Part shown: positions 1 to 64,000 of the stretch, piece after piece
Numbering within the stretch: position 1 is the first letter of the stretch
Layout of the letters: each line of letters opens with the position of its first letter
Origin: Tissierellales bacterium
Lineage (GTDB): Bacteria; Bacillota; Clostridia; Tissierellales; Tissierellaceae
NCBI GenBank assembly: GCA_014360205.1
Contig: JACIXZ010000002.1
Location: 62,001-126,000, forward strand
DNA length: 64,000 bases
Reading direction: 5' to 3'
The notes under the pieces: generated by a model
Told to the model about the DNA's origin: nothing
Database searches by the model: none
What the model saw: the letters and a program-made list of their open reading frames with translations, nothing else
Made by a program: the position numbers and the translations under genes

Positions 1-31
1 GAAAAAAAGGATGGAAGTAAAGAAGATATAA
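1..31 (+). CDS. 3' end of an upstream gene (uncertain frame)
   Basis: Only the tail of an upstream gene can be present here. In frame 2 a lysine-rich tail stops with TAA at 29-31, nine bases before a terminator-like hairpin, which is how a gene end usually looks. In frame 1 the reading stays open to a TAA at 154-156, which would place the hairpin inside the coding sequence. I prefer the frame-2 stop because of the hairpin, but the fragment is too short for identification. Confidence 0.3.
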   Translation, partial: KKRMEVKKI

Positions 32-39
32 ATATCTCT

Positions 40-72
40 AAGAGGATTCCTATTAATGAGGGATCCTCTTTT
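40..72 (+). terminator. Terminator-like hairpin before the mraZ region
   Basis: An 11-bp stem (40-50 with 60-70, one G-U wobble) closes a 9-base loop and runs into TTTT and further T-rich sequence. It would separate the upstream gene from the dcw cluster. The remaining gap to mraZ (73-440) holds no convincing gene, only AT-rich DNA plus the promoter and operator listed separately. Confidence 0.5.
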
Positions 73-377
73 AATTTGCAAGAGCAAACACTAGATTTTG
101 AAAGTTTACTACTTTATCATCAACATAAATACATAAATAAAAATCAGATTGTTTAACTCGATTCCAATACTCATTGCTAATTTTTAGCATAAGTTCTAGA
201 TTTTTCAATCTTTAAAACTCAATATAATTATTTAGCGATTTCTTATCTAATCACCGTCATATACTAATTCTTACCTTAAAGAAGATCTCCAAATTAATTA
301 TTTTATCCTACATGATTTTAGGACATTTATCCCTATTTTATCTCTAACGTATTAAATAGTAGAAATTTTTTAATAAT

Positions 378-386
378 TGGTATACT
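378..386 (+). promoter_or_regulatory. Extended -10 promoter of mraZ
   Basis: TGGTATACT matches an extended -10 (TGN followed by TATAAT-like). No good -35 lies 17 bases upstream, which extended -10 promoters tolerate. Transcription would begin near 393, immediately before the MraZ repeats, so bound MraZ could block it. Confidence 0.45.
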
Positions 387-394
387 ATATAGGT

Positions 395-423
395 ATAGTG
401 GTATAAAGTGGGGGAAAGTGGAA
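395..423 (+). promoter_or_regulatory. MraZ operator: three AGTGG repeats at 10-bp spacing
   Basis: AGTGG occurs at 397-401, 407-411 and 417-421, exactly one helical turn apart; the second and third copies read AAAGTGG. MraZ proteins are known to bind tandem TGG-type repeats at 10-bp spacing upstream of their own operon. The site lies between the predicted promoter and mraZ, which fits autoregulation of the dcw cluster. Confidence 0.75.
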
Positions 424-440
424 CATAGGGTGTGATATAA

Positions 441-872
441 ATGCTTATTGGGGAATATTTCCATACACTAGATGACAAAGGAAGGTTAACTATTCCTTCT
501 AAATTCCGTGAGCCATTAGGATTTGAGTTCATCTTAACTAAGGGTCTGGATAACTGTTTATTTGTATATGCAAAAAACGAATGGGATATACTTGAGCAAA
601 AATTAAAATCACTTCCACTTACCAACAAAGATGCAAGAGCTTTCGTGAGATTTTTCTTTTCAGGTGCTACTGAATGCTGTTTAGATAAACAAGGGCGCAT
701 TTTGATACCATCTAATTTAAGAGAGCATTCACAGCTTGAAAAGGAAGCAGTAATAATTGGAGTTTCAACAAGGTTAGAAATTTGGAGTAAAAAGTTATGG
801 GAAGAATATAATGAAGATGACAATTTAAGTTATGAAAGCATAGCGGAAAAAATGTCATTATTAGGTATATAG
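441..872 (+). CDS. mraZ: Transcriptional regulator MraZ
   Basis: This 143-residue protein has the usual MraZ length and two AbrB-like halves. The first begins with the family N-terminus ([15 protein letters not shown]) and the second contains [16 protein letters not shown] near residues 75-90. MraZ is a ring-forming DNA-binding protein that controls transcription of the division and cell-wall cluster. An AGGGTG ribosome-binding site precedes the ATG by about 8 bases. It heads the cluster and is separated from rsmH by 9 bases, so the two are cotranscribed. The repeats just upstream are its probable binding site. Confidence 0.95.
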
Positions 873-881
873 GGGTATATT

Positions 882-1814
882 ATGGAATTTAAACATGTTC
901 CAGTTATGCTAAATGAGGTTATAACTGGATTAAATATCAAAGAAAATGGTATATACGTAGATGCTACTATTGGAGGCTCTGGTCATTCTAAAGAAATTGT
1001 AAAATTGTTAAAGGATGGCAAGCTTATTGGTATCGATCAAGATATTAATGCAATAAAAAAATCATCTGAAACTTTACAAGAGTACAAAGAAAAAGTTGTC
1101 CTAATTCATAGGAACTATAAAGATATTAAGAATGTAATAAGTGAACTAGGGATTACAAAAGTAGATGGAATACTTGCAGATTTAGGGGTGTCTTCACATC
1201 AATTAGATACAGCTATAAGGGGATTTTCATATAATTTAGATGCTCCATTAGATATGAGAATGGATGTTTCTAAAGAATTTTCTGCTTGGAATGTTGTAAA
1301 TGAATATAGTTTAGAAGAGTTAACAGATATTTTTTATAAATATGGGGAAGAACGATGGAGTAAGCGAATAGCAGAGTTTATAATACAGGAAAGAAAAACT
1401 AAATCAATAGATACTACTTTTGAACTTGTAGATATAATAAAAAAAGCTATACCTAAAAAAGTAAGGCAATCAGGTCATCACCCAGCTAAGAGAATATTTC
1501 AAGCCATTAGAATTGAAGTAAACAATGAGTTAGGAGTTTTAGAAAATTCAATTGATGATATGGTGGATTTATTAAATGTTGGTGGGAGATTAGTAATTAT
1601 AACATTCCATTCACTTGAAGATAGGGTAGTAAAAGATAAATTCAAAGAATTAAGTACAGGGTGTATATGCCCTAAAGAATTTCCAGTATGTATATGTAAT
1701 CATGAAAAGAAAGTAGAAATTATAACTAAGAAACCTATTTTGCCTTCAGATGAAGAAATGAAAGTAAATCCTAGATCTCATTCAGCTAAGTTAAGAATAG
1801 TTGAGAGGATATAA
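882..1814 (+). CDS. rsmH: 16S rRNA (cytosine-1402-N4)-methyltransferase RsmH
   Basis: This 310-residue SAM-dependent enzyme methylates N4 of C1402 in the decoding centre of 16S rRNA. Family landmarks are the N-terminal HVPVMLNEVITGL, the SAM loop DATIGGSGHS (residues 28-37), ADLGVSSHQLD near 100, HHPAKRIFQAIRIEVNNEL near 200 and ITFHSLEDRVVK near 240. The C-terminus ends with the family segment NPRSHSAKLRI. It follows mraZ closely, the standard order at the start of the dcw cluster. Confidence 0.96.
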   Translation: MEFKHVPVMLNEVITGLNIKENGIYVDATIGGSGHSKEIVKLLKDGKLIGIDQDINAIKKSSETLQEYKEKVVLIHRNYKDIKNVISELGITKVDGILADLGVSSHQLDTAIRGFSYNLDAPLDMRMDVSKEFSAWNVVNEYSLEELTDIFYKYGEERWSKRIAEFIIQERKTKSIDTTFELVDIIKKAIPKKVRQSGHHPAKRIFQAIRIEVNNELGVLENSIDDMVDLLNVGGRLVIITFHSLEDRVVKDKFKELSTGCICPKEFPVCICNHEKKVEIITKKPILPSDEEMKVNPRSHSAKLRIVERI

Positions 1815-1842
1815 ATAGAAGCAAATAAGAGGAGGGGCTTAA

Positions 1843-2268
1843 ATGATTGCTGAAAAAATTAATTATGAACGCATTGAAGAGCTGCCGGAGAAAAAAATAG
1901 AAAAAAAAGTACAGAAGAGATCTGTTGTCAATAAAACAAGCTATATTTTAGTCTCTATTTGCTTTCTTTTATCTTCTATATTTTTGCTTAAAGGATATTC
2001 AGATATTCAAATAATGAGATATGAGATAAATCAGCTTCAGAAACAAAAAAACAATCTGACCCAGCAAAAAGAAGATCTCTATGTAAGATTGGAAGGCTTA
2101 AAGAATAATCAAGAGATTGGGAAACAAGCAGAAGAATTATTGGGCATGAGTTATCCTGATAAAGATCAGATAGTATACATAGCTGTAGATGATTCAAATG
2201 AAATAAATCATTATGGCTTTAAAGATAGAATAAAAGTTGTTATAGGTTTTTTTCTAGCACATATTTGA
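1843..2268 (+). CDS. ftsL: Cell division protein FtsL
   Basis: This 141-residue bitopic protein has a charged cytoplasmic head (1-32), one membrane helix (about 33-50) and an extracytoplasmic coiled coil rich in Q, K and L (about 55-95). It shows no enzymatic motif. FtsL sequences diverge widely, so the call rests on this topology and on its place between rsmH and the class B transpeptidase, where ftsL always lies. It would form the FtsL-DivIC-DivIB complex that activates septal synthesis. A strong GAGGAGGGG ribosome-binding site precedes the ATG. Confidence 0.82.
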   Translation: MIAEKINYERIEELPEKKIEKKVQKRSVVNKTSYILVSICFLLSSIFLLKGYSDIQIMRYEINQLQKQKNNLTQQKEDLYVRLEGLKNNQEIGKQAEELLGMSYPDKDQIVYIAVDDSNEINHYGFKDRIKVVIGFFLAHI

Positions 2269-2279
2269 GGTGACTAAAG

Positions 2280-4262
2280 ATGAAAAATCCAACCAGACTA
2301 AATATTAGACGATTAAAGTTTGCTATTATAATAGTATCTTTAGTCGTGTTTTTTTTATTTTACAAATTAGCAAAGATACAGTTAGTAGAGGCAAATGATT
2401 TAAAAAAACAAGCAATGAGACAATGGACAAAATCACTTGAAATAGAGCCATTAAGAGGGATAATATATGATAGAAATGGTAAAAAGTTAGCAATAAATGC
2501 TCCATCCTATACAGTTTGGGCATATATTGCAGAAATTGAAAATCCTCAAGAAGTAGCAGAACAACTTTCTCCTCATTTAGAAATTAGTGAAGAGGAAATT
2601 CTAAAGCTCATTACAACTGGTACAAATATGAGGAAATTAAAACAATCGATTTCGTTGGAACAAGCAGAAGCTATAAAAAGCTTAGGCATAAACGGAATTA
2701 CAATAACAGAGGGTACAAAAAGATATTATCCTTTAAATAATTTAGCTTCCTATGTATTAGGATTTACAGATATTGACAACAACGGTCAGTACGGAGTAGA
2801 AAAGAGCTATAACTCTTATTTGAAAGGCACCCCTGGTTTATGGATAAAATCAACAGATGCTGTAAATAGACAACTACCATTTGATGGAGAAATAATTTAT
2901 GACGCCCAAAATGGAAACAATTTAATTTTGACAATAGACGAAAATATACAACGATTTGCTGAAGAAGCAGCATATGAGGCATTAGTTAACAATGACGCAA
3001 AAAGCGTAAATGTTATAGTAATGGATCCAATGACTGGTGAAATTTTGGCAATGGCAAACAAACCTGATTATAATATAAATTCTCCAAGAACTCCAATTGA
3101 TGAACAAACTAAAATGGATTGGGCTAATTTGGATTCAGAGCAATTGCAAAATGAGTGGTTTAAATTATGGAGAAATTACTCAGTCAATGATTTATATGAA
3201 CCTGGTTCCACTTTTAAAATTATAACAGCAGCTGCAGCTATAGAAGAAGGTTTAGTAAATCAAAATACACATTTTCATTGCAATGGATTCTACAGAGAAA
3301 TACCAAATGTGACATTAAGATGTGCTAAATGGTATGACCCTCATGGAGATCAAGATCTTTATGAAGCATTTGCTAATTCATGCAACATAGCATTTATCAA
3401 TATGGCAAACATGGTCGGAAAGGAAACTATGTTAAAATATATAAAGGCATTTGGGTTTGGAGAATTAACAGAAATAGATTTAATAGGAGAACAAAGAGGA
3501 ATAATTCCAATGCAACCAAAAGATATTAGTGATGTTAATCTTGCTACTATATCATATGGACATAGTGTTGCAGTAACTCCAATTCAAATGATAAATGCTT
3601 TATCTGCAGTTGCTAATGGTGGGTATTTAATGACACCACATGTTGTTAAAACAATAATAGACGAAGATGGAAATATTGTAAAAAACAATTTACCAGAAAT
3701 TAAGAGGCAAGTAATATCTCAAAGCACTAGTAAAATTATGCTCGAAATGTTAGAAAAGACTGTTTCAGAAGGAACTGGAACAAAATCATATATACCTGGT
3801 TATAGAGTAGGTGGAAAGACTGGAACTGCAGAAAAGATAATAGATGGGAAATATGTTCAAGATAAGTATATATCATCGTTTGGCGGAGTAGCGCCAGTTG
3901 AAAATCCAAGAATTGCAGTTTTGTTTATAGTTGATGAACCATCTGTAACTTATTATGGGGGAACAGTTGCAGGTCCCTATGCTAAAGATATTATAGAAAA
4001 GACTTTAGAATATTTAGGTGTACCCAAAGAAATGTCTGAGGAAGAAATAGAAGAAAACACTGAAGAATTAATAATGCCTGATTTAGTAGGATTGACATTA
4101 CTAGAAGCTAGCAAATTACTTAATGAATTAAACATAAAATATGTACTAGAATATAAAAATATTTCGCAAGAAAGTATAGTTTCTCAGCAATTTCCTCTTG
4201 CAGGTCAAGAAATAGACACAAATACAATAGTTGATTTGTATTTTGAAGAAAGCAAACCATAA
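2280..4262 (+). CDS. spoVD: Class B penicillin-binding protein with one PASTA domain (SpoVD/FtsI type)
   Basis: This 660-residue septal transpeptidase has a membrane anchor at about 13-31, a class B dimerisation domain with the RGIIYDRNG motif near 59-67, and a transpeptidase domain. The catalytic motifs are S310-T-F-K, S367-C-N and K513-T-G. A single C-terminal PASTA domain begins near 595 (IMPDLVGLTLLEA). One PASTA domain is typical of SpoVD rather than vegetative PBP2B, which usually has two. No second class B gene follows, so this copy may serve division as well as cortex synthesis; that is inference. Confidence 0.9.
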   Translation: MKNPTRLNIRRLKFAIIIVSLVVFFLFYKLAKIQLVEANDLKKQAMRQWTKSLEIEPLRGIIYDRNGKKLAINAPSYTVWAYIAEIENPQEVAEQLSPHLEISEEEILKLITTGTNMRKLKQSISLEQAEAIKSLGINGITITEGTKRYYPLNNLASYVLGFTDIDNNGQYGVEKSYNSYLKGTPGLWIKSTDAVNRQLPFDGEIIYDAQNGNNLILTIDENIQRFAEEAAYEALVNNDAKSVNVIVMDPMTGEILAMANKPDYNINSPRTPIDEQTKMDWANLDSEQLQNEWFKLWRNYSVNDLYEPGSTFKIITAAAAIEEGLVNQNTHFHCNGFYREIPNVTLRCAKWYDPHGDQDLYEAFANSCNIAFINMANMVGKETMLKYIKAFGFGELTEIDLIGEQRGIIPMQPKDISDVNLATISYGHSVAVTPIQMINALSAVANGGYLMTPHVVKTIIDEDGNIVKNNLPEIKRQVISQSTSKIMLEMLEKTVSEGTGTKSYIPGYRVGGKTGTAEKIIDGKYVQDKYISSFGGVAPVENPRIAVLFIVDEPSVTYYGGTVAGPYAKDIIEKTLEYLGVPKEMSEEEIEENTEELIMPDLVGLTLLEASKLLNELNIKYVLEYKNISQESIVSQQFPLAGQEIDTNTIVDLYFEESKP

Positions 4263-4355
4263 AAATATAATTAATAAAAGATACTAGTAATAACATAACT
4301 TTTTTTATATAATATACAAGTAAACTATTATAACTATTACACAAGGAGAAGCTAT

Positions 4356-5318
4356 ATGAATTTTCAGATACGGATTTTTTTAAGCATTATATTAGGATTT
4401 ACATCGAGTATTCTAATTGGCCCCAAGATAATAAAAATTTTATCTCAAATGAAAGCTAAACAAAGCATTCGGGAAGATGGGCCAGTATCACATTTGGCTA
4501 AATCAGGGACGCCTACTATGGGCGGATTAATATTTTTAATTGGATTTCTAATCTCATATATTTTATTTGGATATAAATCAATTGATGATGCTATGGTTAT
4601 ATTAATTGCATTAGGATTTGGGTTAGTTGGGTTTTTAGATGATTATTTAAAAGTTAAATTGAAAAGAAATCTTGGATTAACTGCAGTTCAAAAAATAATT
4701 GGCCAATTTATATTTTCTATTATTTTGATAATATATTATATGAGAAGTAATCAAAATCCAACACAGTTTTGGATTCCTTTCACAGAAGCAAGATTTTTAG
4801 ATTTAGGAATTTTAACTATTCCATTTTTATTAATAGCTATCTTGGGTACGGTAAACGCAGTAAACTTAACAGATGGATTAGACGGGTTAGCAAGTGGAAT
4901 ATCTTCAGTATTTTTTATAGTATTTTCATATATATGTTATTCTATTGGCTTAAATAATTATGTTATTATTTGTGTATCACTAGTTGGAAGTTTGATTGGA
5001 TTTTTAGTTTTCAATCGTCATCCAGCTAAAATATTTATGGGAGATACAGGCTCATTAGCTTTAGGAGGAGCTGTTATATCAATTGCTTTATTATCAAACA
5101 GATTGTTGTTAATTCCTATAGTTGGAGCTATATTTTTCTTAGAAGCGTTATCTGTAATTATTCAGGTTTCTAGTTATAAATTAACAGGCAAGAGAGTTTT
5201 TAAAATGGCACCTCTTCATCACCATTTTGAACAATTAGGTTGGAGAGAGGTAGATGTTGTTCATGCTTTCTGGTTTTCAAGTATTATATTTGGGCTTATT
5301 GGGATATTAAGCATATAG
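4356..5318 (+). CDS. mraY: Phospho-N-acetylmuramoyl-pentapeptide transferase MraY
   Basis: This 320-residue polytopic membrane enzyme transfers phospho-MurNAc-pentapeptide to undecaprenyl phosphate, making lipid I. Hallmarks include GTPTMGG near residue 50, the cytoplasmic aspartates of FLDDYLK near 90, NLTDGLDGLA near 170, FMGDTGSLALGG near 228, and the C-terminal histidine cluster PLHHHFE. AAGGAG lies 8 bases before the ATG. It directly follows the transpeptidase gene: murE and murF, which often lie between, are absent. The 93-base gap contains only an AT-rich TATAAT at 4308-4313 without a convincing -35. Confidence 0.96.
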   Translation: MNFQIRIFLSIILGFTSSILIGPKIIKILSQMKAKQSIREDGPVSHLAKSGTPTMGGLIFLIGFLISYILFGYKSIDDAMVILIALGFGLVGFLDDYLKVKLKRNLGLTAVQKIIGQFIFSIILIIYYMRSNQNPTQFWIPFTEARFLDLGILTIPFLLIAILGTVNAVNLTDGLDGLASGISSVFFIVFSYICYSIGLNNYVIICVSLVGSLIGFLVFNRHPAKIFMGDTGSLALGGAVISIALLSNRLLLIPIVGAIFFLEALSVIIQVSSYKLTGKRVFKMAPLHHHFEQLGWREVDVVHAFWFSSIIFGLIGILSI

Positions 5319-5330
5319 GAAGTGTATAAA

Positions 5331-6686
5331 ATGATAGTAGAAAACAAGAATGTTTTAGTATTGGGTTTAGGATTAACTGGAATTTCTGTAATTAATTTCT
5401 TAAAAACAAGGACAAAGCATATCTATGTATATGATGATTTGCCTTATAAAGAAATACTTAAAAAATTACAGGAATCTAAAATAGATGATGTCATGGTATT
5501 GGATTCAAAAAGCAAATTAATATCTAATATGGACTTAATTGTAACAAGTCCTGGTTTTCCTCCATATCATGAAGTCATAGTAAGAGCAAAATCATTTATG
5601 ATCCCAATAATATCAGATATCGAATTAGCATATCACTATAGAAAGAGCTCAAACATTTATGGAATTACAGGTACAAATGGGAAAACTACATCAACTGTAT
5701 TATTAACAGAAATCTTAAAACAAGAAGGTTTTAAAGCTAGTGCCTTAGGAAATATTGGTTTTCCAATAATTGATAAACTTACAAATGCAGAAGAAGATGA
5801 GCATTTTGTTATTGAATTAAGTAGTTTTCAACTAGAATATACCAATGATTTCAAACCTAAGATAGCATTAATCCTCAATATAAGTGAAGATCATTTAAAT
5901 TGGCACGGCTCTATGGATAGCTATATAGCTTCAAAGGCTAAAATATTTGCCAATCAAAATGAAGATGATTTACTTATTCTAAATTATGATAATGAAATTC
6001 TAAAGAAAATTAAATTAAATAATAAACCTAGATTATTGTATTTTAGTCTGAACAGTATTCTAGATGAAGGCGTTTTTTTAAGAGATGATAGTATTGTATA
6101 CAAATTTGGCTCACAAGAAGAAAAGATAATAGATATTAATAAAATCAAACTACCTGGCAAACACAACCTAGAAAACATATGTGGTGTCTTGGCTATTTGT
6201 AAGTATTTAGGTATATCTAACAAATCAATTGAATCAATACTTACTACTTTTAGAGGGGTAGAGCATAGAATTGAATATGTAACAACAAAAAATGATGTTG
6301 AGTATTATAATGATTCTAAAGGGACTAATGTAGATTCAAGTATAAAAGCGGTGGAAGCTTTAAGAGGACCTATTATTTTAATAGCTGGAGGATATGACAA
6401 GAATTCCGATTATTCAAAGCTTATAGAAGCTCTAAAAGACAAATGTAAAGCATTGGTAGTATTAGGTCAGAACAAGGATAAAATCAGAGAAACTGCATTG
6501 ATGAATAATTTTTATAATATATATATTGCAGAAGACATGAAAGAAGCTGTTGAGATAGCATCCAGTTTAAGTTCACCTAATGACCAAGTTCTCCTTTCTC
6601 CAGCAAGTGCTAGTTGGGATATGTATAAGAACTTTGAAGAAAGAGGAGAGCATTTTAAAAAAATTGTAAATGACATTATGGAGTGA
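5331..6686 (+). CDS. murD: UDP-N-acetylmuramoylalanine--D-glutamate ligase MurD
   Basis: This cytoplasmic ligase adds D-glutamate to UDP-MurNAc-L-Ala using ATP. The 451-residue protein has a Rossmann-like N-terminal domain (VLVLGLGLTG), the Mur ligase P-loop GTNGKTT at 114-120, ALILNISEDHLNWHG in the central domain and the C-terminal YNDSKGTNVDSS. I chose ATG 5331 because AGGA at 5317 is correctly spaced for it; an upstream in-frame GTG at 5322 lies almost on the ribosome-binding site. The gene overlaps the ftsW ribosome-binding site at its 3' end. Confidence 0.95.
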   Translation: MIVENKNVLVLGLGLTGISVINFLKTRTKHIYVYDDLPYKEILKKLQESKIDDVMVLDSKSKLISNMDLIVTSPGFPPYHEVIVRAKSFMIPIISDIELAYHYRKSSNIYGITGTNGKTTSTVLLTEILKQEGFKASALGNIGFPIIDKLTNAEEDEHFVIELSSFQLEYTNDFKPKIALILNISEDHLNWHGSMDSYIASKAKIFANQNEDDLLILNYDNEILKKIKLNNKPRLLYFSLNSILDEGVFLRDDSIVYKFGSQEEKIIDINKIKLPGKHNLENICGVLAICKYLGISNKSIESILTTFRGVEHRIEYVTTKNDVEYYNDSKGTNVDSSIKAVEALRGPIILIAGGYDKNSDYSKLIEALKDKCKALVVLGQNKDKIRETALMNNFYNIYIAEDMKEAVEIASSLSSPNDQVLLSPASASWDMYKNFEERGEHFKKIVNDIME

Positions 6687-6691
6687 GTTTA

Positions 6692-7831
6692 ATGAAAAAT
6701 AAAATTCAAAAACATGAACCTGACTTTTATATATTATTTTCAACCATAATGTTAGTTTTTATCGGAGTAGTTATGGTATATAGTGCAAGTTCTCCTAAAG
6801 CTTTGGCTGATTTTGGAGACCCACTACATTTATTCAAAAGACAGTTTATTTGGGCTATAGTTGGACTTAGTGTAATGATATTATTAATGAATGTAGATTA
6901 TCGTATTTTGAAGAAAAATGCTGGAATTATTTATTTAATAACAATATTATCTGGATTATTGATTTTTACTCCTTTAGGCATTGAATTAAAAGGGGCTAGA
7001 AGATGGATTAATTTAGGCTTTACAACTTTTATGCCTTCTGATGCCATAAAACTTGGAAGCATAATATTTTTTGCATCATTTTTAGAAAACAAGAAAGAAA
7101 AGGTATCTACATTTAGAAATGGGTTAATCCCTGCTTTTTTAATAATTGGATTATCCACTGGATTAGTATATTTACAAAAAGATTTAAGTACTTCTGCAAC
7201 AGTAGCAGGGACAATGATAAGCATGTATTTTATTGCTGGTATGCCATATTATGTAATATTTATATCTGGTTTAGCATCTGTTGCATTCTTAAGATTTGCT
7301 ATTTTTTCTGAGGGCAATGAGTATAGGTTAGAGAGAGTCAAAGCATTTAGAGATCCATTTGCTGATAAATTAGGAGATGGGTATCAAATAGTTCAGTCTC
7401 TCTATGCATTAGGCTCTGGCGGGTTATTTGGAGTAGGACTTGGAAAGAGCAAACAAAAATTTTTTTACATACCGGAAGCATATAATGATTTTATTTTTTC
7501 CATTATAGGAGAAGAGTTAGGTTTTGTTGGGACAACATTTGTAATTGCTCTTTTTTTTATAATCATAATTAGAGCATTCAAAGTAGCCATTAACTCACAA
7601 GATAGATTTGCATTTTTTGTTGCCAGTGGGATTGGTTTTTTAGTAGCTATTCAATCATTAATGAATATTGCTGTAGTTACATCATCTATACCAGCTACTG
7701 GAATAAACTTACCATTTATTAGTTCTGGTGGAACATCTTTGATATTTTATTTAGCAAGTATTGGAATACTACTTAATATATCAAGATATACAATAAAAGA
7801 TAGGAGCATTAAAAATGAACATAATAGTTAG
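6692..7831 (+). CDS. ftsW: SEDS peptidoglycan glycosyltransferase FtsW/SpoVE
   Basis: This 379-residue, roughly ten-helix SEDS protein polymerises lipid II at the septum together with the class B transpeptidase. Family marks are the N-terminal GVVMVYSAS, QKDLSTSATVAGT in the middle, and a C-terminal half with GGLFGVGLGKSKQKFFYIPEAYNDFIFS and LPFISSGGTSL. Position between murD and murG is the classical ftsW/spoVE position; the sequence alone cannot separate the two names. ATG 6692 is preferred because GGAGTGA lies 4-5 bases upstream, while an in-frame GTG at 6683 lies on that site. Confidence 0.92.
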   Translation: MKNKIQKHEPDFYILFSTIMLVFIGVVMVYSASSPKALADFGDPLHLFKRQFIWAIVGLSVMILLMNVDYRILKKNAGIIYLITILSGLLIFTPLGIELKGARRWINLGFTTFMPSDAIKLGSIIFFASFLENKKEKVSTFRNGLIPAFLIIGLSTGLVYLQKDLSTSATVAGTMISMYFIAGMPYYVIFISGLASVAFLRFAIFSEGNEYRLERVKAFRDPFADKLGDGYQIVQSLYALGSGGLFGVGLGKSKQKFFYIPEAYNDFIFSIIGEELGFVGTTFVIALFFIIIIRAFKVAINSQDRFAFFVASGIGFLVAIQSLMNIAVVTSSIPATGINLPFISSGGTSLIFYLASIGILLNISRYTIKDRSIKNEHNS

Positions 7832-8921
7832 CGGAGGCGGAACTGGAGGTCATATATATCCAGCTATTTCAATAGCAAAGAAACTTAAAAAAAGATTTAA
7901 CGACAATATAAATATATACTATGTAGGAACTCCAGATGGAATGGAGAAGGAATTAGCAACTAGAGAGGGATTTAATTACAGAGAAGTAAGAGTAAAGGGA
8001 ATGCCTAGAAATTTAAGCATACAGTCCATCAAATCATTAAAAGAATTGATACTTGGACTTATAGATTCTAGAAAGATTATAAAGGAATTGAAACCTAATC
8101 TCATAATCGCCACTGGTGGATATGTATGTTTTCCAATTGCATATATGGGTAAGATTTATAATATACCTATTTGTATTCATGAACAAAATGCATATCCGGG
8201 TATTACAAATAAAATACTATCTAGATATGCTAATAAGATATTTATTACATTTAATGAGTCTAAGAGATACTTTAAACACCCTGAAAGAACTATACTCACA
8301 GGAAATCCAATTAGAGAAGAATTAATCTCAATTGATAAAAGAGAAGCTTATGATTACTTTGGATTGGACGAAAACAAACCTGTTATTGTTTCTTTTGGAG
8401 GTAGTGGAGGACAAGCTAGTTTAAATGATGCAATGATATTCTGTATTGATGAAATTTCAAAAGATGATGAAATTCAGCTAATTCATATTACAGGGAAAAA
8501 ACATTATGACAGCTTTCTTAAGAAACTAGAAAATTTAAATATAAAGATAAATAATAATATAAAAATATATCCTTATCTTTATGAATTGCCTAAAGCGATG
8601 AGCATTGCAACATTGATTATTACAAGCGCAGGGGCTATAACATTAGCTGAGATAAGTGCTCTTGGTAAAGCTAGTATTTTAATTCCAAAAGCTTATACTG
8701 CTGAGAATCATCAAGAATATAATGCAAAAGTATTTGAAGATGCTAAAGCAAGTATAGTAATTAAGGAACAGGATTTAAGTGGAGAAGAACTTATTAAAAC
8801 AATATTTGGATTAATTAAAGACAAAGATAAACTTTCAGATATGGGAATTAATGCAAGCAAACTTATGGATATTAATGCCACAGACAATATAGTTGAGGAA
8901 TTAATCCAATATTTAAGATAG
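7815..8921 (+). CDS. murG: UDP-GlcNAc:lipid I N-acetylglucosaminyltransferase MurG
   Basis: This 368-residue GT-B enzyme adds GlcNAc to lipid I at the inner membrane face, giving lipid II. It opens with the donor loop GGGTGGHIYPA (7-17), has GGSGGQASLND near the inter-domain hinge, and the UDP-GlcNAc-binding segment SAGAITLAEISALGKASILIP followed by ENHQEYNA. The start overlaps the end of ftsW by 17 bases and carries an AGGAG site inside ftsW, which implies translational coupling. Confidence 0.96.
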   Translation: MNIIVSGGGTGGHIYPAISIAKKLKKRFNDNINIYYVGTPDGMEKELATREGFNYREVRVKGMPRNLSIQSIKSLKELILGLIDSRKIIKELKPNLIIATGGYVCFPIAYMGKIYNIPICIHEQNAYPGITNKILSRYANKIFITFNESKRYFKHPERTILTGNPIREELISIDKREAYDYFGLDENKPVIVSFGGSGGQASLNDAMIFCIDEISKDDEIQLIHITGKKHYDSFLKKLENLNIKINNNIKIYPYLYELPKAMSIATLIITSAGAITLAEISALGKASILIPKAYTAENHQEYNAKVFEDAKASIVIKEQDLSGEELIKTIFGLIKDKDKLSDMGINASKLMDINATDNIVEELIQYLR

Positions 8922-8931
8922 TAGGGATCTT

Positions 8932-9678
8932 ATGAACAAATTCACTAGAGTGGAAAAGAAGAGAAGAAAGAAAAGGATAATAAGAAGGGTATTTTTAATT
9001 GTTTCTTCTTTATTAATTGCATATAACATACTTATAAGAATTGATTATTTTAATATTAAAGAAATAACAATTAATGGCAATAGTCATTTAAATGAAACAA
9101 AGATTATTGATAAGGCAGAAATAAATATTGGAGATAGCTTATTTAAAGTGAATAGATTTAGCATAAGCAACAATATAAAAACTATAGGATATATTGAAGA
9201 TGTAAAGTTAAAGAAAAAACTTCCTAACATATTAGAAATAAATATACAAGAACGTATACCTTATGTGGAAATATTAACTAATGATATTTATTATGTTTTT
9301 GATTCTCGGGGAATATTACTAGAAAAAAGAAATGAACCATTAGGAGGTATTACTTTGATTAGTAATTTTCCAATAGGTGAAATCAATGAAGGTCAAGAGC
9401 TAGAATTAGATTACAGAAATTTTTTGGATATATTTAATGATGAAAAAACAATAGAAGTTGTAAATAGAATTAAATATTTCGATTTAGAAGACAATCAAAA
9501 TATAAAAATTATTCTAGATAAAGATATTCCTGTAGAATTTGGATCAATCTATAATATGAAATATAAACTTCTAGAACTTGGTGAAATAATAAAAGATATT
9601 GAGAAGAAAAATATTCCCACCAAAATGATAATAATGAACAAAGGGGAATATCCAATCCTAGTAAGAGACGATTATTAA
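8932..9678 (+). CDS. divIB: Cell division protein DivIB/FtsQ
   Basis: This 248-residue bitopic protein has a strongly basic cytoplasmic head (RVEKKRRKKRIIRR), a membrane helix at about 19-36, a POTRA domain from about 40 to 108 (beginning FNIKEITINGNSHLNE) and a beta-rich FtsQ domain containing YVFDSRGILLEKR. DivIB binds FtsL and DivIC at the septum. Location between murG and ftsZ is the usual ftsQ/divIB position. A homologue of ftsA is not found next to it, as in many Clostridia. Confidence 0.88.
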   Translation: MNKFTRVEKKRRKKRIIRRVFLIVSSLLIAYNILIRIDYFNIKEITINGNSHLNETKIIDKAEINIGDSLFKVNRFSISNNIKTIGYIEDVKLKKKLPNILEINIQERIPYVEILTNDIYYVFDSRGILLEKRNEPLGGITLISNFPIGEINEGQELELDYRNFLDIFNDEKTIEVVNRIKYFDLEDNQNIKIILDKDIPVEFGSIYNMKYKLLELGEIIKDIEKKNIPTKMIIMNKGEYPILVRDDY

Positions 9679-9690
9679 GGAGCAATTGAA

Positions 9691-10413
9691 ATGAATAAAA
9701 AAATAGAAAAATTAGCAATTATTGGCGTTTCTTTAGTATTAGGATTGATTTTATCAATCCAATTTAAAACCATAAATAGCACTGTAGGCAATGGGGTATT
9801 ACCTACTCAAAGAGCACAGGAGCTAGCTAACGAAGTATCAAAACTAAAAAGTGAAAAAGAATTGTTGAGCAAACAATTAGAAGAGTTAGAAAAGAAAATC
9901 GATCAATATGAAAAAGAAGGAATTTCTAATGATGCATATGCTGAAAATTTATATAAAGATGCCATGAGATATAGAATGTTAGCTGGTTATACTGATGTTC
10001 ATGGACCTGGAATCATATTAGAAATAAATGATCCTCCTGTTGATCCACAAATGTCAGATAATTATGGAATAGTTGATGAGCTGGATTTATTATTACAGGT
10101 GATAAGCATATTAAATGCAGCTGATGCTGAAGCAATAAGTATAAATGATCAAAGGTATACTTCTTTTACTGAGATAGTAAGAGCAGGAAATCATATTGAA
10201 ATAAATGGTGTATCAACTGGAGCTCCTATTGTTATAAAAGCAATAGGCAATCCTGACACTTTAGAATCAGCACTAAATATAAAATGGGGGATTGTATGGC
10301 AACTAAGAAATTATGATTATGTTGTCAATTTAACTCAAAGCCAAGATATAAGGATAGATAGATATAAAAAATCTAAAGAATTTATCTATGCAAAGCCAGT
10401 AGAAGATCAATAA
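9691..10413 (+). CDS. DUF881 family membrane protein (YlxW/YlxX type), first copy
   Basis: This 240-residue protein has an N-terminal membrane helix (about 7-24), a coiled coil (about 46-80) and an extracytoplasmic DUF881 domain. The domain shows GPGIILEINDP, the NAADAEAISINDQRYT segment and GAPIVIKAIGNPDTL. Such genes lie between divIB and ftsZ in many Firmicutes; B. subtilis has YlxW and YlxX there. The biochemical role is unknown. The start overlaps nothing, and AAGGAG lies 8 bases before the ATG. Confidence 0.85.
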   Translation: MNKKIEKLAIIGVSLVLGLILSIQFKTINSTVGNGVLPTQRAQELANEVSKLKSEKELLSKQLEELEKKIDQYEKEGISNDAYAENLYKDAMRYRMLAGYTDVHGPGIILEINDPPVDPQMSDNYGIVDELDLLLQVISILNAADAEAISINDQRYTSFTEIVRAGNHIEINGVSTGAPIVIKAIGNPDTLESALNIKWGIVWQLRNYDYVVNLTQSQDIRIDRYKKSKEFIYAKPVEDQ

Positions 10414-10429
10414 TCAATGGGGAGATATT

Positions 10430-11146
10430 ATGAAAGATTTTAACCCGAAAATTGTAATAGCAGTTTTTAGCATTTTAGTAGGAATTTTGTTGGCTTCTCA
10501 GATAAAAATGAATATTCAAATGGTTACTCCAGTAACTATTGAGTCTATAAAAAGACTTGAGCTTGAAGTCAAAGCATTAAGAAATGATATAGATGACTTA
10601 AAATCTAATATAGAAGAAAAGGAAAGGTATTTAGGATTAATTGAAAATGCGAATTATGGAGATAGCAATATAATAGACGTACTAGAAGATGAAAAAGAAA
10701 AAAACATGATGTTAGCAGGTTATAAGTCAGTTGAAGGGCCTGGGATAGAAATAGTGATGTTTGATAATATTAATTCAGACGAATTGTCCTTTGATTTTAA
10801 TGATGGTATAATACATGATGTAGACATGCAAAACATTTTAAATGATTTGAGAGTAGCTGGAGCAGAAGCAATCAGTATTAATGGTGAGAGGGTCTTAGCT
10901 TTTTCGGATATTAAATGTGCAGGGCCAGTTATAAGAGTAAATGGTAGGAGCTTAGGAACGCCATTTATAATATCTGCGATAGGGGATCCAAAACTTTTAA
11001 TGGCGGCAATTAGCGCTCCAGGGACTTATTCTGATATGCTTACAAGAGTTTATGGTATTGGAATACAACCATATATGAAAGATAAACTCATCATACCAGC
11101 TTATAGTGGAGATTTTACTTTTGTATATGCAAAGACAGTTCAATAA
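10430..11146 (+). CDS. DUF881 family membrane protein, second copy
   Basis: This 238-residue protein has the same plan as its upstream neighbour: a membrane helix (about 7-23), a coiled coil (about 40-70) and a DUF881 domain with GPGIEIVMFD, VAGAEAISINGERV and GTPFIISAIGDPKLL. The two copies clearly arose by duplication but are well diverged. Its position beside sbp and ftsZ suggests an envelope role in division or sporulation, but I cannot assign a reaction. Confidence 0.85.
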   Translation: MKDFNPKIVIAVFSILVGILLASQIKMNIQMVTPVTIESIKRLELEVKALRNDIDDLKSNIEEKERYLGLIENANYGDSNIIDVLEDEKEKNMMLAGYKSVEGPGIEIVMFDNINSDELSFDFNDGIIHDVDMQNILNDLRVAGAEAISINGERVLAFSDIKCAGPVIRVNGRSLGTPFIISAIGDPKLLMAAISAPGTYSDMLTRVYGIGIQPYMKDKLIIPAYSGDFTFVYAKTVQ

Positions 11147-11159
11147 GGAGAGTGTGTAA

Positions 11160-11513
11160 ATGGTATATGCTTTGATTGGAGTTCTTATAGGAGTACTAAT
11201 AGGATTTTTACTACCATTCACTTATAACTCAGCTTATACTTTATATGTATCAGTTGCAATTTTGGCATGTATGGATTCTATATTTGGGGGGATAAGGTCA
11301 AATTTAGAAGGTAAATTTGATGCTACTATTTTTATATCTGGATTTATCGGGAATGCAATATTGGCAGCATTTCTAGCATATATTGGTGACAGACTCGGTG
11401 TACCATTATATTACGCAGCAATTTTTACATTTGGAAATAGATTATTTGATAATTTTGCTAAAATAAGAAGAATTCTAACTTCAAAGAGAAAAGATATTAA
11501 AGTAAAAAATTAG
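11160..11513 (+). CDS. sbp: Small basic protein Sbp (DUF1290)
   Basis: This 117-residue membrane protein has about three hydrophobic helices and a basic C-terminus (RRILTSKRKDIKVKN). The segments LIGVLIGFLLP, MDSIFGGIRSNLEGKFD and TFGNRLFDNFAKIRR are typical of DUF1290 Sbp proteins encoded just upstream of ftsA or ftsZ in Firmicutes. Function is unknown. It lies 13 bases after the second DUF881 gene with a good AAGGAG site. Confidence 0.87.
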   Translation: MVYALIGVLIGVLIGFLLPFTYNSAYTLYVSVAILACMDSIFGGIRSNLEGKFDATIFISGFIGNAILAAFLAYIGDRLGVPLYYAAIFTFGNRLFDNFAKIRRILTSKRKDIKVKN

Positions 11514-11540
11514 AACGACTATATGAATGGGGGAAAAGGT

Positions 11541-12641
11541 ATGTTCGATTTTGATGTTGATGTAGAACAATTTGCGAAAATTAAGGTTTTAGGTGTAGGT
11601 GGAGGCGGTAATAATGCAGTCAATCGAATGATTGAATCGGGAGTTAGAGGTATAGAGTTTATTGCTTTAAATACGGATAAACAAGCCCTATATTCCTCAA
11701 GAGCAGAAATAAAAATTCAATTAGGAGAAAAAATAACTAAAGGATTAGGCGCTGGTGCTAATCCTGAAATAGGAGCAAAGGCTGCAGAGGAAAATAGAAA
11801 TGATATTCTTGAATCTTTAAAAGGCGCAGATATGGTGTTTATTACTGCGGGAATGGGTGGAGGTACTGGAACCGGTGCTGCACCAATAGTTGCGCAAATA
11901 GCTAAGGAGTTAGGGATCTTGACTGTTGGGGTTGTGACTAAACCATTTACATTTGAAGGCAAGAAAAGGTTGACTCAAGCTGAAAAAGGGATAGAAGAAT
12001 TAAAAAATATAGTGGACACATTAGTTACTATCCCAAACGATAGACTTCTTCAAATCTCAGATAAAAAAACATCTATGGCTGATGCGTTTATGATGGCTGA
12101 TGAGGTTCTTAAACAAGGGATTCAAGGGATTTCTGATTTGATTTCTGTACCAAATCTAATAAATCTTGATTTTGCAGACGTAAAGACAATAATGTATGAC
12201 AAAGGAATTGCCCATATGGGTATAGGCGTTGCAAAAGGTGATAATAGGGCACAAGAAGCTGCTAAACAAGCAATAACTAGTCCTTTATTGGAAACTTCAA
12301 TAGAAGGTGCAAAATCTGTATTGTTAAATATAACAGGCAGTAGAGATTTAGGCATATTTGAAGTAAACGAAGCAGCTGATATAATAAGACAATCAGTAGA
12401 TCCAGATGCCAATATAATATTTGGAGCTGGAATTGATGAAAGTATGAACGACGAAATAAAAATAACAGTTATAGCTACAGGTTTTCAAAATGAACGTATA
12501 ATAAACAAATCTACTATATCTAAAGGCAGCAATCTATTCAATTCAAATAAGGCTCAAGATAATGGCGAAAGAGTCGAAACAATAAATCTAGAAGATTTAG
12601 ACGTTCCAATCTTTTTAAGACGTAGGGATAGAAACAAATAG
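11541..12641 (+). CDS. ftsZ: Cell division GTPase FtsZ
   Basis: This 366-residue tubulin homologue polymerises into the Z ring. It has the nucleotide-binding [13 protein letters not shown] (18-30), the tubulin signature GGGTGTG at 106-112, the T7-loop segment [11 protein letters not shown], and a C-terminal tail ending [12 protein letters not shown] that matches the conserved partner-binding peptide. An in-frame ATG lies 18 bases upstream at 11523, but GGGGG at 11529-11533 is placed for ATG 11541 and the resulting N-terminus ([16 protein letters not shown]) matches the family. Confidence 0.97.
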
Positions 12642-12683
12642 ATAAAATTTATTTATATTTTGATTTCTTTGATGGAGGGACTT

Positions 12684-13142
12684 ATGAAATGTCCATATTG
12701 TGATTTTCCTGAATCTAAAGTCGTAGATACTCGACCAACAGACGAGGGGCAATCTATACGAAGGAGAAGAGAATGCATAAGATGTGGCAAAAGATTTACT
12801 ACCTATGAGAAGATTGAAGAAGTTCCTGTCATGGTAGTAAAAAGAGATGGAAATAGACAAGCATATGACAGAAATAAGCTTATGAATGGGATAATTAAAG
12901 CCTGTGAAAAGAGACCTGTACCAATGAATGTAATTGAAAAAATAGTTGATGAGATTGAGAAAACAATATTTAATTCTCTTGAGAAAGAGATAAAATCAAC
13001 AGACATTGGGGAAATGGTAATGAAAGAGTTGAAAGATGTCGATGAAGTTTCTTATGTGAGGTTTGCATCAGTTTATAGACAATTTAAAGATGTGAATTCA
13101 TTTTTGGATGAGCTAAAAAAGTTGTTAGATGATAATGAATAA
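12684..13142 (+). CDS. nrdR: Transcriptional repressor NrdR
   Basis: NrdR is the zinc- and nucleotide-sensing repressor of ribonucleotide reductase genes. This 152-residue copy has a zinc ribbon with C3, C6, C31 and C34, the DNA-binding RRRRECIRC segment, and an ATP-cone domain from about 47 to 137. ATG 12684 is preceded by GGAGGG and gives the invariant MKCPYC start; a longer in-frame reading from 12660 does not. It sits in the usual Clostridia position after ftsZ. Confidence 0.96.
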
Positions 13143-13155
13143 ATTGGGTGGTAAT

Positions 13156-14568
13156 ATGACTAATATAATGGATTCTATTTTACTGCAAAATATTTTGCAG
13201 TATGGAAATATAGGAATTCATGCTATTGATAATAACAGGAAAACTATAGTTTATAATTCAACTATGGCTCATCTTGAAGGGTTAGAGATTGAACAAGTAA
13301 TTGGCAAGGACTTATTTGAGATTTTTCCAAGTTTAAATGAAGAAACCTCGACGTTGATTAGAGTATTAAAGTTAGGAGAACCTATTTTAAACAGCACTCA
13401 AACTTATTTAAATTTTAAAGGACATTCTATAACCACAATTAGCACTACATTGCCTTTAATAAACAATAGAAAAATAATTGGAGCTGTTGAATTAGCTCAA
13501 GATCTAACAAATACAAAAATTCTCTCAGACCAATTATTAGAACTACAGAGTGTATTAAAAAGAGATAACAGCAATATCAAACCATTGATAAGAAAATATA
13601 GCTTAAATAATATAATCGGTCAAAATGAAAAATTAATTTCAGCAAAAAAGATCGCAGAAAAAGCTTGCCAATCACCTTCTAGTGTTTTGATATATGGAGA
13701 AACAGGAACTGGAAAAGAAATGTTTGCACAAAGCATTCATTACAATGGGATTAGAAAAGACAAAACATTTATTGCTCAAAATTGTGCAGCAATTCCAGAT
13801 TCTTTACTAGAAGGAATATTGTTTGGCACAGAAAAAGGTGGATTTACTGGGGCTATAGAACGAGAAGGCATATTTGAACAAGCTAATGGTGGAACTTTAT
13901 TACTAGATGAGATAAATTCTATGAGCCTAACACTTCAGGCCAAGCTTCTAAGGGTGCTTCAAGAAGGTTACATAAGGAGAGTGGGAGGAATAAAAGATAT
14001 TCCTATAGATGTTAGGATAATTGCTACCACAAATGAAAATCCTTTAGAGAGCATAAATAAGGGAACATTAAGAAAAGATCTGTATTATAGACTAAATGTA
14101 ATTAACATAAACATTCCTCCTTTAAGAGAAAGACTAGATGACATTGAATTATTAACATACTATTTTATAACTAAATACAACAGAATATTAAACAAAAATA
14201 TTAACAGAGTTTCTAATGATGTATTAAGTGATTTTAAAAAATATCATTGGCCTGGGAACGTTAGAGAACTTGAGAACTTTATTGAAGGAGCCATTAATAT
14301 GGTTTCAATTGAAGACAAAGCATTAAATAGAGAAGATTTTGTTACCTCAAATTTTATAAATAATACTACAGATAATATCGTTTTTAACAATTTAGACAAT
14401 CAAGCTTTACCCGATTTTATGGATTCCATAGAACAAAGAATAATTAATGAAGCATTAAAAAGGAATAATTTTAACATAACAAATACTGCTAATTATCTGG
14501 GTATAAAGCGACAAACGTTACAAGCAAAAATAAAAAAATACAAAATAATGCAAAATAATTTGCACTAA
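13156..14568 (+). CDS. Sigma-54-dependent activator of the RocR type (PAS, AAA+, Fis HTH)
   Basis: This 470-residue protein has an N-terminal PAS-like sensor (about 10-115), an AAA+ domain and a Fis-type helix-turn-helix (about 426-465). Walker A is GETGTGKE (181-188), Walker B is TLLLDEI (247-253), and the sigma-54 contact loop reads GGFTGA (229-234 region) where most activators have GAFTGA; I recall the glycine variant in RocR-type activators. It probably senses ornithine or a related amino acid and opens the sigma-54 promoter of the ord operon downstream. ATG 13156 has GGGTGG upstream. A DNA palindrome lies inside its first codons. Sigma-54 regulators of ornithine catabolism are known elsewhere in Clostridia (I recall the name OrdR). 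Confidence 0.88.
   Translation: MTNIMDSILLQNILQYGNIGIHAIDNNRKTIVYNSTMAHLEGLEIEQVIGKDLFEIFPSLNEETSTLIRVLKLGEPILNSTQTYLNFKGHSITTISTTLPLINNRKIIGAVELAQDLTNTKILSDQLLELQSVLKRDNSNIKPLIRKYSLNNIIGQNEKLISAKKIAEKACQSPSSVLIYGETGTGKEMFAQSIHYNGIRKDKTFIAQNCAAIPDSLLEGILFGTEKGGFTGAIEREGIFEQANGGTLLLDEINSMSLTLQAKLLRVLQEGYIRRVGGIKDIPIDVRIIATTNENPLESINKGTLRKDLYYRLNVININIPPLRERLDDIELLTYYFITKYNRILNKNINRVSNDVLSDFKKYHWPGNVRELENFIEGAINMVSIEDKALNREDFVTSNFINNTTDNIVFNNLDNQALPDFMDSIEQRIINEALKRNNFNITNTANYLGIKRQTLQAKIKKYKIMQNNLH
13183..13200. promoter_or_regulatory. 18-bp palindrome inside the activator gene
   Basis: CTGCAAAATATTTTGCAG is a perfect 18-bp palindrome covering codons 10-15 of the activator gene. Its core GCAAA-N4-TTTGC is the same dyad found twice upstream of the ord promoter. 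A binding site for the activator here would allow autoregulation, for example by blocking early elongation. It is coding sequence, so the palindrome could be chance, but sharing the motif argues otherwise. Confidence 0.45.
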
Positions 14569-14584
14569 ACGCAAATTATTTTGC
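14550..14584. promoter_or_regulatory. Tandem dyads: probable activator binding sites, possibly also a terminator
   Basis: Two dyads of form GCAAA-N4-TTTGC lie at 14550-14563 and 14571-14584, centres 21 bp apart (two helical turns). They sit about 100 and 125 bp upstream of the likely transcription start, the normal distance for enhancer sites of sigma-54 activators. The two copies are also exact reverse complements, so the RNA can form a 14-bp hairpin followed by ATTATTTTTT and may end the activator transcript. The first dyad overlaps the last codons of the activator gene. Confidence 0.7.
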
Positions 14585-14654
14585 ATTATTTTTTCTATTT
14601 CTATATTAAACCTTTATTTAAGGCTTAATAATCTAAATATTTTGTTTAAATTAA

Positions 14655-14670
14655 TGGCATGAAATTTGCA
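14655..14670 (+). promoter_or_regulatory. Sigma-54 promoter of the ornithine operon
   Basis: TGGCATGAAATTTGCA matches the sigma-54 -24/-12 consensus (TGGCAC-N5-TTGCA) with invariant GG and GC correctly spaced. Transcription would begin near 14682, about 26 bases before the ord start codon. Together with the activator upstream this makes the operon sigma-54 controlled. The rpoN gene is not in the window. Confidence 0.88.
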
Positions 14671-14707
14671 TAAATATATATTGTATAAAAATTTTCGGAG
14701 GTGTCTT

Positions 14708-15760
14708 ATGAGAAAGGAAAACGTTAAAGTAATAATTTGGGGTTTAGGTTCAATGGGAAAAGGTATGGCAGAAATGATACTTAATAAAAAAGGAGTAGAA
14801 ATTGTAGGGGTAGTAGGAAGAGGAGAAAAAGTTGGGAAAAGCATGTATGATTATTTAGATGTAGAGAGAGGAGACAGAAAAGACGTAATAATCGGAGAAT
14901 ATCAAGATGTTATCACTGAAAAAGCTGCAGATGTTGTTATAGTTGCTACTGATTCATTTACAAGAAAGACATTTGATAAAATCAAATTTATATTAGAAAA
15001 AAAGATAAATGTTGTTTCCACAGCAGAAGAAATGGCATATCCATATGCACAAGAACCTGAATTGGCTAAAGAAATTGATAGAATCGCTAAAGAAAATGGG
15101 GTATCAGTTTTAGGCACAGGAATAAATCCTGGATTAATTATGGATTTATTAGTAATTACTTTAACAGGAGCTTGTATAGATGTAGAGAGCATAAAAGCAG
15201 AAAGAATTAATTCGTTATCTCCATTCGGGCCTTCAGTAATGAAAGAGCAAGGAGTTGGAATAAGTTTAGAAGAATTTAACAGAAGACTTGAGGAAAATAC
15301 ACTAGTAGGACATGTTGGTTTTCCTGAATCCATTAATATGATAGCTGATGCATTAGGATGGAAATTATCTAAAGAAATTGAACAATATAGAGCTCCAATA
15401 GTAAGTGATGTATATAGAAAATCTCCATATGCAGAAGTTCAGCCTGGAGATGTTGCTGGTTGTGAGATGAAGGGTTATGGATATGTAGATGGAGAATTAA
15501 AAATTGAGATGCTACATCCTCAGCAAATAGAACCTCAATTAGGAGGAGTTCAAACTGGTGATTATATTACTATAAAAGGTACTCCAGATATTAATATGTC
15601 TATAGTTCCAGAGGTTCCTGGTGGTATTGGTACAATAGCAATGTGCGTGAATATGATTCCACATGTCATTAATGCAACTCCTGGTTTAAAAACAATGATA
15701 GATTTGCCAGTTCCAAGAGCAATCATGGGAGATATGAGAGAAATGATAAAAGAAGACTAA
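14708..15760 (+). CDS. ord: 2,4-diaminopentanoate dehydrogenase
   Basis: This 350-residue NAD(P)-dependent oxidoreductase deaminates (2R,4S)-2,4-diaminopentanoate to 2-amino-4-oxopentanoate, the step after the ornithine aminomutase. The N-terminus is a Rossmann fold with GLGSMG at 12-17, as in dihydrodipicolinate-reductase-like dehydrogenases. The call rests on this fold and on the unmistakable ort/ora neighbours. ATG 14708 is preceded by GGAGGTG at 14697-14703; a longer in-frame start at 14666 would overlap the -12 promoter element and is rejected. It is first in the operon. Confidence 0.92.
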   Translation: MRKENVKVIIWGLGSMGKGMAEMILNKKGVEIVGVVGRGEKVGKSMYDYLDVERGDRKDVIIGEYQDVITEKAADVVIVATDSFTRKTFDKIKFILEKKINVVSTAEEMAYPYAQEPELAKEIDRIAKENGVSVLGTGINPGLIMDLLVITLTGACIDVESIKAERINSLSPFGPSVMKEQGVGISLEEFNRRLEENTLVGHVGFPESINMIADALGWKLSKEIEQYRAPIVSDVYRKSPYAEVQPGDVAGCEMKGYGYVDGELKIEMLHPQQIEPQLGGVQTGDYITIKGTPDINMSIVPEVPGGIGTIAMCVNMIPHVINATPGLKTMIDLPVPRAIMGDMREMIKED

Positions 15761-15786
15761 GAATGATATGTGAAAGGAAGATACAA

Positions 15787-16098
15787 ATGGATGCAAAAAA
15801 AGGAGATTGGGTCAGAATTCATAAAATAATTCTAACACCAGAACAAAGGTCCTCAAATTTGCCTGAAGATACTAGAAATGTTCCCCTTGAAATGTGGGAT
15901 AAGGGATTTTTACTAAATGAAGAAGCAAATATTGGAGAAGAAGTAGTGATTGAAACATATATAGGGAGGAAAGTAACAGGAACACTTAAAGAAGTAAATC
16001 CTTATTGGGGACATGACTTTGGAAAATGTGTGCCAGAAATATTATATATCGGAAGACAAGCTAGAGAATTGCTAGAAGAAGGTGAAGAGAATGAGTAA
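15787..16098 (+). CDS. ortA: 2-amino-4-ketopentanoate thiolase, alpha subunit OrtA
   Basis: This 103-residue protein is the small subunit of the PLP enzyme that cleaves 2-amino-4-oxopentanoate with CoA to acetyl-CoA and D-alanine. Features are the N-terminal GDWVRIHKIIL, a conserved central PEDTRNVPLEMWDKGFL and NPYWGHDFGKCVPEI near the C-terminus. I chose ATG 15787, with GAAAGGAAG placed just upstream, rather than the ATG at 15763, which lacks a site. It overlaps ortB by 8 bases. Confidence 0.9.
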   Translation: MDAKKGDWVRIHKIILTPEQRSSNLPEDTRNVPLEMWDKGFLLNEEANIGEEVVIETYIGRKVTGTLKEVNPYWGHDFGKCVPEILYIGRQARELLEEGEENE

Positions 16099-17509
16099 TA
16101 GCTATGAAGAAGTGATGTCTAGAAAAAGTGAGATAATGAAAAAATCAGTAGGAATTGATTACAGTGTTTTTGAATCTGGCTCAATTGCTTTTGATTATGA
16201 GAGAATGATGAAAGAAACTGGTTATTCTCTTCAAGAAATAGAAGAAATTCAAAAACAAACTTCAGTAGGTTCTACACCTTTATATGAATTAAAAAATATT
16301 ACTAAATTAGCTAGAAAATTTTCCGAGCCTGGAAAAGGAGCAAGAATTTTTATTAAAGATGAGGCTTGCAATCCTTCTGGTTCTTTTAAAGCAAGGCGTG
16401 CTGCTACATCTGTATATCATGCACAAAAGCTTGGATATAAAGGGGTAATTGCTGCAACATCAGGTAATTATGGAGCAGCTGTTGCATCACAAGCTGCTAT
16501 GAGAGGACTAAAATGTATTATAGTACAGGAATGTTATGATTCAAAAGGAGTTGGACAACCTGAAATAATAGAAAAGGCAAGAGCTTGCGAGGCATATGGT
16601 GCAGAGGTTGTTCAGTTGTCAGTTGGCCCAGAACTCTTTTACTCATTTTTAGCTTTGTTAGAAGAAACTGGATATTTCAATGCATCTTTATATACGCCAT
16701 TTGGAATAGCTGGTGTAGAAACGTTAGGTTATGAAATATCTATGGATTTTAGACAAAGAGAGGGAAAAGATCCTGATGTTGTAGTAATAACAAATGCAGG
16801 TGGCGGAAATGTAACAGGTACAGCTAGAGGTTTAATCAAAGCAGGTGCTTATGATACAAAAATTGTAGGTGCTAGTGTTAATTTAGAGGGTCTCCATATG
16901 GCAAGTGACACTCAATTTAATAAAAAATCATTTACCACAGGGCATACAGGTTTTGGCATACCATTTGCAACTTGGCCAGATCGATCTGATGTACCTAGAT
17001 CTGCAGCAAGACCACTAAGATATATGGATAGATATGTAACTGTAAATCAAGGTTCTGTTTTCTATATGACTGAATTATTAGCACAAATTGAAGGTCTTGA
17101 AAGGGGTCCGGCTGGGAATACTGCGTTGGCTGCTGCATTCAGTTTAGCTCAAGAGCTTGACGAAGATAAGATAATAGTAGTTCAAGAGACCGAATACACA
17201 GGCGCGGGAAAACACATTTTGCCTCAATTGACATTTGCTAAAGAAAATGGCATTGAACTAATAATTGGGGATCCAAAAGAAGAAATTCCTGGTAAAAACA
17301 TAGTATTGCCTAAAGATCCTAGCTATATGCAGATTACAGAAGTAGATTTAGACAAGATCAAGAAATCTTATATTAAAAATTGTATTGCCAATTATAAAGT
17401 TGAAAATGTAACTAAAAGTGATATAGAATTTTTAGCCCAAGATACTAAATCAAGCACAGAATATGTTATTAATGTACTAAGAGAACTAAATGTTAACGTA
17501 GAAAGGTAG
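16091..17509 (+). CDS. ortB: 2-amino-4-ketopentanoate thiolase, beta subunit OrtB
   Basis: This 472-residue fold-type II PLP enzyme resembles threonine synthase. The motif NPSGSFKARRA places the PLP lysine at K100, SGNYGAAVA near 130 holds the substrate and phosphate, and NAGGGNVTGTARG near 240 is the glycine loop. With OrtA it performs the thiolytic step of oxidative ornithine fermentation, giving acetyl-CoA and alanine. ATG 16091 overlaps the ortA stop and has GAAGGTGA upstream; the in-frame GTG at 16082 lies on that site. Confidence 0.93.
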   Translation: MSNSYEEVMSRKSEIMKKSVGIDYSVFESGSIAFDYERMMKETGYSLQEIEEIQKQTSVGSTPLYELKNITKLARKFSEPGKGARIFIKDEACNPSGSFKARRAATSVYHAQKLGYKGVIAATSGNYGAAVASQAAMRGLKCIIVQECYDSKGVGQPEIIEKARACEAYGAEVVQLSVGPELFYSFLALLEETGYFNASLYTPFGIAGVETLGYEISMDFRQREGKDPDVVVITNAGGGNVTGTARGLIKAGAYDTKIVGASVNLEGLHMASDTQFNKKSFTTGHTGFGIPFATWPDRSDVPRSAARPLRYMDRYVTVNQGSVFYMTELLAQIEGLERGPAGNTALAAAFSLAQELDEDKIIVVQETEYTGAGKHILPQLTFAKENGIELIIGDPKEEIPGKNIVLPKDPSYMQITEVDLDKIKKSYIKNCIANYKVENVTKSDIEFLAQDTKSSTEYVINVLRELNVNVER

Positions 17510-17516
17510 TGGAAAA

Positions 17517-17882
17517 ATGAGAAGAGAAGATGACTTTGAAGAGAGAAGAAAACATTTAGCGAATATGTCAGAATCAGAACTAGAAGCCTATTTTTGGGAA
17601 TTAGCAGAAAAAATAGTTGATCCATTAGTTGATTTAGCATATAATCACACAACACCTTCGATAGAAAGAAGTGTATTGTTAAGAATGGGATTTTCAAGCA
17701 TAGAAGCAAAAAGTATTGTTGAAAATGCGATAGATAGAGGCCTTATTGGAAAAGGTGTGGGAAATATTGTATATAAATATTCAAAACATAAAGGCTTAGG
17801 AATAAGAGAAGCGGGATTAAAATTAATAGATTCAAATTCATGGGATGAGGTAAAACCTCTATTTAATGGAGGTGCAAATTAA
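17517..17882 (+). CDS. oraS: D-ornithine 4,5-aminomutase, small subunit OraS
   Basis: This 121-residue helical protein is the alpha (S) subunit of the adenosylcobalamin- and PLP-dependent mutase that turns D-ornithine into 2,4-diaminopentanoate. It starts RREDDFEERRKHLANMSE and contains LVDLAYNHTTPSIERSVLLRMGFSS, typical of OraS. Its stop overlaps the oraE start in TAATG, so the two subunits are translationally coupled. Confidence 0.93.
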   Translation: MRREDDFEERRKHLANMSESELEAYFWELAEKIVDPLVDLAYNHTTPSIERSVLLRMGFSSIEAKSIVENAIDRGLIGKGVGNIVYKYSKHKGLGIREAGLKLIDSNSWDEVKPLFNGGAN

Positions 17883-20098
17883 TGGAACTTAAACCAAATG
17901 AAAAATTAAACATAAAAGAGATTTTAAAGGATTTAGAGAATTATAGACCTAAAAGAAGAGGCTGGCATTGGAGAGAAGGAGTTGGAGAAGTTAGGAAAAT
18001 AGGTAAATTTGACTATTATGAAACATCAGAAAACTTAGTACAAAGTCAACCTCTTCCAGCAGCAAAGTATTTTGATAATATCGATCCACAACCTGCTCCA
18101 GTCATAACTACAGAAATAGCATCAGGTCGTTTTGAAGATGATATAAGAAGAATGAGAATGGCTGCATGGCATGGTGCAGATCATATAATGGTAATCCGTA
18201 CTGCTGGACAATCTCACTTTGAAAGCTTGATTGAAGGCACACCACAAGGTGTCGGCGGTATACCAATTAGTAGAAAACAGGTAAGAGCCCAGAGAAAAGC
18301 TTTAGATTTAATTGAAGAGGAAGTTGGAAGACCAATTAATTATCACTCATATGTATCAGGAGTAGCAGGACCAGAAATTGCTGTTATGTTTGCAGAAGAA
18401 GGAGTTAATGGAGCTCATCAAGATCCTCAATACAATGTATTATATAGAAATATAAACATGGTGAGATCATTTGTTGATGCAGCAGAAGCAAAAAAAGTTA
18501 TGACTTGGGCTGATATAGCACAAATTGATGGTGCTCATAATGCAAATGCAACGGCAAGAGAAGCTTGGAAAGTAATGCCTGAATTAATGGTGCAGCATGC
18601 TTTAAACTCAATGTATTCTGTAAAAATAGGCATGAAAAAGTCAAATATATGCTTGTCAACTGTTCCTCCAACTGCACCACCAGCGCCTTGTATGAGATTG
18701 GATTTGCCTTATGCAATAGCTTTGAGAGAGCTATTTAAAGAATACAGAATGAGAGCTCAAATGAACACAAAGTATATGGAATCATCTACTAGAGAAGCTA
18801 CTGTAACACATGTGCTAAATTTATTGATTTCAGAACTTACTTCAGCAGATATTCAATCCACAATAACACCAGATGAAGGTAGAAATGTACCTTGGCATAT
18901 CTTTAATATTGAGGCTGTTGACACAGCTAAGCAAGCTTTCAACGGAATGGATGGATTGATGAAAATGATAAAGGTAGATAGAGAAGGCGAATATCTATCT
19001 ACAAAAGTTAGAGAACTTAAAGAAAGAGCCGTTTTATTTATGGAAGAAATATTAGAAATAGGTGGATACTTTAAAGCTGTTGAGGAAGGTTTCTTTGTAG
19101 ACTCTGGATATTATCCTGAAAGAAATGGTGATGGGATTGTCAGAAAAATAGATGGAGGGGTTGGTGTAGGAACAGTATTTGAAAGAGATAAGGAATACAT
19201 GGCACCTGTAACTGCTCACTTTGGATATAACAATCTAGAACAATATGGGCAAGAATATGTTGATAATCCTTCCTTATTAATTGATGGTTCTACATTTGAA
19301 AAACCTGAAAAAATCATATTTATTGATGAACTTGATGAAACAGACAATGTCAATGTAAGGTTAGAAGAAGTTAAAGACTTGTTGAATACTAATCTCATTA
19401 AGCCTGAAATGGAATGGCTTGGAGATGGAGTAGTTTTACTAACTATGTTTTTGCCAACTGATATCCGCACTGCTGAATTTGCAGCACTAGAAATTGGGAA
19501 AAATTTAAATTTAAAAGATTGTGAAGTTATTCATAGGGAAGTAATGCAACAAGCAGAAGGAACTAGAATTGAGTTAAAAGGAAGAGTTGATTTTACAATA
19601 GATATATCTAAATTAGTCATTCCTCCAAAGCCAGAGGAAATGAGTGAAGATGAAATAAGAGCTGAGATATCTAAAAAACCAATGAAAGTTGTTGCAGCTA
19701 CAGTTGGAGAGGATGAGCATTCAGTTGGATTAAGAGAAATAATTGATATCAAACATGGAGGAATAGAAAAATATGGCATTGAGTGCCACATTTTAGGGAC
19801 TTCTGTTCCAGTAGAAAAATTGGTTGATGCAGCAATAGAATTAAATGCAGATGCAATTTTAGTCTCGACAATTATTTCCCATGATGATATTCACTACAAG
19901 AACATGAAGAAGCTAAATGATTATGCTATTGAAAAGGGAGTTAGAGACAAGTTGATAATTGTTGCTGGTGGAACTCAAGTGTCCAATGAAATGGCAGTAA
20001 AAAATGGAATGGATGCAGGATTTGGAAGAGGAACAAAAGGTTCTCATGTTGCTACATTCCTTGTCAAGAAAAGACGTGAGATGGAAAATGAAAATTGA
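17882..20098 (+). CDS. oraE: D-ornithine 4,5-aminomutase, large subunit OraE
   Basis: This 738-residue catalytic subunit carries a TIM-barrel-type N-terminal part (about 60-430) and a C-terminal cobalamin-binding Rossmann domain. The base-off B12 motif DxHxxG is D611-E-H613-S-V-G616, and K624 in the following DIKHGG corresponds to the PLP-binding lysine of characterised OraE. ILVSTIISHDDIHYKNMKKLNDY and VAGGTQV near the end complete the B12 domain. The mutase migrates the terminal amino group of D-ornithine. The gene overlaps the glmL-like gene by 11 bases. Confidence 0.96.
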   Translation: MELKPNEKLNIKEILKDLENYRPKRRGWHWREGVGEVRKIGKFDYYETSENLVQSQPLPAAKYFDNIDPQPAPVITTEIASGRFEDDIRRMRMAAWHGADHIMVIRTAGQSHFESLIEGTPQGVGGIPISRKQVRAQRKALDLIEEEVGRPINYHSYVSGVAGPEIAVMFAEEGVNGAHQDPQYNVLYRNINMVRSFVDAAEAKKVMTWADIAQIDGAHNANATAREAWKVMPELMVQHALNSMYSVKIGMKKSNICLSTVPPTAPPAPCMRLDLPYAIALRELFKEYRMRAQMNTKYMESSTREATVTHVLNLLISELTSADIQSTITPDEGRNVPWHIFNIEAVDTAKQAFNGMDGLMKMIKVDREGEYLSTKVRELKERAVLFMEEILEIGGYFKAVEEGFFVDSGYYPERNGDGIVRKIDGGVGVGTVFERDKEYMAPVTAHFGYNNLEQYGQEYVDNPSLLIDGSTFEKPEKIIFIDELDETDNVNVRLEEVKDLLNTNLIKPEMEWLGDGVVLLTMFLPTDIRTAEFAALEIGKNLNLKDCEVIHREVMQQAEGTRIELKGRVDFTIDISKLVIPPKPEEMSEDEIRAEISKKPMKVVAATVGEDEHSVGLREIIDIKHGGIEKYGIECHILGTSVPVEKLVDAAIELNADAILVSTIISHDDIHYKNMKKLNDYAIEKGVRDKLIIVAGGTQVSNEMAVKNGMDAGFGRGTKGSHVATFLVKKRREMENEN

Positions 20099-21464
20099 TT
20101 TATTAGTTGCTGAAATAGGAAGCACCACAACTGTCGTAAATGCATTTGACAATATAAAAGTAGCCCCTGTTTTTCTTGGACAGGGGCAAGCTCCTACCTC
20201 AGTATTAGAAGGCGATGTAAACATTGGATTAAAGTCAGCCATTGAGGATTTTAAACGAAATAATGGTATTTCAGAGCTTAAATACAATGAACTCATCGCG
20301 ACAAGTTCTGCAGCAGGCGGACTAAAAATGACTGTACATGGATTGGTTTATGACATGACAGTACGTGCTGCAAAAGAAGCTGCTTTAGGAGCAGGAGCGA
20401 ATATAAAATATATTACATCAGGGAGATTGAGAAAATCCGACTTAAAAAAGATTGAAGAAATAAAACCCAATATAATATTGATAGCAGGTGGCGTTGATTA
20501 CGGAGAAAGGGACACAGCTCTTTACAACAGTGAATTGATAGCAAGCTTAAACTTAGATATACCAGTAATATATGCAGGAAATATAGAAAATCATGATGAA
20601 ATAAAGGAAATATTTAAAGACACAAAAACAGAACTGTATATAGTAGAAAATGTTTATCCAGAGATTGATCAATTAAATGTAGAGCCAACTAGAAAAATAA
20701 TACAACAAGTTTTTGAAAAACATATAATCCATGCACCAGGAATGACAAAGATTAGAGAAATGGTAAATGGAAACATAGTACCAACTCCTGGAGCAGTTAT
20801 GAAAGCCTGTGAGTTACTATATGAACAAATAGGAGATCTTGTTGCTATCGATGTTGGAGGTGCAACTACTGATGTTCATTCTGTAACTGATGGAAGTGAA
20901 GAAATCAATCGAATGCTTATCAGCCCTGAACCTAAAGCTAAGAGGACGGTTGAAGGAGACCTCGGGGTATATGTGAACGCAAAAAATATAATAGAAGGCA
21001 TAGGAGAAGATGTTTTAATTAGAAAACTAGGGGTATCTAAAGAAAAATTAGATTGTTTGATATCAAGCATTAAACCAATACCTGAGAGTGAAGATGAGAT
21101 TAGGTTTATTGAAACTTTGACAGAATACGCTTGTGTAACTGCAATAAAACGTCATGCTGGTATTTTAAAGAATCTATATGGTCCTACCGGTAAGACAACA
21201 TTTGCCGAAGGAAAAGATTTAACTAGCGTAAAATATGTAATAGGTACTGGTGGCGCATTAACGAGATTGCCACATAGAATTGAAATATTGAGAAATATTC
21301 CTCATTCTAATAATGGAATGGAGTTATTACCTAATCCTGATGTTGAAATTTTGATAGACAATCATTACATCATGGCATCTTTAGGTGTCATGTCGTATAG
21401 GTATCCTGATGCAGCAATAAAATTGCTTTATGATAGTTTAGACATAAATATGAAAGGGGAATAA
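20088..21464 (+). CDS. GlmL/MutL-family protein, probable aminomutase partner
   Basis: This 458-residue ASKHA-fold protein begins with the phosphate loop LVAEIGSTTT (5-14) and has a second loop LVAIDVGGATTDVHSV in the middle, as in GlmL/MutL proteins beside glutamate mutase. Its place directly after oraE suggests an ATP-dependent chaperone or reactivase that exchanges damaged cobalamin in OraE; that role is inference by analogy. ATG 20088 lies within the end of oraE; longer in-frame starts from 20004 lack a family-like N-terminus. Confidence 0.85.
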   Translation: MKIDLLVAEIGSTTTVVNAFDNIKVAPVFLGQGQAPTSVLEGDVNIGLKSAIEDFKRNNGISELKYNELIATSSAAGGLKMTVHGLVYDMTVRAAKEAALGAGANIKYITSGRLRKSDLKKIEEIKPNIILIAGGVDYGERDTALYNSELIASLNLDIPVIYAGNIENHDEIKEIFKDTKTELYIVENVYPEIDQLNVEPTRKIIQQVFEKHIIHAPGMTKIREMVNGNIVPTPGAVMKACELLYEQIGDLVAIDVGGATTDVHSVTDGSEEINRMLISPEPKAKRTVEGDLGVYVNAKNIIEGIGEDVLIRKLGVSKEKLDCLISSIKPIPESEDEIRFIETLTEYACVTAIKRHAGILKNLYGPTGKTTFAEGKDLTSVKYVIGTGGALTRLPHRIEILRNIPHSNNGMELLPNPDVEILIDNHYIMASLGVMSYRYPDAAIKLLYDSLDINMKGE

Positions 21465-21466
21465 AA

Positions 21467-22531
21467 GTGTCTTACCCAAGAGTAATTATAGATACTAAGA
21501 AAATTGAATCAAATGTATCAACAGTAGTTTCACTTGCTAAGAAAGAGGGGATAACAATTGCTGGTGTTACTAAAGGTTATTGTGCCTACCCAGAGATTGT
21601 TAAAGCTTATATCAATGGAGGCGTAGATTACTTAGCAGATTCTAGAATAGAGAACTTAAAAAAGATCGCACAATTTGATATTCCGAAGATGATGCTCCGA
21701 TTGCCAATGATTTCACAAGCTAAGGAAACAGTAGAATACGCTGACATATCGCTAAACTCTGAGTTAGAAACTATATACGCATTAAATGAAGCAAGTGAAA
21801 GTTTAGGGAAAGTTCACAAAGTAATTTTAATGGCTGATCTAGGAGATTTAAGAGAAGGCTATTTTAACAAAGAAGAATTATTGCATGCTGTTGATGAAAT
21901 ATTAGAATTGAATAACATTGAACTTTATGGCTTAGGAGTAAATTTGACTTGTTATGGTGGAGTTATACCCAAAAGACATATATTGCAAAAACTTGTAGAT
22001 TATAAAAATGAAATTGAAGAAAAATTTGAAATAAAGCTAGAAATGTTGTCAGGAGGCAACTCAAGTACAGTCCATTTATTAGGTACGGGCGAGATTCCTA
22101 ATGGCATCAACAATTTAAGACTCGGAGAATCCATAATATTCGGAACGGAATCTGCATATGGAAGACACCTTGATGGGACTGATAGCACCGCGTTTCGGTT
22201 AGAAGCTGAAATTATAGAAATCAAAGAGAAACCATCAGTACCAACTGAAGAAATAGGCAGAGACGCTTTTGGAAAAGTGCCAACTTTTGTAGATAGAGGA
22301 GTAAGAAAAAGATTGATTTGTGCAGTTGGCAAACAAGACATTGATTTAGACAGCTTATATCCATTAGATAAAGATTTGATAATTTTAGGTGGAAGTTCAG
22401 ATCACACTATTATAGATGCTTCAGATTCTAAAATTGATTATAGCGTTGGGGACATATTAGCATTTAATCTCCACTATGTGAGCATGTTAAGAGCTATGAC
22501 TTCTGAATATATAGAAAAAATCATAATTTAA
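21467..22531 (+). CDS. orr: Ornithine racemase (alanine racemase family)
   Basis: This 354-residue fold-type III PLP enzyme has the cofactor lysine at K36 in GVTKGYC, and a C-terminal beta domain. Alone it would be called an alanine/ornithine racemase; within this operon it supplies D-ornithine from L-ornithine for OraSE. The start is GTG at 21467 with AAAGGGGA 6 bases upstream. It is the last gene of the operon here, whereas in some clostridia orr lies first. A hairpin terminator begins at its stop codon. Confidence 0.9.
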   Translation: MSYPRVIIDTKKIESNVSTVVSLAKKEGITIAGVTKGYCAYPEIVKAYINGGVDYLADSRIENLKKIAQFDIPKMMLRLPMISQAKETVEYADISLNSELETIYALNEASESLGKVHKVILMADLGDLREGYFNKEELLHAVDEILELNNIELYGLGVNLTCYGGVIPKRHILQKLVDYKNEIEEKFEIKLEMLSGGNSSTVHLLGTGEIPNGINNLRLGESIIFGTESAYGRHLDGTDSTAFRLEAEIIEIKEKPSVPTEEIGRDAFGKVPTFVDRGVRKRLICAVGKQDIDLDSLYPLDKDLIILGGSSDHTIIDASDSKIDYSVGDILAFNLHYVSMLRAMTSEYIEKIII

Positions 22532-22555
22532 GGGGCTATAAGCCCCTTAAATTTT
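22530..22555. terminator. Convergent terminator between orr and the minus-strand lipoprotein gene
   Basis: An 8-bp stem (AAGGGGCT at 22530-22537 with AGCCCCTT at 22541-22548) closes a 3-base loop. It is followed by AAATTTT on the + strand and by AAATTATG on the - strand. It overlaps the stop codons of both converging genes and ends the ornithine operon. Confidence 0.8.
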
Positions 22556-23068
22556 CAACATGTTAATATCTGTTGTTTTTTCTATAAGTTTTTTCTCTAA
22601 GAATCCATTTACATCTTTGTCATAGACATAATCAGTGATCGTCAAACTTGCAGTTCTAGGACTAATTATACTTATAGTAAATACATCTTTTTCAAGGTAT
22701 ACATAGTAATTTACTTTACCAAGTTGGACATATTCATCAAATAGAACAAAATTTTCATTACTATCAAGAATGATAAGCTTAAAAACCTGTCCGTCATCCC
22801 ACATTATTTCACCTTTACTATCTTTTTGTGCAGACGTATATAAATTTATTTCTTCTTCAGTGCCATCAAAATCAAAATCATATTTAAAAGTCTCCAACAT
22901 AGTCAACTGAGAGATATCTTCTGGTGAGGAAGAGTATATAATGTTCTTTGTGTTTTCATCTTCATTTTGAATATTTCCATTATCTGAATTTTCGTTTACG
23001 CATCCACTTAAAAAAATTGCCAACATCAACATGAAAATAAAAATAGTACTCTTTACTCTAGGCTTCAT
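22547..23068 (-). CDS. Predicted lipoprotein of unknown function
   Basis: This 173-residue protein has a short basic start, a hydrophobic signal and the lipobox LSGC with C23 as the lipidated residue, so it should be anchored outside the membrane. A low-complexity N/E/D linker (24-42) leads to a domain beginning TFKYDFDFDGTEEEINLY, which resembles the DFDGDG-type calcium-loop sequences seen in many small secreted proteins. I do not recognise the family. ATG at 23068 (minus strand) has GGAGTG 6 bases upstream; a GTG at 23077 lies on that site. It shares a strand, and probably an operon, with the glycosyltransferase gene. Confidence 0.75.
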   Translation of the reverse strand: MKPRVKSTIFIFMLMLAIFLSGCVNENSDNGNIQNEDENTKNIIYSSSPEDISQLTMLETFKYDFDFDGTEEEINLYTSAQKDSKGEIMWDDGQVFKLIILDSNENFVLFDEYVQLGKVNYYVYLEKDVFTISIISPRTASLTITDYVYDKDVNGFLEKKLIEKTTDINMLKI

Positions 23069-23087
23069 AATGAACACTCCTAATCAT

Positions 23088-23912
23088 TTATTTATTTTCT
23101 AATTTTTGTACTTGTTTTTGATAGTGTTTATACAGAGAATAAAATTCACCACTGTATGGCTTTTTCCAAGGCTTCTTCTTTCCGCAGAAATGAAGTATAA
23201 CAGTGTTGTCAAAGATATAATCCATATCAACTTTGCCTTTACTTAAGAATTTATAATAAGTGTAAAACCTAGTATCATAATTATATAGTATCTCATCGAC
23301 ATCTTTTATATCCTTAGAATATAGCGAATTTAAAACATCTTGGTCTGGCAGCACTAATATAGCTTTGTTTTTTTCTATAAAATCAAATATTTCACTCTCG
23401 TCAATCCTTTTTCTTTGTTCAGTAAGATTCATCATCAGTACACCAGAATTGTAGTATTCTTCAATTTGGTATTGTAAAAGTCTTATTTTATTAATACCCT
23501 TTATGAATATCTTATTATGGTGACAAGCAGCAAAGAGATTTTTATTAAAATCTACATTATATAGGTCGGAAACTTCATTTATTACTAATATATCTGGATC
23601 GAGATAAAGAATTCTCTCCATGTTTTTTGGCAGGTATTTATGGGCAAATAACCTATAGTACATCTCTTCGCTATAATAAGACACTACTGGAGCATCTCTA
23701 AAATCATCGCTCGGAATTTTGATTGGGTTAAATGAATTATTAGGCCAATTTTTTACTATATAATCATTTAATGAATCCAACTCATTTTGTGGAATTCTTG
23801 AATGCATTAAATAAACATCAAAATTATTATTTTCATTGTTAGTAAATAATGAATAAAGCATTACCTTTAGCGGATTGATATAATTGGAGTCTAGACATAC
23901 TAATATATTCAA
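23088..23912 (-). CDS. Glycosyltransferase family 8 protein
   Basis: This 274-residue GT-A enzyme starts NILVCLDSNYINPLKVML, has the metal-binding DxD as D105-P-D107 in ILYLDPDILV, and ends with the family segment LHFCGKKKPWK. Family 8 enzymes transfer galactose or glucose from UDP-sugars to surface glycans or lipids; the substrate here is unknown. A TTG start at 23912 is chosen because AAGGAG lies 9 bases upstream and the N-terminus then matches the family. The ATG at 23921 is too close to that site. With the lipoprotein gene it is the only minus-strand block in the window. Confidence 0.85.
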   Translation of the reverse strand: MNILVCLDSNYINPLKVMLYSLFTNNENNNFDVYLMHSRIPQNELDSLNDYIVKNWPNNSFNPIKIPSDDFRDAPVVSYYSEEMYYRLFAHKYLPKNMERILYLDPDILVINEVSDLYNVDFNKNLFAACHHNKIFIKGINKIRLLQYQIEEYYNSGVLMMNLTEQRKRIDESEIFDFIEKNKAILVLPDQDVLNSLYSKDIKDVDEILYNYDTRFYTYYKFLSKGKVDMDYIFDNTVILHFCGKKKPWKKPYSGEFYSLYKHYQKQVQKLENK

Positions 23913-23996
23913 TAAAAACATCTCCTTAGCACAAAAAATATTTACATATTTATTATACCTAATTTTCATACAAATTGATAGGAATTTAATTTTATT

Positions 23997-24025
23997 TTAA
24001 TATTTGATTTTATTTATGATATAAT
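23997..24025 (+). promoter_or_regulatory. Promoter of rarA
   Basis: TTAATA (23997-24002) and TATAAT (24020-24025) are separated by 17 bases, and the -10 is extended by TGA. Just downstream, 24027-24048 forms an AT-only inverted repeat of 9 bp with a 4-base spacer, in the leader of rarA. Confidence 0.55.
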
Positions 24026-24063
24026 TAAATAATTATAATTAATTATTTATAGTTGGTGATGTA

Positions 24064-25392
24064 ATGGATTTATTCTCAATATCAATGAACAATTTTTTAG
24101 AAAAAAACGCACCATTATCAGATAGACTTAGACCGAGAACAATTGAAGAATTTATAGGGCAAGAACATATTGTGGGAGATGGTAAATTTTTAACTAGATC
24201 AATAAAAGCTGATCGAATCAGTTCGATGATTTATTATGGGCCACCAGGAACGGGAAAAACTACATTAGCAATGGTAATAGCAAATTCCACTAAGATGAAC
24301 TTTGAGAAAATATCAGCTGTTACATCTGGCGTTAAAGATATAAGAGAAGTAATTAACAAAGCAGAAGAAGCTTTAAAAATAGAAAATAAGAGAACTATAC
24401 TTTTTATCGATGAAATTCATAGATTTAACAAAGCACAACAAGACGCTTTGTTGCCTTTTGTTGAAAAAGGCATTATAATTCTAATAGGCGCCACAACAGA
24501 AAACCCATATTTCGAGATAAACAAAGCACTTTTGTCTAGAATGATGGTAGTGGAACTAAAACCATTAAGCAGAGATGAGCTCTTAATTTTGTTAGATAGA
24601 GCATTAAAGGATACCGAATATGGATTAGGAAACTTAAATATTGATATAGATGATGATGCGATAGACTACTTACTTACTGTTGCTGACGGCGATGCAAGAG
24701 TTTTATTGAATTCGTTGGAAATAGGAGTCTTATCAACAGATCCACTTGAAGATGGAGTAAGGCATATTTCTTTAGAAGATATTAAGAACTCAATTCAAAT
24801 GAAATCCTTTAAATATGACAAAGGTTCAGATGAACATTATGATACAATTTCTGCATTTATCAAGAGCATGAGAGGTTCAGATCCAGATGCTGCAGTTTTT
24901 TATCTTGCAAAGATGTTAAATGCAGGAGAAGATCCCAAATTCATAGCAAGAAGAATTATGATCGCTGCTTCTGAAGATGTTGGAAATGCTGATCCAAATG
25001 CGATTATAGTTGCTACAAATGCATTTTATGCAGTCAATGCTATCGGAATGCCTGAGGCCAGAATAATATTATCTCAAGCTGCTATCTATGTGGCTTGTGC
25101 GCCAAAAAGTAATAGTTCATATCTAGCCATTGATGCAGCACTTGAAGACATAAAAAATGAGGAGTCTGGGGACATACCAATATATTTGAAGGATGCTAGC
25201 TATTCTGGAGCGAAAGCACTAGGACGAGGCATCGATTATAAATATCCACATGATTACGACAATCACTACGTTAATCAAAACTATTTACCTGATAAGTTTA
25301 AAAACAAAGTTTATTATAAACCGACTGAATTAGGACATGAAGCTACAATAAAAAAGTGGTTGAACTTTATTAAAAAAGATAAACTAAAATAA
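24064..25392 (+). CDS. rarA: Replication-associated recombination protein RarA (MgsA)
   Basis: This 442-residue AAA+ ATPase acts at stalled replication forks. It has [17 protein letters not shown] at the N-terminus, Walker A GPPGTGKT (59-66), Walker B in [21 protein letters not shown], sensor GATTENP, and the C-terminal tetramerisation part with [20 protein letters not shown] and the family ending with [19 protein letters not shown]. The gene has its own promoter and stands 19 bases before asnS. Confidence 0.96.
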
Positions 25393-25411
25393 ATTACAAA
25401 AGGAGGATAAC

Positions 25412-26800
25412 ATGAAACCATCTGTAAAAGATATGTACAAATTTAAAGAAAGCTTTATTGGCAAGGAAGTAGAGATTGAGGGATGGATTAAAACAAAAAG
25501 ATCATCAAAAAAATTAGGATTTATAGAATTAAATGACGGTACATTCTTTAAAAATTTGCAAGTGATATATGAAGAAAATATAAATAATTTCGATGATATA
25601 GATAAATTGCCTATATATACCGCTATAAAAGTGTTAGGGACAGTCGTAGTAACACCACAGGCTAAACAACCTTTTGAGATAAAGGCTCACGAGATAAATA
25701 TATTAGCTCCATCAGACAATGATTATCCTATTCAAAAGAAGAAACATTCGCTTGAATATCTAAGGACTTTACAACACTTAAGACCTAGAACAAATACATT
25801 TAATGCAGTTTTTAGAGTAAGATCAATGATGGCTTTTGCAATTCACAAATTTTTTCAGGAAAAAGGTTTTGTGTATGTGAACACACCTATTATAACTGCC
25901 TCTGATGCAGAAGGTGCTGGAGAGATGTTTAGAGTGACGACACTAGATTTAAACAACCTACCTAGAACTGAAAACGGAGAAATAGATTTCAAAGAAGATT
26001 TTTTTGGCAAAGAGACTAACTTGACTGTAAGTGGACAACTTGAAGCGGAGGCATTTGCATTAGCATTTAAAAATGTGTACACTTTTGGGCCTACTTTCAG
26101 AGCTGAGAATTCGAATACAGCTAGGCATGCAGCAGAGTTCTGGATGATTGAACCAGAGATAGCATTTGCAGATTTAGCTGATGATATGAAATTAGCCGAA
26201 GAGATGTTTAAATATATTATTAACTATGTCTTAGAAAACGCAAAAGAAGAAATGGATTTCTTTGATTCCTTTATATCAAACGGATTGATTGACAGACTTA
26301 CCAACATTGTAAATTCAGATTTTGGAGTAATTACTTATACTGAAGCCATAGATTTATTGAAAAAGTCAGGTGTAGAGTTCCAATTCCCTGTAGAATGGGG
26401 TATGGATTTACAGACAGAACATGAAAGATATTTGACAGAACAAGAGTTCAACAAACCGATATTTGTAATTGACTATCCAAAAGAAATCAAGGCTTTTTAC
26501 ATGAGAGTTAATGATGACAACAGAACTGTTGCAGCTATGGATTTGCTAGTTCCAGGAGTTGGAGAAATTATTGGAGGCAGTCAAAGAGAAGAAAGACTCG
26601 ACGTATTATTGGATAAAATGAAAGCTAACGATATGAATTTAGAAAACTATTGGTGGTATCTTGAGTTAAGAAAGTACGGTGGAGTTAAACATGCTGGATT
26701 TGGACTTGGATTTGAAAGAGCAGTTATGTATATCACAGGAATGTCAAATATAAGAGATGTAATTCCATTTCCAAGAACTGTAAATAGTTGTGAATTTTAG
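25412..26800 (+). CDS. asnS: Asparaginyl-tRNA synthetase
   Basis: This 462-residue class IIb synthetase charges tRNA-Asn. An N-terminal OB-fold anticodon domain (about 17-105) precedes the catalytic core with motif 2 [22 protein letters not shown] and motif 3 [27 protein letters not shown], typical of AsnRS. A presence of GSQREERLD in the core also fits AsnRS. An AGGAGG site lies 7 bases before the ATG. No terminator separates it from the T-box leader of leuS. Confidence 0.96.
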
Positions 26801-26807
26801 ATTTTTG

Positions 26808-26836
26808 TTGTAATTTGAATTACCATCTGGTATACT
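26808..26836 (+). promoter_or_regulatory. Promoter of the leuS T-box leader
   Basis: TTGTAA (26808-26813) and TATACT (26831-26836) are separated by 17 bases, with an extended -10 (TGG). Transcription would begin near 26843, just before the T-box stem I. Confidence 0.7.
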
Positions 26837-26842
26837 TTAAAC

Positions 26843-27057
26843 AAATTTAATATAAACAATGATAAGAAGTAGTAAGATATGCTTTAATTTCCAGAGAGTT
26901 GTCGAATGGTGAAAGGCAATATTTAGGGTATCTGAACTCGTCTTAGAGTTTCCAAGCTAATTGGACGGGATATCTCGTTATATAAATGAGTGGATTAATC
27001 AAAAAGAGTGGTACCGCGGAAAAACCTTTCGTCTCTAAGACGAAAGGTTAATTTTTT
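26843..27057 (+). ncRNA. T-box leader of leuS, leucine specific
   Basis: The leader has stem I sequences, the T-box motif AGTGGTACCGCGG (27007-27019) that pairs with the uncharged tRNA acceptor end in the antiterminator, and an intrinsic terminator. The terminator is a perfect 12-bp stem (27023-27034 with 27038-27049) with a 3-base loop and six T from 27052. A CTC at 26937-26939, in the GAACTC of the specifier region, is the probable leucine specifier codon. Low charged tRNA-Leu would therefore allow read-through into leuS. Confidence 0.93.
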
Positions 27058-27075
27058 GTTTACGGAGGTTATTTT

Positions 27076-29487
27076 ATGAAAAACTATGATCACAAACAAA
27101 TTGAAGAAAAATGGCAAAAAATTTGGGATGAAGAAGAGACTTTCAAAGCTTATAATGACAGCGAAAAACCAAAGTATTATGCATTAGTTGAATTTCCTTA
27201 TCCATCTGGAGAAGGTTTACATGTAGGTCATCCTAGACCTTATACAGCATTAGATGTAGTATCAAGAAAAAGAAGACTTGAAGGATATAACGTTTTATTC
27301 CCTATGGGGTGGGATGCTTTTGGATTGCCTACAGAAAATTATGCGATTAAGAACAAAATTCATCCCAAGATTGTCACTGAAAAAAACATTGCAAGATTTA
27401 AGTCCCAGTTAAAGTCAATAGGTTTTTCTTTTGATTGGTCTAGAGAAATAAATACTACTGATCCAAGCTACTATAAGTGGACACAATGGATATTTTTGAA
27501 ACTTTTTGATAAGGGATTAGCATACAAAGAAGAGATGCCAATCAACTGGTGCCCTAATTGTAAAATAGGGCTTGCAAATGAAGAAGTAGTAGGAGGCCAT
27601 TGTGAGAGATGCGGTGGAGAGGTAATAAGGAAAGTTAAAAACCAATGGATGCTTAAGATAACTGAGTACGCTGAAAGACTTATAAATGATTTGGATATGG
27701 TTGACTATATAGAAAGAGTAAAATTGCAACAAAAAAATTGGATTGGAAAGTCAGAGGGAGCCGAGGTAGAATTTAAAATTTCCAAAACAAATGAGTCTAT
27801 AAAAGTTTTCACTACAAGACCTGATACCATTTTTGGAGCAACTTATATGGTTCTTGCACCAGAACATAAATTAATAGATGAACACAAATCACTAATCGAA
27901 AATTTTGATGAGGTATTGGCATATAGAGAAGAAGTAATGAAAAAATCAGAATTTGAAAGAACAGAGCTATCGAAGGAAAAGACGGGCGTAGAGCTTAAAG
28001 GAATAAAAGCAATTAATCCAGCTAACAATAAGGAGATACCTATTTGGATTTCAGATTATGTATTGATAACTTACGGCACAGGTGCGGTTATGGCAGTTCC
28101 AGGACATGACGAAAGAGATTGGGAATTTGCTAATAAATTCAATCTACCTATTGTAGAAGTAATCAAAGGTGGAGATGTTTCAAAAGAAGCCTATACTGAT
28201 ACTGAAAATGGAATTGTAGTTAATTCTGACTTTTTAAACGGAATGAATGTGAAGGATGCTAAAGAACAAATCATTGAGTGGCTCGAAAAAAATGAACTTG
28301 GGAAGAGAAAAGTAAATTATAAGTTAAGAGATTGGGTGTTTTCAAGACAAAGATATTGGGGAGAACCAATACCAATGATCTACTGTGAAGATTGTGGATG
28401 GGTAAAAGTACCAGAAGAAGAACTCCCAGTATTATTGCCTGAAGTTGAAAATTACGAGCCAACCGACAATGGAGAATCACCTTTAGCAAACATAACCGAA
28501 TGGGTTAACACGACTTGCCCAAAATGTGGCAAACCAGCTAAACGAGAAACTGATACTATGCCTCAGTGGGCAGGATCATCGTGGTATTTTTTAAGATATA
28601 CTGATCCGCATAATGATGAAGAATTAGCCTCAAGAGAAGCTCTAGATTATTGGATGCCAGTTGACTGGTACAATGGTGGCATGGAGCATACAACATTGCA
28701 TTTATTATATTCAAGATTTTGGCATAAATTTTTATATGATTGTGGTGTGGTAAGAGATCCAGAACCATATATAAAGAGAACTTCTCATGGCATGATTTTA
28801 GGCGATAATAATGAGAAAATGTCCAAATCTAGAGGGAATGTAATTAATCCAGATGATATTGTAAATGAATATGGTGCAGATACATTAAGAACATATGAGA
28901 TGTTTATCGGGGATTTTGAAAAGAGTGTTCCTTGGTCTGATAATGGATTAAAGGGTTGTAGAAGATTTCTTGAAAGAGTTTGGAAACTACAAGATATTGT
29001 AGTGGAGGGAGATGAATATACAAAAGAGCTAGAAACAAGTATACACAAGACTATAAAAAAAGTATCCTTTGATTATGAAAATTTAAAATTCAATACTGCT
29101 ATTGCATCGCTAATGAGTTTGCTAAATGAGTTTAACGATTATGGGAGAATTACTAAAAAAGACATAGAAACATATCTGCTCTTGTTAAATCCAGTAGCTC
29201 CTCATATTACCGAAGAAATGTGGGAAAATTTAGGTTTTAAATCAAGTTTAAATAAAAGCGCTTGGCCAAAATATGACGAAGAAAAAACAATAGATGAGAT
29301 AATTGAACTCCCAATACAAATAAATGGCAAAGTAAGGACAACAATAAATGTGGAAATAGATGAAGATCAAGATTCTATTAAAGAAAAAGTATATAATAAT
29401 GAAGTTGTTGCTAAGTTTATCTCAGGTAAGACAATTATAAAAGAGATTTATGTACCTAGAAAAATATACAATATTGTAGTAAAATAA
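27076..29487 (+). CDS. leuS: Leucyl-tRNA synthetase
   Basis: This 803-residue class I synthetase has the HIGH-like motif HVGH in [12 protein letters not shown], a zinc-binding insert (CPNC and CERC, about 156-180), a CP1 editing domain with [19 protein letters not shown], and the KMSKS motif in [17 protein letters not shown] near 580. A bacterial LeuRS-type catalytic segment [22 protein letters not shown] precedes it. Expression is controlled by the T-box leader. GGAGG lies 8 bases before the ATG. Confidence 0.97.
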
Positions 29488-29492
29488 ATCAC

Positions 29493-29524
29493 AGTTCTGC
29501 TTGTATAGTTATACAAGCAGAACT
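29493..29524 (+). other. 14-bp perfect hairpin after leuS without a T tract
   Basis: AGTTCTGCTTGTAT (29493-29506) pairs perfectly with 29511-29524 across a 4-base loop. What follows is AAATTAATTTA, not a T run, so it is a poor intrinsic terminator. It could protect the leuS mRNA 3' end, assist a weak terminator, or be a protein-binding dyad for degV. Confidence 0.55.
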
Positions 29525-29552
29525 AAATTAATTTATATCGGAGGCGATTGAT

Positions 29553-30380
29553 ATGACGGTAAAGATAATTACGGATAGTACAGCGTATTTATCAAAAGAA
29601 TATGTTGAAAAAGAAGATATAACAGTTGTTCCTTTGCATTATATGTTCGATGGGGTAGAGTATATAGAGGGATTTAAAGGCGAATTTGATGATTATTTTG
29701 AAAAACTCCAAAATAGCAAATCCTTTCCAACAACTTCACAGCCCTCTGTAGGAGAATTTAAAGAAGCTTATTTAAAAGCTTTAGAAAATTACGATGAAAT
29801 AATAGTGATTGTTTTATCTTCTAAACTCAGCGGCACTTACAATAGTGCAGTGGCTGCAAAAGAATTGTTAGAAGATAAAAAAATTACTATTGTTGATACT
29901 CTTTCTACTGTGGCAGCTTTAAAGTTTTTAATTGAAGATGCTGTAATGTTAAAAAAAGAAGGGAAAAATGCAGATGAAATAGCATCATATTTAGAAGATA
30001 AAAAGACAAAACTAAAGGTATTAGCTCTACCAGATACTTTAGAATATCTAAAAAGAGGAGGACGAATTTCTCCACTACAAGCTAACTTAGGAAATTTAAT
30101 TAATATAAAACCTATCATTGAACTTAAAGATGGAGAACTTACATTATTAGAAAAGGCTAGAGGAAAGAAAAATGCATTGGATAGGGTTATAGAATTAGTG
30201 GGTGATGAAATTAATAGAGCTACTATATGTCAAATATTAGCTTATGATGAAGCTTTAGTATTCAAAGAATTGCTTGAAGAAAAACACCCTGATTTGAATA
30301 TAAAAATAGATATTGAAGAGATTGGACCGGTAATAGGATCTCATCTTGGTCCAAAAACAATAGGAATTTGCTGGTATTAA
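29553..30380 (+). CDS. DegV family fatty-acid-binding protein
   Basis: This 275-residue two-domain protein starts VKIITDSTAYLS and has the fatty-acid-pocket segments PTTSQPSVGEFKEAYLKAL and IVLSSKLSGTYNSAV, with LKRGGRISPLQA in the second half. Members bind fatty acids and, with FakA, can support phospholipid synthesis as FakB; whether this copy is a kinase subunit is not shown by the context. A terminator lies right after it. GGAGG precedes the ATG by 8 bases. Confidence 0.92.
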   Translation: MTVKIITDSTAYLSKEYVEKEDITVVPLHYMFDGVEYIEGFKGEFDDYFEKLQNSKSFPTTSQPSVGEFKEAYLKALENYDEIIVIVLSSKLSGTYNSAVAAKELLEDKKITIVDTLSTVAALKFLIEDAVMLKKEGKNADEIASYLEDKKTKLKVLALPDTLEYLKRGGRISPLQANLGNLINIKPIIELKDGELTLLEKARGKKNALDRVIELVGDEINRATICQILAYDEALVFKELLEEKHPDLNIKIDIEEIGPVIGSHLGPKTIGICWY

Positions 30381-30390
30381 CTTGTATATT

Positions 30391-30416
30391 AAAAGCACTT
30401 ATTTAAGTGCTTTTTT
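30391..30416 (+). terminator. Terminator after degV
   Basis: AAAAGCACTT (30391-30400) pairs with 30405-30414 over a 4-base loop and runs into a T tract, giving an intrinsic terminator. Confidence 0.85.
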
Positions 30417-30437
30417 ACTTTTATTTGTGTAAGAATA

Positions 30438-30446
30438 TGTTATAAT
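30438..30446 (+). promoter_or_regulatory. Extended -10 promoter of the threonine dehydrogenase gene
   Basis: TGTTATAAT is an extended -10 with a perfect hexamer and no clear -35. It lies 31 bases upstream of the chosen start codon, after the degV terminator. Confidence 0.5.
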
Positions 30447-30477
30447 AATAACGGGATAATAATTTTGGAGGTGTATG

Positions 30478-31437
30478 ATGAAAAAAATATTAATTACTGG
30501 AGCCCTAGGACAAATAGGTTCAGAATTAGCTGTAAAAATGCGAGATATTTACGGTAGGGATAACGTTATCATAAGTGATATTGAAAAGAAGTCTGGAAAA
30601 GAAGACCTAATCGAATCAGGACCATTTGAGATTATCAATGTATTAGAGGCTAAACAAATTTCTGAAGTAGTAGAAAAATATAAAATTGATACAATTGTAA
30701 ATTTAGCTGCTATTTTGTCTGCAGTGGGCGAAAAAAACCCAAACTTATGTTGGCAAATTAACATGACCGGTTTATATAATGTACTAGAGATTGCTAGAGA
30801 GAAGAATCTAAAAATATTTACTCCTAGCTCAATAGCAGTTTTTGGTCCGAATACACCAAAAGACTTAACACCACAGGATACTATTATGAGACCATCTACT
30901 ATGTATGGGGTAACAAAAGTATCAGGAGAATTATTATGTGACTATTATTATAAAAAATTTGGTGTAGATACTAGAGGAGTTAGATATCCAGGAATTATAT
31001 CATATAATACTTTGCCTGGCGGCGGTACCACAGATTATGCAGTCCACATTTATTATGATGCCATTTTGAAGAAATCATATACTAGTTATATACAAAAGGG
31101 CACTTATATGGACATGATGTATATACCAGATGCTTTAGATGCTGTAATCAATTTAATGGAGGCAGATGGTAGTAAGCTAGTCCATAGAAATGCATTTAAT
31201 ATAACTGCGATGAGTATAGAACCTGAAGATATTGCAAAATCAATTAGAAAGTTCATACCAGAATTTGAATTACATTATGAGATCGATCCAGTAAGACAAA
31301 AGATCGCTGAATCATGGCCAAATTCACTTGATGATTCAGAAGCAAGGAAACAATGGGGATGGAGTCCTAAATATGATTTAGATAGCATGACTAAAGATAT
31401 GCTCGAAAAATTAAAGATTAAATTAAATATTAATTAA
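30478..31437 (+). CDS. L-threonine 3-dehydrogenase, short-chain (SDR/epimerase-like) type
   Basis: This 319-residue extended SDR has the NAD motif GALGQIG (8-14), a catalytic YxxxK in TMYGVTKVSGE and FTPSSIAVFGP as the serine segment. PGIISYNTLPGGGTTDYAVHIYYDA and the GWSPKYDLD tail are like the threonine dehydrogenases of this fold, which oxidise threonine to 2-amino-3-oxobutyrate. This fits an amino-acid fermenter, but no kbl (glycine acetyltransferase) lies beside it. ATG 30478 is preferred over the adjacent ATG 30475 because of GGAGG spacing. It stands alone between two terminators. Confidence 0.82.
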   Translation: MKKILITGALGQIGSELAVKMRDIYGRDNVIISDIEKKSGKEDLIESGPFEIINVLEAKQISEVVEKYKIDTIVNLAAILSAVGEKNPNLCWQINMTGLYNVLEIAREKNLKIFTPSSIAVFGPNTPKDLTPQDTIMRPSTMYGVTKVSGELLCDYYYKKFGVDTRGVRYPGIISYNTLPGGGTTDYAVHIYYDAILKKSYTSYIQKGTYMDMMYIPDALDAVINLMEADGSKLVHRNAFNITAMSIEPEDIAKSIRKFIPEFELHYEIDPVRQKIAESWPNSLDDSEARKQWGWSPKYDLDSMTKDMLEKLKIKLNIN

Positions 31438-31458
31438 GGTGCTTAAAAGCACCTTTTT
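31436..31458 (+). terminator. Terminator after the threonine dehydrogenase gene
   Basis: AAGGTGCTT (31436-31444) pairs with AAGCACCTT (31447-31455) across a very short loop, followed by T residues. It begins at the stop codon of the gene. Confidence 0.8.
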
Positions 31459-31471
31459 ATATGTTTTAAAG

Positions 31472-31500
31472 TTGACAATATTACTTGGATATAATATAAT
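31472..31500 (+). promoter_or_regulatory. Promoter of the isc operon
   Basis: A perfect TTGACA (31472-31477) is 17 bases from a perfect TATAAT (31495-31500). This is the strongest sigma-A-type promoter in the window. The downstream leader (31501-31547) contains ACCA and TGGT 11 bases apart, a weak dyad that might bind the Rrf2 regulator. Confidence 0.85.
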
Positions 31501-31547
31501 GTAGAAATAAAACCAAGAGAATTAGGTGGTATTAAAGAGGTGAAATA

Positions 31548-31973
31548 ATGAAATTATCTACAAAGGGAAGATATGGATTGATGGCAATGTATCAATTAGC
31601 AATGGCATATGGAGAGGGACCTATTTCCATAAAATCTATTGCAGATGAAGAAGATTTGAGTGAGAATTACTTAGAACAACTTTTTTCAACACTAAAGAAA
31701 AATGGGCTTGTTGTTAGCTCTAGAGGCGCATATGGCGGATATATGCTTACTAGGCATCCTAAAGATATCACAGTAGGAGAGATATTGCGTTCTTTAGAAG
31801 GAGAAAATTATCCTGCCGATTGTGTTTCAAGTGATGGCTTTGAGTGTAAAAAGGAAGATATGTGTGTAACCAAAGTAGTATTAGCAAAGATAAAAAGCGG
31901 GATAGATCAAGTAATAGATTCGATAACTTTACAAGACATGATAGAGGATGCTAATATGGTAAAAAACTTATAA
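31548..31973 (+). CDS. iscR: Rrf2/IscR family iron-sulfur regulator
   Basis: This 141-residue winged-helix regulator starts MKLSTKGRYGLMAMYQLA and has an Rrf2 recognition part (SENYLEQLFSTLKKNGLV, RGAYGGYML). Three cysteines near 95-110 (spaced C-x8-C-x5-C) can hold an Fe-S cluster. Its position upstream of iscS and iscU suggests control of cluster assembly by the cluster status. AGAGGTG precedes the ATG. Confidence 0.92.
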   Translation: MKLSTKGRYGLMAMYQLAMAYGEGPISIKSIADEEDLSENYLEQLFSTLKKNGLVVSSRGAYGGYMLTRHPKDITVGEILRSLEGENYPADCVSSDGFECKKEDMCVTKVVLAKIKSGIDQVIDSITLQDMIEDANMVKNL

Positions 31974-31987
31974 CAAGGAGGAGTACT

Positions 31988-33166
31988 GTGGATAAAATCA
32001 TTTATATGGATCATGCTGCTACAACACCTGTCAGCAAAGAAGTGCTTGATGAAATGTTACCTTATTTTTGCGAATATTATGGTAATCCATCAAGCATATA
32101 TTATTTAAGCAATTATTCTAAAATAGCTATTGATAAAGCCAGGGAGAGAGTTGCAAAAGCTATAAATGCAGATAAAAATGAAATATATTTTACAGCAGGA
32201 GGATCTGAATCTGATAATTGGGCTATAAAGGGAATTGCATCTAAATTCGAAGATAAAGGAAGACATATAATCACTTCAAAAATTGAACATCATGCAGTTT
32301 TACATGCTTGTGAATACTTAGAAAAGAAAGGCTATAAAATCACTTACTTAGATGTAGATGAATATGGGATGATTTCACTAGAGGAACTCGAAAAATCAAT
32401 TACAGAAGAAACAATCTTAATCTCTATAATGTTTGCAAATAACGAAATAGGAACAATTGAGCCAGTCAAAGAAATAGGGGCTATAGCTAGGAAACACAAT
32501 GTATTGTTTCATACAGATGCTGTACAAGCAGTTGGCAGCTTGCCAATAGATGTAAAGGAAATGAATATTGATTTATTATCTATGTCAGCACATAAGCTTT
32601 ATGGGCCAAAAGGTGTTGGGGCTTTGTATGTTAAAAAAGGTATAAAAATTGACCCATTAATTCATGGAGGTGCCCAAGAGAGAAATAAAAGAGCTGGTAC
32701 TGAAAATGTAGCTGGAATTGTTGGGTTGGGGAAAGCAATTGAGTTAGCATATTCAAATTTAGAAGAAAATACAGAAAAAATAACTAAATTAAGAGATTAT
32801 TTGATAGATAGCATACAAAAAAAGATACCAGATGTTAGACTAAATGGGCATCCCACAAATAGACTACCTGGGAATGTTAATATGTGTTTTAAATATATAG
32901 AAGGGGAATCTTTACTTTTAAGCTTAGATATGCATAAGATTGCAGCATCAAGTGGTTCAGCTTGCACATCAGGAAGCTTAGACCCTTCACATGTACTGCT
33001 TGCGATTGGGTTACCCCACGAGATAGCTCATGGCTCATTAAGGTTGTCGTTAGGGAAAGATAATACTAAAGAAGAAATAGATTTTGTTGTTGAAAAATTG
33101 GCAACTATCGTCGATAGGTTAAGACAGATGTCACCACTTTATGAAAAAGCACAGGAGGGTAAATAA
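31988..33166 (+). CDS. iscS: Cysteine desulfurase IscS/NifS
   Basis: This 392-residue fold-type I PLP enzyme removes sulfur from cysteine for Fe-S clusters and tRNA thiolation. The PLP lysine is K203 in SAHKLYGPKG and the persulfide cysteine is C326 in GSACTSGS. The start is GTG at 31988 with AAGGAGGAG upstream. The stop overlaps iscU in TAATG. Between iscR and iscU it forms the standard Clostridia isc unit. Confidence 0.96.
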   Translation: MDKIIYMDHAATTPVSKEVLDEMLPYFCEYYGNPSSIYYLSNYSKIAIDKARERVAKAINADKNEIYFTAGGSESDNWAIKGIASKFEDKGRHIITSKIEHHAVLHACEYLEKKGYKITYLDVDEYGMISLEELEKSITEETILISIMFANNEIGTIEPVKEIGAIARKHNVLFHTDAVQAVGSLPIDVKEMNIDLLSMSAHKLYGPKGVGALYVKKGIKIDPLIHGGAQERNKRAGTENVAGIVGLGKAIELAYSNLEENTEKITKLRDYLIDSIQKKIPDVRLNGHPTNRLPGNVNMCFKYIEGESLLLSLDMHKIAASSGSACTSGSLDPSHVLLAIGLPHEIAHGSLRLSLGKDNTKEEIDFVVEKLATIVDRLRQMSPLYEKAQEGK

Positions 33167-33606
33167 TGTATTCTGAAAAAGTAATGGATCATTTTATGAA
33201 TCCTAGAAATGTAGGAGAAATTGAAAATGCTGATGGTATAGGAGAAGTTGGTAATCCTAAATGTGGAGATATCATGAAAATGTATCTTAAAATTGAAGAT
33301 GGGATTATAACAGATGTTAAGTTCAAAACTTTTGGCTGTGGTTCAGCTATAGCTTCATCAAGTATGGCAACAGAATTAGTCAAAGGGAAATCTATACAGG
33401 AAGCAATGCAAATCACAAACAAAGCAGTGGCAGAAGCTCTTGACGGACTACCACCAGTAAAAATGCACTGTAGTGTTTTAGCAGAACAGGCTATCAGGAA
33501 GGCATTACTTGATTACTCTAAAAAATCTGGGGTAAAAATAGAAGGACTAGAAGATGTTGAATTTGATGATGAAGATTTGCATGAAATTCATGAAATAGAG
33601 GATTAA
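33166..33606 (+). CDS. iscU: Iron-sulfur scaffold IscU/NifU
   Basis: This 146-residue scaffold has the cluster ligands C33, C58 and C102 and D35 (segments GNPKCGDIM, FGCGSAIASSSM and MHCSVLAEQAI). It accepts sulfur from IscS and builds [2Fe-2S] or [4Fe-4S] clusters. An acidic tail (VEFDDEDLHEIHEIED) closes the protein. No hscA, hscB or fdx follows, as usual in Firmicutes. Confidence 0.95.
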   Translation: MYSEKVMDHFMNPRNVGEIENADGIGEVGNPKCGDIMKMYLKIEDGIITDVKFKTFGCGSAIASSSMATELVKGKSIQEAMQITNKAVAEALDGLPPVKMHCSVLAEQAIRKALLDYSKKSGVKIEGLEDVEFDDEDLHEIHEIED

Positions 33607-33630
33607 TAAATCTTTTTTAGGAGGCAAAGC

Positions 33631-34827
33631 ATGGGCGTAGCTACTCCACCGGATTTATTTGTTAAATTAGTATGGATATTACTCACAATATTGTTGTTTT
33701 TGTTAAGTTATTACTTAATCAATATTGGAAATAATTTTGTCGAAAAAAGAAAGAAAATAAAATATGACACAAAGATACTGGTATCTATTGCCTCTATTGC
33801 TGCAGTAATCTATATAATTTATATATTATTTAACAGATATAAAATTCTATCTGATATTTTACTTGCAATAATATTGTCAGTAATATTTTCTTATTTTTTA
33901 AATCCCTTAGTAAATTATTTACAAAACAAGGGTTTAAAAAGAATAGTGAGTACAGCAGTTGTTTATGTTGCTATTCTAATTGTTTTTACAATTTTATTAG
34001 TATCATTTATTCCTAGAACTGGTTCGGAAATCAGAAACTTAGCAGATAATCTAACCAAGTATGTTGATAACCTAAATGTATTTATTGATAAATTCTATTC
34101 AAATTATGATAATGTATTTTCCTCTACTCCTGAGTTATTGAAAACTATTGAAGGGGTAATAGAAAGCAATACTCAGAAGCTACAAGAATCAATTTCTAAT
34201 GGAATATCTAATATGATCTCTGGTATAAGTGGATTTTTATCAAAAGCACTGACTTTAATACTTATACCTATAATCACTTTTTATCTTTTAATTGACAAAA
34301 ATTATTTTATTAAAAAAGTAAAGGAATATATACCTTTGAAATATAAAGATGATATTTTGACGCTAGCTCATCAAATAAACGATGTAATGAATCAATTCAT
34401 AAAAGGAAGGCTGTTAATGGCTTTGTTTGTAGGTACAATGACTGCTATATTCCTTTTGATTATGAACATAGATTTTGCTATAGTGATAGGAATGATTACA
34501 GCTATAGCTGATATCATACCATACATAGGGCCATTTTTAGGATTTTTGCCAGCCGTAGTATTGGCATTTTTATCAAGTCCTATAAAGGCATTATGGGTAG
34601 CTGTTTTCTTTGTAGTCATACAATGGGTTGAAAATAATATATTAGCCCCAAAAGTATTGGGACAGAGCATAGGGCTTCACCCATTAACAGTTCTTTTAGC
34701 TTTAATAATAGGTGGAGGAATATTCGGAGTGTTGGGAATGATACTAGCTGTTCCTGTTACAGCTATACTGATGATAATATTTAGATTTATAAAAATGAAA
34801 TATAAAGAATCTAGAGAATTGTTGTAG
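33631..34827 (+). CDS. AI-2E family permease
   Basis: This 398-residue protein has about eight membrane helices in the AI-2E/PerM pattern: a pair near the start, a large hydrophilic segment at about 135-200, and a C-terminal membrane half with IADIIPYIGPFLGFLPA and HPLTVLLALIIGGGIFGVLGMILAVPVTA, both diagnostic. Members may act as secondary transporters or ion antiporters; the substrate is not known. Such a gene often lies between iscU and alaS in Clostridia. AGGAGG precedes the ATG. Confidence 0.87.
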   Translation: MGVATPPDLFVKLVWILLTILLFLLSYYLINIGNNFVEKRKKIKYDTKILVSIASIAAVIYIIYILFNRYKILSDILLAIILSVIFSYFLNPLVNYLQNKGLKRIVSTAVVYVAILIVFTILLVSFIPRTGSEIRNLADNLTKYVDNLNVFIDKFYSNYDNVFSSTPELLKTIEGVIESNTQKLQESISNGISNMISGISGFLSKALTLILIPIITFYLLIDKNYFIKKVKEYIPLKYKDDILTLAHQINDVMNQFIKGRLLMALFVGTMTAIFLLIMNIDFAIVIGMITAIADIIPYIGPFLGFLPAVVLAFLSSPIKALWVAVFFVVIQWVENNILAPKVLGQSIGLHPLTVLLALIIGGGIFGVLGMILAVPVTAILMIIFRFIKMKYKESRELL

Positions 34828-34831
34828 TTGA

Positions 34832-34860
34832 TTGACAAATGCCGATATATATTCTAAAAT
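34832..34860 (+). promoter_or_regulatory. Promoter of alaS
   Basis: TTGACA (34832-34837) and TAAAAT (34855-34860) are separated by exactly 17 bases. Transcription would begin near 34867, about nine bases before a hairpin. Confidence 0.7.
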
Positions 34861-34875
34861 AAAAGAGTAACAGAA

Positions 34876-34898
34876 CCTCCCTAAAAGGGAGGATTTTT
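34876..34898 (+). terminator. Hairpin with T tract between the permease gene and alaS
   Basis: CCTCCC (34876-34881) pairs with GGGAGG (34887-34892) over TAAAA and is followed by ATTTTT. It would end transcripts from the isc operon. It also lies at the very 5' end of any RNA begun at the alaS promoter, where it may act as a stabilising stem or weak attenuator. Confidence 0.75.
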
Positions 34899-34921
34899 AT
34901 AATACTTAGAGAGGTGTAAAT

Positions 34922-37561
34922 ATGAAAAAATTAGGGCTTCACGATATAAGGAAAGAATATTTAGAATTTTTTAGAGATAAAGGGCACTTAATAGCTCCTA
35001 GTTTTTCATTAGTGCCAAAGAATGACAAATCACTTTTACTAATTGGAGCTGGAATGGCACCTTTAAAACCTTATTTTACTGGTGAAAAAACACCTCCTAG
35101 TAAACGAATGGCAACATGTCAGAAATGTATTAGAACTGGTGATATAGACAATGTTGGGAGAACAGCTAGACATGCTACATTTTTTGAGATGCTAGGTAAT
35201 TTTTCTTTTGGAGATTATTTTAAAAAAGAGGCTATTTCATGGGCATGGGAATTTTTAACTGAGAGACTTGAACTTGATCCGAACGATTTGTGGGTAAGTG
35301 TATATCATGAAGATGATGAAGCTTATGAATTATGGAATAAGATGATAGGAATACCGGAAGATAAAATTGTTAGACTTGGCAAAGAAGATAATTTCTGGGA
35401 ACTAGAAGTAGGACCATCTGGGCCATGTTCAGAAATATATGTTGATAGAGGCCAGGCATATGGATGCGGCAAAGAAACATGTAAACCAGGTTGCGATTGC
35501 GATAGATTTTTAGAAGTATGGAATTTAGTTTTTACTCAATTTGATAAAGATGAAAATGGGATTTATCATCCACTTCCAAATCCAAATATTGATACTGGTA
35601 TGGGACTAGAAAGAATAGCAACTATAATGGAAAATACTGATAATATTTTCGAAATAGGAGCTATAAAAGACATATTAAATAAAGTATTGGAGATAAGCGG
35701 CTATAAATATGGATCTGATAAAGAAAAAGATATTTCCGTAAGGATAATTACAGATCATATTAGAGCTATTACTTTCCTTGTTAGCGATGGAGTAGTCCCA
35801 AGCAACGAAGGAAGAGGATATGTGCTTAGGAGACTGATTAGAAGGGCTTCAAGGCATGGCAAACTATTAGGGATTGAAGACACTTTCTTAGATAAAGTAG
35901 CAGATGTTGTAATCAATTCTTGGATGGTTGAGTACAAGGAACTTAAAGAAAATGAAACTCAAATTAAAAAAGTTATTTCAATAGAGGAAGAAAAATTTAA
36001 AGAGACTATAAATCAAGGCTTAAATATACTTGAAAATATGATTGAAGAACTATCTCAAAATAACAATAAAATTTTAGACGGGGAGAGAGCGTTTAAATTA
36101 TATGATACTTTTGGTTTTCCTCCAGAATTGACTTCAGAAATATTAAAAGAAAAAGGATTTGAGATAGATTTAGATGGTTTCAATAGATGCATGAGTGATC
36201 AGAGAGAAAGAGCAAGAAGGGCAAGAGAGGAAACTGACAGCGGTTGGGGAAACAAAGACAAAGATGATATAACTGTTGGCATAAAATCTAGTTTCATAGG
36301 ATATGAAACTTTAATGGCTAACACAATAGTAAATGCTATAATTAAGGACAATAATATAGTTGAAAAATTAGTAGAAGGTGAAAGTGGCTTTATTATACTA
36401 GAAGAAACTCCTTTTTATGGAGAATCAGGAGGACAAGTAGGAGATAAAGGATTAATAAAATTTGAAAATGGATTAGCTGTTGTTGAAGATACAAAAGTGA
36501 CTCCTTCAAAAACAATGATACATCATGTTGTTATCAAAAATGGAGAACTAAAAGTAGGGGACAATGTTTTTGCAGAAGTTGATGTTAATTTAAGAGAGTC
36601 AACAATGAGAAACCATTCTGCTACACACTTATTGCATAAGGCTCTAAGAAATGTATTAGGAAACCATGTTAGTCAGGCAGGCTCATTGGTAACTCCAACA
36701 AGGTTAAGATTTGATTTTACACATTTTGAACCTTTAACAAAAGACCAAATTAGAAAGATTGAAGAAATTGTAAATAATGAGATATTAAAGGCTCAAGAAG
36801 TTAAGACTGAAATAATGACACTCAGAGATGCTCAAGAAAAGGGAATTATTGGATTGTTTGAAGAAAAATATGGTGAATATGTAAGAGTTGTAAGCATCGG
36901 GAATTTTTCACAAGAGCTTTGTGGAGGTACTCATGTGAAAAATTCAGGTCAAATTGGTATGTTTAAGATATTATCAGAATCAAGTGTAGCTAGTGGAGTT
37001 AGAAGGATAGAAGCATTAACAGGATTTAATGTATATCAATACATTTATGAATTAGAAGAAAATATTAATAAAATCGCCTCAACAGTTGGAGGTAATAAGC
37101 AAAACGTTGTTGAAAAGGTATCTTTAATTATAGAAGAATCAAAAAATAAAGAACTTGAAATTAAGAATTTAAGAAAAAAATTAATTTTAGATTCCGTTGA
37201 CGATATAATAAATAAAGCAAAAACGATTGGTAATTTAAGACTAATCATTCATGATTGTGAGGATATGTCTCCACAAGAGATGAGAGAATTAGGTGATATC
37301 ATAAAATCAAAACTAAATGATGGAGTTATATTCTTAGTGTCTCGTGATGAAGATAAAATAGTTTTCATATCTATGGCTACAGAAAAGGCAGTTGAATTAG
37401 GAGTAAATGTTGGAGTTTTAGTAAAACATGCATCAAACGTTGTTGGAGGCAACGGAGGAGGAAGAAAAGACCTTGCTCAAGGTGGAGGAAAATTTGCAGA
37501 TAAATTAGATGATGCTTTAAAAGAAATAGAAATACTTTTAAGAGAACAATTAAAAATATAA
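34922..37561 (+). CDS. alaS: Alanyl-tRNA synthetase
   Basis: This 879-residue class II synthetase has the N-terminal catalytic core (HLIAPSFSLVP, motif 2 MATCQKCIRTGDIDNVGRTARHATFFEMLGNFSFGDYF, and GTGMGLER-like NIDTGMGLERIATI), the editing domain with HSATHLLHKALR and CGGTHVKNSGQIG as zinc ligands, and the glycine-rich C-Ala domain (NVVGGNGGGRKDLAQGGG). It has its own promoter and begins a conserved alaS-ireB-ruvX block. Confidence 0.97.
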   Translation: MKKLGLHDIRKEYLEFFRDKGHLIAPSFSLVPKNDKSLLLIGAGMAPLKPYFTGEKTPPSKRMATCQKCIRTGDIDNVGRTARHATFFEMLGNFSFGDYFKKEAISWAWEFLTERLELDPNDLWVSVYHEDDEAYELWNKMIGIPEDKIVRLGKEDNFWELEVGPSGPCSEIYVDRGQAYGCGKETCKPGCDCDRFLEVWNLVFTQFDKDENGIYHPLPNPNIDTGMGLERIATIMENTDNIFEIGAIKDILNKVLEISGYKYGSDKEKDISVRIITDHIRAITFLVSDGVVPSNEGRGYVLRRLIRRASRHGKLLGIEDTFLDKVADVVINSWMVEYKELKENETQIKKVISIEEEKFKETINQGLNILENMIEELSQNNNKILDGERAFKLYDTFGFPPELTSEILKEKGFEIDLDGFNRCMSDQRERARRAREETDSGWGNKDKDDITVGIKSSFIGYETLMANTIVNAIIKDNNIVEKLVEGESGFIILEETPFYGESGGQVGDKGLIKFENGLAVVEDTKVTPSKTMIHHVVIKNGELKVGDNVFAEVDVNLRESTMRNHSATHLLHKALRNVLGNHVSQAGSLVTPTRLRFDFTHFEPLTKDQIRKIEEIVNNEILKAQEVKTEIMTLRDAQEKGIIGLFEEKYGEYVRVVSIGNFSQELCGGTHVKNSGQIGMFKILSESSVASGVRRIEALTGFNVYQYIYELEENINKIASTVGGNKQNVVEKVSLIIEESKNKELEIKNLRKKLILDSVDDIINKAKTIGNLRLIIHDCEDMSPQEMRELGDIIKSKLNDGVIFLVSRDEDKIVFISMATEKAVELGVNVGVLVKHASNVVGGNGGGRKDLAQGGGKFADKLDDALKEIEILLREQLKI

Positions 37562-37585
37562 TTTTGGAAATATTTATCGATTTTA

Positions 37586-37594
37586 TGATATAAT
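37586..37594 (+). promoter_or_regulatory. Extended -10 promoter of ireB
   Basis: TGATATAAT is an extended -10 with a perfect hexamer. A TTGGAA lies 19 bases upstream, longer than ideal. Confidence 0.5.
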
Positions 37595-37613
37595 AATGTA
37601 AAGGGGTGGTAAT

Positions 37614-37889
37614 GTGGATAGGAAAAAAGAAGTTAAAATGAATGAGACAGTTAAATTTGAAGCCACGAAAGAAAATCCGACTGAACCAAGAGAGATATTG
37701 CTTTCGGTATTCAAATCATTAGAAGAGAAAGGATACAATCCTATCAATCAAATTATAGGTTATATCCTATCCGGGGACCCTACCTATATTACAAGCCACA
37801 ATAACGCAAGAAATCTGATAAGAAAGATAGAGAGAGACGAGCTATTAGAAGAAATTTTAAGAGCATATTTGGAGACTAATAAAGACTAG
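37614..37889 (+). CDS. ireB: IreB family regulatory phosphoprotein (DUF965)
   Basis: This 91-residue protein contains [50 protein letters not shown], the whole diagnostic DUF965 pattern. In Enterococcus, IreB is a substrate of the PASTA kinase IreK and affects cephalosporin resistance; the role here is inferred from family. The threonines near the N-terminus (about 11-23) are candidates for phosphorylation. A GTG start at 37614 follows AAGGGGTGG. It lies between alaS and ruvX, its normal location. Confidence 0.93.
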
Positions 37890-37897
37890 TTTTTTAG

Positions 37898-37926
37898 ATG
37901 GATGGCTTTCGCTATCCATTTATTTA
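37898..37926 (+). terminator. Probable terminator after ireB
   Basis: ATGGATGGC (37898-37906) pairs with 37911-37919 (one G-U pair) over TTTC and is followed by TTATTTAT. The T tract is interrupted, so termination may be partial. Confidence 0.5.
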
Positions 37927-37950
37927 TGTTAATAGCGAAGGAAAGAGAAA

Positions 37951-38901
37951 ATGTTGGAAAAAAGAGAATTAGGTAACACTGGGCTGTATGTGTCAAATTT
38001 ATGTTTTGGCTCTTTAACTATGACGCCTTTTCAAGCGAATTTATCAATAAAAGATGGAGCTTATCTGATAAAATATGCTTATGAAAGAGGTATAAATTTT
38101 CTGGATACTGCAGAAATTTATGATAATTATGCTTATGTTAAAGAGGGATTAAAGGGTATAGATAGAGAAAAATATGTGATAGCTACCAAGACATATGCTT
38201 ATAATAAGGAATTAGCTAAAAGAAGTTTAGATAAGGCTTTAAGAGAAATTGGCACTGATTATATTGATGTGTTTCTGCTTCATGAACAAGAAAGCGAATA
38301 TACTGTAAAAGGCCATTATGAAGCTATTGAATTTTTTTTAAAAGCAAAAGAAGAAGGTAAAATAAAAGCTATTGGATTGTCTACACATAGAGTTATGGGA
38401 GCTAAAGCTCTTTTAAAATACAAAGAGCTAGATATAGTTCACCCCTTAGTGAATATGAATGGTATAGGGATACATGATGGAACGATCAATGATATGCTGG
38501 ATGTTCTGGAAATTTTGTACAGCCTTGGCAAAGGAATATATAGCATGAAAGCTCTTGGTGGAGGACATCTGATAAACAAAGCAGAAGAAGCTATAAAGTT
38601 TGTGAAAGACATTCCATTTATACAATCTATAGCTATAGGCATGCAATCTATTGAAGAAATAGATGCTAATATTCAGATAATGGAGCATAACAGTATTGAT
38701 TTTTACACATTGAGTAAATTGAGAACAAAGAATCGAAAGCTAATTGTAGCAGATTACTGTATAGGTTGTAGAAAATGTGAGGATAGATGCAATCAGGAAG
38801 GGATTAAAGTAATAAACGGAAGAGCTATACCAAATGATAATTGCATATTATGTGGTTATTGTGCAACTGTGTGTCCGGAATTTTGTATTAAAGTTATTTA
38901 G
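37951..38901 (+). CDS. Aldo/keto reductase with C-terminal 4Fe-4S ferredoxin domain
   Basis: This 316-residue protein has an AKR barrel (about 1-260) beginning KRELGNTGLYVSNLCFGSLTM with FLDTAEIYDNY holding the catalytic aspartate and tyrosine, and a C-terminal domain with two four-cysteine motifs (CIGCRKCEDRC and CILCGYCATVC). Two [4Fe-4S] clusters would let the barrel exchange electrons with ferredoxin. Substrate is unknown; the HSTHR-like GLSTHR segment is common in the clostridial family. AAGGAAAG precedes the ATG. Confidence 0.88.
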   Translation: MLEKRELGNTGLYVSNLCFGSLTMTPFQANLSIKDGAYLIKYAYERGINFLDTAEIYDNYAYVKEGLKGIDREKYVIATKTYAYNKELAKRSLDKALREIGTDYIDVFLLHEQESEYTVKGHYEAIEFFLKAKEEGKIKAIGLSTHRVMGAKALLKYKELDIVHPLVNMNGIGIHDGTINDMLDVLEILYSLGKGIYSMKALGGGHLINKAEEAIKFVKDIPFIQSIAIGMQSIEEIDANIQIMEHNSIDFYTLSKLRTKNRKLIVADYCIGCRKCEDRCNQEGIKVINGRAIPNDNCILCGYCATVCPEFCIKVI

Positions 38902-38909
38902 GAGTGTAT

Positions 38910-39320
38910 ATGGAAAGAATATTAGGATTGGATATTGGAGAAAAGAGAATAGGGGTTGCTTTAAGTGATCCTTTAGCTATGACTGCACAAGGGTTTAAGA
39001 CAATAAATCGAGTTTCTATGAAGAAAGATATAGAAGAGATTGAAAAAATTATAAATGATTATGAAATCAAAAAAATAGTTGTCGGATTACCATTAAATAT
39101 GGATGGTAGTATAGGAGATTCTTGTGAAATAGTTAAGAAATTTTCAGAGAAGTTAAGAAACAAATTTAATTTGGAAATCATCTATATCGATGAAAGGTTA
39201 ACAACAGTATCTGCTACTAGAGTGCTTTTAGAGGCAGATGTAAAAAGAAAAAATAGAAAAAATGTAGTAGACAAGATAGCTGCATCATATATACTACAGA
39301 GCTATTTGGATAAAAAATAA
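38910..39320 (+). CDS. ruvX: RuvX (YqgF) family nuclease
   Basis: This 136-residue RNase H-fold protein has the catalytic segments LGLDIGEKRIGVALSDP (5-21), VVGLPLNMDG, IYIDERLTT and the C-terminal DKIAASYIL. Members are putative Holliday junction resolvases and are linked to pre-16S rRNA processing. ATG 38910 is better spaced from GGAG at 38901-38904 than the in-frame GTG at 38904. The gene directly follows the aldo/keto reductase. Confidence 0.92.
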   Translation: MERILGLDIGEKRIGVALSDPLAMTAQGFKTINRVSMKKDIEEIEKIINDYEIKKIVVGLPLNMDGSIGDSCEIVKKFSEKLRNKFNLEIIYIDERLTTVSATRVLLEADVKRKNRKNVVDKIAASYILQSYLDKK

Positions 39321-39330
39321 GGAGGATAAG

Positions 39331-39579
39331 ATGCAACAAAAAGCTGTATTTTACGATGAATTAGGCAATGAAATTGAATTCTTAGTTAAAGCTAAATTTA
39401 GCATAGATGATGTAGACTATGTGGTTTTGCTACCTAGTGGAGACATTGATTCTCCGACATATATACTAAAAATTGATTTAGATGAGAATGGGAATGAGAT
39501 TTTGGTAGGAATTGACGATGAAGAACTAGAAGAGGCAAAAGAAGTATACGAAGAGTTGATGAAAGAACAACTACAATAG
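39331..39579 (+). CDS. DUF1292 protein (YrzB family)
   Basis: This 82-residue acidic protein has the DUF1292 pattern: a FYDELGNEIEFLVKAKFSIDDVDYVVLLP core followed by an acidic end (GIDDEELEEAKEVYEEL). Function is unknown. It occurs after ruvX in many Firmicutes (yrzB in B. subtilis). AAGGAGG lies 8 bases before the ATG. Confidence 0.9.
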   Translation: MQQKAVFYDELGNEIEFLVKAKFSIDDVDYVVLLPSGDIDSPTYILKIDLDENGNEILVGIDDEELEEAKEVYEELMKEQLQ

Positions 39580-39593
39580 GTGGTGTCTTTAAC

Positions 39594-40052
39594 GTGGATA
39601 AAGGGATAGAAAAATATTTGTATACATTACAACAGAGAGGCTATAAATCTACAAACCAAAGAGAAGAGATATTGAATATATTACTCGATAATAAAAATGA
39701 ACATCTTAGTTGTGAAGATGTTCATAAGATAATCTCTATGAACGATAAAGAAGTAGGTATAGCTACAGTATATAGAACATTGCAACTCTTCGAGAAACTA
39801 GGCATTGTTTATAAAATTAATTTTGATGATGGGGTTGCTAGGTATGAATTAAATACTGAAACAGAGAATCACCATCATCATCATTTAATATGTACAGAGT
39901 GCGGAAAAGTAACTGAAGTTAAATTAGATTTATTAGAATCGTTAGAGAAAGAAATAGAAATAGAAGAAGATTTCATTATCAGCGATCACGATGTGAAATT
40001 TTATGGAATTTGTAAAGAATGTAAAGATAATTATCGAAAAAAATGGGAGTGA
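39594..40052 (+). CDS. Fur family transcriptional regulator
   Basis: This 152-residue regulator has a winged helix (about 10-85, with STNQREEILNILL and GIATVYRTLQLFEKLGIV) and a dimerisation domain with metal ligands NHHHHHLICTEC and a second CxxC in GICKEC. The two CxxC pairs make a structural zinc site. Fur, PerR and Zur cannot be distinguished safely from sequence; the histidine-rich loop is typical of Fur. The start is GTG at 39594 with AGGTGGTG upstream. Confidence 0.9.
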   Translation: MDKGIEKYLYTLQQRGYKSTNQREEILNILLDNKNEHLSCEDVHKIISMNDKEVGIATVYRTLQLFEKLGIVYKINFDDGVARYELNTETENHHHHHLICTECGKVTEVKLDLLESLEKEIEIEEDFIISDHDVKFYGICKECKDNYRKKWE

Positions 40053-40056
40053 TATA

Positions 40057-41718
40057 GTGGCAAAAGAAAGTAAATTAAAAATCATTCCCTTAGGAGGACT
40101 AGGGGAAATAGGAAAAAACATGACTGTGTACGAATATAAGGATAGTATAGTCATAGTTGATTGTGGAATGACATTTCCTGGCGATGAGATGCTAGGGGTA
40201 GATGTGGTTATACCTGATATAACTTATCTTATGAAGAATAAAGACAAAATAAAAGGATTGCTTTTAACTCATGGACATGAAGATCATATTGGGGCAATTC
40301 CTTATTTATTAAAGAAAATTGATATGCCGATTTATGGGACAAAATTAACTATAGGATTGTTGTATAATAAATTGAAAGAGCATAATTTGGAAAATACAAA
40401 TCTGTATACGGTAAAACATGGAGAAAAAGTCAAACTAGGATATTTTGATGTTGAATTTATTAGAACAACGCATAGTATACCTGATTCAGCTGCTTTGGCA
40501 ATAACTTCACCAATCGGAACCGTTATACAAACAGGAGACTTCAAGGTTGACTTTACTCCGATTTCAGGGGATATTATGGATTTGAATAGATTTGCTGAGT
40601 TGGGAAACAAGGGTGTATTGGCTTTGCTTTCCGATTCAACAAATGTTGTAAGACCTGGCTATACTTTAAGCGAAAGGACTGTAGGCGAAACATTTAGAGA
40701 TTTATTTTATAAGGCTGAAGGTAGAATTATAGTAGCTACCTTTGCATCAAATGTATATAGAATTCAACAAATAATTGATGCTGCTGAGTTGAATTCTAGA
40801 AAAGTAATCATATCTGGTAGATCCATGGTAAATACTGTAAATGTAGCACATGAGCTTGGATATTTAAGGATAAAACCTGATACAATGATAGATATAAACG
40901 ATATGAATAAATATAATAAAAAGGATATTGTAATTATAACAACAGGAAGTCAAGGCGAGCCAATGAGTGCTCTAACAAGGATTGCAAATAATGAACACAG
41001 AAAAATTGAGCTTATGTCTGATGATATGGTTATCATATCTGCTACACCTATTCCTGGAAATGAAATTACCGTTTCAAAAGTAATAAATAAATTACTTGAA
41101 AAAGGGACTAATGTGATATATGAAGCATTAGCAGACATACATGTTTCAGGACATGCTTGCCAGGAAGAACTAAAATTAATTCATAGCCTTGTGAAACCAA
41201 AATATTTTATACCAGTTCATGGGGAGACAAGGCACTTAAAACTTCATGCAGATATTAGCCATGCTCTTGGTACACCAAAAGAAAATATATTTATATTAGA
41301 AAATGGGCAAACTATTGAATTTACTAAAGAAGGCGCTAAACTAGGAGCAATTGTGCAAGCAGGAAATATTCTAGTTGATGGTTTAGGTGTCGGAGATGTA
41401 GGAAATATAGTTTTAAGAGATAGAAAACATCTTTCTGAAGATGGTTTAATAGTAGTAGTAGTTACAATTAACAAACAGACAGGTGCAGTTGAATCAGGTC
41501 CTGATATAGTATCTAGGGGATTTGTATATGTAAGAGAGTCTGAAGAATTAATTGAAGAAGTTAGAAAAATTGTTAAACAAACTTTAGATCAGTGTGAAGC
41601 TAAGAAAATAAATGATTGGTCAGCTATAAAGTCAAATATTAGAGATGATTTAAGAACCTATTTATATACGACGATAAAAAGAAATCCAATGATATTGCCT
41701 ATAATTATGGAGGTTTAA
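40057..41718 (+). CDS. rnj: Ribonuclease J
   Basis: This 553-residue metallo-beta-lactamase-fold ribonuclease (beta-CASP) matures and degrades RNA from 5' ends. It has LTHGHEDHIGA with H72, H74, D76 and H77, LLSDSTN and SGRSM in the beta-CASP domain, PVHGETRHL and a C-terminal domain. The GTG at 40057 with GGGAG upstream is chosen, 4 bases after the fur stop; a longer reading from ATG 40003 would overlap fur and has no site. Confidence 0.95.
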   Translation: MAKESKLKIIPLGGLGEIGKNMTVYEYKDSIVIVDCGMTFPGDEMLGVDVVIPDITYLMKNKDKIKGLLLTHGHEDHIGAIPYLLKKIDMPIYGTKLTIGLLYNKLKEHNLENTNLYTVKHGEKVKLGYFDVEFIRTTHSIPDSAALAITSPIGTVIQTGDFKVDFTPISGDIMDLNRFAELGNKGVLALLSDSTNVVRPGYTLSERTVGETFRDLFYKAEGRIIVATFASNVYRIQQIIDAAELNSRKVIISGRSMVNTVNVAHELGYLRIKPDTMIDINDMNKYNKKDIVIITTGSQGEPMSALTRIANNEHRKIELMSDDMVIISATPIPGNEITVSKVINKLLEKGTNVIYEALADIHVSGHACQEELKLIHSLVKPKYFIPVHGETRHLKLHADISHALGTPKENIFILENGQTIEFTKEGAKLGAIVQAGNILVDGLGVGDVGNIVLRDRKHLSEDGLIVVVVTINKQTGAVESGPDIVSRGFVYVRESEELIEEVRKIVKQTLDQCEAKKINDWSAIKSNIRDDLRTYLYTTIKRNPMILPIIMEV

Positions 41719-41721
41719 AAA

Positions 41722-42009
41722 ATGACAACCAGGCTGTTAATGTATTTAGCGATAATTATTTTAGGTGGTTTGATTGGTGCAAATATAAAGCTGAAAGAAA
41801 ATTTTATAAAAAGATTAGGCAGTTTACAAACTGCCTGTCTGCTTTTTTTACTTTTTGTCATGGGTATAAAAATTGGAATGGATGATAAAGTCATAAATTC
41901 ATTTCTATCCATAGGATTAAATGCTACAGTAATTAGCATATTCACAATTGGATTTAGCATAATTTTTACATTTATTGTAAATAAACTATTTTTTGGAGGC
42001 AAACAATGA
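41722..42009 (+). CDS. LysO family transporter, N-terminal half protein
   Basis: This 95-residue protein has three hydrophobic segments (about 4-20, 35-50, 60-88) and matches the N-terminal part of DUF340/LysO exporters, with LLFVMGIKIGMDDKV as the family signature. LysO of E. coli exports lysine and thialysine as one chain of about 300 residues. Here the family is split: this small protein and the downstream one overlap in ATGA and together make the full length. GGAGG precedes the ATG. Confidence 0.8.
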   Translation: MTTRLLMYLAIIILGGLIGANIKLKENFIKRLGSLQTACLLFLLFVMGIKIGMDDKVINSFLSIGLNATVISIFTIGFSIIFTFIVNKLFFGGKQ

Positions 42010-42599
42010 CATTCAGAATTATTATAGCTGTTATACTTGGAATTATATCAGGATATTTCGTGTTGCCAAAAGATATTCTAAATTATGCAGATTACATAAT
42101 AGATTTAGGTTTGATTTTGCTATTATTTTTTGTTGGTATTGATATAGGGTTAAATAAATCTGTATTTAGCAGAATAAAAGCTAAAGGGATTAAGATATTA
42201 TTGGTACCAATAGCTATAATAGCAGGAAGCATTTTAGGATCAGCTATCGCAGGAGTGATACTTAAGTTACCTTTTAATGAAGCAGGAGCAATCGGAGCGG
42301 GATTAGGGTGGTATTCATTATCCTCTATACTTATAGCAAGTTATTCTAGTGAATTGTCTGCATTAGCATTTATTTCTAACGTGATAAGGGAGCTTATCGC
42401 AATAATGATAATCCCTATAATAGCTAATAAGATAGGGTTTATTGAAGCAATTGCACCAGCAGGAGCTACAGCTATGGATACAAGTTTGCCAATAATTTCT
42501 AAATCAACTGACTCTGAAATTACTTTGATAGCATTTATAACTGGAGCAATTTGCACTTTTGCAGTACCTATCTTAGTTCCATTTATTCTAAATCTATAA
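42006..42599 (+). CDS. LysO family transporter, C-terminal half protein
   Basis: This 197-residue membrane protein has about six helices and the LysO signature LLFFVGIDIGLNKSVF near 40 and AIGAGLGWYSLSSILI near 95. It overlaps the preceding half by 4 bases and is surely translated with it. Lysine or another cationic amino acid is the likely exported substrate from family knowledge, which fits a cell fermenting amino acids; the sequence does not prove it. Confidence 0.82.
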   Translation: MTFRIIIAVILGIISGYFVLPKDILNYADYIIDLGLILLLFFVGIDIGLNKSVFSRIKAKGIKILLVPIAIIAGSILGSAIAGVILKLPFNEAGAIGAGLGWYSLSSILIASYSSELSALAFISNVIRELIAIMIIPIIANKIGFIEAIAPAGATAMDTSLPIISKSTDSEITLIAFITGAICTFAVPILVPFILNL

Positions 42600-42612
42600 G
42601 GAGAAATAATTT

Positions 42613-43110
42613 ATGAAGATGAATATAAAATATTTAACAAAAGCTAGTTTAATAGCTGCAATATACATAGTTTTAATTATACTTCAAGCTTTGCCATTTC
42701 CAATATTAAATTTAACTTATGGACCTGTGCAATTGCGAATTGCTGAAGGGCTTGCACTTCTGCCTTTTGTTGAATCTGCTGCAGTTCCAGGTTTATTTGT
42801 TGGAGTTTTACTTTCAAATGTTTTACTTGCTCCATATTCTGGCTTTGGATTAGTAGATATAATTGGGGGTTCATTAGTCACACTAATAGCAGCTTTTTTA
42901 ACCTCTAAAGCTAAAAATAAATTTTTAGCAATATCCTCTCCTGTTTTATTAAATGGATTAATTGTCTCAATTTGGGTTTCTTATTTTACTAAGATTCCAT
43001 ATATATATACAGTTATAGGAATAAGCTTAGGCGAATTAGCTTCTGTTCTTATATTTGGAAACATAATTCTTTATGTATATGACAAAGCTTCAAGGTATAA
43101 GGAATGGTAG
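42613..43110 (+). CDS. queT: QueT family transporter (ECF-type S component)
   Basis: This 165-residue protein has about five to six helices and the QueT pattern: ALPFPILNLTYGPVQLRIAEGLALLPF, SAAVPGLFVGVLLSNVL and YSGFGLVDIIGGSLVTLIAAFL. QueT is thought to be the substrate-binding component of an ECF importer for queuosine precursors. The energising EcfA and EcfT are not nearby, as usual for shared modules. No preQ1 riboswitch is evident upstream, where the LysO gene lies only 13 bases away. Confidence 0.88.
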   Translation: MKMNIKYLTKASLIAAIYIVLIILQALPFPILNLTYGPVQLRIAEGLALLPFVESAAVPGLFVGVLLSNVLLAPYSGFGLVDIIGGSLVTLIAAFLTSKAKNKFLAISSPVLLNGLIVSIWVSYFTKIPYIYTVIGISLGELASVLIFGNIILYVYDKASRYKEW

Positions 43111-43111
43111 T

Positions 43112-43759
43112 ATGACAAATATTGTGGATGAAAATATCATTAAGTATATCCAAGAATTACATAATGAAAAAATAGAGATTCTAAATGAATTAAGAAAGTA
43201 TGCTGATTTTAATAATATTCCTATTTTACAGCCAGAAACTGAACAACTAATGAGAGTTTTATTGAAAATACTAAAACCTAAAGAGATATTAGAAATCGGC
43301 ACTGCAATAGGATACTCTAGTATAATGATGTCACAAAATCTAGGAGATGAGTTTAGGATTACAACCATAGAAATCAATCCTCAACTTGTCGATATAGCAT
43401 TAAAAAATATCAAGAATGCTAATTTAGAAAATCATATTCAAGTTATAGAAGGAGATGCAGCTTTAGTTATGCCTCATTTAACCAAGGAATATGACTTGAT
43501 ATTTATAGATGCGAATAAGTCTAAGTATATAGATTATTTTAATATGGGATCTAAGCTATTAAAAAAAGGTGGTATTATAATTTCTGATAATGTATTATTT
43601 AAAGGAATGACAGCTAGTGATGGCCCAGTAAAAAGAAGGAAACGGACAATAGTAGAAAACATGAGAAATTACCTCAAACATATAACAAATATTGATGGAT
43701 ATGAAACCTCTATTATACCGATAGGCGATGGAATAGCATTAACATATAAGGAGGATTAA
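43112..43759 (+). CDS. trmR: tRNA 5-hydroxyuridine methyltransferase TrmR (YrrM-type O-methyltransferase)
   Basis: This 215-residue SAM enzyme has the loop ILEIGTAIGYSSIMM near 55-70, YDLIFIDANKSKY as the metal-binding segment and ISDNVLFKGM. In B. subtilis TrmR (YrrM) methylates 5-hydroxyuridine-34 to 5-methoxyuridine and lies next to the U32 genes trhP, as here. ATG 43112 has AAGGAA 7 bases upstream; the longer reading from 43073 overlaps queT and is rejected. A catechol-type O-methyltransferase is the alternative, but context favours tRNA. Confidence 0.85.
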   Translation: MTNIVDENIIKYIQELHNEKIEILNELRKYADFNNIPILQPETEQLMRVLLKILKPKEILEIGTAIGYSSIMMSQNLGDEFRITTIEINPQLVDIALKNIKNANLENHIQVIEGDAALVMPHLTKEYDLIFIDANKSKYIDYFNMGSKLLKKGGIIISDNVLFKGMTASDGPVKRRKRTIVENMRNYLKHITNIDGYETSIIPIGDGIALTYKED

Positions 43760-43761
43760 GA

Positions 43762-44994
43762 TTGAAAAGAGTTGAATTATTAGCACCAGCAGGTGACCTA
43801 GAGAAACTAAAAATGGCAATCACCTATGGTGCAGATGCAGTATATCTTGGCGGGGAATCATTTGGGCTAAGAAAAGCTTCAAAGAACTTTACATTAGAAG
43901 AAATAGAAAAAGCAGTAAAGATTGTTCATGATTTAGATAAAAAAGTATATGTCACTTTAAACATTGTGCCACATGATGATGACTTAATAGGATTAGATGA
44001 ATATGTTAAAGAACTATATAGAATTAATGTTGATGCTGTAATAGTATCTGATCCTGGAGTTTTTAATATAGTAAGAAATTCAGCAAATGAATTGCCAATT
44101 CATCTTAGCACACAAGCAAGCATTACAAATTTCGAAACGATAATGTTTTGGTATAATTTAGGTATTAAAAGAATTGTATTAGCTCGTGAATTGACATTAG
44201 ACGAGATAAGAGAAATATCAAAAAAAGCACCTAATGATTTAGAGTTAGAAGTTTTCGTTCATGGAGCTATGTGCATGAGTTATTCTGGAAGATGTCTATT
44301 AAGTAGTTATATGACAGGCAGAGATGCAAATAGAGGCGACTGCGCGCAAGCATGCAGATATAAATATAATGTTGTAGAAGAAAAAAGACCAGGGGAATAT
44401 TTTCCAATTGAAGAACATGAAGAAGGAACATTTATATTCAACTCTAAAGATTTGTGCATGATAGAACATGTTGATGAGCTTATTCAATCAGGAATAAAGA
44501 GTTTTAAAATTGAAGGCAGAGTAAAGAGTTCATATTATGTAGCAACAGTTGTTGGAGCTTATCGGAAAGCCATAGATGATTATTATAAAGATCCTATTAA
44601 TTATAAATTTGATGAACGACTTTTAACTGAACTAAAAAAAGTAAGCCATAGGGATTTCACGACTGGATTTTTCTACAATGAAGCCAAAACAAATGCACAA
44701 GTTTATACTACAAATTCTTATATTAGAAAATATGATTTTGTGGGTATGATAAAAGATTATGATGAAAAAAATAAAATTGCTACAATTGAACAACGAAATA
44801 GAATAAATATTGGTGATACTCTAGAGGTATTTGGCCCAGATAGAGAGTATTTTGAATTAGTGATAAAAGAGATGTGGAATGAAGATAATGAGCCAATAGA
44901 ATCTGCACCACATGCTCAGCAGATTATTAAAGTAAAAATTGACGAACAAGTTAAACCTTTTTATCTAATTAGAAAGAAGAGAGATGATATCTAA
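43762..44994 (+). CDS. trhP: U32 family protein, probable tRNA uridine-34 hydroxylation protein TrhP
   Basis: This 410-residue protein matches peptidase U32: [26 protein letters not shown] at the start and [37 protein letters not shown] as the diagnostic cysteine segment, probably holding an Fe-S cluster. TrhP members make 5-hydroxyuridine at wobble position 34, the substrate of TrmR beside it. The start is TTG at 43762 with AAGGAGG upstream. The stop overlaps the udk start in TAATG. Confidence 0.88.
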
Positions 44995-45620
44995 TGAAAA
45001 ATCCGATAATTATTGGGATAGCTGGAGGAACAGGCTCGGGGAAGTCTACTGTAACAAATGAAATTTATAAGGCTATCACTGACAAAAATGTAGTAGTTAT
45101 TGAACAAGACTCATATTACAAAGATCAAAGTGACCTTAGTTTTGAGGAAAGAGTTAAAACAAATTATGATCATCCATTTGCATTTGATAATCAGTTGTTA
45201 ATTAGCCATTTAAAGAAGCTCATCAATTGGGAATCAATTGAAAAACCAATATATGATTTTGAAAATCATAATCGTAAAAAAGAAACTATCTTAGTTGAAC
45301 CTAAAGACATAATTATTTTAGAAGGAATACTGATATTATATGATGAAGAACTTAGGAAGATGATGGACATTAAAATTTTCGTAGACACCGATGCAGATGT
45401 AAGAGTTATTAGAAGAATTAATAGAGATATGAATTTTAGAGGTAGGACACTAGAATCTGTTATAAACCAGTATATGAATACTGTAAGGCCAGCACATTTA
45501 CAGTTTGTTGAACCAACCAAGAGATATGCTGATATAATTATCCCCGAAGGAGGATACAACAAGGTTGCAATAGATATCATTGTGACAAAAATAAACGATA
45601 TAATTAGGCAAAGATTATAG
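44994..45620 (+). CDS. udk: Uridine kinase
   Basis: This 208-residue P-loop kinase phosphorylates uridine and cytidine in pyrimidine salvage. Walker A is GGTGSGKST (11-19); [19 protein letters not shown] and [18 protein letters not shown]-type segments are conserved. The order trmR-trhP-udk is that of B. subtilis yrrMNO-udk. A terminator follows immediately; greA, which is next in B. subtilis, is not present. Confidence 0.95.
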
Positions 45621-45640
45621 CAGGGAAACCTGCTTTTTTT
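45619..45640 (+). terminator. Terminator after udk
   Basis: AGCAGG (45619-45624) pairs with CCTGCT (45629-45634) over a GAAA tetraloop, followed by seven T. This classic intrinsic terminator separates the salvage genes from the pilus operon. Confidence 0.93.
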
Positions 45641-45641
45641 A

Positions 45642-45670
45642 TTGACAATTTTACTTTAAAGTGATAAAAC
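45642..45670 (+). promoter_or_regulatory. Promoter of the type IV pilus operon
   Basis: TTGACA (45642-45647) is 17 bases from TAAAAC (45665-45670), and the -10 is extended by TGA. The leader to pilB is about 120 bases and AT-rich. I looked for the conserved elements of the two cyclic-di-GMP riboswitch classes, which control pili in some clostridia, and did not see them. Confidence 0.55.
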
Positions 45671-45797
45671 GTATTTAAAGATAATATAATATAATATTTT
45701 GATTGAAATCGTTGTTAAATTGGAGTATTATCTTATTATGAGTTAATACATGAATAATTTTTATTTTCAGATAAATTAAAAAAAACGGGGTATATAT

Positions 45798-47474
45798 ATG
45801 CAAAAGACAACTCTAAAAATTGGAGAAATTTTGTTGTATTCGGGGAAAATAGATTCCCAACAACTAAAAATCGCATTGCAAGAACAAGAAATTAGCGGTA
45901 AAAAAATCGGAGAAATACTTGAGGAAAAGGGATGGGTAACTTCTGATGATATTGTTGAAGTTCTTGAGTATCAATTAGGATTTCCAAGAGTAGATCTTAG
46001 CAAATATGAAGTAAATGAAAAAGTAGTTAATATATTGCCTGAACAAATTGTCAGAAAATATATTTTGATTCCAATAGATAAACATGAAGATAAACTTGTT
46101 ATTGCCATGGCCGATCCCTTGAACTTCTACGCAGTTGATGATGTTAAATTATATACAAAGATGGATTTAGAGACAGTTATAGCAACGCAATCAGATATAG
46201 AGGCTTTGATAGATAAGTATTATACTGCAGGAGTAAGCAAAAGAGTTTTGCAGGAATTTGACTCGGTTAACAACCAATATGATGATGATTATGTTGAAAA
46301 GGAACAAGCTGAAGTTGCTAGTGCACCTATAGTAAGATTAATTAATACACTTTTTGAACAGGCTTTAAAAATGAGAGCTTCAGATATACATCTTGAACCA
46401 GGTATAGAAGATATAAGAGTAAGATTTAGAATTGATGGTGATTTGACAGAGATAATGAGAATACCAAGATTTAATTTATCTGCGATAGTAACAAGGATAA
46501 AAATCTTAGGGAAGATGAATATTGCTGAAAAAAGAATTCCTCAGGATGGCCGAGTTGAATCTGTTATCAATGGAAAGTCAATAGATATGAGAATTTCATC
46601 ACTTCCTACAGTTTATGGGGAGAAAATAGTTATCAGATTACTTGACAAGGAAAGTTTTAATTTTTCTAAAGAAAAATTAGGATTCACTGAATACGAACTA
46701 ACGAAATTCGATAAAATATTAAGTCAGCCATATGGAATGATACTAGTTACCGGACCAACAGGTAGTGGCAAGACAACTACATTGTATACTGTACTTAAGG
46801 AATTAAATACAGTGGAAAAAAACATAATAACAGTTGAAGATCCAGTTGAATATAAACTCGAAGGTATTAATCAAGTCCAAGTAAATGTAAAAGCAGGATT
46901 GACTTTTGCTTCAGGACTCAGATCTATCTTAAGACAGGATCCGGATATAATAATGGTCGGAGAAATTCGTGACAGTGAAACAGCAGAAATAGCAGTTAGA
47001 GCAGCAATAACTGGGCACCTTGTATTATCTACACTTCATACAAATGATAGCCCTTCTACCATAGCAAGATTAATAGATATGGGAGTAGAACCTTATATGG
47101 TATCTTCATCTGTTATAGGAGTTGTATCGCAAAGACTTGTAAAGTTGTTATGTCCTAAATGTAAAGAAAGCTACATTGCCAGCGAAACTCAAAAAAGAAT
47201 GTTAGGAGTAGAAGATGAAAGTTTAGTTTTACACAAACCCGTTGGATGCAATTCTTGCAATAAAGGTTACAAAGGACGAGCAGCAGTACATGAAATAATG
47301 CCTATAAATGAAGAAATGAGAAGATTGATTGATTTAAATTCCAATACAGACAAATTGAGAGAGCAGGCAATTAAAGATGGGATGACAACACTTCTTCAAT
47401 CTGCGGTAAGCTTAGCTAAAAATGGTCAAACTAGTTATGAAGAAGTAATGAGAGTTGGATTTACTTTAGGATAA
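45798..47474 (+). CDS. pilB: Type IV pilus assembly ATPase PilB
   Basis: This 558-residue hexameric ATPase powers pilus extension. It has an N-terminal GspE/MshEN-like domain (about 1-150), Walker A GPTGSGKT at 319-326, an aspartate/glutamate-rich Walker B (DPDIIMVGEIRDSETAEIA), the His box TGHLVLSTLHTND and the four-cysteine zinc segment (CPKC and CNSC) near 455-495. It works with the inner-membrane platform PilC. It is first of the pilus operon, with GGGG 7 bases before the ATG. Confidence 0.96.
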   Translation: MQKTTLKIGEILLYSGKIDSQQLKIALQEQEISGKKIGEILEEKGWVTSDDIVEVLEYQLGFPRVDLSKYEVNEKVVNILPEQIVRKYILIPIDKHEDKLVIAMADPLNFYAVDDVKLYTKMDLETVIATQSDIEALIDKYYTAGVSKRVLQEFDSVNNQYDDDYVEKEQAEVASAPIVRLINTLFEQALKMRASDIHLEPGIEDIRVRFRIDGDLTEIMRIPRFNLSAIVTRIKILGKMNIAEKRIPQDGRVESVINGKSIDMRISSLPTVYGEKIVIRLLDKESFNFSKEKLGFTEYELTKFDKILSQPYGMILVTGPTGSGKTTTLYTVLKELNTVEKNIITVEDPVEYKLEGINQVQVNVKAGLTFASGLRSILRQDPDIIMVGEIRDSETAEIAVRAAITGHLVLSTLHTNDSPSTIARLIDMGVEPYMVSSSVIGVVSQRLVKLLCPKCKESYIASETQKRMLGVEDESLVLHKPVGCNSCNKGYKGRAAVHEIMPINEEMRRLIDLNSNTDKLREQAIKDGMTTLLQSAVSLAKNGQTSYEEVMRVGFTLG

Positions 47475-47487
47475 GGAGATTTTATTT

Positions 47488-48537
47488 ATGAATATTGATG
47501 ATATTTTATCCGATGCAATAGATATGAAAGCCTCAGATGTTCACATAACAGCTGGAGTAACTCCGATATTTAGAGTTAATGGGGAATTGTTAAATTATGG
47601 GACAACTATTTTAAATCCATTAGATACTGAAAAATTGGTTAAGAAAGTCACCAATGAAAATCAATTCGACAAACTCATTGAATTTGGAGAATATGACTTT
47701 TCATATGCTATTCCAGGCAAAAGCAGGTTTAGAGTAAATGCATACATACAAAGAGGTAGTTTTGGTATGGCATTGAGAATAATACCTTATGAAATACCTT
47801 CAATGGAGTCTTTAGGATTACCAGCTATAATACCAGAACTTTCTGATTTGCCTAGAGGGTTGATATTAGTAACAGGCCCTACAGGTAGTGGAAAATCTAC
47901 TACTTTAGCTACTATGATTAACAAGATAAATTCCGAGAGAAAATGCCACATATTGACATTAGAAGATCCAATTGAATATCTTCATAAGCACAACAAATCA
48001 ATAGTAAACCAAAGAGAAGTTGGAGCAGACACTTTGAGTTTTTCAAATGGGCTAAGGGCTGCCTTAAGAGAGGATCCAGATGTTATTTTAGTCGGTGAAA
48101 TGAGGGATCTTGAAACTATTTCTATCGCCATAACAGCAGCAGAAACTGGACATCTTGTACTATCTACTCTACATACGATAGGAGCACCTCAGACAATAGA
48201 TAGAATAATTGATGTATTTCCTCCTCATCAACAGCAGCAAATTCGAGTTCAACTAGCTTCAGTAATACAAGCGATAATAACCCAGCAGCTTTTACCTCGC
48301 GCAGATGGAAAGGGAAGAATAGCTGCTTTTGAAGTAATGGTGGCTACACCTGCTATAAGAAATCTAATAAGAGAAGACAAAATTCATCAAATAGAAACAG
48401 CTATGCAAACTGGCGCAAAATATAAAATGCAAACTATGGATTCGGCATTATTAAATTTATATAAAAATGGCTCTATAACTAAAGATACTGCTATTTCTAG
48501 AGCTGTAAGCTCAGAAGAGATAAAAAAATATATCTAA
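47488..48537 (+). CDS. pilT: Pilus retraction ATPase PilT
   Basis: This 349-residue secretion ATPase lacks the PilB N-terminal and zinc domains. Walker A is GPTGSGKS at 130-137, the His box is TGHLVLSTLHTI, and the C-terminal AIRNLIRE is the retraction signature of PilT. Its presence indicates that pili are retractile, supporting twitching motility or DNA uptake. It lies 13 bases after pilB. Confidence 0.95.
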   Translation: MNIDDILSDAIDMKASDVHITAGVTPIFRVNGELLNYGTTILNPLDTEKLVKKVTNENQFDKLIEFGEYDFSYAIPGKSRFRVNAYIQRGSFGMALRIIPYEIPSMESLGLPAIIPELSDLPRGLILVTGPTGSGKSTTLATMINKINSERKCHILTLEDPIEYLHKHNKSIVNQREVGADTLSFSNGLRAALREDPDVILVGEMRDLETISIAITAAETGHLVLSTLHTIGAPQTIDRIIDVFPPHQQQQIRVQLASVIQAIITQQLLPRADGKGRIAAFEVMVATPAIRNLIREDKIHQIETAMQTGAKYKMQTMDSALLNLYKNGSITKDTAISRAVSSEEIKKYI

Positions 48538-48549
48538 TAGGTGGTATAT

Positions 48550-49749
48550 ATGAAATATAAATATGTAGCTCTAACAAAAGATGGCTTTAAAATTTCAGGA
48601 TCAATAGAGTCAAACAATGAATCTGAAGTCATAAGCATGATAAGAGGAAATAATTATCTTCCAATTTCAATTGAAAGAGATGTTGAATCTGAAGCAAAAG
48701 TTGAAATATTTGCCAAAAAAGTAAAAAAGAAAGATTTAGCTGTCTTTTGTAGACAATTTTACACAATGTTAGATGCTGGACTAGGCATAGTGAAATGTTT
48801 AGAAATTTTATCCGTTCAGACAGAAAACAAAACTTTAAAGAAAGCTTTAACTGAGGTAGGTGAGGATGTACAAAAGGGAGTTACATTATCAGAAGCTATG
48901 AGAATACACGAAAAAGTGTTTCCTTCCATACTTATAAACATGGTTGAAGCAGGAGAAGTCAGTGGTAATCTAGACACAATACTTGAAAGAATGGCAGTTC
49001 ACTTTGAAAAAGAAAACAAGACTGAAAACAAAGTAAGAAGTTCAATGGTATATCCAATAGTACTCATGGTAGTAAGTATTGCTGTTGTTATATTTATGTT
49101 AATATTCATATTGCCAACATTTGTAGGCATGTTTGAAGGTAGCGATACACCTCTGCCTTTACCAACACGAATACTCATAGGATTGTCAGACTTTCTGAAA
49201 TCCTATTGGTATATATTCATTGGAGTAGTGGCATTAATAGTGTTTGGAATTTCTAGTTATATAAATTCCGAAAGTGGCAGAAGATTTTTTGACAGCATAA
49301 AATTAAAATTGCCAATTGTTAAAGGTCCCACTGTAAAGATAGTGACATCAAGGTTTACTAGGACTCTGTCAACACTTATGTCATCTGGCATTCCGTTATT
49401 AAGAAGTATGGAGGTGGTATCAAAAGTAGTAAACAACAAAGTCGTAGAAGAAAAGCTCATCTTAGGTATAGAGGACATACGAAGAGGAGTGCCATTGTCA
49501 CGTATGATAAGGGATATAGAAATTTTCCCACCAATGGTAGATTCTATGGTAAAGATCGGGGAGGAATCAGGAGCACTTGATGATATCCTGCTAAAAACAG
49601 CTGATTTCTACGACGAAGAGGTAGATGTAGCATTGACTAAACTAACAAGCATGTTAGAACCCTTAATGATTGTATTTATGGCACTAATTATAGGTTTTAT
49701 CGTCATAGCAATGTATCTACCAATGTTTGAAGTAATAAATACAATTTAG
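48550..49749 (+). CDS. pilC: Pilus platform protein PilC
   Basis: This 399-residue GspF-family membrane protein has two homologous cytoplasmic domains (about 65-190 and 265-390), each with family motifs (FCRQFYTMLDAGLGIVKCLEIL and FTRTLSTLMSSGIPLLRSMEVV), and three membrane helices (about 165-190, 215-235, 368-395). It links the PilB and PilT motors to pilin subunits. ATG 48550 is chosen for its AGGTGG spacing over the GTG at 48541. Confidence 0.95.
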   Translation: MKYKYVALTKDGFKISGSIESNNESEVISMIRGNNYLPISIERDVESEAKVEIFAKKVKKKDLAVFCRQFYTMLDAGLGIVKCLEILSVQTENKTLKKALTEVGEDVQKGVTLSEAMRIHEKVFPSILINMVEAGEVSGNLDTILERMAVHFEKENKTENKVRSSMVYPIVLMVVSIAVVIFMLIFILPTFVGMFEGSDTPLPLPTRILIGLSDFLKSYWYIFIGVVALIVFGISSYINSESGRRFFDSIKLKLPIVKGPTVKIVTSRFTRTLSTLMSSGIPLLRSMEVVSKVVNNKVVEEKLILGIEDIRRGVPLSRMIRDIEIFPPMVDSMVKIGEESGALDDILLKTADFYDEEVDVALTKLTSMLEPLMIVFMALIIGFIVIAMYLPMFEVINTI

Positions 49750-49784
49750 GCAATACTATTTTAAATTATAAAGGAGGAAGAAAA

Positions 49785-50189
49785 ATGATTAATTACATTC
49801 AAAGAAAGAGAAACAAAAAAGGTTTTACACTTATTGAACTAGTAGTTGTAATTGCAATACTAGGAATCCTAGCAGCACTTGCTATTCCTAGATTTACAGG
49901 CACTAGAGTCTCAGCAAATACTCAGACAGTTATTTCGAATCTAAGAAGTATAGAATCTGCTGTTGAATTATATGTAGCACAAACTAATAGTGAAATCGGG
50001 GATGTAGATGTACTAAGTAACCCCCCAGGTGTGCTAGAATCTGTAATGGAAAATTGGCCTAAAGGCCCTGGAAATGCTGAGTATTATGTTGTTGATGGAA
50101 AGCCAGCTGTTGTATTTAATGGGTTAACTGTTGATGAAGCAAAATTTTCAAAAACAGGCACAGGCAATTATTATTATATAGCCAGATAA
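49785..50189 (+). CDS. pilA: Major type IV pilin (PilA)
   Basis: This 134-residue prepilin has a 13-residue basic leader, cleavage at G13/F14, and E18 as the conserved +5 glutamate in FTLIELVVVIAILGILAALAIP. The mature part is short (about 120 residues), lacks cysteines, and ends with AKFSKTGTGNYYYIAR. An AAGGAGGAAG site is the strongest in the operon, as expected for the major subunit. PilD processes it. Confidence 0.93.
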   Translation: MINYIQRKRNKKGFTLIELVVVIAILGILAALAIPRFTGTRVSANTQTVISNLRSIESAVELYVAQTNSEIGDVDVLSNPPGVLESVMENWPKGPGNAEYYVVDGKPAVVFNGLTVDEAKFSKTGTGNYYYIAR

Positions 50190-50200
50190 CTTCATCACTT

Positions 50201-52063
50201 ATGTTTAAACTCATATATCTATATCTAACACTTACATTGATCCCGATATTTAACGCTGGGATGGATAATGATATAGTAAACTTCCTCCTAATCTTTGGAT
50301 TAGGAGGTATGGTTTACTATACTTTTAAAAATAAAGATGGAATAAATATAGAAAAATATTCGCCACTTTATTTTTATATATTTTTTCTTTTATTATCAGG
50401 ATTAAGCTTTTTTTGGAGCATATATAAACTTAGGACTATCATAGAATTTTTACAGCTAGTGCTTTATGGTTTGGTTTTATATTTGACAATTAATCTCACA
50501 AAAGAAGAAAAAATAAAGACAATTAAAATTGTCACATTGTTTGGAAGTTTAATTGCGCTTCTTGGGATACTTGAGTATGTATTTATAGAACCACAGCGTA
50601 TTGTGTCTACTTTTTTTAATCCAAATCCTTTTGGCACATATTTAGTTATGCTTCATTTATTTACTCTAGGTTTATTCCTTAAGACTAAGGAGAAAAAGTA
50701 TGCTATATCATCAGTTATATTTTTTATAGCACTACTATTAAGTGGGTCAAGAGGAGCATTGATTTCATTAGCAGTTGCACTTCCATTTATATTCATTGAC
50801 AGCAAAGGTCGATTTAAGAGTGATTTATTAAAGGTTATATTTATCGTTATAATAGGTTTTGTTTCTACACGATTTTTAGTATTTATAACTCCATACATAC
50901 AACAGAATTTAAATGTTAATATAGATTTTTTAAATAATTTAATTAGGAAAGATTCTCTAACGGGAACATCATTTATTGGAAGAATAGAATTTTGGAAAGC
51001 GGGTTTAAGGGCATTTACTGAAAAACCAATAATAGGTTTTGGTTTGGGTACATTTTTTTCTTCATATTATGTAGGATATGGAAACAATCAGTGGTACTCA
51101 AGATTTGCACATAACCACTATATACAAACTTTAACAGAATTAGGTATAATAGGATTTATTTTATTTTTAATATTTGTTGGTTCTGTTATTTTTACATTTT
51201 TTAAGATTTATAAAAAAGAGCATGATGTATATTATATAGGATCTTTTGCTGCAATCATAGCATTTTTTGCTCATATTTTCATAGAATTTAGCTGGAACTT
51301 TCCAGCGGTTACCATGACAGCGTTTTGGATAATTGGATTGAATTTATATAGTGATAAATCAAAGGGTACTTTAAATATAAAGCCTATGTTTTCTAGGATA
51401 ATATCAATAGGTTTATTAATATTAGTTATATTGCATACTGTATCTACAAATGCCTATAAAATAGGATTTAAATTTGAAGATAACGGAGATGATTTAAAAG
51501 CTCTAAAAGTTTATAAAACTATAAACACCATATATCCAATTAATCCGAATGGAATGCTTTTTGAAAGCAATATTTATGTTAAAGATTACAACGAGACTTT
51601 AGATTTGGAAAAGCTTGATAATGGGATAGAACTAGCTAAGAAAGCGACAGAACTAGCTCCATTTGATGGTAAACTTCATACACACTTAGCCCAGCTGTAT
51701 TATTCAAAAGGTGATTATGACAATGCTAAGAAAGAATATGAATTGGGGAAAGAATACGCTGCATATGTCGTTTCTAGGCATTTTGAATTAGCAAGGTTTT
51801 ATTTGTCGCAAGGAGAGATTGATAATGCAATAAATACTCTTTTAGAAGCTGCTGAATTGGGAAAATATCAAATAATGGCATTGTCAGAATCTGATAAACA
51901 GATAGGAGTATTAGATGCAGTAAATATTCATATTCTTCTTTATGATATTTATATAAAAACTGGCAAAGAAGATTTAGCTAAAAAAGAAGCTGATATAATT
52001 TTAGACTATTACAACCAATACGAATTCTTAAAAGACTATATTAATATAGATGCTTTTAAATGA
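50201..52063 (+). CDS. Wzy/O-antigen-ligase family membrane protein with C-terminal TPRs
   Basis: This 620-residue protein has about ten membrane helices (to about 410) and a hydrophilic C-terminal part with tetratricopeptide-like repeats (about 410-600, for example LHTHLAQLYYSKGDYDNAKKEYELGKEY). H304-N305 begins the motif HN-x9-GxxG in the large periplasmic-type loop, the WaaL/PglL signature for transferring lipid-linked glycans. Inside a pilus operon, just after pilA, it could O-glycosylate pilin, or polymerise a glycan. No ribosome-binding site is visible before ATG 50201, so expression may be low or the start wrong. Confidence 0.82.
   Translation: MFKLIYLYLTLTLIPIFNAGMDNDIVNFLLIFGLGGMVYYTFKNKDGINIEKYSPLYFYIFFLLLSGLSFFWSIYKLRTIIEFLQLVLYGLVLYLTINLTKEEKIKTIKIVTLFGSLIALLGILEYVFIEPQRIVSTFFNPNPFGTYLVMLHLFTLGLFLKTKEKKYAISSVIFFIALLLSGSRGALISLAVALPFIFIDSKGRFKSDLLKVIFIVIIGFVSTRFLVFITPYIQQNLNVNIDFLNNLIRKDSLTGTSFIGRIEFWKAGLRAFTEKPIIGFGLGTFFSSYYVGYGNNQWYSRFAHNHYIQTLTELGIIGFILFLIFVGSVIFTFFKIYKKEHDVYYIGSFAAIIAFFAHIFIEFSWNFPAVTMTAFWIIGLNLYSDKSKGTLNIKPMFSRIISIGLLILVILHTVSTNAYKIGFKFEDNGDDLKALKVYKTINTIYPINPNGMLFESNIYVKDYNETLDLEKLDNGIELAKKATELAPFDGKLHTHLAQLYYSKGDYDNAKKEYELGKEYAAYVVSRHFELARFYLSQGEIDNAINTLLEAAELGKYQIMALSESDKQIGVLDAVNIHILLYDIYIKTGKEDLAKKEADIILDYYNQYEFLKDYINIDAFK
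50284..50307 (+). other. 10-bp perfect hairpin inside the ligase gene
   Basis: CCTCCTAATC (50284-50293) pairs perfectly with GATTAGGAGG (50298-50307) over TTTG. It lies about 95 bases after the pilA stop in the first 35 codons of the ligase gene. It has no T tract. It could stabilise the pilA mRNA end, or reduce downstream expression relative to pilA. Confidence 0.5.
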
Positions 52064-52076
52064 TAAGGAGCAATAG

Positions 52077-52835
52077 ATGAGTATAATCATTTTTCTATTT
52101 GGATTAGCAATTGGTTCATTTACAAATGTTTTAATATATAGGCTGCCCAGGGAAGAAAGCATTGTATTTCCTGGGTCACATTGCCCAAATTGCAACCACG
52201 AATTAAAGTGGTATGACAATATACCTCTTTTCTCTTATTTGATTTTAAAAGGCAAATGCCGTTATTGTGATGAAAAGATAAGCTTTAGATATCCTCTTAT
52301 TGAGTTTATAAATGGAATTATCTATGTGCTATTATTTATTACATATGGGTTAAGTCTTCATTTTATATATTTATCGTTGCTTACTTCTGTATTACTTAGC
52401 ATAGCTATAATAGATATAAAACACCAAATCATACCAGATAGTTTAGTTATTAGCGTATTTGTAATGAGTATTTTATTTAAGGCTATCAATTTCTTTATTT
52501 ATGGTGTACCGTTTGAAATTCTTGATAGCCTATTTGGTACTATAGTTGGGGTTGGGTTTTTTTTACTTCTTCTACTTGTTTCACATGGTGGCATGGGTGG
52601 TGGAGACATAACTTTAATTGGCGCACTAGGCTTTATACTCGGCTTAAGAAATACTATCTTAACCATACTATTATCGTTTATAATCGGAGCAATCATATCT
52701 TTAATCTTACTTATTTTTAAATTTAAGACGATGAAGGATCCTATTCCATTTGGACCTTTTATTATATTAGCATTTTATTTATCATATTTTTTCTCAGATA
52801 GAATCATATCATTTTATTTTTCACTCTTTGTATAG
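52077..52835 (+). CDS. pilD: Prepilin peptidase PilD
   Basis: This 252-residue A24 aspartic peptidase removes prepilin leaders and N-methylates the new N-terminus. It has the four-cysteine zinc domain (C36, C39, C61, C64), about seven helices, and catalytic D113 (in IIDIKHQIIPD) and D177 (in GMGGGD). The four prepilins encoded around it are its substrates. AAGGAG precedes the ATG by 6 bases. Confidence 0.95.
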   Translation: MSIIIFLFGLAIGSFTNVLIYRLPREESIVFPGSHCPNCNHELKWYDNIPLFSYLILKGKCRYCDEKISFRYPLIEFINGIIYVLLFITYGLSLHFIYLSLLTSVLLSIAIIDIKHQIIPDSLVISVFVMSILFKAINFFIYGVPFEILDSLFGTIVGVGFFLLLLLVSHGGMGGGDITLIGALGFILGLRNTILTILLSFIIGAIISLILLIFKFKTMKDPIPFGPFIILAFYLSYFFSDRIISFYFSLFV

Positions 52836-52866
52836 GAAAGGTTTATATTAATAAGGGGGGATTTAT

Positions 52867-53925
52867 TTGGTCTCTTTTAATTCAAAAAAAATGATCAGTT
52901 TGAATTTTACACCAGATAGTATCAATGTTGTTTCAGGAAAATTCAACAAAAAAACAGTAAATATTGATAGAGTTTTTAGAGTGGAGCTTGGTGATGGAAT
53001 ATACGAGGATGGAGAAATACTTGATATGGAGAAAATGTCTTATGTTCTTCAAAACTCACTATCCCTAAATAAAATAAACACTCAAGAAGCAATAGCTGTA
53101 ATAAATTCTACTTCAGTCGTTATGAGGGAAGCTACATTCCCTAAGGTTGAGAAAGAAGAATTGGATTCAATTATCAATTACCAGATTGAAGAATATATTC
53201 CAGTAAACCCTGAAGACTATGTAGTAAAATATCTTGACTTAGGAACAGTACTAGAAGAAGGGCTTGAAAAACAATCAGTTCTTCTTATCGGGATAAAGGA
53301 TAGCATGATTCAAGCTCACATGACATTATTGAAAGAATGTAAATTAAAACCTACAGTTATGGATTATGAAGGCAATGCTATAACAAAACTCATAAATATT
53401 GGAGGCAGAATAAATACTCTTATACCTAAAGCAAGGAGTGTCGCAGTTGTCAATTTAAGTTTAAAACAGACGGACTTAGTAATTATAGACGACAAGAATT
53501 TAAGAATATCTAGAATAATTGATAAGAGCTTAAAGGATTGCCTGAATAATCTTAAGGTACAATTTTCAGATTTAGATGAAGAAGCTTTAAAAGATAAGAT
53601 GTTTTCTCTATATACTCTAAAGGATAGTGAAAATGAATCGGATAAGTTTTTATATACTTTGATTAGAACTGAAATTTATGAAATATTAGAAAGAATAGAA
53701 CTTATAATTAGATATTATAGAACTAGGGAGAATGTAAACCCTATTAATTACATTGTTTTAAGAGGAATAGGTTCTGAAATAATTGGCATAGAAGATATAT
53801 TTAAAGAGTTTTTTGATATTGACACATATGGGCTTAGGAATATGGAAAATATAAAACTTCCAACATATCTAAATATATATGCAGCTGCTGTTGGTGGACT
53901 GATTAGGTTAGATGAGGTGAGATAA
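52867..53925 (+). CDS. pilM: Pilus alignment protein PilM (actin-like ATPase)
   Basis: This 352-residue cytoplasmic protein has an actin-like fold with MISLNFTPDSINVVSGKF in the nucleotide-binding start and EATFPKVEKEELDSIINYQIEEYIPVNPEDYVVKY, typical of PilM. PilM binds the short cytoplasmic N-terminus of PilN. The start is TTG at 52867 with AAGGGGGG 5 bases upstream. Its stop overlaps the pilN start in TAATG. Confidence 0.88.
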   Translation: MVSFNSKKMISLNFTPDSINVVSGKFNKKTVNIDRVFRVELGDGIYEDGEILDMEKMSYVLQNSLSLNKINTQEAIAVINSTSVVMREATFPKVEKEELDSIINYQIEEYIPVNPEDYVVKYLDLGTVLEEGLEKQSVLLIGIKDSMIQAHMTLLKECKLKPTVMDYEGNAITKLINIGGRINTLIPKARSVAVVNLSLKQTDLVIIDDKNLRISRIIDKSLKDCLNNLKVQFSDLDEEALKDKMFSLYTLKDSENESDKFLYTLIRTEIYEILERIELIIRYYRTRENVNPINYIVLRGIGSEIIGIEDIFKEFFDIDTYGLRNMENIKLPTYLNIYAAAVGGLIRLDEVR

Positions 53926-54500
53926 TGAGAGATCTAAATTTTTTTGAACCTTATATTGAAAAGAAGCAAACCAGGATAACATTTACCAATATTTTATATG
54001 CTTTAATAATAATTTCTTTGGTGGTAGTTGTTACATTAGGAGTTTATAATCAAACAAAAATATCTAACCTTAATAAAGAAATCAAATTTAGAGAAGATAT
54101 TGTCAACGATCCACAAACTGTTGCTAAAGTAGAAGAAATAAAAAAATTTGATGATGAAGTAAAACAATTTAAAGTTGAAGTTGATAAGATTATATCACTT
54201 GACAAAAGTATTGTAGAAAATGAAATAATCTCGACTGATCTTTTCAAAGAAATCAGTAAAAGGCTGCCAGATGATGTTTTTATTTCAAATATCCAAGCTT
54301 CTAATAACAGCATCAATATATCGGGTTTTTCAATGGATAGATATTCAATTGCAGAATTTCAAAAAGGGTTAGAAACTATTGATATAATCGACAGCACATT
54401 TGTGCCATCTATTAACAAAGTAGATTCATATTATACATTTAGTGTAAATATTGGAATAAGGGAGGTGCAGGAAGATGGAGAAGAAACCGAAGAGCAATAA
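53925..54500 (+). CDS. pilN: Pilus alignment protein PilN
   Basis: This 191-residue bitopic protein starts RDLNFFEPYIEKK, which matches the PilN N-terminal peptide that docks on PilM (usually IN LLP), then has a membrane helix (about 22-41) and an extracytoplasmic coiled coil plus a ferredoxin-like domain (ISKRLPDDVFISNIQ...). It links the cytoplasmic ring to PilO. It overlaps pilO by 26 bases, so the two are coupled. Confidence 0.88.
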   Translation: MRDLNFFEPYIEKKQTRITFTNILYALIIISLVVVVTLGVYNQTKISNLNKEIKFREDIVNDPQTVAKVEEIKKFDDEVKQFKVEVDKIISLDKSIVENEIISTDLFKEISKRLPDDVFISNIQASNNSINISGFSMDRYSIAEFQKGLETIDIIDSTFVPSINKVDSYYTFSVNIGIREVQEDGEETEEQ

Positions 54501-55929
54501 GCGCAAGTCTCTATTAAATAGGCCTCTTACTAAAAATGAAAAGATATTATTGAGTTTATTAGGAATAGCTTTAATTGTTTTTTTAGGCAATTATTTCATT
54601 TTAGCACCTCAAGCAGCTAAGATATCAGAATTAGAAACTAAAAAGACTGACCTAGATCTGCAGATAGAAGAAATAAACGAAATCATGAAAAAAGAATCGG
54701 ATATAAAAAAGGAATGGATTATGCTTGAAAGAGAGAGAAATGAAATTTTAAAAAACTATTTTCCTGCTCTTGACCAAGCTCAGATTATCTATTTGTTAAA
54801 TGATATGCTGCCATTTGAAAATGTAGAGATTTCTGACTATAGCTTCAGTCAACCTTCAATAGAAACTATTTCTGATACAGAAGTGAAAAAAATGGATGTA
54901 ACTGTGCCATTTAAAAGTAGCTACGAAGGGATGTTAGAACTAGTAAGTATAATAAAAGAAAGTCCAAGAAGAATGTCAATTCAAAATTTATCTATGGATA
55001 GATTAGATGACAAAGCCGTTACCGGAAACTTAAACTTTAAAGTATATAGTCTAGAGGGTTTAGTAGATGAAGATCCAAATGTTATATATGTTGACATTTA
55101 CGATGGTTATGAAAATAAAAATATCGTAAGTAGTTTTGAAGGGTTTAATAAATATTCAAGTGATGATTCAACAGGTACAGATGGTTCAGGTGGTGGGAAT
55201 GGTTCAGGCGGCGTCGGTGGTGGAGGCTCTGGAACTCCTGGAGATAGCGAAGTTGCTGTAGAAATCAAAGGAGATATTATAAATGACTTTGAAGTAAAAA
55301 ATTATTTCTTTATACCATCACATGAATATACTTATGGAAATGTTATGCCTAGCACCATAAAGAAATCAGGCAAATATTCAGCTAGACTTGAGTACAACAT
55401 AATAGCACTCGAAGATGAAAATCGAGTCTATGTTGATATAACTAATCAAAAAATACAATTAAATCATTCTCCTGAAAGACTATCACTATGGGTATACTCT
55501 TTCGCCTACAGCCCTGGGGATATTGGGGTAAGAATAACTACAAACAATGGAGATGCAATGCACATTAAAATGCAGGAAGGTATTTCTTGGCTAGGTTGGA
55601 AAAACTTTAATATAGATTTACCAAAAGAACTATCCTTATATCCAATTAAAATAACTAGCATATATTACGAAGTGCCTAAGAATACTGATGATTTCGGTGT
55701 TATATTATTTGATAAATTAGAAATATTTTACCCTCATCACTTTGAAAACGAAGGACAAGAAATAAGTGAATATTTCTTCTATAAAGTAGTTACAGGGGAT
55801 ACTATAACCGATATATCAAGGAGATTTTACGGGACTACTGATTACAAAGATGAGATCATGAAAAATAACAACATTTCAACAGGGGACATACTTGTTCCTG
55901 GAAGAATTTTAGTATTGAAAAAGAGATAG
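54475..55929 (+). CDS. pilO: PilO fused to a carbohydrate-binding-like domain and LysM
   Basis: This 484-residue protein is more than twice the normal PilO length (about 200). Residues 1-195 are PilO: a membrane helix at about 24-44, a coiled coil (52-95) and a ferredoxin-like domain. A serine/glycine linker follows (229-257), then a beta-sandwich domain (262-421) with LSLWVYSFAYSPGDIGVRIT, WLGWKNFNIDLP and LFDKLEIFYP, like galactose-binding-like modules of cell-wall enzymes. The last 50 residues (435-483, YKVVTGDTITDISRRFYG) are a LysM domain. It could fix the pilus machine to peptidoglycan. The start has GGAGGTG upstream. Confidence 0.88.
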   Translation: MEKKPKSNKRKSLLNRPLTKNEKILLSLLGIALIVFLGNYFILAPQAAKISELETKKTDLDLQIEEINEIMKKESDIKKEWIMLERERNEILKNYFPALDQAQIIYLLNDMLPFENVEISDYSFSQPSIETISDTEVKKMDVTVPFKSSYEGMLELVSIIKESPRRMSIQNLSMDRLDDKAVTGNLNFKVYSLEGLVDEDPNVIYVDIYDGYENKNIVSSFEGFNKYSSDDSTGTDGSGGGNGSGGVGGGGSGTPGDSEVAVEIKGDIINDFEVKNYFFIPSHEYTYGNVMPSTIKKSGKYSARLEYNIIALEDENRVYVDITNQKIQLNHSPERLSLWVYSFAYSPGDIGVRITTNNGDAMHIKMQEGISWLGWKNFNIDLPKELSLYPIKITSIYYEVPKNTDDFGVILFDKLEIFYPHHFENEGQEISEYFFYKVVTGDTITDISRRFYGTTDYKDEIMKNNNISTGDILVPGRILVLKKR

Positions 55930-55939
55930 GGGGATAAGG

Positions 55940-57616
55940 ATGAAGAGGAAAAAGCTTTTTATATTATCAATAACAATACTCCTCCTGACTTTTTCAGGAG
56001 TTGTATATGCTGCATATAGTCCCGACTATGATGCTGGCTATACAGTAGGAAGGGAATACTATGCTAAATATGGAACTGCATTAAATGCAGAAAATGCACT
56101 TACTATTCATGCACTAAATGGATATGATGGATATATTCCAAAAGATGCTACAAATGGGTGGAGAGATTATAGTGAAGGTTTTAAGGCAGGATACAATGAT
56201 GCTTTAAATGGCGTATCCCCTTCAGTAAACTATGCTGATTCACTTGGCAATGCCGAAGGATCACGCTTTGGAGCAAGGGACTATTATATCGGAGTCAGCA
56301 GCAATTGGCTATACAGGCTTCCATCAGACTCTGAAATAGTTAACAAATATAATCTTACACTCATGAATGCTGAATATAGAATTAAATTTTTAGATTCATT
56401 TAAAGCAGCATTTGAAAAGGGATATGTAGATGCCTATGAAAAGGCTTTGATAGAACCAGTTAGAAATAGTATGTCTCAAGGCCTAGCAAATGGAAACAGC
56501 GTAGGTAGTGCTATGGGAAAAACATTTGCAGAAAAAGATTATATTATGAAGAATAATATTAATTTTAAAAGAGATATTCCTACTGAAGAAGAAATCATAA
56601 AAATGTTTAATTTGACGAAAGATACTAAAGAATATAGAGATGCCTTTATTCAAGGTTTTTTAGCTAGTTATGAAGTATCATATAATCAAACTTATAGATC
56701 TCTTGCAGCAAGTGAAGCACAAAATAGAACTGTTTCAAAGATCATTGGCATATCAGGAGATACAATTTCACATAACAATGGGGTTACAGTAACCATTCCA
56801 AGTGGTGTTTTTTACAAAGATGTTTATGTTAGCATTGAAAACCAATATACTGAATATTTCAACAATCAAGGCATGATACTGGTTTCTGATATTTTTAAAA
56901 TAAAGCTTGACAATCCTTCTATTAGTTTGGATAATGATCAAACTATAGACATAGAATTTCCATACTATGGGAAATCAACTAATGTAGGGATATATAAACT
57001 CGTAAATGAAAAATGGTATTACTTGCCAACTATAATTTCTGAAGGTAAAATCAAGGCATCTGTAATGCCGAGCACTATAACAAACAAAGAAAGCATTTAT
57101 GCAGCTTTTATCGATAATGGGCAAAGAACATTAATAGACACAAGAAATCATTGGGCTAAAGATGAAATCAACACTATGGTCAGAAGAAATGTTATATTAG
57201 GATATCCTGACGGAACATTTAGACCAGAAGATAAGATAACACGTGCAGAATTTTTGATTTTACTAAGCAGAATAGAAAATTGGACATTACCTAATTATGT
57301 TGCTAATGCTACCTATTTTAAAGATTATAAAACTTTTGAGAATTACGATAGAATAATTAGCTATTCTCTATCTATGGGATATATTAAAGGTTATCCTGAC
57401 AGGACTTTTAGACCTAACAATAATATTTCATATAAAGAAGTTGAATTAATTATACAAAGAGTGACTAAAAATCCTTCATTCGGGTGGACTGACGTTGCTA
57501 CAAACTTGATGTATGACAAAACAGTGAGATCTAAGAGTTTTGATGATATGAATAATAAAATAACAAGAGCAGAAGCAGCATATATGCTATATTATCTTAA
57601 TGAGTGGAGATATTAG
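55940..57616 (+). CDS. Secreted SLH-domain protein of the pilus operon
   Basis: This 558-residue protein has a signal peptide (about 1-24), a Gly/Tyr-rich segment (25-95), and two copies of a ~70-residue unit at 101-170 and 184-252. These share the pattern PxxxEI...NLT...EYR...F...F...Y...Y. A beta domain (about 275-390, ZU5-like in outline) comes next, then three SLH repeats (399-449, 459-510, 515-556) with GYPDGTFRPEDKITRAEF and GYPDRTFRPNNNIS. SLH repeats bind pyruvylated wall polymers, so it should sit in the S-layer zone. It lies between pilO and the minor pilins; the function is unknown. Confidence 0.85.
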   Translation: MKRKKLFILSITILLLTFSGVVYAAYSPDYDAGYTVGREYYAKYGTALNAENALTIHALNGYDGYIPKDATNGWRDYSEGFKAGYNDALNGVSPSVNYADSLGNAEGSRFGARDYYIGVSSNWLYRLPSDSEIVNKYNLTLMNAEYRIKFLDSFKAAFEKGYVDAYEKALIEPVRNSMSQGLANGNSVGSAMGKTFAEKDYIMKNNINFKRDIPTEEEIIKMFNLTKDTKEYRDAFIQGFLASYEVSYNQTYRSLAASEAQNRTVSKIIGISGDTISHNNGVTVTIPSGVFYKDVYVSIENQYTEYFNNQGMILVSDIFKIKLDNPSISLDNDQTIDIEFPYYGKSTNVGIYKLVNEKWYYLPTIISEGKIKASVMPSTITNKESIYAAFIDNGQRTLIDTRNHWAKDEINTMVRRNVILGYPDGTFRPEDKITRAEFLILLSRIENWTLPNYVANATYFKDYKTFENYDRIISYSLSMGYIKGYPDRTFRPNNNISYKEVELIIQRVTKNPSFGWTDVATNLMYDKTVRSKSFDDMNNKITRAEAAYMLYYLNEWRY

Positions 57617-58074
57617 TGAATGAAAGAAAGGGCTACACACTTATTGAGTTAATTACGGTGTTAGCCCTTATTTCTATCCTGATTATGGTAAGCATTCCCA
57701 ATTCATATATTTTGGTAAGACATAGAGAATACAATGAAATAAAGCAATTTGAAAAGGACTTAAAGTTTGCTAGAGCAAAAGCTATGGTAGAAAATTCACC
57801 TGTCGAATTCATGGTAGATGTTCAACAAAACAAATATAAAATAGTTCAAAATAATAAAGTTATAAAAGAGTATATTTTTAAAAATGGAGTACAATTACAA
57901 TCTATAACTATATCCGACAATAAATCATCACAAAATTGGAGTAGTATAGTTTTTAAGACGACTGGAGCACCTTCTAGTGCAGGCACTATAAATTTTAATA
58001 CTAAAAATTTTGGAAACTATAGTATTACTATCGAGGTAGCAACAGGTAGGATTAATACATATATTAATAGGTGA
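57616..58074 (+). CDS. Minor pilin, GspH/FimT-like
   Basis: This 152-residue prepilin has a 6-residue leader, cleavage at G6/Y7 and E11 at +5 (YTLIELITVLALISILIMVSIP). KFARAKAMVENSPVEFMVD and the following FKTTGAPSSAGTINF match the GspH/FimT beta domain. It is the first of four minor pilins in the order H, I, J, K. The start is GTG at 57616, which shares one base with the SLH stop; GTGGAG is the ribosome-binding site. Confidence 0.88.
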   Translation: MNERKGYTLIELITVLALISILIMVSIPNSYILVRHREYNEIKQFEKDLKFARAKAMVENSPVEFMVDVQQNKYKIVQNNKVIKEYIFKNGVQLQSITISDNKSSQNWSSIVFKTTGAPSSAGTINFNTKNFGNYSITIEVATGRINTYINR

Positions 58075-58078
58075 AATT

Positions 58079-58459
58079 ATGATAAAAAAAGGATTTGTAC
58101 TGATAGAAATCTTAATAGGGATAGCTATTTTGGGGTTAGTAAGTGTGACAAGTTTTAATTTATTAAAAATTAGCTTTACCAATAACGATTTAGTTGAATC
58201 TAGAACAAAGATAATTTACTTATGCCAAAATATAGTAGAAGAGCTAAAATCAGATTCGATTGAAAATGAATTAATATTTGATGAAGTAGTTAATTTAGGA
58301 TCATATGTATATACAAATGATGATATAAAAAACGAATATGTATGTGAGATAAAATTTAACAAGCTAGATAGGAAGTTACTGTTCTATACATGTACTTTAA
58401 AAAGCATAACAAACCCAAAACTGGAGGTTTCATTTGAATGCTCGAGATTTATCAAATGA
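58079..58459 (+). CDS. Minor pilin, GspI/PilV-like
   Basis: This 126-residue prepilin has a 5-residue leader (MIKKG), cleavage at G5/F6 and E10 at +5 (FVLIEILIGIAILGLVSV). Its small size and place second in the group match GspI/PilV. It has three cysteines (in LCQNIVEEL, YVCEIKF and YTCTLK, with another near the end), which may form disulfides. It overlaps the next gene by 26 bases. Confidence 0.85.
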   Translation: MIKKGFVLIEILIGIAILGLVSVTSFNLLKISFTNNDLVESRTKIIYLCQNIVEELKSDSIENELIFDEVVNLGSYVYTNDDIKNEYVCEIKFNKLDRKLLFYTCTLKSITNPKLEVSFECSRFIK

Positions 58460-58979
58460 TGGATTTACTTTAATTGAATTAATTATTTCAATATCGATAA
58501 TTTCAGTAATTATCGTTGGAATATACAACATCATATTTATTTCCACAAAGTCGATGAATTTAGTTGATGAAAAAGACGAATATTTGGTTAGTGGAATATA
58601 TGTGATAGAATATATTTCGGATGAGATTAGAAGTGCAGACCTTATACTGCCTTCATCAATGATTAAAAATTTAGATAAGATGTATCCATATAATTTAAAA
58701 TTCGTTATTTTAAACATAAATGAAGGAAATTATGATTATGTCACTTATTATTACACTGGTAAAGAGATTGTGAGGTTAAATTGCAAATTATCAAATGCAA
58801 ATCTTCCCGAAATATCAAATTTCAATGGATATAATAAGCTTGATATAGGTATTAGCAACATATGGAATACAGGTCTAGAATTAAATAATAATATGATTTA
58901 TTTAGATTTTACTTTTGAAGGGACTCATTCTTTAAGGATTAAAAGTGGGATTAATATAGAAAATAAAATAATTAAATGA
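58434..58979 (+). CDS. Minor pilin, GspJ/PilW-like
   Basis: This 181-residue prepilin has a 10-residue leader, cleavage at G10/F11 and E15 at +5 (FTLIELIISISIISVIIVGIY). EKDEYLVSGIYVIEYISDEIRSADLI is like GspJ/PilW. The start is TTG at 58434, 6 bases after GGAGG; the nearby ATG at 58438 is out of frame. It is third in the minor pilin group. Confidence 0.85.
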   Translation: MNARDLSNDGFTLIELIISISIISVIIVGIYNIIFISTKSMNLVDEKDEYLVSGIYVIEYISDEIRSADLILPSSMIKNLDKMYPYNLKFVILNINEGNYDYVTYYYTGKEIVRLNCKLSNANLPEISNFNGYNKLDIGISNIWNTGLELNNNMIYLDFTFEGTHSLRIKSGINIENKIIK

Positions 58980-58986
58980 GGATAAT

Positions 58987-59982
58987 ATGAGAAAAGGTTC
59001 CATAACTGTATTTGCTTTAATAACAATGTTAATCGTATTTTCAATTTGCTTATATTTATCATATATAACCGTAATGGAAAATCATTTGCAAAACAACTTA
59101 AAATATAAGTTGCAAAACAATTATGATTTAGAGACCTCATTAAATTATATAGTTAATGATTTTAATGTAGTCGATAGTGATATAAACAAGTCAATCATTA
59201 AGTACTGCAATTCACCAACCATAAACAACAAGGATGTTATTTATGTTAAAAATAAAGATGAAAACGATGAGATAGCTGCTGATTTAGAATACAATTTAAA
59301 AGACAATAACACATATTTAAACATCTCAATTAATTCACCAAACTCTAATTTCAATGCTAAGTTAAAAGCAAGTGTTGATTTTGTAAATGAAGTATTTACA
59401 TATAACAAATTGCCGTATGTAAATAAATTAAGTTTTATAGAAAGACCTGATTTAGAAGATGAATTAGTAAGATTTTTTTCCTCTATTGATGATAGCTATA
59501 AAATTCCTCCATTAAAAAGCGGTATGAGTTCACTATCTTTATATCATAGTGAAGAAATTAAATTGAAAAGAATCAATGCTAATCAATACTGGGTTTATCG
59601 AAACGAAGCTATAGAAAATTATAGTATAATGACAAATGAAGTTTTCATCTATATAGAAAACAAAGCTAATTATGATAATGTTAAGTTGACGATTGATTCT
59701 AACAATAAATATGATTATTTAAAAGGCATCATATATGTAGAAGGAGATATTCATATAATCAATAATTTAAATTTTAATGGGATTATCATAATTAACGGAG
59801 GAGAAATCTATATAGACGAAGGCAAGAATGCTACTATCACTGGAAAGATTATCTCAAATAATGAATTTATACTTCCTGATGGATTGCAATTTAAATATTC
59901 ACCAGATATAATGAACAAATATGGGGTATATTTGCCAAATTATATTAAAAGTAAGATTAAAAATGTTAAAATAATCTATTGA
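58987..59982 (+). CDS. Large minor pilin-like protein, GspK/PilX position
   Basis: This 331-residue protein starts MRKGSITVFALITMLIVFSICLYL: a short basic leader ending in G4, then a hydrophobic helix with F rather than E at +5. Lack of E5 and large size are features of GspK, which caps the pseudopilus tip with GspI and GspJ; PilX is another possibility. The C-terminal end has a beta-solenoid-like stretch (GIIYVEGDIHIINNLNFNGIIIINGGEIYIDEG). It is last of the pilus genes and 11 bases before aroK. Confidence 0.72.
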   Translation: MRKGSITVFALITMLIVFSICLYLSYITVMENHLQNNLKYKLQNNYDLETSLNYIVNDFNVVDSDINKSIIKYCNSPTINNKDVIYVKNKDENDEIAADLEYNLKDNNTYLNISINSPNSNFNAKLKASVDFVNEVFTYNKLPYVNKLSFIERPDLEDELVRFFSSIDDSYKIPPLKSGMSSLSLYHSEEIKLKRINANQYWVYRNEAIENYSIMTNEVFIYIENKANYDNVKLTIDSNNKYDYLKGIIYVEGDIHIINNLNFNGIIIINGGEIYIDEGKNATITGKIISNNEFILPDGLQFKYSPDIMNKYGVYLPNYIKSKIKNVKIIY

Positions 59983-59993
59983 ATGGAGTTAAT

Positions 59994-60515
59994 ATGAAAC
60001 CAATTGTTTTAATAGGTATGAGCGGGGTAGGCAAGACATATATAGGCAAAAAAGTAGCAGAAGCTTTAAATTTTGATTTTTATGATACTGATGAACTTAT
60101 TATAAGAAAGAATAACGCTAGTATAGAATATTTATTTGAAACTTATGGTGAAAAATACTTTAGAGAAGAAGAAAAAAAAATATTAAAAGAAATTATCTAC
60201 AAAAATAGATGTGTCATTTCAACTGGAGGGGGTATCATATTAGATATAGAAAACATTGATTTAATCAAATCTAATGGAGTTATATTTTACCTATATGACA
60301 ATATTGAAAACATATCTAATAATTTGAAATTTAGCAATTATAAAAGACCTTTGTTAGACATAGATAATGATTTGCCAATGCAGCTTAAAGAAATGTTTTT
60401 TACTAGAGAGAAATTGTATTTGAGTGCATGTCATTATATTATAGATGTTTCTTCTAAGGATGAAATATCTATAATAAATGAGATAGCATACAATTATAAA
60501 ACATTTACTTGTTAG
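59994..60515 (+). CDS. aroK: Shikimate kinase
   Basis: This 173-residue P-loop kinase phosphorylates shikimate in chorismate biosynthesis. It has Walker A GMSGVGKT near 9-16, FYDTDELI as shikimate-binding aspartates, VISTGGGIILD, and LYDNIENI...YKRPLL as the lid segment. ATG 59994 is preceded by GGAG; a longer reading from 59979 overlaps the pilin gene. It may be read from the pilus operon, an odd pairing; other aro genes are not nearby. Confidence 0.93.
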   Translation: MKPIVLIGMSGVGKTYIGKKVAEALNFDFYDTDELIIRKNNASIEYLFETYGEKYFREEEKKILKEIIYKNRCVISTGGGIILDIENIDLIKSNGVIFYLYDNIENISNNLKFSNYKRPLLDIDNDLPMQLKEMFFTREKLYLSACHYIIDVSSKDEISIINEIAYNYKTFTC

Positions 60516-60537
60516 AGAAATGACTTACTGATATAAT
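60509..60537 (+). promoter_or_regulatory. Promoter of efp
   Basis: TTGTTA (60509-60514) and TATAAT (60532-60537) are separated by 17 bases, with an extended -10 (TGA). The -35 overlaps the aroK stop codon. Confidence 0.7.
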
Positions 60538-60580
60538 ATTTTAAGATATATTATATGATTTGAGATTAGGAGGGAATATT

Positions 60581-61138
60581 TTGATACAAGCAGGTGAATT
60601 TAGGAAAGGAGTAACTTTTGTTTGGGATGGGGATGTTTACCAAGTGGTTGATTTCCAACATGTTAAGCCAGGAAAAGGTGCTGCATTTGTTAGAACCAAG
60701 ATTAGAAATGTTATTTCAGGTGGTTTGAAAGAAGTTACGTTTAACCCAACAGAAAGATTCGAAAAGGCTGTTATAGAAACAAAAGAAATGCAATACTTAT
60801 ATTCAGATGGAGAGCTATATTATTTTATGGATAATGATACTTATGAGCAATTACCTCTAGATTTTACTGCTGTGGAAGAGGCAATCAAATATTTAAGAGA
60901 AAATGATACAGCCATTATAAGATTCTATCAAGGCAAAGCTTTTGAGGTTTTACCTCCAAACTTTGTAGAATTAAAAGTTATTGAGACTGAGCCTGGAGTT
61001 AAAGGGGACACAGCTCAAGGAGCTACAAAAAATGCAGTAGTAGAGACAGGGACAACTATAAGTGTACCATTATTTGTTAATGTTGGAGATGTCATAAAAA
61101 TCGACACTAGAACAGGTGAGTACTTATCAAGAGTATAG
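60581..61138 (+). CDS. efp: Translation elongation factor P
   Basis: This 185-residue protein relieves ribosome stalling at polyproline. It has the three EF-P domains, with [21 protein letters not shown] in domain I, where the tip of PGKGA carries the modifiable lysine, and [21 protein letters not shown] at the end. The start is TTG at 60581 with TTAGGAGGG 7 bases upstream; the resulting [12 protein letters not shown] matches the family. Confidence 0.96.
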
Positions 61139-61149
61139 GAGGGGTAAAT

Positions 61150-61518
61150 ATGGATTATTTAGCACAAAAGGTAGCTTACTTAAAAGGGCTTGCAGACGGT
61201 CTCGGAATTGATGAAAGCACTAAAGAGGGTAAACTTTTATTAAGCATTGTGGAAACATTAGAAGACTTTTCTGATGTAATCGGAGATTTGATTGATGATC
61301 ATTTGGATCTTGAAGAATATGTCAATTTCATTGATGAAGATTTGGCTGATGTAGAAGAAGACATTTATGGTGATGAATCTGACTATGAATTCGATGATGA
61401 TGAATTTGATTTTGATGAGTATGATGATGATCAAAGTCTAAGAGACGGAACTAATTGGAATAACGAAGACAATTATGGATTAGAAGAATATTTGGAAGAT
61501 GAGGAAGAAAAAGAATAA
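61150..61518 (+). CDS. Acidic CD1247-like protein
   Basis: This 122-residue protein has an N-terminal helical part (about 1-75, DYLAQKVAYLKGLADGLGIDESTKEGKLLLSIVETLEDF) that I recognise from clostridial CD1247-type proteins, followed by a very acidic D/E/Y tail. Such proteins are often encoded next to efp in Clostridia. Function is unknown. It lies 11 bases after efp with GGAGGGG upstream, so both are cotranscribed. Confidence 0.75.
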   Translation: MDYLAQKVAYLKGLADGLGIDESTKEGKLLLSIVETLEDFSDVIGDLIDDHLDLEEYVNFIDEDLADVEEDIYGDESDYEFDDDEFDFDEYDDDQSLRDGTNWNNEDNYGLEEYLEDEEEKE

Positions 61519-61530
61519 AATAATAATCAA

Positions 61531-61561
61531 TTTGAGCCTAAAGCTTAGCTTTAGGCTCAAA
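61531..61561 (+). other. 14-bp hairpin after the CD1247-like gene without a + strand T tract
   Basis: TTTGAGCCTAAAGC (61531-61544) pairs perfectly with 61548-61561 over a 3-base loop. It is followed by AAATG, not by T, so it is not a standard + strand terminator. On the minus strand it would be followed by T-rich sequence, but no minus gene ends here. Confidence 0.5.
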
Positions 61562-61575
61562 AAATGTAGATATGA

Positions 61576-61604
61576 TTGTAAACATAATATAGCTTTGATA
61601 TAAT
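61576..61604 (+). promoter_or_regulatory. Promoter of the Asp23-nusB genes
   Basis: TTGTAA (61576-61581) and TATAAT (61599-61604) are separated by 17 bases, and the -10 is extended by TGA. Confidence 0.75.
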
Positions 61605-61623
61605 TGAAAAAAGAGGTGATAAT

Positions 61624-62010
61624 ATGGCAAAGAATGAATATATTGAAGATGCAAACAACCCGAATATCAAAATATCAAAAGATGTTTTGACTGCTATAGC
61701 TTTAAAAGTTATAAATTCAATAGAAGGTGTTGAATTAACGAATCCAAGCTCTAGTTTTTCTGAATTGATTGGAAGGAAAAACAACCCTAGAGGCATCAAA
61801 GTAGATATTAAAGATAATGATTTATATATAGACATTTTCATTTCATTAAAATATGGTTCTAAAGTTAATGAGATAGCTTATGATGTACAAAGGAAAGTTA
61901 AAGAATCAATAGAAGTGATGACTGATTTAAATTTAAAAGAAATAAATGTTCATGTTGAAAACATAATTGCTACAGATGATGGACAGGATCATTTTGATGC
62001 CAATAATTAG
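61624..62010 (+). CDS. Asp23/Gls24 family envelope stress protein
   Basis: This 128-residue protein has the Asp23 pattern: ISKDVLTAIALKVINSIEGVELTNP at the start and LYIDIFISLKYGSKVNEIAYDVQRKVKESIEVMTDLNLKEINVHVENI in the second half. Members associate with the membrane and respond to envelope stress. It begins its own operon with nusB. GAGGTGA precedes the ATG. Confidence 0.9.
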   Translation: MAKNEYIEDANNPNIKISKDVLTAIALKVINSIEGVELTNPSSSFSELIGRKNNPRGIKVDIKDNDLYIDIFISLKYGSKVNEIAYDVQRKVKESIEVMTDLNLKEINVHVENIIATDDGQDHFDANN

Positions 62011-62021
62011 AAGGGATGACT

Positions 62022-62432
62022 ATGGGAAGAAAACAAACACGTGAAGCACTTATGCAAGTCGTTTATCAAATGGATTTAAATAAAAATTTTTCAAAGGAAG
62101 AGGTATCTAATTTTTTAAATAACTTTAGCTTAGCTGATTGTGAAGTCGATTACTTAGAAGAATCTGCTTATGGAATCATAGATAATTTAGATACTATTGA
62201 CAAATCTATTGAAGAATATACTGAAGGATGGAGTATCGAAAGATTACCAAGAGTTGATTTAGCAATATTAAGAGTTGCTTTTTACGAAATTGTCTATAGA
62301 GATGATATTCCTACTGAAGTGGCTATAAATGAGGCTATAGAAATAGCCAAGAAATACAGTGCTCCTGATGCATTTAAATATATTAATGGAGTATTAGGCA
62401 GTTTTGTAAGGGCTAATGAGATTTATGAATAA
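62022..62432 (+). CDS. nusB: Transcription antitermination factor NusB
   Basis: This 136-residue all-helical protein binds boxA with S10 during rRNA transcription. Family marks are GRKQTREALMQVVYQMDLN at the start, IERLPRVDLAILRVAFYEIVYRDDIPTEVAINEAIEIAKKY and FINGVLG-like KYINGVLGSF. ATG 62022 is preferred over ATG 62016 because AAGGG at 62011-62015 would touch the latter. It overlaps the next gene. Confidence 0.95.
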   Translation: MGRKQTREALMQVVYQMDLNKNFSKEEVSNFLNNFSLADCEVDYLEESAYGIIDNLDTIDKSIEEYTEGWSIERLPRVDLAILRVAFYEIVYRDDIPTEVAINEAIEIAKKYSAPDAFKYINGVLGSFVRANEIYE

Positions 62433-63366
62433 ACACTACTTAGGAATAGATACTAGCAATTACACTTCATCTATATCTGTTATAAATGAAAGTGATCAGA
62501 TATTATTAGATCAACGAATAATATTAGATGTTCCATTGGGAAAGAGTGGACTTAGACAACAAGAAGCAGTTTTTCAGCACTTGATCAATATTCCTAAACT
62601 TATAGAAAGTATAAACATAGATGTAAATTGTTTTGACACTGTATCAGTAAGCTCTAAACCTAGGCAGATAGAAGGCTCTTATATGCCAGTTTTCAAGGTT
62701 GGAGTTAGCTTTGCAGAAGTTATATCAAAAATCAACAAAATACCAATAAAATACTTCAGTCACCAAGAAGGTCACATCGCTTCAATAATTTATGAAAATA
62801 ATATTTATGAAGATGCTTTTGTTTCATTTCACTTTTCTGGAGGAACAACAGAAATCATTTTAGTAAAAAATTCAGATAATTTATATACTACTTTAATAGG
62901 TGGAACCAATGATATTAGTTTCGGCCAGTTAATTGATAGAATAGGTGTTTACACAGGGCTAAAGTTTCCATGTGGCGAAAAAATGGAAAAAATTGCGTGT
63001 TTAGGTAGCTTGTTAAAATTAGACTTACCAAAACCACAAAACACAACATGGATAAATTTATCAGGCTTAGAAAATTTCTACAAGAGATTGATAGATTCAA
63101 AAAAATATAATATTGAAGATATATTTTATACATTATTTATAAATATTTCCTATTTCATTGAAAACATGGTTATCAAAACTATTGAAATTCAAAATACTTC
63201 TACTGTTTTAATTGTAGGCGGTGTAAGCACAAATAATATAATTAGAAATTATTTGTCAAACAACAACTATAGAATAAAAATATACTATTCTAAAACAAAT
63301 CTATCTTCTGACAATGCGGTGGGTGTTGGTTTTTTAGGTAAGTATAAGCGTGGCTGGGAGGATTAA
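62425..63366 (+). CDS. TsaD-like (Kae1/OSGEP) protein, short paralogue
   Basis: This 313-residue ASKHA-fold protein starts YLGIDTSNYTSS and has the metal-ligand motif H-Q-E-G-H in YFSHQEGHIA, as in TsaD, and SGGTTEIIL. It is shorter than the usual TsaD (about 340) and diverged in the C-terminal half, where VLIVGGVSTNN matches the family. Clostridia often have such a second OSGEP-like gene between nusB and xseA, distinct from the TsaD used for t6A. Its function is unsettled. Start choice between ATG 62416 and 62425 is uncertain; both overlap nusB. Confidence 0.8.
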   Translation: MNKHYLGIDTSNYTSSISVINESDQILLDQRIILDVPLGKSGLRQQEAVFQHLINIPKLIESINIDVNCFDTVSVSSKPRQIEGSYMPVFKVGVSFAEVISKINKIPIKYFSHQEGHIASIIYENNIYEDAFVSFHFSGGTTEIILVKNSDNLYTTLIGGTNDISFGQLIDRIGVYTGLKFPCGEKMEKIACLGSLLKLDLPKPQNTTWINLSGLENFYKRLIDSKKYNIEDIFYTLFINISYFIENMVIKTIEIQNTSTVLIVGGVSTNNIIRNYLSNNNYRIKIYYSKTNLSSDNAVGVGFLGKYKRGWED

Positions 63367-63367
63367 A

Positions 63368-64000
63368 ATGAAACCCTTGAGGGTAAGTGAGGTAAATAAT
63401 TACATAAAGAAAATTTTTGCATCGGATATTTTATTGCCTGAAGTGAGCATTGTTGGCGAAATATCAAATCTTTCGATTCATTATTCTAGTGGGCATATCT
63501 ATTTTAATTTAAAAGATGAGAATTCTAAATTAAAATGTGTAATGTTTAAAACATATGCTCAAACAAATGATATAGAATTAAAAGATGGTTTGAAAATAGT
63601 AGCGATAGGGAACATATCAGTATATGAAAAAGATGGTATATATCAACTTTATGTTAGAAAGATAAAAAAAGACGGTATTGGAGAATTATATTTGATATTT
63701 GAAGAGCTCAAAAATAGACTTCAAAAAGAAGGGTTATTTGAATCAATTCATAAGAAGCCAATTTCTAAATACCCTCAAAAAATAGGGATAGTAACTTCAC
63801 CTACAGGTGCAGCTATTAGAGATATTATTAGGATAATGAAAAGAAGATTCCCACCGATAAATGTTGTAATATATCCATCACAAGTACAAGGGGAAAAAGC
63901 AGTTGATCAACTGATTGAAGGGCTTAATTACTTAGATAAAATCGATGATATAGATTTGATTATACTGACGCGAGGTGGTGGTTCGATTGACGAGCTATTT
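63368..64000 (+). CDS. xseA: Exodeoxyribonuclease VII large subunit (5' part)
   Basis: The reading frame is open from ATG 63368 to the window end (211 codons) and continues beyond it. It has the OB-fold N-terminal domain (LRVSEVNNYIKKIF, VSIVGEISNLSIHYSSGHIYFNLKDE) and the start of the catalytic domain (KKPISKYPQKIGIVTSPTGAAIRDIIRIMKRRFP and LTRGGGSIDELF), typical of XseA. The nuclease degrades single-stranded DNA together with XseB. GGGAGG precedes the ATG, 1 base after the upstream stop. Confidence 0.94.
   Translation, partial: MKPLRVSEVNNYIKKIFASDILLPEVSIVGEISNLSIHYSSGHIYFNLKDENSKLKCVMFKTYAQTNDIELKDGLKIVAIGNISVYEKDGIYQLYVRKIKKDGIGELYLIFEELKNRLQKEGLFESIHKKPISKYPQKIGIVTSPTGAAIRDIIRIMKRRFPPINVVIYPSQVQGEKAVDQLIEGLNYLDKIDDIDLIILTRGGGSIDELF

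Follow-up and report, generated by a model that had tools for sequence, protein, structure and literature searches.

A PilO protein with a carbohydrate-binding-module-like sandwich and a LysM domain as a probable wall tether of a monoderm type IVa pilus machine

Pelicic 2019 (PMC6916266) treats as an open question the anchoring of type IV pili in the thick wall of monoderm bacteria and their passage through it. In the available parts of that source, monoderm PilO is described as much larger than its diderm counterpart, with likeness to PilO limited to the N-terminal part, and a role for the enlarged protein in wall translocation or anchoring is called entirely speculative. The locus described here raises this question in a concrete form, since its pilO gene encodes a long extracellular tail in which wall-binding domains can be recognized. 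The reading favoured below, which sequence comparison and structure models make fairly likely, is that the PilO of the window (the whole stretch of 64,000 nucleotides that was analysed) is the PilO of a monoderm type IVa pilus machine turned wall tether. In this group of anaerobes, its sandwich and LysM domains would probably give the pilus machine a direct attachment to the wall.

The pilO frame is intact, shares 26 nt with the end of pilN, and lies in pilM-pilN-pilO order inside a pilus gene cluster (Table 1). The cluster runs pilB, pilT, pilC, prepilin, an O-antigen-ligase-like gene, pilD, pilM, pilN, pilO, a gene for an SLH-domain protein and the minor pilins, and its gene order is much alike in many relatives. 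The O-antigen-ligase-like protein possibly has a role in pilin glycosylation. On the evidence of sequence and models, the identity of the gene as pilO within a type IVa pilus cluster can be regarded as settled, because profile and fold matches are found together with PilM and PilN upstream. When PDB sequences were searched with profile A2, which was built from 49 relatives of the window PilO, Myxococcus xanthus PilO (3jc8_Oa) was matched at E 8.7e-6, and the next matches were far weaker. The model of residues 1-228 (pLDDT 82) consists of a long helix at 20-94 and a ferredoxin-like domain, for which the best Foldseek matches are Myxococcus PilO (5.8e-6) and Pseudomonas PilO (5.3e-4), so that the protein has the parts of a PilO, namely a membrane helix near its N-terminus, a coiled helix and a ferredoxin-like domain. 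Pfam PF04350 does not match the window protein at E<=1 and matches its relatives below the curated cut-off, a score which is a detection threshold and not a biological definition. PilO is a bitopic protein that exposes its C-terminus outside the cell and joins PilN in a complex. Immediately behind the PilO domain (about 55110-55150), most PilO homologues, tail-less ones included, carry a short conserved motif resembling (N/T/S)PF-x-(P/S)(Y/F), of which the window copy, SSFEGFNKY, is degenerate. A search of a defence-system library gave one weak match to the PilO part (a Type I specificity subunit, 0.0027), which was judged spurious.

Table 1. Features of the pilus gene cluster and of the protein encoded by its pilO gene
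Feature	Position in the window	Strand	Evidence or remark
pilB-, pilT- and pilC-like genes and prepilin (pilA)	45798..50189	+	sequence, Pfam; order conserved among relatives
O-antigen-ligase-like (Wzy_C) protein with TPR repeats	50201-52063		between prepilin gene and pilD
prepilin peptidase (pilD-like)	52077..52835	+	sequence and conserved order
pilM	52867..53925	+	Pfam PilM_2 4.8e-18
pilN	53925..54500	+	Pfam PilN 9.6e-12
pilO-like gene, 484 aa (PilO, linker, beta-sandwich, LysM)	54475..55929	+	sequence, Pfam, profile, models
membrane helix running into long coiled helix, residues ~23-94	54541..54756	+	model helix 20-94, pLDDT >88; hydrophobic stretch in sequence
PilO ferredoxin-like domain, residues ~95-195	54757..55059	+	profile, model, Foldseek
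flexible linker, residues ~196-263, Gly/Ser-rich at 228-258	55060..55263	+	pLDDT <50 from residue 202 on
predicted beta-sandwich, galactose-binding/CBM11/FlaA type, residues ~264-424	55264..55746	+	model, fold and profile matches
LysM domain, residues 433-484 (Pfam match 436-481)	55771..55926	+	Pfam PF01476 E 9e-7; own-genome search 33.1 bits; model
SLH-domain secreted protein, 558 aa	55940..57616	+	Pfam SLH 1.2e-24; PDB S-layer proteins 1.6e-8; linkage
minor pilins (GspH-like, two N-methylation proteins) and 331-aa protein in PilX position	57604..59982	+	Pfam, order

The nature of the envelope determines what such a tail could reach. The host genome (1.98 Mb, stated completeness 100%) is assigned by sequence to the genus Soehngenia, Tissierellales, on the basis of a relative of the same genus (G002) whose PilO is identical to that of Soehngenia longivitae, as is a 400-base stretch of the locus. 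No Omp85 was found in this genome, and the one secretin candidate, a match below the cut-off (E 9.7e-4), was rejected because it falls within a gene for an ABC permease, which leaves the genome with no detected secretin. The cell is therefore most likely monoderm, and the premise of the first-pass annotation, a cell without outer membrane or secretin, agrees with what its genome contains. SLH domains bind pyruvylated wall polymer, and this ligand is probably made by the host, because the genome has a TagA-type gene whose neighbour encodes a fusion of a CsaB-type pyruvyl transferase with a glycosyltransferase. An origin of the locus on a plasmid was also considered and rejected, the PilO protein having no match in 72,556 plasmid records.

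The tail itself consists of a linker and two domains. The linker had been characterized at the outset as rich in serine and glycine, which is correct for the window protein at residues ~228-258 but does not extend to its relatives, whose linkers (43-83 residues, median 60) are often not G/S-rich. The next domain had been proposed to be a beta-sandwich of ~160 residues resembling carbohydrate-binding modules (CBMs), and the AlphaFold model of the tail (mean pLDDT 91) bears this out, with an all-beta sandwich that is mostly above 93. Its nearest solved fold is FlaA1, a sheath protein of spirochete flagella (Z 16.6, rmsd 3.0 over 159 residues), followed by CBM11 (6r31, Z 13.3) and CBM27 (1of3, Z 12.7), with further matches to CBM4 and CBM22; the CBM11 and CBM27 scores place the modelled domain among jelly-roll beta-sandwiches. 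At the level of sequence, the profile of the sandwich finds FlaA in the PDB (E 2e-4), and a Pfam scan of 42 copies gave Lyase_N in 10 (best 2.5e-6), FlaA in 10 (3.3e-5) and CBM_11 in 2 (0.013), while the window copy itself matched no family. The identification of the C-terminal domain as LysM is firm, since its Pfam score of 29.2 bits exceeds the curated cut-off of 20.9, and structure prediction, the check that had been suggested for the tail, returned the beta-alpha-alpha-beta arrangement of the LysM fold. LysM domains bind GlcNAc-containing glycans.

Some part of the window protein is matched in 83 of 100 relative genomes, and the full combination of PilO, sandwich and LysM occurs in 46 genomes from 11 family-level groups, including two (f36 and f80) outside the order, a recurrence which, as judged from sequence, is far beyond chance. 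The first-pass annotation had contrasted the window protein with a normal PilO length of about 200 residues and had called for a survey of pilO lengths. That norm holds for diderms, and many PilO proteins in a sample of the phylum are near 200 aa, but it fails for this class: PilO is detectable in 108 of 293 genomes surveyed, and 56 of the 108 frames, measured from stop to stop, have at least 330 aa. Length alone is therefore common in the class, and what is unusual about the window PilO, as far as sequence comparison goes, is its particular domains. Many of the other long clostridial PilO proteins carry a different, beta-rich-looking C-terminal domain of ~150 residues (SDLPT...YVYADN...SYP...DD..PRV), seen at loci L056, L071, L074, L095-L109 and L193-L197, in which Pfam has no match (two members scanned). 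Kinship between this domain and the sandwich was considered and dropped, the hhalign probability of 0.3% giving no evidence for it. Since many clostridial PilO proteins have no recognizable wall-binding module in their C-terminal domain, and some have no C-terminal domain at all, this tether is not required for pili generally.

Evidence also comes from the natural variants of the tail. PilO of G272 has the sandwich and two LysMs, PilO of G012 and G319 has LysM without the sandwich, and PilO of G081, G065, G039, G067 and G042 has the sandwich without LysM. In G362, which belongs to the same family-level group as G272, a 392-aa PilO inside a pilus gene cluster (L181, ORF at 7251, minus strand) is fused to SLH domains (SLH 8e-13), and its residues 203-392 are matched at 2e-53 by the profile of the SLH protein that is encoded downstream of pilO in other genomes. 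A tether predicts that one wall-binding module may replace another, and the observed swapping of LysM, two LysMs and SLH therefore supports tethering of PilMNO to the wall, in so far as sequence comparison can. In G094 (L178, ORFs at 6971 and 7822), PilO and the sandwich-LysM part are two adjacent ORFs with no adjoining SLH gene, so the covalent linkage of PilO to its tail is not always kept. This genome also provides the one point in favour of an artefact, in which a separate wall protein was joined to PilO through an assembly or frame error. Such an accident has almost no chance of being the explanation, and is refuted by the conservation of the fusion, which is repeated in about 45 other genomes, each time as one intact frame.

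The gene that follows pilO provides a further line of evidence. The SLH protein has a signal-peptide-like start, helical-looking GxxxG-rich repeats, a beta region and C-terminal SLH domains; the repeats, of ~100 residues each and probably helical, vary in number, so that the protein ranges from 558 to 895 aa (relatives L116, L127). It is encoded directly downstream of pilO in 42 of the 45 assessable genomes with sandwich and LysM, whereas this is so in 1 of the remaining 51; the arrangement is missing from G008, G048 and G034, with the gene 2 kb away in G034. Within group f13, the SLH gene is present in both genomes with LysM and lacking in all three without it. The Fisher p of 2e-22 for this linkage is inflated and cannot be taken at face value, because shared ancestry leaves only 3 independent contrasts on the PilO tree, which are mostly concordant and point in the same direction (sign test p 0.25).

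The host genome also encodes a second copy of the sandwich, in a 953-aa frame with an NAGPA phosphodiester-glycosidase domain (L171, C45, about 55020-55520), and proteins of 870-960 aa with this combination occur in many relatives. Because the proposed pilus anchor and the putative glycan-processing enzyme share the module, the sequence data suggest a common envelope ligand.

These observations can be assembled into a mechanism for the proposed wall tether. The PilO domain would pair with PilN in a ring round the base of the pilus, and the linker of about 60 residues would extend into the wall, where LysM would grip the glycan strands of peptidoglycan and the sandwich would grip a second wall ligand, which could be a glycan of the wall or else the SLH partner. 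With several copies of PilO in each ring, the result would be a many-point anchor, by which the machine could be held against the pull of PilT retraction, and the SLH protein would sit further out on pyruvylated wall polymer, extending the same tether. The fixing of the PilMNO ring to the wall, as first proposed from the window alone, is well supported by sequence comparison, through the conserved tails, the PilO with two LysMs, the PilO-SLH fusion and the linked SLH gene. A point against it is that GlcNAc polymers other than peptidoglycan are also possible ligands of LysM. The accompanying suggestion from the window, that the tail may align an opening for the pilus, drew no direct support from the comparison.

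The role of the sandwich is the part of this mechanism for which a different assignment has most to be considered. The domain may be protein-binding and FlaA-like, acting on a filament or on the SLH partner, with the wall bound by LysM alone; FlaA is its best match both in structure and in sequence profile. Most of the near folds are nevertheless carbohydrate-binding modules, and the domain also occurs in the NAGPA glycosidase proteins, where it would naturally act on glycans, so that a purely protein-binding sandwich is somewhat doubtful. The function of the whole tail can also be construed differently. It might only time or place assembly, with LysM sending PilO to new or septal wall in a load-free manner, in the way of wall binding in Pseudomonas. 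LysM and PilO are treated together in the available text of a paper on recruitment of the type IVa pilus machinery to future division sites (PMC5285504), but the FimV architecture, with its cytoplasmic TPR domain, is absent from the window protein, and anchoring accommodates two wall modules and an SLH partner at least as well, which makes a placement role unlikely.

A further alternative is that the PilO tails and the SLH protein line a passage through the wall and keep it open, as PilP, TsaP and the secretin do in diderms, and are needed for emergence of the pilus. Such a conduit would account for the large tail that PilO, as a part of the machine, turns towards the wall, for the linked SLH gene and the PilO-SLH fusion, and for an SLH protein built of helical GxxxG-rich repeats in variable number. 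The tail is kept, however, in G008 and G048 without an adjoining SLH gene, and many clostridia have a PilO without any such tail, and the probability assigned to the conduit is accordingly low. The related proposal of an exit port that spans the wall, in which PilO tails and SLH partner together would be the monoderm equivalent of a secretin complex, built from interchangeable wall-binding modules (LysM, CBM-type sandwich, SLH), is regarded as improbable.

Wall anchoring by PilO is not a new idea, and what is new here is the evidence, which consists of an architecture found across the clade, the swapping of modules and the linked SLH gene. In Streptococcus sanguinis, PilO (earlier called PilH, 56.6 kDa) is likewise described as enlarged, with its resemblance to other PilO proteins confined to the N-terminal part, and no wall-binding domain is named for it (PMC6916266, in the text available); compared with it, the wall modules in the present case can be named, as LysM, CBM-type sandwich and SLH partner. 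Another likeness is a PilO homologue with a C-terminal LysM encoded beside the archaellum of Litorilinea aerophila (Chloroflexota), for which the accessible parts of two reports propose a bridge to peptidoglycan, and which is found in 3 of 244 archaellated genomes (PMC12488501, PMC13319060). Both loci have pilN, but that archaellum locus, as described there, is without pilM and its PilO is not said to have a sandwich, whereas the present one is a full type IVa pilus cluster found clade-wide. A LysM that attaches the machinery of type IV pili to peptidoglycan is known from TsaP (Siewering 2014, as cited in the part of PMC13319060 available). TsaP is a separate, free-standing LysM protein that works with the diderm secretin, while here LysM is part of PilO in a genome without a secretin. 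FimV/HubP combines a periplasmic LysM with a large cytoplasmic TPR domain, and differs from the window PilO, which has no TPR match in Pfam and only about 20 residues before its membrane helix. The sandwich shares its fold with FlaA sheath proteins, CBM11 and CBM27 at about 10% identity, but the structures solved so far belong to flagellar sheaths or to glycoside hydrolases. A literature search, in which few subscription papers were covered, returned no PilO with a CBM-type sandwich, no PilO-SLH fusion and no linked SLH gene. The whole clade points to a machine part that could anchor the pilus by named wall-binding domains, and the natural swaps (LysM, two LysMs, SLH, none), together with the linked partner gene, make pilus anchoring in a thick wall testable. 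Elsewhere in the window, a T-box leader is found at 26850-27039 (Rfam RF00230, 121.8 bits).
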